From a virus, in the IMG/VR virus record IMGVR_UViG_3300037485_001834, positions 1-21,700 of that record: a DNA stretch of 21,700 nucleotides. One strand, written 5' to 3'. Below the pieces are notes generated by a model. That model saw only the letters and a program-made list of their open reading frames with translations, ran no database searches and was not told where the DNA came from. Both the position numbers and the translations under genes were made by a program. Of the stretch, positions 1 through 21,700 are shown piece by piece. How positions within the stretch are numbered: position 1 is the first letter of the stretch; each line of letters begins with the position of its first letter.

Positions 1-8
1 GATGCCGT

Positions 9-24
9 GGGGGGGGGGTCAGGC
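9..24 (-). repeat. G10 tract in a degenerate gene-junction element
   Basis: The plus strand has ten consecutive G (9-18) followed by TCAGGC. Read on the minus strand this is GCCTGA followed by ten C, where TGA is the stop codon of the 115-aa gene. It resembles the ATGCCTGACCCCACC junction element found four times further right, with the ATG lost and the C run lengthened. A sequencing or assembly length error in the homopolymer cannot be excluded, but it would fall outside the identified coding frame. Confidence 0.5.
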
Positions 25-366
25 GACCCGGGGTCGGGCTTGGATAGCGAGGATGTCCAGAACTTTTGTCGAGTTGCTGTTGATCCAGTAGGGGACCTCC
101 GATACCAAGGTCAGGCCATTGTTTGCCATAGCAGCAACCAACAAAGCCGCATTCCATGGAGTAGCGCGACGGAGCGCCATGGAGATGGTGCCAGAAGCGC
201 GGCCAGTGGAGTCGGAGTACAGCACCCCATAAGCCAGCTGCTTGATGTCGAAATCTGATGTTGCCTGCTCCAGGTTCCGTAACTGCTGCTCAGCGCCACC
301 AGGCTGCTGCCGCTTGTTGCGGAAGGGAGCGGGAATGGAGGCTAAAACCGAAGTGGCGGTTTTCAT
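19..366 (-). CDS. hypothetical protein, 115 aa
   Basis: No family is recognised. The product is a soluble-looking protein with a basic N-terminal stretch (about residues 12-22, FRNKRQQ) and an alanine-rich hydrophobic patch near residues 68-82. I chose the ATG at 366 because it follows the AT-rich string TTTAAAAATG and gives a sensible N-terminus. A GTG at 474 is in frame and overlaps the upstream stop (GTGA), and would add 36 mostly Arg/Pro-rich residues. It is the last complete gene of the left minus-strand operon in this window. The stop lies in a degenerate copy of the operon's junction element. Being a real gene is likely; function is unknown. Confidence 0.6.
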   Translation of the reverse strand: MKTATSVLASIPAPFRNKRQQPGGAEQQLRNLEQATSDFDIKQLAYGVLYSDSTGRASGTISMALRRATPWNAALLVAAMANNGLTLVSEVPYWINSNSTKVLDILAIQARPRVA

Positions 367-368
367 TT

Positions 369-443
369 TTAAAGCCGGCGACGGGGCCGGGTGAGGGCGT
401 CGGGGATCTCTCCCCTGTGCAAATACAGTAGCAGGTCCGTCAC
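369..443 (-). CDS. possible 24-aa leader peptide
   Basis: A short frame begins with GTG inside the 18-bp dispersed repeat (428-445) and reads MTDLLLYLHRGE and onward, ending in TAA two bases before the ATG of the 115-aa gene. The second copy of the repeat, at 2157-2174, opens with the same codons (MTGLLHY) in a 70-codon frame. Shared start codons and the tight spacing to the next gene suggest a translated, coupling leader. The length is too small to be sure, and the repeat may instead be kept as DNA (promoter or operator). Confidence 0.3.
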   Translation of the reverse strand: MTDLLLYLHRGEIPDALTRPRRRL

Positions 444-445
444 GA
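428..445 (-). repeat. 18-bp dispersed repeat, copy 1
   Basis: Plus-strand GTAGCAGGTCCGTCACGA, matching 17 of 18 bases at 2157-2174. On the minus strand it reads TCGTGACGGACCTGCTAC and is followed by TGTATT. It lies upstream of the 115-aa gene. It could be a promoter or operator element, or the conserved start of a short reading frame. Confidence 0.6.
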
Positions 446-470
446 TCTGACGCAGCAAGCCAGGGCCAGT

Positions 471-716
471 TCACGGATTGTTGCGATTGGCCCTGGCCTT
501 AGCCCGCGCCCTGGTGTCGCGCACCCGTTGAGCCTTGGCGAGCCTGCCTAGCGGGTCGCATTTCTCCCAGCAGCTCCAGCAGTACAGGCCATGGGCTCCG
601 GTGTGGACCCTGCTGCAGCCAGGGCCGCTGCATTGCACCTGCTTGACCGGTGGCAGCCGGCCGGCCTTGCGCTCGCGGCGGCGGCGCTCGCGTGCGGCGC
701 CGGTGGGGTCAGGCAT
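471..716 (-). CDS. small basic zinc-finger-like protein, 81 aa
   Basis: Starts MPDPT within a junction repeat, so the frame upstream of this ATG is not used. Residues 9-20 are almost all Arg, Lys or Glu. Cysteines sit at about 29, 34, 46, 49 and 53 (CSGPGC, then YCWSCWEKC), a pattern expected for a small zinc-binding fold. The C-terminus is Arg/Ala-rich and helical. The CxxCWE core is shared with the gene immediately upstream (716-892), so the two are probably paralogues. Its ATG shares bases with that gene's stop (TGATG). A nucleic-acid-binding role is plausible from charge and cysteines but is inference. Confidence 0.65.
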   Translation of the reverse strand: MPDPTGAARERRRRERKAGRLPPVKQVQCSGPGCSRVHTGAHGLYCWSCWEKCDPLGRLAKAQRVRDTRARAKARANRNNP

Positions 717-892
717 CAGCCTCCTCCCTCCGGCAGCAGCCGCACCAGGGCCCACCATTGCCGGGAGCACTGGGCCTCCCAGCAAATCTGACAGACGGTG
801 CCTTCGGTGGCAGAAGGCCAGCGTTCGGCAGGACTGGGGATTGGCTCGGAACAGTCGGAGCAGGAGGGGATGGCGGTGGGGTCAGTTGGCAT
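716..892 (-). CDS. small zinc-finger-like protein, 58 aa
   Basis: Starts MPTDPT in a junction repeat; the ATG lies 11 nt inside the end of the preceding gene. Cysteines at residues 11, 14, 34, 37 and 42 form CSDC and CQICWEAQC, giving two CxxC knuckles about 20 residues apart, a typical zinc-ribbon spacing. The CxxCWE core matches YCWSCWEKC of the next gene. No enzymatic motif is present. Probably a small zinc-binding accessory protein; partner and role unknown. Confidence 0.65.
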   Translation of the reverse strand: MPTDPTAIPSCSDCSEPIPSPAERWPSATEGTVCQICWEAQCSRQWWALVRLLPEGGG

Positions 893-1259
893 TGGCCAGT
901 TTGGCAAGCAGGTCCGAAAGGCTTGTGGCGTACTCGTCACGAAAAGCTACGACTTGAGTATGTAGATCTTGCAGTGTTTCGCATCTAAATGCTTTTTCTG
1001 TGACTTGCTTGCCAAGGACTAAGACGCGTACAGAACCGTCCCACTTGGGTCCATTGTGCGTCTTTGGAGGGTAGAACCTACTTTCAAAACTTACTATCGG
1101 TCCGTCGAAATCAAGCTTGAAGCCGCAATCAAAGCGCCATACAGGGCACTCTGACTTTTTCGATCCCTTGTTGGCCGCATCTTCCCATTCGCAGCCCGTG
1201 GTCCAGTCAACTGGGCAGTCTTTGATGGGGTCACCACCGTTGAGAATGATTTGGTTCAT
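882..1259 (-). CDS. hypothetical protein, 125 aa
   Basis: No family is recognised. The N-terminal third has four cysteines (about residues 15, 23, 38 and 45) among acidic and aromatic residues. The middle looks beta-rich (DFDGPIVSFESRFYPP and VRVLVLGKQV). The last 30 residues look helical. Base composition is visibly less GC-rich than neighbouring genes, so it may have a different origin. The 3' end overlaps the next gene by 11 nt through a junction repeat. The ATG at 1259 overlaps the end of a 29-codon frame. Confidence 0.65.
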   Translation of the reverse strand: MNQIILNGGDPIKDCPVDWTTGCEWEDAANKGSKKSECPVWRFDCGFKLDFDGPIVSFESRFYPPKTHNGPKWDGSVRVLVLGKQVTEKAFRCETLQDLHTQVVAFRDEYATSLSDLLAKLANAN

Positions 1260-1320
1260 GGCTATTGCTGGGGTAAGGCTGGTTGGGGTGCTGACGATCG
1301 GCTTTGGTGGGGTCAGTCAT
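1231..1320 (-). CDS. possible 29-aa micro-ORF
   Basis: ATG inside a junction repeat (MTDPTKADRQHPNQ and onward), ending TGA within TGACCCCATC. It overlaps the end of the upstream gene by 8 nt and the start of the 125-aa gene by 29 nt. The peptide is rich in Pro, Asn, His and Ser and has no predicted fold. It fits the M-x-DPT pattern of its neighbours, which is the only reason to propose it. It may be a coupling leader for the 125-aa gene or a remnant of a deleted gene. Confidence 0.35.
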   Translation of the reverse strand: MTDPTKADRQHPNQPYPSNSHEPNHSQRW

Positions 1321-1588
1321 GGGATTGAGCAGCACTACGCCGGTCCTTGATCTGCTGCCAGAGCCGGATGGCAGCTTGCTCAAATTCCCGGTACTCGGCT
1401 TTCAGGTTGGTGGCATCGGTCACCATGCGGTACCTGACGACCGCGTCCCGTGCAGCATGGCTGGCGTTGGCGGCGCGGCGATAGGCAGGGCTCCAGCCCT
1501 CGCGGCTTCGGATGCGATCGGCAGCCTCAATCAGAGCAAACTGGGCAGCCTGCAGGGCGTCCAGCAGGTCGGCGGTGGGGTCAGGCAT
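1313..1588 (-). CDS. helical hypothetical protein, 91 aa
   Basis: Starts MPDPT in a junction repeat, overlapping the preceding gene by 8 nt. The product is almost entirely helical, with an Ala/Arg/Asp/Glu pattern suited to a helical bundle (DLLDALQAAQFALIEAADR at the N-terminus, REFEQAAIRLWQQIKDRR near the C-terminus). No catalytic or metal-binding motif is visible. Its stop lies in another junction repeat. It is probably a small cytoplasmic accessory protein; function unknown. Confidence 0.65.
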   Translation of the reverse strand: MPDPTADLLDALQAAQFALIEAADRIRSREGWSPAYRRAANASHAARDAVVRYRMVTDATNLKAEYREFEQAAIRLWQQIKDRRSAAQSHD

Positions 1589-1769
1589 CGCCAATCTCCA
1601 CCATTGTGGGCCAGTTGGCCATGGTCGGGTCGTAGGCGGCTTCCAGGGCTGGGAACAGCTCAGCACGGGACAGAGTGATGCTGCCGCCTTCGACGGGCCA
1701 GGAGTGCTGGCAGTTTGCGGTGCTGGTTCGGATGAGCACGTCGGTGATGGTTGGGATGGGCTGGGTCAT
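1581..1769 (-). CDS. hypothetical protein, 62 aa
   Basis: The ATG at 1769 gives MTQPIPTITDVLI, which resembles the neighbours' M-x-DPT starts. A GTG at 1805 would add 12 residues. The sequence contains a single Cys and a pattern of short beta-like strands followed by a helix (SRAELFPALEAAY). The end (EIGDA) runs 8 nt into the next gene through the junction repeat. No family is recognised. Confidence 0.55.
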   Translation of the reverse strand: MTQPIPTITDVLIRTSTANCQHSWPVEGGSITLSRAELFPALEAAYDPTMANWPTMVEIGDA

Positions 1770-1844
1770 GGTGTCAATGGGATGGAATGGATCCGCCAAG
1801 CTCACGGCGCCTGGCGGGTTGGGGGTCGGGGCTGGGGGTCGGGC

Positions 1845-2042
1845 TCACCCCTTGGGCGGAGTGACCCGGTAGCCATGGGCCCTCAGGAGAGCCACGGCAG
1901 CGGCCAGTTCCGCCTCAGTAGCGGCGGCAGGCAGTGCCGGGGCGGATGGCCCCAGCTCATCAGCCAGGCCCCGGTAGAGCCGGGCATCGGCTTGAGCCAG
2001 CTCCCGAAGGGTGGCGCGGAGGGTGTCGGTGATGGCGCCCAT
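1845..2042 (-). CDS. helical hypothetical protein, 65 aa
   Basis: First gene of the left operon. It reads MGAITDTLRATLRELAQADA at the N-terminus and is helical to about residue 30. After a Pro/Ala linker comes a second helix (TEAELAAAVALLRAHGYRVTPP) that resembles a small helix-hairpin domain. No family is recognised. Downstream, before the next gene, is a C-rich stretch with two GACCCCC units similar in base pattern to the junction repeats. The nearest upstream sequence is the divergent control region, so this gene should be the first translated. Confidence 0.6.
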   Translation of the reverse strand: MGAITDTLRATLRELAQADARLYRGLADELGPSAPALPAAATEAELAAAVALLRAHGYRVTPPKG

Positions 2043-2156
2043 AGGTGGGAGTGCTGTGGAGATTGGTTGCCCCGGACTGCTGGGGCGGTTCGGCTCGGTT
2101 TAACGCCTGTAGCCGGCTGGCGATCGGTGGCGGCTCTCGCCTCCGGTCTCCATAAT

Positions 2157-2174
2157 GTAGCAGGCCCGTCACGA
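2157..2174 (-). repeat. 18-bp dispersed repeat, copy 2
   Basis: Plus-strand GTAGCAGGCCCGTCACGA, one mismatch from copy 1 at 428-445. On the minus strand it is followed by ATTATGG, so TGCTACATT could serve as an extended -10 for the left operon. In this copy GTG opens a 70-codon frame (1960-2172) that overlaps the 65-aa gene and looks like a shadow beyond its first codons. Confidence 0.6.
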
Positions 2175-2270
2175 CTCAGCACCCCATCCCCCATCCACTT
2201 AGCAGTCTGTCACAATCCCACCGTTGGCCAGCTGCTGCAAAGGGTCTGGCCATGGCCGCTACGGTTTCAC

Positions 2271-2334
2271 GTTTTGAAGCGTGTTTTAAAGCATGGTTTT
2301 AAAGCATGGTTTTGGGTTATGGTTCTGGGGTCCC
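2271..2334 (+). repeat. 13-bp tandem repeats upstream of early operon
   Basis: Units: GTTTTGAAGCGT (2271-2282), GTTTTAAAGCATG (2283-2295), an identical copy (2296-2308), GTTTTGGGTTATG (2309-2321) and a weak fifth, GTTCTGGGGTCCC (2322-2334). The middle two are perfect. The array is AT-rich in a GC-rich region and ends 15 bp before the first early gene. Likely a protein-binding array (operator or iteron-like); which protein binds is unknown. Confidence 0.75.
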
Positions 2335-2348
2335 ACCGCCCATCCCTC

Positions 2349-2663
2349 ATGGCGATTCAACCATTGCCGCCCGTTAGAAAACTTGAACGAATCATTAAGC
2401 AGCTCGACATCCTGCGTGAAGTTTGGCCGCGCATCGGCTCCGGGTCTTGTCGCTTTGCGCTGAGCATGGTGGCCAAAGACGTTGTTGATTTAGCCGAAGA
2501 ACTCCGCGCCAGCAAGGCCCCTACCACTGGCTTTACCCGGCGTGAGAAAACCCTTCTCAAGCTGGCCCTAGGAGGAATCGCGGCCATTGCCCTTGTTTTG
2601 GGAGGCGCCCACCTTGGCCGCAATGACTACCCCGCCCCCAACGTTGCGAGGGTTGGGCAATGA
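2349..2663 (+). CDS. predicted membrane-anchored hypothetical protein, 104 aa
   Basis: I use the ATG at 2349 (MAIQPLPPVRKLERI). The open frame extends far upstream, but that part is antisense to the left operon and crosses the repeat array. Residues 10-60 are helical and charged. One hydrophobic segment (about residues 70-88, LKLALGGIAAIALVLGG) follows a basic stretch (TRREK), so the N-terminus is probably cytoplasmic with a C-terminal membrane anchor. It is the first gene of the early operon. No family is recognised. Confidence 0.65.
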   Translation: MAIQPLPPVRKLERIIKQLDILREVWPRIGSGSCRFALSMVAKDVVDLAEELRASKAPTTGFTRREKTLLKLALGGIAAIALVLGGAHLGRNDYPAPNVARVGQ

Positions 2664-2758
2664 TGTTTCTCGATTTTTTGTCAATTGTACTTATGGTGCT
2701 AATTGTTATTGGTGCTACTGACTTAGCTCTTCGCTTCCTGCGCATGTGGGGCAAATGA
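2660..2758 (+). CDS. 32-aa single-pass membrane micropeptide
   Basis: An ATG overlaps the previous stop (ATGATG) and the frame ends in an ATGA overlap with the next gene. The peptide is MMFLDFLSIVLMVLIVIGAT followed by a short basic tail (LALRFLRMWGK), which is a clear transmembrane helix with positive charges on the C-terminal side. Exact coupling on both sides argues that it is translated. Role unknown; small phage membrane peptides include superinfection and lysis factors, but nothing specific is shown here. Confidence 0.55.
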   Translation: MMFLDFLSIVLMVLIVIGATDLALRFLRMWGK

Positions 2759-3012
2759 AAGGAGAAGCTGACTACCACCGCCGGCTATCTGCCGACATGG
2801 CCGAAGCCGAGCACCAGGCACAGATCAACGCGCTTGACGACACAAGCGCCTGGGAGAAATTGTGCAAGATTCGTGATGCGCTGGGGGAAAAAATCAATCA
2901 GCCAACACCCCCCAGGAATTTTTACCGGGCTTCATCGTTAAAGCCGGAAACGTCTTACGATGCTGATTACCAAAACGCTTTGCTTAAATCTCATCAGGGG
3001 CTGTCGTCCTGA
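2755..3012 (+). CDS. hypothetical protein, 85 aa
   Basis: ATG at 2755 in an ATGA overlap; an in-frame GTG at 2746 is possible but less likely. The product is hydrophilic. The first 45 residues are helical (HRRLSADMAEAEHQAQINAL), followed by a Pro-rich turn (NQPTPPRNFYRA) and a Tyr/Asp-rich end. No family is recognised. Its stop overlaps the start of the ribbon-helix-helix gene (TGATG). Confidence 0.6.
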   Translation: MKGEADYHRRLSADMAEAEHQAQINALDDTSAWEKLCKIRDALGEKINQPTPPRNFYRASSLKPETSYDADYQNALLKSHQGLSS

Positions 3013-3206
3013 TGGCAAACCTGATCCGCCCCCAGCGGGCACGGCAGTACAAGCCGGCAACGCGCAGAACATCATTGACCATTTCGCTGAATGATGTCCA
3101 GCTTGCGGATGTTCAAGCCGTAATGCTTGAGCAAACCCTGGGAAAGTCTGGGGCTATTCAGTGGATTGTTGACGATTGGCGCAGGATCAAACAAGGGGAA
3201 GCATGA
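3012..3206 (+). CDS. ribbon-helix-helix DNA-binding protein, 64 aa
   Basis: A basic N-terminus (RPQRARQYKPATRRT) precedes a beta strand (SLTISLN, about residues 21-27) and two helices (DVQLADVQAVMLEQ and KSGAIQWIVDDWRRIKQ). That order and size match Arc/MetJ/CopG-type ribbon-helix-helix domains, which dimerise and bind DNA through the paired strands. It is probably a transcription regulator of the phage; the 13-bp repeat array at 2271-2334 is an obvious candidate operator, by inference only. It sits directly before the exonuclease gene with an ATGA overlap. Confidence 0.6.
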   Translation: MANLIRPQRARQYKPATRRTSLTISLNDVQLADVQAVMLEQTLGKSGAIQWIVDDWRRIKQGEA

Positions 3207-4021
3207 AAATCGCCGACTACCACCGCCACCCAGCGTGGTCCCCAACGGCTCTCAAATGCGCCTTTACCCAAACCATGGCGGTGTTCCATCACCGGTTTGG
3301 CCCTGGTGCCGCGCCGTTTGTGCCGTCTGACGACATGAACAAAGGCAGCCTGGTTGACTGCCTCTTGACGCCGCCATTTAACATTGATGGCATGTTTGCG
3401 GCTTATGACAACATCACCCGCAACACCAAAGACGGCAAGGCTAACTACAATCAAGCGGTCGAAAAAGGGCTAATTCCTGTCAGCTCAGCATGGTTTACGA
3501 ATGCCGAAGCGATTGCCCAGGTTCTCAGGGCAGACCCTGACATTGGCCCAATTCTTGACCGGCTAACCGAAGCCTCCAGCCAAGTCCCCCATTTCTGGAA
3601 CGACGACGCCGGCCGCCCCTGCCGCATGTTGCCCGACGTCATCACGATTGACGGCTGTGTGTACGATCTCAAAAAGACAAGAGACGCCAGGCAGAAAAAG
3701 TTCTATTGGCACGCAATGGATCTTGGCTACGATCTACAAATGGCGCATATTCATCTAGGATTCCTGGATAAATATGGCTACCCGCCAGAAGAGATCGGCA
3801 TTATTGACTACGAATGGGAACCTCCCTACGATCGCAGTCTCTCAATTTTGAACGCCGATGACATTGCCATTGGCCTAGAAAAACGCGAGGAGGCATTCAG
3901 GCGGATTGCAGAATGCCAAGCCTCTGGCGTCTGGCCCAGCCACGGGCGGCAATCTTTTCGGCCCGAACGCGCCAGCGTTGAGCCACTGACCATCGACCCC
4001 GATTCCATCACCCTCTTCTGA
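3203..4021 (+). CDS. RecE-like PD-(D/E)XK exonuclease, 272 aa
   Basis: Probably degrades duplex DNA from ends to leave single strands for the downstream annealase. The catalytic region reads MLPDVI (Asp145), then YDLKKT (Asp155, Lys157), the PD-(D/E)XK signature as in RecE and lambda exonuclease relatives. GYDLQMAHIH (Gln179) occupies the place of the family's GYxxQ helix, although the usual QxxxY tyrosine is Ile here. Residues 46-58 (NKGSLVDCLLTPP) match the N-terminal GxxxHxLLLxP-type helix. I chose the ATG at 3203 because AGGGGA lies just upstream and it overlaps the previous stop; an in-frame TTG at 3176 is poorer. It is followed after 1 nt by the RecT-like gene. Confidence 0.75.
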   Translation: MKIADYHRHPAWSPTALKCAFTQTMAVFHHRFGPGAAPFVPSDDMNKGSLVDCLLTPPFNIDGMFAAYDNITRNTKDGKANYNQAVEKGLIPVSSAWFTNAEAIAQVLRADPDIGPILDRLTEASSQVPHFWNDDAGRPCRMLPDVITIDGCVYDLKKTRDARQKKFYWHAMDLGYDLQMAHIHLGFLDKYGYPPEEIGIIDYEWEPPYDRSLSILNADDIAIGLEKREEAFRRIAECQASGVWPSHGRQSFRPERASVEPLTIDPDSITLF

Positions 4022-4022
4022 C

Positions 4023-4997
4023 ATGACCGATTCAGCACTTGCTACACGCGACAACGACGAACTCAGGGTTTTTTCCCTGGATGGGTTTGAGATAGCTCAG
4101 CGGATGGCCAAATCCTTGGCATCTTCTACGTTGGTGCCAAAGATATACCAGGGGCAGGAAGGCCTAGCCAATTGCCTGATTGCATTGGAGCTTGCGGGCA
4201 GGATGAAGATTTCTCCGATGGTGGTCATGCAAAACATGGTCCCCATTCATGGCCGCCCGTCCTGGAGTAGTCAGTTTTTGATCGGCACGGTAAACGCTTG
4301 CGGCAGGTTTTCGCCGTTGCGCTATATTTTCGACAACGAAGACGAGCCTACTTCCTGCTACTGCGAAGCCAAGGACCTTGCCTCTGGTGAAATCCTAAGG
4401 GGTGAAAAAATTACCATTGCCATGGCTAAAGCCCAGGGTTGGTGGAGCCGCAAAGACTCAAAAGGCGCGGAAACCAGCAAGTGGTTCACTATGACCGGCC
4501 AAATGCTGCGGTTTCGAGCTGCTTCATGGTGGCAGCGGGTTCACTGCCCAGAGCTATCCCTGGGGCTGCCCACGCAGGAGGAAGCCATCGACGTGGAGGC
4601 TGTCACCGTGTCCGAGGTGCCAGCAGCGGCCATTGCCCCAGCAGTCCCCGAGCCCCTGACGCACCGAGCCGAGGAGTCGGCCGAGGCGGCCACCCCAGCA
4701 GCAGAGTCCACCCCAGCCCCAGAGCCCCAGCCTGCGGAACCCGAGCCCGAACCCGAACCCACGCCGGCATCATCCCAGCCAGCCCCGATCGACACCCTGG
4801 CCACCACCAACGGCCCGGAACCCGCTGAACCGGGCACGGTTGAACGCCTGCCCCAGGGGCGAACCGTTATTGCCGCTGACCCCCAGCCAGAACTTGCGCC
4901 TGCCCCCGCAGCTGCTCGCCGGGTCGTGCCCCAAGTCCGCCGGCCGGCCCCTGCTGCGCCCCCAGCTGCAGATGCCCCGATCCCTGGCCTTGACTGA
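4023..4997 (+). CDS. RecT-like single-strand annealing protein, 324 aa
   Basis: Residues 20-190 resemble the RecT-type annealases of proteobacterial prophages: AQRMAKSLASSTLVP, CLIALELAGRMKISP, then VVMQNMVPIHGRPSWSSQFL and a C-terminal MLRFRAASWWQRVHCPELS. Such proteins anneal single strands left by the partner exonuclease, here encoded immediately upstream. From about residue 195 the protein becomes a 130-residue Pro/Ala/Glu-rich tail with EPEPEPEP runs and a basic patch (RRVVPQVRRP), ending APIPGLD. This tail is probably disordered and is unusual for the family. The annealase call rests on motif recollection plus context; it may be catalogued elsewhere only as a conserved phage protein. 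Confidence 0.7.
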   Translation: MTDSALATRDNDELRVFSLDGFEIAQRMAKSLASSTLVPKIYQGQEGLANCLIALELAGRMKISPMVVMQNMVPIHGRPSWSSQFLIGTVNACGRFSPLRYIFDNEDEPTSCYCEAKDLASGEILRGEKITIAMAKAQGWWSRKDSKGAETSKWFTMTGQMLRFRAASWWQRVHCPELSLGLPTQEEAIDVEAVTVSEVPAAAIAPAVPEPLTHRAEESAEAATPAAESTPAPEPQPAEPEPEPEPTPASSQPAPIDTLATTNGPEPAEPGTVERLPQGRTVIAADPQPELAPAPAAARRVVPQVRRPAPAAPPAADAPIPGLD

Positions 4998-5027
4998 TCG
5001 CCCCATCTCATCCCATCGAGCCCCCTC

Positions 5028-5729
5028 ATGCAACGCCTAGTCCTCCTGGCCTATATCGCCACCGCGCCCACCCTCAAGCCCGCCCCAAATGGCGGCGAAC
5101 AGCTCGTTGCCTTCCAGGCAGAGATTGCCCCGTACAAATTCGAAGACGCGCCCATGCCCCTGCTGGTCACTGCCTGGGGCTCTACTGCTGAACGGGTGAT
5201 GACCGGCGGCATCCAGGCCAACTCCTACGCGAACATCGTCGGCCGTCTCCGGATCCAAAATAGCCAGCCTCCAGAGTTCCAGCTGTCCGAGTTTCATGGG
5301 GTCAGCGCCCCCCTCGCGCTCCCCGGCGTCAACGAGGTTTGCCTGGTTGGCCGCGCCGGCAGAGATCCCGAGGTCCGCTACTTCGAGTCCGGCGGCATGG
5401 TCGCCAACCTCACCCTGGCAGTAAACCGCCCCAGCCGGGACGATGAGCCCGACTGGTTCGACCTTGCTGTCTGGGGCAAGCAAGCCCAGGTTGCAGCTGA
5501 CTACGTGCGCAAGGGCTCCTTGCTGGGCATCACCGGATCATTCACCCTGGACTGCTGGACCGATCGCACCACGGGCGCTGAGCGCACCAAGCCCGTCATC
5601 CGGGTGGTGCGGCTGGATCTGCTGGGGAGCAGGCGGGACGCTGAGGGCGGAGGAGGCCCGGTCCGCAGTGCTGCGCCGCTGCAGTCATGGGGCGGCATCG
5701 ATGAGGGCGGCGATGAGATCCCCTTCTGA
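5028..5729 (+). CDS. ssb: single-stranded DNA-binding protein with two OB folds, 233 aa
   Basis: Residues 101-205 are a bacterial-type SSB OB fold very like the picocyanobacterial SSB (NEVCLVGRAGRDPEVRYFES, PDWFDLAVWGKQAQVAADYV, KGSLLGITG, LDLLGSRRD). The C-terminus DEGGDEIPF is the acidic-hydrophobic tip through which SSB recruits partner proteins. Residues 1-90 look like a second, divergent OB fold resembling the Ycf41/cyanobacterial SSB-like family (VTAWGSTAERV, ANIVGRLRI). The protein is therefore longer than the usual 120-180 aa and may act as a compact dimer of two-fold chains. It follows the annealase gene by 30 bp and is probably host-derived. Confidence 0.85.
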   Translation: MQRLVLLAYIATAPTLKPAPNGGEQLVAFQAEIAPYKFEDAPMPLLVTAWGSTAERVMTGGIQANSYANIVGRLRIQNSQPPEFQLSEFHGVSAPLALPGVNEVCLVGRAGRDPEVRYFESGGMVANLTLAVNRPSRDDEPDWFDLAVWGKQAQVAADYVRKGSLLGITGSFTLDCWTDRTTGAERTKPVIRVVRLDLLGSRRDAEGGGGPVRSAAPLQSWGGIDEGGDEIPF

Positions 5730-5772
5730 TGATCAAACGCCCTCGATTGAATCACAATCACCCCAAAGGCCC

Positions 5773-6426
5773 ATGACCATTCCAACGCCCCGCGCCGCAC
5801 TGAAGGCTGAGCCGGAGGGGCCGACGATGGCAGAAGAGGCCCTGGTCGCGCTAGATCGAATTCAGCGTGGCGACACAAGCTCCGGCTCCGATGACTTCGA
5901 TTTAGTCGCCAACGCATTAGGTCAGTTACGCCGCTGGGACACCCCCGCCACCCCGCCAGCGCCGGAGCCGGGGGAACAACCTGTAAGCCAGCCTTACGAG
6001 TTGCCGGAGCCGGGGGAGATGCCGAGCGACGAGCTGATGGGGCAATGGAGGAACGCCGCGCTTGCAGAGTACCGATCCGGCGGCGAACCCACCTGGCGCA
6101 CGTCGGCCCTGTTGGCCATTACCTGGGCACGCCAGCAGCAAGCCACCGAGCTAGCCGCCCTGCGGGGGCTGCCGGTGGCGTTGAGCGAGTGGGAAGACGC
6201 TTTCATGGGTGGCGTCTGTGCGGCGCTGGCAACGGTAACGGCACATGGCGACAGTGTTATTTGGAGAGAGATTGTGCGTTCAGTTGGTGTTGACAATGCC
6301 CTGAATTATGCGGCGAATGTAAACCCTGAGGATTGGGAGTTAGCCGGCTTCAGTAACTACGCTCAGCCTGAACTGGGCAAGGACAAGCCACGACCAGCGC
6401 CCCAGGCTGGGGAGGGGGAGGCGTGA
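5773..6426 (+). CDS. hypothetical early phage protein, 217 aa
   Basis: ATG choices are 5713 (overlaps ssb), 5773 and 5827 (preceded by GGAGGGG at good spacing). I prefer 5773 because it keeps the AEPEGPT stretch, which I recall from other phage early proteins. Residues 55-90 are Pro/Gly/Glu-rich with a repeated PEPGE unit: the DNA string GCCGGAGCCGGGGGA occurs at 5961-5975 and 6003-6017, 42 bp apart. The remainder is helical, with two Trp-containing segments (RTSALLAITWARQQQ and EWEDAFMGGVCAAL). The C-terminus AGEGEA is encoded by a purine-rich repeat that doubles as the next gene's ribosome-binding site. Function unknown. Confidence 0.65.
   Translation: MTIPTPRAALKAEPEGPTMAEEALVALDRIQRGDTSSGSDDFDLVANALGQLRRWDTPATPPAPEPGEQPVSQPYELPEPGEMPSDELMGQWRNAALAEYRSGGEPTWRTSALLAITWARQQQATELAALRGLPVALSEWEDAFMGGVCAALATVTAHGDSVIWREIVRSVGVDNALNYAANVNPEDWELAGFSNYAQPELGKDKPRPAPQAGEGEA
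6406..6426 (+). repeat. 21-bp gene-end repeat, copy 1
   Basis: GCT followed by GGGGAGGGGGAGGCGTGA, identical over 21 bp to 6671-6691. It encodes a C-terminal AGEGEA and the stop, contains strong purine-rich Shine-Dalgarno-like sequence, and includes the GTG start of the next frame overlapping the stop (GTGA). Confidence 0.85.
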
Positions 6427-6512
6427 AACAGGATGCGTGGGTAGTGTTCTGGATCTGCTTTTTTGTTTATCAAATTGTCATTCAACTTTATCCGCACGGA
6501 GTTCAACCATGA
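6423..6512 (+). CDS. 29-aa membrane micropeptide
   Basis: A GTG overlaps the previous stop (GTGA) directly after GGGGAGGGGGAGG, and the frame ends in an ATGA overlap with the next gene. The peptide begins MKQDAWVVFWICFFVYQIVI and ends QLYPHGVQP, giving one hydrophobic helix of about 16 residues. Perfect coupling on both sides and the strong upstream purine tract support translation. No function can be assigned. Confidence 0.55.
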   Translation: MKQDAWVVFWICFFVYQIVIQLYPHGVQP

Positions 6513-6691
6513 GCAATCAAGCCCAACAGTCACAAAGTCTTTCAGATCAAGATTTCAAGGATAAATACGTGGCGTGGTTTAAGCAATGTCACGGGCGCAA
6601 ACCGTACTTTGACATTCCGCCGCATCAAATTGAGTTTGCTCGTTATTTGCTTGGGCAAAGGCAGGTTGACGCTGGGGAGGGGGAGGCGTGA
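6509..6691 (+). CDS. hypothetical protein, 60 aa
   Basis: ATG at 6509 with GGAG eight bases upstream. A Gln/Ser-rich N-terminus is followed by a helical, aromatic-rich middle (FKDKYVAWFKQCHGRKPYF) and a second helix (HQIEFARYLLGQRQ), ending DAGEGEA from the 21-bp repeat. The two-helix arrangement suggests a small compact domain, possibly protein- or DNA-binding. No family is recognised. Base composition before the repeat is lower in GC than the neighbours. Confidence 0.6.
   Translation: MSNQAQQSQSLSDQDFKDKYVAWFKQCHGRKPYFDIPPHQIEFARYLLGQRQVDAGEGEA
6671..6691 (+). repeat. 21-bp gene-end repeat, copy 2
   Basis: Identical to 6406-6426. It ends one gene with AGEGEA-stop and supplies the ribosome-binding sequence and GTG start for the next. 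A looser relative (GGGGGAGGGGCTGTGA) ends the gene before thymidylate kinase near 7956-7971. Confidence 0.85.
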
Positions 6692-6960
6692 CCTCTCTCT
6701 GTTTCCAGGCTCGCCCCCGCGACGGGGATGAGTACGTCGGCTACGTGTTTGCCCTGAGCAGAGGCAAGGCACGGGCCCTGGCGATGCAAAGCGAACCCGC
6801 ATCGGAATGGCCTTACCTGCCGGGAGACTTCACCCTCTGGTCCGTCCGCCGCCGTCCCACCATGGATGGACGGGCCCCGGTTGGTGCCGCCTGGTGGTCG
6901 CCGGAGGATGTGCCGCAGGATGTCGGGATCGTGCTGGCTGACTTGTGGATTGATGGATAA
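6688..6960 (+). CDS. hypothetical protein, 90 aa
   Basis: GTG start in a GTGA overlap with the previous gene, immediately behind the purine-rich 21-bp repeat. The sequence mixes short beta-like strands (EYVGYVFALS, DFTLWSVRRRP) with a Trp-rich C-terminal half (APVGAAWWSPEDVPQDVGIVLADLWIDG). It is soluble with no obvious motif. The absence of any better overlapping frame and its tight spacing support it. Function unknown. Confidence 0.6.
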   Translation: MTSLCFQARPRDGDEYVGYVFALSRGKARALAMQSEPASEWPYLPGDFTLWSVRRRPTMDGRAPVGAAWWSPEDVPQDVGIVLADLWIDG

Positions 6961-6980
6961 CCAACCCAACACCTAACACC

Positions 6981-7025
6981 ATGACCCTTTTCCAGATCAT
7001 CAAAAAACACGCTAAACCGCTATGA
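6981..7025 (+). CDS. possible 14-aa leader peptide
   Basis: The short frame MTLFQIIKKHAKPL ends in ATGA, overlapping the start of the ASCH gene. It fills the only gap in this part of the operon. It may be a coupling leader, but chance cannot be excluded at this length. Confidence 0.25.
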   Translation: MTLFQIIKKHAKPL

Positions 7026-7417
7026 CTCTCGCTCTCAGCATCCGTCAACCTTGGGCCAGTTTGATCCTGTTGGCTGGTAAAGACATCGAAAACCGCACAT
7101 GGGAGACCAGGGTGCGGGGGCCGATTCTAATTCATGCGGCTAAAGGTATGACAAAAAGGGAATACATAGAGGCTAGGTCTTTTGCCAGTTTTGCGACTTG
7201 CATCCTTGACCCAGTCAGACTTGATGTTCTTGAGCTAGCCCACCTGCCTCGCGGCGGCATCATTGGCAGCGTAAATCTCGTGGATTGCGTTTATCAATCT
7301 GATTCGCCATGGTTTCAAGGCCCTTATGGTTTTGCTCTGCGCGACCCAAAGCCGCTGCCATTTGTTCCTGTCAAGGGTCAACTTGGCTTCTTTGATGTGC
7401 CGGGGGTGCAGCCATGA
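7022..7417 (+). CDS. ASCH-domain protein, 131 aa
   Basis: The sequence matches the ASCH/PUA-like fold: ALSIRQPWASLILLAGKDIE near the start, ENRTWETRVRGPILIHAAKG (residues 20-40), a central PRGGIIGSVNLVDC strand pair and a C-terminal GYxxxLRDPKPLPFVPVKGQLGFFDV-type end (about residues 100-126). ASCH proteins are predicted RNA or modified-nucleotide binders, and some members act on acetylated cytidine. Phage copies are common but rarely characterised. It sits between small unknown genes and shares an ATGA with the next gene. Family assignment is secure; the substrate is not known. Confidence 0.85.
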   Translation: MTLALSIRQPWASLILLAGKDIENRTWETRVRGPILIHAAKGMTKREYIEARSFASFATCILDPVRLDVLELAHLPRGGIIGSVNLVDCVYQSDSPWFQGPYGFALRDPKPLPFVPVKGQLGFFDVPGVQP

Positions 7418-7971
7418 ACCGCCCCACCCTTCACACCCTCACCACCCTGCTCAACCCCTGGCGGACGATCCGCCGGCTTCAGAAAACCCTCGAAGATCCC
7501 CTTCTCGCCGGGATTGAGATCGGCCGCGACGCCGCCGGCTTGACCGCGGGCTTCCGGGGCTCAGGCCCGCAGTTGCTCGCCGGCATGTTCCTGGGCCTCC
7601 TGCAGGAGCACCCTGAGGCAGTGAACTACCTGCAGCTGACGTTCGACTCCCCCGAGGGGTTGATCCTGGTCACGGTCCAGCGCCCTGGCGGCGCCAGCCC
7701 CCACGGCCTGCGGGCCATGGCGGAGCAGGAGGCCCGGAACTTGCGGGCGGAACTGGACGCCGCCCAGGAGCAACTGGCGACGACCAGGGAGGCGCTGCAA
7801 CGGTTGCGGCGCTGGGGCGGCTGGCCCCTTGCGGCCCCCAATGGTGCCTGGGATGCTGATGTTGCGCTTGGCGTTGGGGATTGGCTCAAGGCCGGCATGA
7901 CCGGCCCCCTGCCGCCGCTGCCGGAGCATCTGGCGCAGCGGGAGAAAGCTGAAGCGGGGGAGGGGCTGTGA
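7414..7971 (+). CDS. hypothetical coiled-coil protein, 185 aa
   Basis: ATG in an ATGA overlap with the ASCH gene. The N-terminal 100 residues mix helices and strands (WRTIRRLQKTLEDPLLAG, VNYLQLTFDSPEGLILVTVQ). Residues 105-132 form a clear coiled coil (AEQEARNLRAELDAAQEQLA). A Gly/Pro/Trp-rich end follows, closing with AEAGEGL from a loose copy of the gene-end repeat. No family is recognised. The coiled coil suggests self-association. Confidence 0.65.
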   Translation: MNRPTLHTLTTLLNPWRTIRRLQKTLEDPLLAGIEIGRDAAGLTAGFRGSGPQLLAGMFLGLLQEHPEAVNYLQLTFDSPEGLILVTVQRPGGASPHGLRAMAEQEARNLRAELDAAQEQLATTREALQRLRRWGGWPLAAPNGAWDADVALGVGDWLKAGMTGPLPPLPEHLAQREKAEAGEGL

Positions 7972-8621
7972 CCAAAGGCCTATTCATCGTCCTCGAAGGC
8001 GTCGACGGCTGCGGCAAAACCACCCAGCTACAGGCCCTGTACCGATGGCTGCCCCACAGCGGCCTGATGCCCCCAGGCGCTCAACTCGTGACGACCTGCG
8101 AGCCTGGCGGCACGCTCTTAGGCCTGGATCTGCGGGAGTTGCTGCTGCACCGTTCCGCCGCTGCTCAGCCTGTGCCTATGACCGAGCTGCTGCTCTACGC
8201 AGCCGACCGCGCCCAGCACGTCGTTCAGGTGATCAGGCCGGCGCTTGATCGCGGTGACTGGGTGCTATGCGATCGGTTCACCGGGTCCACCGCCGCCTAT
8301 CAGGGCTATGGCAGGGGGCTGGATTTGGAGGCGATCTACGCCCTGGAGTCCATCGCAACCAGCGATATTCCATTCAGTCTCCAGCCTGACCTGACCCTCT
8401 GGCTGGATGTGTCCCTCGCCGAGTCCTGCCGCCGCCGTGGCGGCCAACTGGCCGATCGCATCGAGGGGGAGGGGGCGGAGTTCCTGGCCCGCGTGAAGCA
8501 AGGGTTCCTGAAGCTGCACGTGCAACGGGATTGGGTCCGCGTCGACGCGGGTCAGCCCGTGGCCGACGTGACAACGACCTGCCGCAACATCATCACAAAT
8601 TTCATCGAGGCCACCAAATGA
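7968..8621 (+). CDS. tmk: thymidylate kinase, 217 aa
   Basis: Phosphorylates dTMP to dTDP using ATP, supporting dTTP supply for DNA synthesis. The P-loop is GVDGCGKTTQ (residues 11-20), the DR motif is CDRFTGSTAAYQGYGRGL (101-118) and the lid is CRRRGGQLADRIE (154-166). Length is normal for the bacterial enzyme. The usual REPGGT motif reads CEPGGT (44-49), so the arginine that is normally conserved there is cysteine. It starts with GTG in a GTGA overlap after GGGGGAGGGG. Wording of the motifs looks cyanobacterial, which suggests capture from a host; this was not tested by search. Confidence 0.9.
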   Translation: MTKGLFIVLEGVDGCGKTTQLQALYRWLPHSGLMPPGAQLVTTCEPGGTLLGLDLRELLLHRSAAAQPVPMTELLLYAADRAQHVVQVIRPALDRGDWVLCDRFTGSTAAYQGYGRGLDLEAIYALESIATSDIPFSLQPDLTLWLDVSLAESCRRRGGQLADRIEGEGAEFLARVKQGFLKLHVQRDWVRVDAGQPVADVTTTCRNIITNFIEATK

Positions 8622-8911
8622 CCGATCTTCTACGCACCACCCTCGCCCGCCGGGGCACGGTTGCCGCTGACACCCTGCTGGATTGCCTGGCTCTGGTGGT
8701 GGTCTTGGGTGCACGCTACCCCGATTCTGTCCGCCCAATCGCGCTAACCGATCGGCTGATCACCCTGAAGGAGCTCCGCCGGGCCCGGTGCTGCTCCAAC
8801 TGGGAGGCGATCCAGCGCATGGATGCGCTGCAGGTTGCCCAGCTGGTCGATACCACCTACCACTCCGGCCGCAACGCCTGGTGGGAAGTGCATCGCGTGG
8901 GGCCGGCATGA
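8618..8911 (+). CDS. hypothetical protein, 97 aa, possible winged-helix
   Basis: ATGA overlap with tmk at the start and with the methylase gene at the end. An N-terminal hydrophobic helix (LLDCLALVVVLGARY) looks like a buried helix rather than a membrane span. The segment ITLKELRRARCCSNWEAIQR followed by MDALQVAQLVDTTYHSGR is reminiscent of a helix-turn-helix, but the match is weak. The C-terminus has WW and is neutral. Function unknown. Confidence 0.6.
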   Translation: MTDLLRTTLARRGTVAADTLLDCLALVVVLGARYPDSVRPIALTDRLITLKELRRARCCSNWEAIQRMDALQVAQLVDTTYHSGRNAWWEVHRVGPA

Positions 8912-9846
8912 CGCTGGCCGCCCCCTTCCCTTATTTCGGTGGCAAGCGCCGCGCCGCGCCCCGTATTTGGCAAGCCCTCGGCGATCCCGGCGGCTACGTC
9001 GAGCCCTTCGCCGGGTCTGCCGCCGTACTACTGGCCCGCCCTGACTTCACCGGCCGCCGGGTTGAAACCCTAAACGACGCTGACGGGTGGTTGGTCAACA
9101 CCTGGCGAGCCATCCAGCTCAGCCCCGCCGAGGTGGCCCGTCACGCTTGGGGCCCGGTGGCTGAGATCGACTACCACGCCCGTTTGGCATGGCTGCAGCA
9201 GCGCCGCACCCCCGATCTGGTGGCATGGCTTGAGGGCGACGCCGAGGCCCATGACGCCAAGGCCGCCGGCTGGTGGCTATATGTGGTCGCCTGCGGCATC
9301 GGTGATCCATTTGGCCCTGGTCCATGGCGGGTGATTGACGGCCACCTTCGCAAGCTGCCGCACCTGGGGGATGCAGGGCGGGGTGTGAATCGCAAGCTGC
9401 CGCACCTGGGGGATGCAGGGCGGGGTCCGCTGGAGGCTTACATGGGCCAACTTGCTGATCGCCTGCGCCGCGTGCGGATCACTTGCGGATCGTGGGAGCG
9501 GGTCGTAAAACCATCCGTCACCCGCAGCGGCGCCGGTGGCGATGGCGCCCGAGCGGTCTTCCTGGATCCGCCCTACGCCACGTCGGGTGATCTCTATGCC
9601 CATGTCGATGCTGACGTTGCCCTGGCCGTGCGCGAATGGTGCATCACCGCCCCCCGTGAACTGCGGGTGATCCTCTGCGGCTATGACGCCGAGCACGATG
9701 ACCTTCTGGCCCGTGGCTGGTCCGTCACCGAAGGCAAGGCAGGTGGAGGGGCTGGCTACAGCACCAATGGCCTGAATGGTCGCCGCGAGCGGCTGTGGTT
9801 GTCGCCGGCTTGTGTTGGCAGTGCTCAACCCGACCTATTCGCGTGA
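8908..9846 (+). CDS. dam: DNA adenine methylase, D12 class, 312 aa
   Basis: Transfers a methyl group from S-adenosylmethionine to N6 of adenine. Motifs in order: PFPYFGGKRRAAP (residues 6-18, AdoMet side), YVEPFAGSAAVLLARP (30-45), LNDADGWLVNTWRAIQ (55-70) and the catalytic DPPY in VFLDPPYA (217-224). A 14-residue duplication (RKLPHLGDAGRG units at 148-161 and 162-175) sits in the middle, where target-recognition elements of this family usually lie. The recognition sequence cannot be read from the protein. No partner endonuclease gene is next to it, so an orphan methylase guarding against host restriction is most likely. Confidence 0.88.
   Translation: MTLAAPFPYFGGKRRAAPRIWQALGDPGGYVEPFAGSAAVLLARPDFTGRRVETLNDADGWLVNTWRAIQLSPAEVARHAWGPVAEIDYHARLAWLQQRRTPDLVAWLEGDAEAHDAKAAGWWLYVVACGIGDPFGPGPWRVIDGHLRKLPHLGDAGRGVNRKLPHLGDAGRGPLEAYMGQLADRLRRVRITCGSWERVVKPSVTRSGAGGDGARAVFLDPPYATSGDLYAHVDADVALAVREWCITAPRELRVILCGYDAEHDDLLARGWSVTEGKAGGGAGYSTNGLNGRRERLWLSPACVGSAQPDLFA
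9349..9426 (+). repeat. 42-bp-period tandem repeat inside dam
   Basis: Two identical 36-bp blocks (9349-9384 and 9391-9426) separated by GTGAAT, so the period is 42 bp or 14 codons. Each encodes RKLPHLGDAGRG. The duplication stays in frame and is identical at the DNA level, so it is recent or kept uniform by recombination. Confidence 0.95.
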
Positions 9847-9848
9847 CC

Positions 9849-10133
9849 CTATCCCAATCCCCCCAGCACCTCCCGCGCCCATTGGTGGTGCTCGTCACCT
9901 GGGGGCTGCAGCGGCCGAGCATCACGGGCGAGCACCAGCTCCACCTCCAGGCACCGCACACGGCCCAGCAGGGAATCGATCAACACCTTCTGGTCGTAAG
10001 CCTGAACAATCAGCCGGTCGGCCAGAATGCTCAGATCGTCGCGGCAAAGGTGGGCAGCAGTCCGCCGATCAAGGGCGCGGCTCAGCTGCGTTTCTAAAGT
10101 CAAATCAGGCAACCGCCAACCGTGAGACGCCAT
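9849..10133 (-). CDS. helical hypothetical protein, 94 aa
   Basis: Start ATG at 10133, sharing CATG with the start of the plus-strand gene at 10132. The frame upstream of this ATG is antisense to that gene and is not used. The product is almost entirely helical (DLSILADRLIVQAYDQKVLI, then a heptad-like LLGRVRCLEVELVLARD), suited to a coiled coil. It ends 2 nt after the methylase stop, tail to tail. No family is recognised. It is the only plausible gene in the interval, so being real is moderately likely. Confidence 0.5.
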   Translation of the reverse strand: MASHGWRLPDLTLETQLSRALDRRTAAHLCRDDLSILADRLIVQAYDQKVLIDSLLGRVRCLEVELVLARDARPLQPPGDEHHQWAREVLGGLG

Positions 10134-10392
10134 GACCGAACCGCAACTGAGAGTTGGGACCGATGCTAGGGGCACCCCCTGCCATGAAGTTGTCATTGAT
10201 GGCACCCTCCACCAAGACTGCCGCATCGGCCCGCTGCGTGAGTTGATCGACCGGTGGCGGGCCAAGCAACCAACAACCCACCTAATCACCCGCTGGGCAC
10301 GCCTGCTTCCTATCGAGGGGCTGTGCAACTGCTCCGGCAGGGTTGGGTGCAATCGCTGCATGGGTCCCCCGGATGACGAGATTGACCCCTAA
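10132..10392 (+). CDS. hypothetical protein with C-terminal cysteine knuckles, 86 aa
   Basis: Starts MTEPQLRVGTDARG. The first 40 residues look beta-rich, followed by a helix (IGPLRELIDRWRAKQ) and a cysteine-rich end, LCNCSGRVGCNRCMGP, with cysteines spaced CxC then C-x-x-C. Metal binding is plausible. It is divergent from the 94-aa gene with overlapping start codons and ends before a hairpin region. Function unknown. Confidence 0.55.
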   Translation: MTEPQLRVGTDARGTPCHEVVIDGTLHQDCRIGPLRELIDRWRAKQPTTHLITRWARLLPIEGLCNCSGRVGCNRCMGPPDDEIDP

Positions 10393-10404
10393 CAAATCCA
10401 GCTC

Positions 10405-10459
10405 TCCGGAAATTCCGGACACCTCGACCCGATAGGACCCAGAGCAGGGGCCCCTATCG
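10405..10459. terminator. inverted repeats between convergent genes
   Basis: Two hairpin-forming stretches: TCCGGAAATTCCGGA (10405-10419), and a 7-bp stem CGATAGG (10430-10436) pairing with CCTATCG (10453-10459), with possible inner CCC/GGG pairing. The second stem covers the stop of the YkuD gene. Placed between the convergent gene at 10132-10392 and the transpeptidase gene, it could act as a bidirectional terminator, though neither strand has a strong T tract. Confidence 0.45.
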
Positions 10460-11023
10460 CTCCTGAAACACCCCCACGTAGACGATGCCCTGCTGAGTCA
10501 GCGGCAGCACCTTGTCCCTGAGATCAATGTTGCGGGCACGCACGCATCCCAGGGTTGGATGCAGCCGCTGATTAGGGGCCCAGGCCCCAGGCCAGCCACA
10601 GGCTGAGCCGCCACCATGCAGCATGATCCCGGCTCGGACGTTGACGGCTTCCTGCCCCTCCATCTCCACCAGGTCGAACGAATACCAGCCGTAGCTCATC
10701 GCAGTGTCTGACCGGGGTGGGTTGCGGTTTTGCTCGTAGTCCCGGTAGATCTGCCCGATCCGATACAGGCCAGGCGGTGTGTCGCTGTTGCGGCGCCGCC
10801 AATCCGCCCCGCCAACCCCACGCGCCAGGCATGGGACACGCCAGAGAAAATTGCCGGAATGGTTGTAGGCCTCCATATCCCCGTCGCGGTCATTGACCAG
10901 CAGGTAAGAATCCCCAGGCTTGACCGGTGCCGGGATCTTCGGGCCCACCATCCCGGCTTCTTCGCTGCCGCGAGGATCGAGGGGTTGGGAGTAAGCAGCG
11001 CCGCTCATGGGGCTCGGTAGCAT
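10454..11023 (-). CDS. L,D-transpeptidase (YkuD-type) protein, possible lysis enzyme, 189 aa
   Basis: The catalytic signature of YkuD domains is present: a histidine in IMLHGGG (His136), then HPTLGCVRARN with the nucleophile Cys160 and Arg162. Upstream, YLLVNDRDGDMEAYNHSGNF resembles the strand pair in which these proteins begin, and NSDTPPGLYRIG matches their TPxGxY motif. The family cuts or re-links peptidoglycan stem peptides. No signal peptide is visible, which fits a phage endolysin or virion wall enzyme better than an exported host enzyme. Start could be the ATG at 11023 or at 11008. It is divergent from the plus-strand gene at 11049, only 25 bp away. Confidence 0.7.
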   Translation of the reverse strand: MLPSPMSGAAYSQPLDPRGSEEAGMVGPKIPAPVKPGDSYLLVNDRDGDMEAYNHSGNFLWRVPCLARGVGGADWRRRNSDTPPGLYRIGQIYRDYEQNRNPPRSDTAMSYGWYSFDLVEMEGQEAVNVRAGIMLHGGGSACGWPGAWAPNQRLHPTLGCVRARNIDLRDKVLPLTQQGIVYVGVFQER

Positions 11024-11048
11024 AGCTCCAACAATCTAGCCCCGCCAA

Positions 11049-11903
11049 ATGCCCACCCTTACCCTCAGCAACCGGGCCCTAAATTCCCTGGCGACTGCTG
11101 AAATGCCGCTGACTGGCGTTTTTTATGCTCAGCTGATGCTGCCTAGTTTTACATTTAATCCTGATACGCATGACACGATGGCCGCAATTACAAGCGGCGA
11201 GATCACCCCTGCAACCGGGTACCAGGCAGGCGGCAAGGCAATAACGCTAAGTAACACGATGAACACAACAACCGGAATCAATACCCTAACCATTGCCCCG
11301 TTTCAATGGAGCGCCGCTATCACGGGTGCCCAAAAAGTTCTGATATATTATCGACCATCAGCAACCCCTTCTCAACAGTTCATTCTAGGATGCAATGATA
11401 TTGGCAGCCCTCAGGACAGCGTAGGCGGATTGTTCAGGATTGAGCAAATGACAATCGAAACGGCGGCGACGGGCAGCTCTTCTATCACGGTGCCCCACCA
11501 AACTATCAATGCAATAATCAACGAGACAATAAACCTCAGCGCTGGGAACTTCTGGGCGATGCTGCTGGGTGCTGGCTACACCCCCAGCCCGTCGCATTCG
11601 TTCCGGTCAAGCCTAACCGCATTCGAAGTTACCGGCACTGGCTACACAGCTGGTGGTGTGGCTGCCCCGCTGACGATCACGCGCAATGATGCAGCCGATG
11701 AGATCATTGTGAAGGCCGAGCAAATCATTCATCCAGCTCTTACGGCCTCGCCTAGATACGTGGCTTACTACCAAAAGCTGGGGGGAGCTGCGTCTGCTGA
11801 CCGTGTTTTAATCATTGCTGACTGGACTGTCGTAATTCCAGCGACTGGCGCGGTGTATCCAATCAATTCTAATGAAATCAAAATCAATGGGGTTTACTCC
11901 TGA
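11049..11903 (+). CDS. virion structural protein with duplicated beta domain, 284 aa
   Basis: Two copies of one domain are visible. Copy A, residues 23-133, contains VFYAQLMLPSFTFNPDTHD, TGYQAGGKAITLS and KVLIYYRPSATPSQQFILG. Copy B, residues 166-275, contains FWAMLLGAGYTPSPSHSF, TGYTAGGVAAPLT and RYVAYYQKLGGAASADRVL. The GYxAGG turn and the YY strand align. I recall the TPxxDTH...GTGYTAGG...YYxxxG pattern from phage virion proteins of the adaptor or decoration type. It runs opposite to the tail operon. Base composition is AT-richer than the neighbours. It overlaps the next gene by one base. Confidence 0.6.
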   Translation: MPTLTLSNRALNSLATAEMPLTGVFYAQLMLPSFTFNPDTHDTMAAITSGEITPATGYQAGGKAITLSNTMNTTTGINTLTIAPFQWSAAITGAQKVLIYYRPSATPSQQFILGCNDIGSPQDSVGGLFRIEQMTIETAATGSSSITVPHQTINAIINETINLSAGNFWAMLLGAGYTPSPSHSFRSSLTAFEVTGTGYTAGGVAAPLTITRNDAADEIIVKAEQIIHPALTASPRYVAYYQKLGGAASADRVLIIADWTVVIPATGAVYPINSNEIKINGVYS

Positions 11904-12244
11904 TGAATTTCCCAGAATCCTGCTTGCCGATCGGGAGGCCACATACCCTAGGCGATTTCAATATCGCGGCCGAACTCGATCGGCGGTTTCGGTTGAGCCC
12001 CACCCTGTCCGGCCAGACCGTGAGCCTGCCCTTGCCGGTGCTCACCGCCGCGCAATGCAATGACCTGAAAGCTCATTTCCGGACCGTGGGGCTGCTGTCC
12101 TCCTGGGAGCTGCCGGCCGCTGTGTGGGTGGGGCGTGCGGTCCCCCCGACGCCAGTTCGGTGGCGCTATGCCTCGGCCCCTTCCTGGGACCTGCTGCCTG
12201 GGGAGCTGTGGCAGGTGAGCGGGGTTGTGCTGCGAGCGGTGTGA
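11903..12244 (+). CDS. minor tail-like domain protein, 113 aa
   Basis: The sequence VSLPLPVLTAAQCNDLKAHF, then SSWELP, then VRWRYASAP and a closing hydrophobic strand (WQVSGVVLRAV), aligns with residues about 43-121 of the convergent LamG protein (LSMTFLGLTEAEARSVPDHQ, SFGFN, FRWTYARP, ALTVEFIGVW). I recall the same order in cyanophage-like minor tail proteins ending in WRYAGPP and a beta strand. It is therefore probably a tail-tip component, coupled to the duplicated-domain protein upstream (TGATG). It stops 4 bp from the convergent gene's stop. Confidence 0.6.
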   Translation: MNFPESCLPIGRPHTLGDFNIAAELDRRFRLSPTLSGQTVSLPLPVLTAAQCNDLKAHFRTVGLLSSWELPAAVWVGRAVPPTPVRWRYASAPSWDLLPGELWQVSGVVLRAV

Positions 12245-12248
12245 GCTG

Positions 12249-13460
12249 CTAGAAAATCGGCAGCGGCCCAGATGGAACAACAGGCGGCCGTGCAACTAGG
12301 GACACCTGAAAGTCGTTTATATTTCCGATCCAAAGCCTGCCTGTACTGTCATAAGTCCCGATCGCAAGCAGTGTTTGCAAGATACCGTCGGTGTAAGGAT
12401 TACTAGCGCCTTGCGAAAGATCACCGTTTACCGTAGTTCTTGCTACTCCATTCGCTCTAGTGTGTTGTAAAAATGCCCATTCATCATTAGCGGGCACGTT
12501 TTGCGCTCCATCTTGAAAAAATCTATTATGGCCAGACACCGTCACTTTGTTGCTAGCCATGGCGCCCCATAGTGTAAAGGAGTCACGAGGGATGAATAAA
12601 TTGCTAGCGTTAATGCTATCGTAAAAATAAAACAATCCCCTGTTCAAGGAATAGCTAGGCTTTCTGAACCAAAACCGTATTGTATAGTCCGATTCGCCTA
12701 TGACATCCCCCAGCGCAGCAGACATCCAGGCACCAGTAGCGCCGCTGAAGAATGCGCTGCCAGCGCCCCACCTTCCTACCGTTGTACTGATTGTGACATT
12801 GCCAGGGGTTACTATTGATCTGCCGCTGACATCAGCAAAGCCGCTGTCACTTGTAAGCGGGCAATGCAGGATTACAGAACTATAATCAGGATCATTTAAT
12901 GGCGTTGTTATAGTATTTGCCCCCGTAGTTTTCAGCAGCAACAGCGTCGATTGCGACGGCGTGCCGGTTTGCATCCCCGCGCCCGTGGTGGTGAGCCGCA
13001 GATTCACCGATGCCGAGGGCGTGCCAGCAGGTAGCGCACGGGCCCCCTTGGTTCTCAGTTGGATCCGGACCGATGCCGACGGCGTCGACGCCCTGCGGAT
13101 CCAGACCCCGATGAACTCAACCGTCAGGGCATAGAACTCGGTCCCTGCCACCGCCCGAATATCGTCCTGCTCGACTGGCCGGGCATAGGTCCAGCGGAAT
13201 CCTGGAGGGGTTTCTGCTGGCGCCAGGGTGGCTGAGTTAAACCCAAACGACCGGCCCTGCTGAGCCAGCTGGTGGTCTGGCACGCTGCGGGCCTCGGCCT
13301 CGGTGAGCCCCAGGAAGGTCATCGACAGAGCGTCACCCGTCGGCACCAGGTCGGCGGTGCTGGTGGTGCTGCTGCCGTCGTAGCCGATCTGCAGGGTGCT
13401 GGGCACCGCGCCAGGGGTGATTGAGACGGTGGCGGGGCGGAGGGCGGGGAAGTCGGTCAT
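12249..13460 (-). CDS. tail-tip protein with LamG-like C-terminal domain, 403 aa
   Basis: Residues 1-122 are a minor-tail domain related to the facing gene at 11903-12244. Residues 126-187 hold three units of about 21 residues beginning TPSASVRIQL, TPSASVNLRL and TPSQSTLLLL, a likely spacer. From about 195 the sequence has the LamG/concanavalin pattern (HCPLTSDSGFADVSG, GSAFFSG, YTIRFWFRK, GVARTTVNG, LWIGNINDFQV), a carbohydrate- or surface-binding jelly roll. The C-terminal half is AT-richer than the first. It is the last gene of the tail operon and starts in a TAATG overlap with the hub gene. Probable receptor-binding protein. Confidence 0.65.
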   Translation of the reverse strand: MTDFPALRPATVSITPGAVPSTLQIGYDGSSTTSTADLVPTGDALSMTFLGLTEAEARSVPDHQLAQQGRSFGFNSATLAPAETPPGFRWTYARPVEQDDIRAVAGTEFYALTVEFIGVWIRRASTPSASVRIQLRTKGARALPAGTPSASVNLRLTTTGAGMQTGTPSQSTLLLLKTTGANTITTPLNDPDYSSVILHCPLTSDSGFADVSGRSIVTPGNVTISTTVGRWGAGSAFFSGATGAWMSAALGDVIGESDYTIRFWFRKPSYSLNRGLFYFYDSINASNLFIPRDSFTLWGAMASNKVTVSGHNRFFQDGAQNVPANDEWAFLQHTRANGVARTTVNGDLSQGASNPYTDGILQTLLAIGTYDSTGRLWIGNINDFQVSLVARPPVVPSGPLPIF

Positions 13461-15601
13461 TAGAAATATCCAGGGCTAAGGGATCGACCCGTCCACTTAT
13501 AGGACCATGTTGCTATAAAACTGCCGCTTACAAGGTGCTGGTATGCAGTCTTGGAGCCAAGCGAGCCATTGGCGTTTACCTTTTGAACGTATGTAAATTG
13601 ATCGCTTGAATCACCATGAATGAATGCCGTTTGTCCTGGGCTAATCGCTATATTAATTTGTTCTATATGTATGCCGTAATTAGTCCATGGTTGCGTTCCT
13701 ATAAAGTCTAAGAGCAAGGTGTATTTTGTGTAATCGGCTGGCGGCTTCGGTGGCACCGGGGGATCTGCCGGACCATCTGGGGTCTCTGGCGGGATGGGGA
13801 TCTCAGGCGGCTCAACCGGGCCGGTAGGGGGCAAGGGGGCAGGGGGAGCAGCACCACCTCCCCCTCCACCACCGCCTCCACCGCCGGCCCCACTCCCGCC
13901 ACCACCGCCCACGCTGAAGCCGCCGCCCACATATTCGCCGGGGTTTGGCCGCCGGCCGTAGCGCCCGTAGAACCAGACCTCATCGTCCGTCCAGCTCTCC
14001 TCGTCAGGCGCCGGGATCGAGCAATCAGTGGCCCGACTGGGGTCCGCATCGCACGAGGGGGCGCTGTCACCCGTCAAAAGAGTGACACTCTCAACCTGAA
14101 CCGCCGCCACGTCCAGGGCCACCAAGGATCGCCCCAACTGATCAACCGGGCAGTGCTCCAACTGCAGTGTGAGGATGCCCTCTCGGCCGGTGTTGGCGCT
14201 GACAATCCAGTAGAGCTCGATCAGAGGGCTATTTTGCCCGTCCACGTCCTCGCGGTCTAGCTGTAGTTGGATCAGCTCGCCCTCTCCCAGGGTTGAATTC
14301 CAGTAGCCAGATTTGATCGCCACCGCTGCGGTGTGCGTGATGTGCCTGCGCTTTGCCTGGCCAAACCGCATCGCCCTGGCCGCGTGCTGCTCGGTTGTGG
14401 CGAACTGGCTCAGATCGTGTTCCTCTGTTAGCGCGGAGTCTGGGGTGTCGTCATAGGCCACCGTCGCGGTCCGGGTCATCCTGGACAGTCCGTCAGGCCC
14501 CTGCTGGCGCCAGGCCACAACAGCCCGGTAGGGTCGGCTGGCCTCGGCGCTAACCGTTTGCCAGGTGTAGCTCCCGGTGACGACCGCCTCGCCATCAAAC
14601 ACCCACCGTGGCCTCAGCGGCTCGGTGTCGATGGCCCCAGTTGGTGTAACGGGAAGCAGTGGTCGCAGGCCATAGCGACCGCCGATCTTGGTTTCCCGCA
14701 CCATGAAGTAAGGGCCCACCTTGCCCATCCAGTCGCCGATGCTGGTTGGCTCTGATAGCACCCCATTCCAGTAGAGCCCGTTCGTATCCATAAACCGGGC
14801 CGCTGCGGTCAGCGACTCCCGATCAATTCGAACCGGTGCGGTGCGGCCATCGTTGTTCAGTAAGTATAAATAAAGATCAGCTAGGTTGTTGGAGCTGCCG
14901 TAAACATTATCCAGCAATCTGACCGATTCAACTCCGTTGCGGATAAAAAGATTGATTTTCCGTTTCCAGTGGCCACGGTCTGGCAGCCCGACGCCATCAG
15001 TATCAAAGCCGTTAAAATTTACAGCGCTAAAAGATACAGTCGTTAGATCTTTATGCGTGCCGACCGTGCCGCATTGCGTGGGGGCTTGCACTTTGTTGGC
15101 GACTAGATCCGTGCCTGAATAAACGTCAACCAGGAAATTGCCGGGAGTCCAGGTGCCGGCAGTTTTTGGGCCGTAGGACTGGCTGAAACTGCCGACCCGA
15201 CAGCGGCCCTGGAAAACGCCATTTACAGAGATGCCGCCGAGCTTGCCCTGGGAAACAACCAGCCTCCACTTGACGGCCACCGCATTGGCCACGGGCTGGC
15301 CCTCCAGTAATGGAGTGTCAAACCGGCAGGCCGTGGCCTTCGGGCTGACGATCACCCCGCCGATGCCAGCGTCTGATGGGCTGCCGCAGCTATCGCCGAT
15401 GCGTCGACACCAGACGATGGGGGCCCTTTCTAGCAGGGTCGCTGCCTGCTGGTTGGAATTCCAATCGGACTGGGCCTCGGTTGCGGTGATTGCCGTGGGC
15501 CGGGCAGATCCGCCCAGGGCTGCGGGGGCTTTGCCGGCGAAGATCGAAACCCTGCCACGCCCGACACCGCCCTTGCTGCTGCTGCCCGAGAATGCAATCA
15601 T
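13460..15601 (-). CDS. tail hub / tip attachment protein, 713 aa
   Basis: Position after the distal tail gene, size and beta-rich content suit the central hub at the tail tip (lambda J-like role), although no single domain is firmly recognised. Residues to about 500 include PLRPRWVFDGEAVVTGSYTW, IQLQLDREDVDG and GREGILTLQLEHC, typical of hub domains that end in a strand-rich assembly. A short cysteine-bearing segment (SCDADPSRATDCS) follows, then a glycine run with up to 11 G and a proline-rich linker (about residues 555-625). The final domain of about 88 residues is AT-richer. Linker plus distal domain look like an exchangeable host-contact tip. Confidence 0.65.
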   Translation of the reverse strand: MIAFSGSSSKGGVGRGRVSIFAGKAPAALGGSARPTAITATEAQSDWNSNQQAATLLERAPIVWCRRIGDSCGSPSDAGIGGVIVSPKATACRFDTPLLEGQPVANAVAVKWRLVVSQGKLGGISVNGVFQGRCRVGSFSQSYGPKTAGTWTPGNFLVDVYSGTDLVANKVQAPTQCGTVGTHKDLTTVSFSAVNFNGFDTDGVGLPDRGHWKRKINLFIRNGVESVRLLDNVYGSSNNLADLYLYLLNNDGRTAPVRIDRESLTAAARFMDTNGLYWNGVLSEPTSIGDWMGKVGPYFMVRETKIGGRYGLRPLLPVTPTGAIDTEPLRPRWVFDGEAVVTGSYTWQTVSAEASRPYRAVVAWRQQGPDGLSRMTRTATVAYDDTPDSALTEEHDLSQFATTEQHAARAMRFGQAKRRHITHTAAVAIKSGYWNSTLGEGELIQLQLDREDVDGQNSPLIELYWIVSANTGREGILTLQLEHCPVDQLGRSLVALDVAAVQVESVTLLTGDSAPSCDADPSRATDCSIPAPDEESWTDDEVWFYGRYGRRPNPGEYVGGGFSVGGGGGSGAGGGGGGGGGGGAAPPAPLPPTGPVEPPEIPIPPETPDGPADPPVPPKPPADYTKYTLLLDFIGTQPWTNYGIHIEQINIAISPGQTAFIHGDSSDQFTYVQKVNANGSLGSKTAYQHLVSGSFIATWSYKWTGRSLSPGYF

Positions 15602-16083
15602 GTTGAAAAATCCAACACGCAGGGAGCGCCGATCAGTGGCTGCGTGAGAATGATTGGCGGGACGGTCACTGCAACCGGGGGCGGTGAGATGGTGCCCGTG
15701 ATCGTGATGCCGGTCAGGGGGCCGCTGGCGGTGATGCCGCCCACCAAAACCGAATCAATCCGGCTAAGCCCGCCCAGGACAACCTCGTATTGGGTCACCT
15801 CAATCAGCCATTGACCGGCGTTTGCCTGGAGCGCCAGGGCCATGACGGCAGGGGAGTACGCGCAGGCGATCTCAACAGATCCCGACACCAGGCCCGAGTC
15901 AAACCCTGGGCAGTTGAACTCCTGGAACTCCCAGGACTGCAGCCCGTCGCCATCGCCAGCATCAAAGGCGGTGAAGGGGGCGTTGTTGAGCCCATCAAGC
16001 CGGTGCCACCGCCCCTTTGCATTGCCTGCGGCATCCATCCACTTCAGGGTCTGGGTGTAGATGTGGGGGCCGTAGTCGGGCAT
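15598..16083 (-). CDS. distal/minor tail protein, 161 aa
   Basis: Lies between tape measure and hub, where siphophages encode the distal tail or minor tail L-like protein. The sequence has MPDYGPHIYTQTLKWMD, an acidic loop (DAGDGDGLQSWEF) and several beta strands (SGSVEIACAYSP, QWLIEVTQYEVVLGG). The last 40 residues are Thr/Pro/Ile-rich. It overlaps the hub by 4 nt (ATGA). A hub or Dit role is inferred from order; no diagnostic motif is visible. Confidence 0.6.
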   Translation of the reverse strand: MPDYGPHIYTQTLKWMDAAGNAKGRWHRLDGLNNAPFTAFDAGDGDGLQSWEFQEFNCPGFDSGLVSGSVEIACAYSPAVMALALQANAGQWLIEVTQYEVVLGGLSRIDSVLVGGITASGPLTGITITGTISPPPVAVTVPPIILTQPLIGAPCVLDFST

Positions 16084-17975
16084 CAGGCAACGATCCCCAG
16101 GGCTTGGCGGCTCTCATAGGACTGCAGGCGATCCCATAGCCCGTCAACCGCGTCGGCGGCAACGGCCTGGGCGTCCTCAAGCCGGATCCACTGGGAGCCG
16201 TCGGACTGTTGGATCACCGGGCCGGTTTGCAGGGTGATCACTGGGGCGAAGGTGGCGCCGCTGGCTGCTCCCCTGGCGCCGCTGGCTGCTCCCCTGGCGC
16301 CGCTGGCACCCTGGCGCCCGCCGAGGCCCTCGCCCGCCATCTGCGCACCAGCGAACTGGGGCACCCGCCTCTGGGGCCCGTAGTGATCAATGACCTCTTC
16401 CTGGGGGTGGAGCATGGCCATGAATCCGCCTTTGCCATCAAGGCCCCCAGACCGCGGGCCGTTCCCGGTGTAGCCGCCGCCGGCAAACTGGGGCACCTCG
16501 ACATAGCGGATCATCCCCAGCTGCGGGCCACGCACGGCCGCGCTGACTGAATTGGCAGCGGCGATCAACTGGTTGATCTGACCGATGAAGGCGTTGACGG
16601 CCCGCCCAGCCAGGCTCAGGGCGCTATTGATCACCCCCCGCACGGTGTCGACGATTGACTCCCAGGCATCGCTGACGGGTTGCACCAGGCCCACGGCATA
16701 GTCCCGCATCGAATCCATGGCCATGTTCCATGTCTGCCCTAGGCGGGCAATCAGGCCATTCCCTGGGCCGATGATCGTGTCAAAAAATGCTGCAAAGTTG
16801 GCGCTGATGTTCGGCAGGATGTTGCCGACGTAGCTGCTGATCCCGTCCATCATCAGGTTCCAGCCACCGCCGATCATTGCGATGAACCCGGTCTCAGGGT
16901 TGGCGATCAGATCGAACAGACCCCGGAAGGCGTCGGCAATCTGGTCGCGGAAGCTGAAAATCACAACGGCCGTGGCGACGGCAGCCGCGCCGATCAGGAC
17001 CGGGGCGGAGATGAACCCGGCGACCAGGGCGGCTAGGCCGGTTGCTACCGGCACAATGGCCCCAGCGATGCCGGCCAAAGTGGCGCCAATGCCAAGGCCA
17101 GCGAAGGCGCCAAGCACCGTGACCACGCTGGTGATGACAGGGGCCAACACGGTCAGGCCAACCGCCACCAGCGCCAGGCCACCAACTACCGCCTGAATCG
17201 GGGTCGGCAGCGCCGTAAACCCGTCAACCAGCGCCGTTAGCGCAGTGGCCGTGGCATCCAGCGCAGGCAGCAACGCCACTGTGATCCCAGCGGCCAAGCC
17301 ACCAACCTTCCCGCCAAGCATTGCCAGCTTATCGTTATACTCATCTGCCTTTTTTGCGAATGCCGCTGTCATCTTTACGCTTAACGATTCGATAGCCTTG
17401 CCGCCTTCGTTGAGCATTGGAATCATGTCCGCGCCTGACTTGCCAAACAACTGCATTGCCAAAGCTGTTTTCTCTATGCCATCTGGCATAGTCTTAAACT
17501 TGTTCGCTATTTCTAGCGTTACCTGATCTGCCGTCTTGAGCTTGCCCGCTGCATCGGTTGCGCTGATTCCAAGCGTTCGCAATGCTTCAGACGCTGGACC
17601 CTTACCTGTCTGCGCAGTTTCATACAATCCCTTGGAAAGTTTAACGAGGTTTTTAGCAACATTGTCTAGCTCAATGCCGCTGGTGGCTGCAGCCTTTCTG
17701 AACTTGGCCAGTGATTCGACGCTGACGCCGGTCCGCTGGCTCATGTCATTCAGAGCATCGCCTAGCTCAATGGTCCTGCCGGCCATGGCAGCTAGCCCCC
17801 CAATGGTGGCGATAGGGGCCAGGGTGCCCAAAGCACCGCTCAGAGGGCCCAGCTTGCTGGTAAGGGATTGCGTGGCACCTTCTACCTGCTTGAAGGTCGA
17901 GCCCAGCTTGGCCACCTGCTCGGTGCCCACCACCTTGGCGGCAATCTTCAGGATTGCATCAAAATTCACCGCCAT
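16083..17975 (-). CDS. tail tape measure protein, 630 aa
   Basis: Sets tail length and later passes through the tail during DNA entry. The N-terminal 210 residues are helical and of TMP type (AGRTIELGDALNDMSQRTGV, FGKSGADMIPMLNEGG). Residues about 220-345 are strongly hydrophobic, with several potential membrane-spanning helices. After amphipathic repeats comes FAGGGYTGNGPRSGGLDGKG and MLHPQEEVIDH, a common tape-measure C-terminal motif. A 7-residue repeat (GARGAAS) precedes the end. At 630 aa, and about 1.5 angstrom per residue, a tail of roughly 95 nm would be expected. The stretch 17320-17700 is AT-richer than the rest, a possible mosaic join. Confidence 0.85.
   Translation of the reverse strand: MAVNFDAILKIAAKVVGTEQVAKLGSTFKQVEGATQSLTSKLGPLSGALGTLAPIATIGGLAAMAGRTIELGDALNDMSQRTGVSVESLAKFRKAAATSGIELDNVAKNLVKLSKGLYETAQTGKGPASEALRTLGISATDAAGKLKTADQVTLEIANKFKTMPDGIEKTALAMQLFGKSGADMIPMLNEGGKAIESLSVKMTAAFAKKADEYNDKLAMLGGKVGGLAAGITVALLPALDATATALTALVDGFTALPTPIQAVVGGLALVAVGLTVLAPVITSVVTVLGAFAGLGIGATLAGIAGAIVPVATGLAALVAGFISAPVLIGAAAVATAVVIFSFRDQIADAFRGLFDLIANPETGFIAMIGGGWNLMMDGISSYVGNILPNISANFAAFFDTIIGPGNGLIARLGQTWNMAMDSMRDYAVGLVQPVSDAWESIVDTVRGVINSALSLAGRAVNAFIGQINQLIAAANSVSAAVRGPQLGMIRYVEVPQFAGGGYTGNGPRSGGLDGKGGFMAMLHPQEEVIDHYGPQRRVPQFAGAQMAGEGLGGRQGASGARGAASGARGAASGATFAPVITLQTGPVIQQSDGSQWIRLEDAQAVAADAVDGLWDRLQSYESRQALGIVA
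16255..16306 (-). repeat. 21-bp tandem repeat in the tape measure gene
   Basis: Two exact 21-bp units (16261-16281 and 16282-16302), flanked by partial units (GCGCCG before, CTGG after). On the minus strand they encode GARGAAS units in the flexible C-terminal part. Likely slippage-prone and of variable copy number. Confidence 0.85.
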
Positions 17976-18341
17976 TCAGGCACCCCCCAGCAGCAACAAA
18001 AGTTCCCGCTCAATCACTCGCAAGTCTTCGAGCAGTGCCGCCACTGCGCCACGGCCACGGCGAAGGCCCGCCACGGCAATCACCGCCGGGTAGTTGAGCC
18101 CGGTCCTGACCAGCATCGGGAGGCCTTCAGGGGTGTAGCGAGTGGCCCAGTTCCATTGCGTCCAGACCTCGCACCACAGTTCGAAAACATCCAGGTTTTC
18201 GGGCCATATCAGGCAGATGGGTTCGGCGATCTCGGGGCGATCCTCGCGGGCCTGGGGCACGTAGACAATGCCAAGTCCCTCAGCAGAGCGCCTCTGGCCG
18301 GCCTCCTCCTGCTCTCGGGTCTTGACCGGCGCGGCATTCAT
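17976..18341 (-). CDS. tail assembly chaperone, T-like part (DUF1799-like), 121 aa
   Basis: The middle has IWPENLDVFELWCEVWTQWN, then RTGLNYPAVIAVAGL, a pattern of the DUF1799 phage family encoded just before the tape measure gene. Its ATG at 18341 overlaps the stop of the G-like gene (ATGA). The frame is open upstream for another 13 codons to the slippery site at 18380-18386, and those codons read ANLQAIAEEWFRQ, a good amphipathic helix. So the main product is probably the frameshift fusion, with independent initiation at 18341 possible. Stop and the next ATG are adjacent (TGAATG). Confidence 0.75.
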   Translation of the reverse strand: MNAAPVKTREQEEAGQRRSAEGLGIVYVPQAREDRPEIAEPICLIWPENLDVFELWCEVWTQWNWATRYTPEGLPMLVRTGLNYPAVIAVAGLRRGRGAVAALLEDLRVIERELLLLLGGA

Positions 18342-18787
18342 TTGGCGAAACCATTCCTCTGCGATGGCTTGGAGGTTGGCTTTTTTCCTGTTTCAGGCCC
18401 GTTTAGTTCTGTCCATGTGTCGGCAATTGCCTTGGCCATTCCTGGAAATTCGACAACCGTTCTTTTTGAATCTTCATTGAATTCCCATGGGCTGCCATCA
18501 TAAAGCATATCTTCGCCCCATCCCTCTAGTACACGATTAGCGATATGAACATAGTCAACTGACTGCACGCCCTGAGCAGCGCTAGGAGGCTCCCTGCCAT
18601 CCTCAATCGCCAGCACCACGGCCCGGTAGTGCCTAATTGCTTCGTTTAGTTCCTGGATTTCTGTTTGCTCCATCCTGGCAAAATATGCCGTAAAAGTTAT
18701 GGTTTCCCGTGTTCCATCTTCTAGGGTAAGGTTATGCTTTACTTCTCCCTTGAAAGTATCGCCTACTTTGAAAATGTCAAAAGCCAT
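17976..18787 (-). CDS. G-T tail assembly chaperone fusion by -1 frameshift, about 270 aa
   Basis: Predicted second product of the G-like gene. Ribosomes read 136 codons to AAG at 18382-18380, slip one base back on A_AAA_AAG, and continue GCC AAC CTC and onward through the T-like frame for 134 residues. Lambda G-T (about 279 aa) and its relatives are made the same way, and the fusion binds tape measure and recruits tail tube subunits before being lost from the mature tail. The -1 reading after the slip forms a helix without any stop before joining the T-like start. Frameshift efficiency cannot be judged from sequence. Confidence 0.75.
18338..18787 (-). CDS. tail assembly chaperone, G-like, 149 aa
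   Basis: Located between tail tube and tape measure, the classic place for this chaperone. The N-terminus (MAFDIFKVGDTFKGEVKHNL, followed by GTRETITFTAYFARM) is beta-rich. The rest is helical and acidic (QTEIQELNEAIRHYRAVVLA, ADTWTELNG). Near the 3' end lies A_AAA_AAG in the correct phase for -1 slippage. Unshifted translation continues 13 codons (PTSKPSQRNGFAK) to the stop. No strong ribosome-binding site precedes the ATG at 18787, in keeping with other genes here. Confidence 0.75.
   Translation of the reverse strand: MAFDIFKVGDTFKGEVKHNLTLEDGTRETITFTAYFARMEQTEIQELNEAIRHYRAVVLAIEDGREPPSAAQGVQSVDYVHIANRVLEGWGEDMLYDGSPWEFNEDSKRTVVEFPGMAKAIADTWTELNGPETGKKPTSKPSQRNGFAK
18380..18386 (-). promoter_or_regulatory. 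-1 ribosomal frameshift slippery site A_AAA_AAG
   Basis: On the minus strand the codons are GGA AAA AAG, so the heptamer AAAAAAG sits in the X_XXY_YYZ phase (first A is the third base of GGA). This is a well-known efficient bacterial slippery sequence. It lies 13 codons before the stop of the G-like gene, and the -1 frame is open into the T-like gene. A weak downstream stem is possible (CCAT at 18368-18365 with ATGG at 18355-18352); no strong stimulatory structure was found by eye. Confidence 0.8.
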
Positions 18788-18819
18788 GGGAGAAAATCAG
18801 GGGTGAAGGATTGGGCTAG

Positions 18820-18838
18820 GACTTGAGCTAATCAAGTC
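18820..18838 (-). terminator. hairpin after the tail tube gene
   Basis: GACTTGA-TTAGC-TCAAGTC on the minus strand: a perfect 7-bp stem with a 5-nt loop, covering the stop codon of the tail tube gene. No U tract follows, so it is more likely an mRNA-stabilising or partial attenuation structure that lets the abundant tail tube message exceed the downstream chaperone. Confidence 0.5.
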
Positions 18839-19788
18839 TCAACAATAAACGGCTCCTGGTTGGCGTTATCGCCGAACCTGCCTTCCCAGGAGAAGGAAAT
18901 ATAAGGAAGGTCCTTGTTGTCCTCCAGGTCACAGATGATCTGGATCCGGGGGTGATTGAAGGTCATAATGTTGCCGGCAGTGGTGCCGATTGGTAGCGCC
19001 ATTGCGCACAGGGTTGAGCTTTCGGAAATCCCGAACAGGTCAAGGGTCGCTATGGCTGGGCGGGCGACCTTGGCCGTGCCAGTTATCTTGTAGTCGGTGA
19101 CAGCAAAATAAGGCAAGCATCCAGCATTGCTAATTAAAGAGTAGATATTTTCTTTGGTATAGGTGTATTCTTCAAAGCACAGCCCTACGGCAGATCCACC
19201 GGCAGGGGTCAGGGTGCAGGATCCAGGGGTTGTGGCGGATGAATCGAACACCACCGAATCGACCTGGGGTGGCCAATTTGTTACGGCCGGGTTTGCTTGC
19301 GTGAGGGGGGTCCGGTAGAGGGCCACAAAATCGGCCATGCCCATCAGGGGCTGGCCGGCCTTGGCCTCGATCACCAACTTGCTGACCAGTGCTCCGGCCC
19401 CCGCATACCTGACCCCATCGACAAAAGTGCCGACCGAATAGGTGGTAGCCGGGAAAGGCCACGCGGGGGATCGGGTGATGCTGGTGCTCGTCACCACCGC
19501 GCTATTCAGGCCGGCTGCTAGGGCGATCTTGTTGATACCGCTGGGGGTGCCAGGGGTGCCGCTGCCTGCCCACTCAAATGGCACCGTAAAAGAGGTTTTC
19601 TTTTCGGTCATCTGAGACGCCTTGGGGTTGCCGGGCCTGATGCCTAGCATCGTCCGCTCGATCGGCGTGAAATCCTGAACCTTGGGCGTGAACTTGCCGC
19701 AGCGAACCGCATCCGCAGCGGCCAGGGTCTCAAGCGTTCCGCTTACCGGCTCGGCCTTGATTGTGAAGATCTGCTCGCGGAATGCCAT
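18832..19788 (-). CDS. major tail (tube) protein, 318 aa
   Basis: Identified from position before the chaperone pair, size and beta-rich composition. The N-terminus (MAFREQIFTIKAEPVSGTLE, then RCGKFTPKVQDFTPIERTML) and KKTSFTVPFEWAGSG are typical of tube subunits, which carry a strand-rich core and flexible N-terminal arm. The central part has FVALYRTPLTQANPAV, and the C-terminus ends SFSWEGRFGDNANQEPFIVET. The first 59 nt overlap the end of an upstream Pro-rich frame. The ATG at 19788 has no clear ribosome-binding sequence, so translation may be coupled to that frame. Confidence 0.75.
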   Translation of the reverse strand: MAFREQIFTIKAEPVSGTLETLAAADAVRCGKFTPKVQDFTPIERTMLGIRPGNPKASQMTEKKTSFTVPFEWAGSGTPGTPSGINKIALAAGLNSAVVTSTSITRSPAWPFPATTYSVGTFVDGVRYAGAGALVSKLVIEAKAGQPLMGMADFVALYRTPLTQANPAVTNWPPQVDSVVFDSSATTPGSCTLTPAGGSAVGLCFEEYTYTKENIYSLISNAGCLPYFAVTDYKITGTAKVARPAIATLDLFGISESSTLCAMALPIGTTAGNIMTFNHPRIQIICDLEDNKDLPYISFSWEGRFGDNANQEPFIVET

Positions 19789-19978
19789 CGTCGGTCTCGG
19801 GGTCAGTGGTGGGCAAGGCTGGGGCGGGCTGCTCAGGGGCTGGGGGCTGAGCAGCTACGGGATCAGCCGCGGGGTCTTCATTCGTGATCGCCGCCGGGTC
19901 GCGGCGCCATTCGGCGTCGCCTGGGTCGCGGATGAATTCGCCAGGGATGCCAGGGGCTGGGGGCTGGGGGTCGCTCAT
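19730..19978 (-). CDS. proline-rich acidic hypothetical protein, 82 aa
   Basis: Starts MSDPQPPAPG in an ATGA overlap with the tail terminator gene and runs 59 nt into the tail tube gene in another frame. The composition is Pro, Asp, Glu and Ala, with PAPEQPAPALP and a basic C-terminus (HNQGRAGKRNA). Probably disordered. The N-terminus M-S-D-P and the DNA around it (CGACCCCCAGCCCC) recall the C-rich strings of the left operon. It may be real or may persist mainly to couple translation of the tube gene. Confidence 0.5.
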   Translation of the reverse strand: MSDPQPPAPGIPGEFIRDPGDAEWRRDPAAITNEDPAADPVAAQPPAPEQPAPALPTTDPETDDGIPRADLHNQGRAGKRNA

Positions 19979-20454
19979 CGGCTTACAGTCACGTCATGCT
20001 CTGCAGTCTTATAGGTGACAGTGTAAAGCAGCCTCAGCCAACATGCTTGCGAATCAGGTTCCGGGAATTGCTGGCCGTTTGACTGGATGCTCTGGCACAA
20101 GCCCCCCAGCGTGCGGGGGGTGGCCATGATCCGCTGATGCACCTCGGCATGGAACGGGCCCAGCAACCGCCAGTTAGGCGGATCGCCCGGCTGCCTGGGC
20201 ATGTAGATCGTGACCATGATTGGCAGCGTCGTCTGCACCCGGCAGGTGTCTGCGATCTGGTCCCTGGCCATGCCCTCGCCTGGGTCGCCCTGCTCCAGTC
20301 GAACCACGACGCCATCTTGTTCAGTCGCCACTCGGCTGGGATCGAGCAGCAGCAGCCCGACCCCAGGCATGTCGCTCCGGTCTTCGGTGGCTGCCGCGCC
20401 CTTCAACACCGCCGCCAAGGCGTCCATGATCTGGCCGCTGATGGGGAGGGTCAT
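19975..20454 (-). CDS. tail terminator / tail completion-like protein, 159 aa
   Basis: Lies just upstream of the tail tube region, where siphophages encode the tail terminator (lambda U/gp17-like). The N-terminus is helical (SGQIMDALAAVLKGAAATED). A middle portion has VVVRLEQGD and QTTLPIMVTIYMPRQ. The end reads WLRLLYTVTYKTAEHDVTVSR, similar to the closing strands of tail terminator proteins. The assignment is by order and fold impression; a head-tail joining protein is the main alternative. Overlaps the previous gene by 4 nt. Confidence 0.6.
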   Translation of the reverse strand: MTLPISGQIMDALAAVLKGAAATEDRSDMPGVGLLLLDPSRVATEQDGVVVRLEQGDPGEGMARDQIADTCRVQTTLPIMVTIYMPRQPGDPPNWRLLGPFHAEVHQRIMATPRTLGGLCQSIQSNGQQFPEPDSQACWLRLLYTVTYKTAEHDVTVSR

Positions 20455-20705
20455 GGCTCCCCCTGGCGATCTTGTGGCAGCGGCAGCGAGTCCTCAGGCG
20501 GCCTGCCCTGGCGACTGTCGAGCTGCGCCAGCAGGGTCCCACCGGTGGTGGCCGCTGCCAGGGCTCCGACGCCGGCGGCCTTCCATGCCTCCAGGCAGCT
20601 TCCTGGCTGAGCCTTGCAGGTATGAGCCGCGCCGGCGAAACCGCCAACAGCAGCCAGCCCAAGACAGAGCGCGATGGTAACGGTGATCAGCTGGCGTGCA
20701 TTCAT
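20451..20705 (-). CDS. small membrane or secreted protein, holin-like candidate, 84 aa
   Basis: N-terminus NARQLITVTIALCLGLAAVG is a basic-then-hydrophobic segment that could be a signal peptide or first membrane helix. A second moderately hydrophobic stretch (AAGVGALAAATTGGTLLAQL, about residues 44-63) follows two cysteines (HTCKAQPGSC). The C-terminus is polar and charged. Two helices and a charged tail fit a small holin or spanin-like lysis protein. It is coupled to the adjacent membrane gene by a 4-nt overlap. Not proven. Confidence 0.5.
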   Translation of the reverse strand: MNARQLITVTIALCLGLAAVGGFAGAAHTCKAQPGSCLEAWKAAGVGALAAATTGGTLLAQLDSRQGRPPEDSLPLPQDRQGEP

Positions 20706-21010
20706 CCCCTCCCCCTCACCAACGCTGGGGGCACGATAGCGCCGGAGTCTTTTTGGTGGTGACCGCGATCAAGGAATCTATCCCAGATACCCGGCATTGC
20801 AAATGTCAAAATAGCCCCTACCGTAGAGATTTGAATTACTCTTGCTTTTAAGTCTTCTACTGTTTTAGATAGTGTTTTGTGAGAATCCGCCAATTCGTTG
20901 TGGCTTTTGTTGCGTTCGCCCAAAAGCGTGGTAATTGTGTTTAGGCTGCCTTCAACCCTAGCTATCTGAATAGCCAAAGCCGTGTGAGTAATTTGCTCAG
21001 AATCCGGCAT
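20702..21010 (-). CDS. coiled-coil protein with one membrane helix, holin/XhlA-like candidate, 102 aa
   Basis: Residues 10-58 form a helical coiled coil (RVEGSLNTITTLLGERNKSH, then HKTLSKTVEDLKARV). One hydrophobic segment follows (VIQISTVGAILTFAMPGIW), then a short polar tail. That arrangement matches the XhlA-type haemolysin/holin helpers of phages. The TATAAT box at 21040-21035 is about 25 bp upstream of the ATG, so this is the first gene of the tail operon. A tail-anchored scaffold is an alternative. Confidence 0.5.
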   Translation of the reverse strand: MPDSEQITHTALAIQIARVEGSLNTITTLLGERNKSHNELADSHKTLSKTVEDLKARVIQISTVGAILTFAMPGIWDRFLDRGHHQKDSGAIVPPALVRGRG

Positions 21011-21131
21011 TGCTCGGGCTGTTGTTGTGCTGTGATTATAGGCTAAGTTGAGCGTAAGAGGTCCATTGTTGTTTTCGAGGGGGTTGGTGCTCAGCCTAGC
21101 GCAAACGCGGGAGGTGGCAGGTCACGTTCGA
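21011..21131 (-). promoter_or_regulatory. promoter region of the tail operon
   Basis: A 121-bp gap between the LamG-type gene and the tail operon. On the minus strand a perfect TATAAT (21040-21035) lies 25 bp before the ATG at 21010. No good -35 is seen (GACCTC at 17-bp spacing is poor). Weak -35 boxes are common in cyanobacterial and phage late promoters. No strong terminator for the upstream gene is visible here. Confidence 0.6.
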
Positions 21132-21700
21132 TCAAGCGTCAGGGAACGGGAAGGGCGGCAGGGTTATGGTCGAGCCTGAAAGATAATCTCGGGCCACTGA
21201 TCGCGTTACTCGCAGTTCGTCGACTTTGCCATTTAATAAATAACTAGCACCACCTACGGAATCACCACCAATAGTAATTGTATTTGAATTTGTAAGGTTA
21301 TTGGTAAATGGTGCGCTAGACAGCAGGGTAGTGTCTCGGTAAACAGACAGCACTCCCGACCGACGCACCCAGCCAACGTAGGCCAGTTGGTTTGGCGTTA
21401 ACCCCATGGCGCCCCCTCCACCAGCCCATGCACCAGAATAAGCCTTTCCCGAGGGATCGTTTCCGACAAGAAATATTATACCCTGTCCAAATGAGTGGTT
21501 GCCTATTTCAAGCAGGGCCGAATATTGATTGAAGCCCGTCAGCCTGACGAGCGCTTCAACGGTAAAATCACCGGTGCCAAAGGCAAAATCTGAGCTAGAC
21601 GGTACAGTCAGCCTACTGCCGCTTGTATTTGGAAAAAGTATTGAGCTGCCGTCGTTGTAACCTCCCGTTGCACTAATGCTCGGGGGGGTTGATCCCAGGG
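21132..21700 (-). CDS. LamG/concanavalin-like protein, C-terminal 188 aa (5' end beyond window)
   Basis: The frame is open to the right edge; an internal ATG at 21407 is not the true start. Visible sequence: ILFPNTSGSRLTV, FGTGDFTVEALVRLTGFNQY, LAYVGWVRRSGVLSVYRD, then TITIGGDSVGGASYLLNGKV with DELRVTRSVARD. These are the ordered strands of a LamG jelly roll, ending in a short Pro-rich tail (LPPFPFPDA). The region is AT-richer than surrounding genes. It is a probable virion surface or receptor-binding protein, similar in fold to the C-terminal domain of the protein at 12249-13460. Confidence 0.7.
   Translation of the reverse strand, partial: LGSTPPSISATGGYNDGSSILFPNTSGSRLTVPSSSDFAFGTGDFTVEALVRLTGFNQYSALLEIGNHSFGQGIIFLVGNDPSGKAYSGAWAGGGGAMGLTPNQLAYVGWVRRSGVLSVYRDTTLLSSAPFTNNLTNSNTITIGGDSVGGASYLLNGKVDELRVTRSVARDYLSGSTITLPPFPFPDA

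Follow-up and report, generated by a model that had tools for sequence, protein, structure and literature searches.

The window, i.e. the whole stretch of 21.7 kb that was analysed, is an IMG/VR virus record with RecE/RecT-like, SSB, methyltransferase and siphovirus tail genes. Its left part contains an operon of small genes on the minus strand. Gene A (1845-2042, 65 residues), the first small gene of the operon, has no family match above threshold; it is separated from gene B (1581-1769, 62 residues) by a spacer with the hairpin CCGCCAGGCGCCGTGAGCTTGGCGG (1793-1817, minus strand), which is a variant of the second boundary element described below and whose spacer sequence is also found in the related loci L131, L133 and L138. 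Then follow gene C (1313-1588, 91 residues), which in relatives has short forms terminating at the next joint, ORF D (1231-1320, 29 residues), gene E (882-1259, 125 residues), gene F (716-892, 58 residues), which has two CxxC motifs, and gene G (471-716, 81 residues), which combines a basic RRYR-type N-terminus with a CxxC...CxxC arrangement and is the constant anchor downstream of a variable slot. The motif DPTxADRQ of ORF D also occurs at the beginning of gene-G family members; ORF D is probably the remnant of a gene-G type start, not a gene. The gene after G (19-366) has its stop codon at 19-21; its end, GCCTGACCCCC, bears the gene-end signature, which is cut by the contig edge.

The starts of C, D, F and G share the form ATG(C/A)CTGACCCCACC or the 3 nt longer ATGCCAACTGACCCCACC. 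In the window, CTGACCCCACC occurs in exactly four copies (702-712, 875-885, 1306-1316 and 1574-1584), all on the minus strand and confined to the left operon; 100 dinucleotide shuffles of the window gave a mean of 0.00 copies. Joint copy 1 (1574-1588, ATGCCTGACCCCACC, start at 1588) holds the stop of gene B and the start of gene C, and copy 2 (1306-1320, ATGACTGACCCCACC, start at 1320) the stop of C and the start of ORF D. Copy 3 (875-892, long form ATGCCAACTGACCCCACC, start at 892) ends gene E, which itself starts without a joint, and begins gene F; copy 4 (702-716, again ATGCCTGACCCCACC, start at 716) begins gene G. The short forms encode the N-termini MPDPT, MPDPT and MTDPT, the long form encodes MPTDPT. 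In three copies the TGA of the previous gene lies inside the joint (B, 1581-1583; C, 1313-1315; E, 882-884); in the fourth, from F to G, the stop of F is outside the internal TGA of the joint and forms a separate TGATG overlap. The element can be written as the 15-bp sequence ATGNCTGACCCCACC, which provides a stop for the preceding gene and the start plus four first codons for the next gene, with a stop/start overlap of 8 nt, or 11 nt in the long form. Upstream of the joint the sequence varies among copies, and the shared block extends from +1 to +15. The block CCTGACCCC is also common at gene ends of this operon, including that of the last gene. Thus, the minus-strand reading bears out the original observation of a four-copy junction element that supplies the start and first codons of the next gene (MPDPT/MTDPT/MPTDPT) and, in three of four copies, the TGA of the previous one.

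Relatives of the locus were gathered with RecT, C, F and G as queries and with an alignment of the G family, which gave 97 loci including the window and, after removal of redundancy, 58 loci with 593 kb. The large tail protein of the window is 32-37% identical to those of the Synechococcus phages S-LBS1, S-CBS1 and S-CBS3, and in the genome collection the sole match of gene G is a metagenome-assembled genome (MAG) of Synechococcaceae bacterium WB9_2_112. Judging by these similarities, the host is presumably a relative of Synechococcus or Cyanobium, and the element appears to belong to uncultured phages that are distant relatives of Synechococcus siphoviruses. A megablast search with window positions 1-10000 found nothing among named phages, and neither did a tblastn search with gene G. 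The gene G family is a widespread small protein whose N-terminus is basic (RQRRYRxRQAG) and which has two CxxC pairs. It is conserved as an anchor behind a hypervariable slot and has no Pfam match and no relative among named phages.

In the 58 non-redundant loci, CTGACCCCACC occurs 64 times, whereas the reversed motif gave 0 copies and permuted 11-mers a mean of 0.73, none of them at a start; the motif is therefore far more frequent than these controls. The copies lie directly after an ATG in 56 cases, at stop codons in 6 and within four codons of a start in 2. After most of the six stop-codon copies there is a hairpin region, terminator-like or of another kind. No copy was found deep inside a gene in the 593 kb, and the motif is not equally frequent within genes, as all 64 copies are at or near gene boundaries. 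In whole records the copies are clustered together. The 2.4-Mb MAG contains only three copies of ATGNCTGACCCCA, all within one phage-like contig; the motif is absent from the remaining MAG and from S-LBS1, S-CBS1 and S-CBS3 (59-61% GC), and a host-wide or GC effect was rejected on these grounds. Note that gene calls were mechanical and that the caller favoured motif starts. With these calls, 92 ORFs starting with the motif fall into 32 protein clusters, and about 30 unrelated clusters start with the block. The internal TGA is the stop of the previous gene at 67 of 93 motif starts and a TGATG overlap is found at 14 of 93; overlap lengths are 8, 11, 1 or 4 nt. In L208, L168, L174, L176 and L215, gene G starts with GTGAGCGACCCCACC, where the previous stop overlaps as GTGA; in these starts the right half of the block is retained and the left half is different.

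Gene B is present in 11 loci and ends in 10 of them with ATGNCTGA or a one-base variant. At least seven different genes come next: C in the window and L132, a gene starting with MQASDW in L143, G in L166 and L218, genes starting with MPDPTVRTT in L208, with MLDPTAH in L188 and with MPDPTGADRQPMD in L144, and MPDQSPEW, with only a partial block, in L131 and L136. In L217, gene B lacks the motif, and the gene order there is also different. The slot between B and G is empty in L218 and contains C in L132, an unrelated gene in L188, the MQASDW gene in L143, and C, D, E and F in the window, so that the arrangements B-G, B-C-G, B-X-G and B-MQASDW-G are found in different contigs. Ahead of G, about 31 different families occur, as counted from the mechanical gene calls. 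For 27 pairs of junctions with a common upstream end (mean identity.87 over 45 nt), which derive from about five such ends, the downstream identity is.30, i.e. random. In the pooled profile, identity is.85 at +9 to +15 and.33 from +16, so that similarity ends at the motif. Pairs with different upstream and the same downstream genes rise from about.3 to 1.0 at the ATG, and pairs differing on both sides have an identity of.34 after the block. These data agree with the prediction that gene content changes exactly at the motif. For the junctions B-C, C-G, F-G and MQASDW-G, no relative with conserved order and a lost motif was found. The compared contigs suggest that cassettes in the interval from B to the anchor G were gained, lost and exchanged for others, the breakpoints lying at the element.

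Breakpoints were also located by local DNA alignments between the operons, 370 of whose 2180 interior ends fall at the block, compared to 16 expected; most of these breakpoints concern the one gene G, which was itself a search query. When homologues were aligned at their starts, similarity stopped at the start codon in 229 of 243 (94%) pairs of gene G and in 7 of 11 (64%) pairs of other motif genes. For genes without the block the value was 12 of 130 (9%), and similarity mostly extended upstream beyond 60 bp (7/11 versus 12/130, Fisher P = 6e-5). The pairs are not independent, G served as the query, and the gene caller preferred motif starts. In 125 pairs of G the alignment begins exactly at the A of the ATG, and L145 and L153 are 88% identical over 1744 bp starting exactly at the ATG. 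In L133, the tail of gene C (..RRSAAQSHD, requiring ATGACTGA) is joined to a C start, giving MTDPTADLL, unlike the C gene after B, which reads MPDPTADLL. This is a hybrid joint, in which the left and right ends of the block come from different junctions. For real 3' ends, the base at +4 is the same in 78% of the pairs that share the upstream end, in 55% of those that share the downstream gene and in 50% of unrelated pairs, the first value being expected if crossovers lie to the right of +4; when pairs were instead defined by protein families, with short and long forms of gene C pooled, the values were.64 and.69. ORF D of the window and the genes of L134 and L144 retain about ten initial codons of a G-type gene, and in L143 an MQASDW start is cut off; these look like remains of earlier, interrupted cassettes. 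In L143 (4599-5237, plus strand), gene G is found twice, with the copies about 165 bp apart; in the spacer between them, the truncated following gene is fused to the tail of the preceding gene about 25 bp before the block. Thus, breakpoints occur away from the block, too.

A second kind of boundary element lies between other genes of these operons. It is a spacer, about 50-60 bp long, that begins with the stop codon and reads GCCTGACCCCCACGG-CCCGCCGG(G)(A)GCC..CC(C)GGCAACCCATCCCAC, or in short GCCTGACCCCCACGG-CCCGCCGG..CCGGCAACC, followed by ATG. The pattern gave 52 hits in 35 loci, a few of which are false and lie inside genes, versus 1 hit for the reversed control. Examples on the plus strand are L143:3550-3598, L184:4186-4235 and L218:4738-4786; there are about 45 others, and the window variant is at about 1793-1817 on the minus strand. 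The spacer folds into a six-pair stem, in which one pair is changed on both sides. Gene switches are observed at these hairpin spacers as well. Spacer and start joint open with the same GCCTGACCCC, and TGA followed by CCCC is found at 30 of 108 spaced gene ends of these operons versus 5 of 162 elsewhere; therefore, the start joint may represent a condensed version of a common gene-end sequence.

The codons of the block are strongly fixed. In ORFs starting with MxDPT, proline at codon 2 is always CCT (41/41; background 16%), codon 3 is GAC in 58/62 (background 54%), codon 4 is CCC in 58/62 (background 31%) and codon 5 is ACC in 57/62 cases (background 55%); these figures are inflated by relatedness, the same block nonetheless recurring across unrelated families. 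Third positions of gene G are identical at.92-1.0 within the block and at.49-.56 just after it, even at an invariant alanine. Hence, the choice of codons is not demanded by the amino acids, and the counts at positions 2-5 led us to reject codon or amino-acid bias alone as the cause. A general strong ribosome-binding site at motif starts was likewise rejected, a Shine-Dalgarno-like sequence being present at 22 of 75, and so was RNA structure at the joint, as the four window copies gave no consistent fold (z-values -1.8 to +1.0).

Taken together, the placement at boundaries, the switching of genes, the breaks at the start codon and the hybrid joint are the reasons why we lean slightly towards reading ATGNCTGACCCCACC as a boundary element of a mosaic small-gene operon, through which cassettes are exchanged. 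A single process, exchange through the block, would account for the gene switches, the hybrid joint and the sequence in common. Since the stop of the block and its start, the latter with four filler codons, are in different frames, any two cassettes carrying it could be joined without disrupting either reading frame; a gene that is broken or fused inside the block would still end or begin in frame. Recombination would take place between copies of the block, and in some cases, at least, the crossover would lie within the common sequence. A ribosome arriving from upstream would stop at the TGA, which lies five bases beyond the A of the following ATG, and restart at this ATG; such termination and re-initiation at the overlap would hold expression together, and translation may in this way be coupled across the joint. 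The original idea of a cassette joint is partly supported: its predictions on boundary placement and gene switching held, and the short identity of 15 bp may be the homology that drives the exchange. This length is below that of known efficient annealing substrates of the RecT/Red type. A universally encoded annealase was rejected, as a RecT model matched 4 of 19 records tested, one of them over its cut-off; the RecT-like protein of the window scores with PHROGs, not with that Pfam RecT model. Assembly chimeras at the repeat seem unlikely: usual assembly k-mers are longer than 15 bp, and several of the joints are seen in more than one contig.

The fixed codons are accounted for equally well by the main rival reading, in which function comes first. 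According to it, the block is a translational or regulatory start element under selection, either a reinitiation joint or the operator of an RNA-binding regulator; genes would be joined by random illegitimate recombination, and only joints keeping the element would survive. The constancy of codons 2-5 and of the third positions in G fits such selection, as do the frequent use of the internal TGA as a stop (67/93) and the low number of Shine-Dalgarno-like sequences (22/75). However, other genes of the same operons start without the block behind hairpin spacers, where no Shine-Dalgarno sequence was found (0/26), so the block serves no general need of translation. It is also kept in TGATG and GTGA joints, in which the internal TGA is not the stop; the four window copies lack a consistent RNA fold, and a search for an antisense copy of CTGACCCCACC within the window found none. 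We regard this explanation as possible but not probable. If the block were instead the 5' end of G or of an ancestral gene, which others gained by tandem duplication and fusion without continuing exchange, then the first ten codons of G in ORF D and in the L134 and L144 genes, and the truncated MQASDW start and repeated G of L143, would be natural traces. Yet outside the block most motif genes have no resemblance to G (identity.34 for pairs differing on both sides), and the same upstream ends lead into many unrelated genes, B alone into at least seven, which makes this origin unlikely. That MxDPT is simply a common N-terminus in GC-rich genomes is suggested by a pattern scan of the whole collection, which also matched many unrelated phages with single MxDPT starts; but the shuffled, permuted and reversed controls yield next to no copies, and the real copies gather in a single region, with none in the remainder of the MAG. 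For the clustered copies chance is refuted by the shuffles and permutations, and as a general explanation it is highly improbable.

Joints of mosaic genomes at gene boundaries are an old question. They are usually explained by random joining plus selection, and short conserved boundary sequences have been proposed for them, which are unidentifiable at most joints (PMC3029335). Here, a boundary sequence is findable and precisely placed, and enough contigs carry it to measure breakpoints against it; therefore, the two models can be compared directly. The opinion that no named element resembles the block had to be given up, as lambdoid boundary sequences, the PeSLs of T4-type phages and the SAS of mycobacteriophages are relatives in kind. 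The lambdoid boundary or linker sequences were proposed for module exchange by general recombination (Susskind and Botstein 1978; Clark et al. 2001, HK620; as cited in PMC3029335). Like them, the block is a short sequence at boundaries flanking exchanged genes, and the hybrid joint of L133 and the concordance at +4 would fit a substrate of homologous recombination; unlike them, one 15-bp block is repeated within one operon over the stop and start codons of many unrelated small genes. PeSLs are promoter/stem-loop cassettes, i.e. intergenic early promoters with stem-loops (Arbiol 2010; Comeau 2014; as described in PMC4503421). They too are repeated between small non-core genes and mark changes of gene content, but the block is coding and overlapping, without a stem-loop; the hairpin spacer is nearer to a PeSL than the start joint is.

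SAS and ESAS are known from Cluster K mycobacteriophages (PMC3203893) and Microbacterium cluster EF phages (PMC7302621). They lie upstream of the start in the position of a ribosome-binding site, mostly after gaps of over 50 bp, and have been proposed as operators of an RNA-binding regulator. The block has in common with them that it is short, strongly conserved, asymmetric, found at the starts of different gene families and absent from the host; in contrast, it spans +1 to +15 beginning at the ATG, and instead of large gaps there are overlaps by the internal TGA (67/93) or by TGATG (14). Overlaps such as ATGA and TGATG are known from termination-reinitiation (PMC6728339). The joints resemble these in that neighbouring stop and start codons overlap within a few nucleotides (8, 11, 1 or 4), whereas the common overlaps consist of stop and start alone and the block adds a conserved downstream 11 bp. 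To our knowledge, neither these 11 bp nor a link to gene switching is part of the common stop/start overlaps. None of lambdoid boundary sequences, T4 PeSLs and SAS is known to embed start, stop and first codons. We conclude that the block belongs among the boundary-sequence elements; it differs from SAS and PeSLs in position and shares with them the distribution over unrelated genes. Tentatively, one may go further and regard it as a standardised coding joint, consisting of a stop for the incoming gene, a start and neutral leader for the outgoing gene and homology for exchange, which would make small genes plug-compatible, with no need for promoters, ribosome-binding sites or a site-specific recombinase. 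The block also offers a natural design for in-frame gene cassettes.

Two further stretches are shared with relatives. Downstream of G (window 380-470, minus strand; also in L183, L196 and L138), CCGTCACGGGTGCGCTA..AT....ACCGGGGGGAGAGATCCC is found ahead of the next gene and looks like a promoter with leader. Upstream of the operon (window 2060-2120, minus strand; L004 at about 7620-7680, minus strand), a strongly conserved non-coding stretch reads CCAGCCGGCTAYAGGCGTTAAACCGAGCCGAACCGCCC..GTCCGGGG..CAACCAA, which is perhaps a leader or promoter region.
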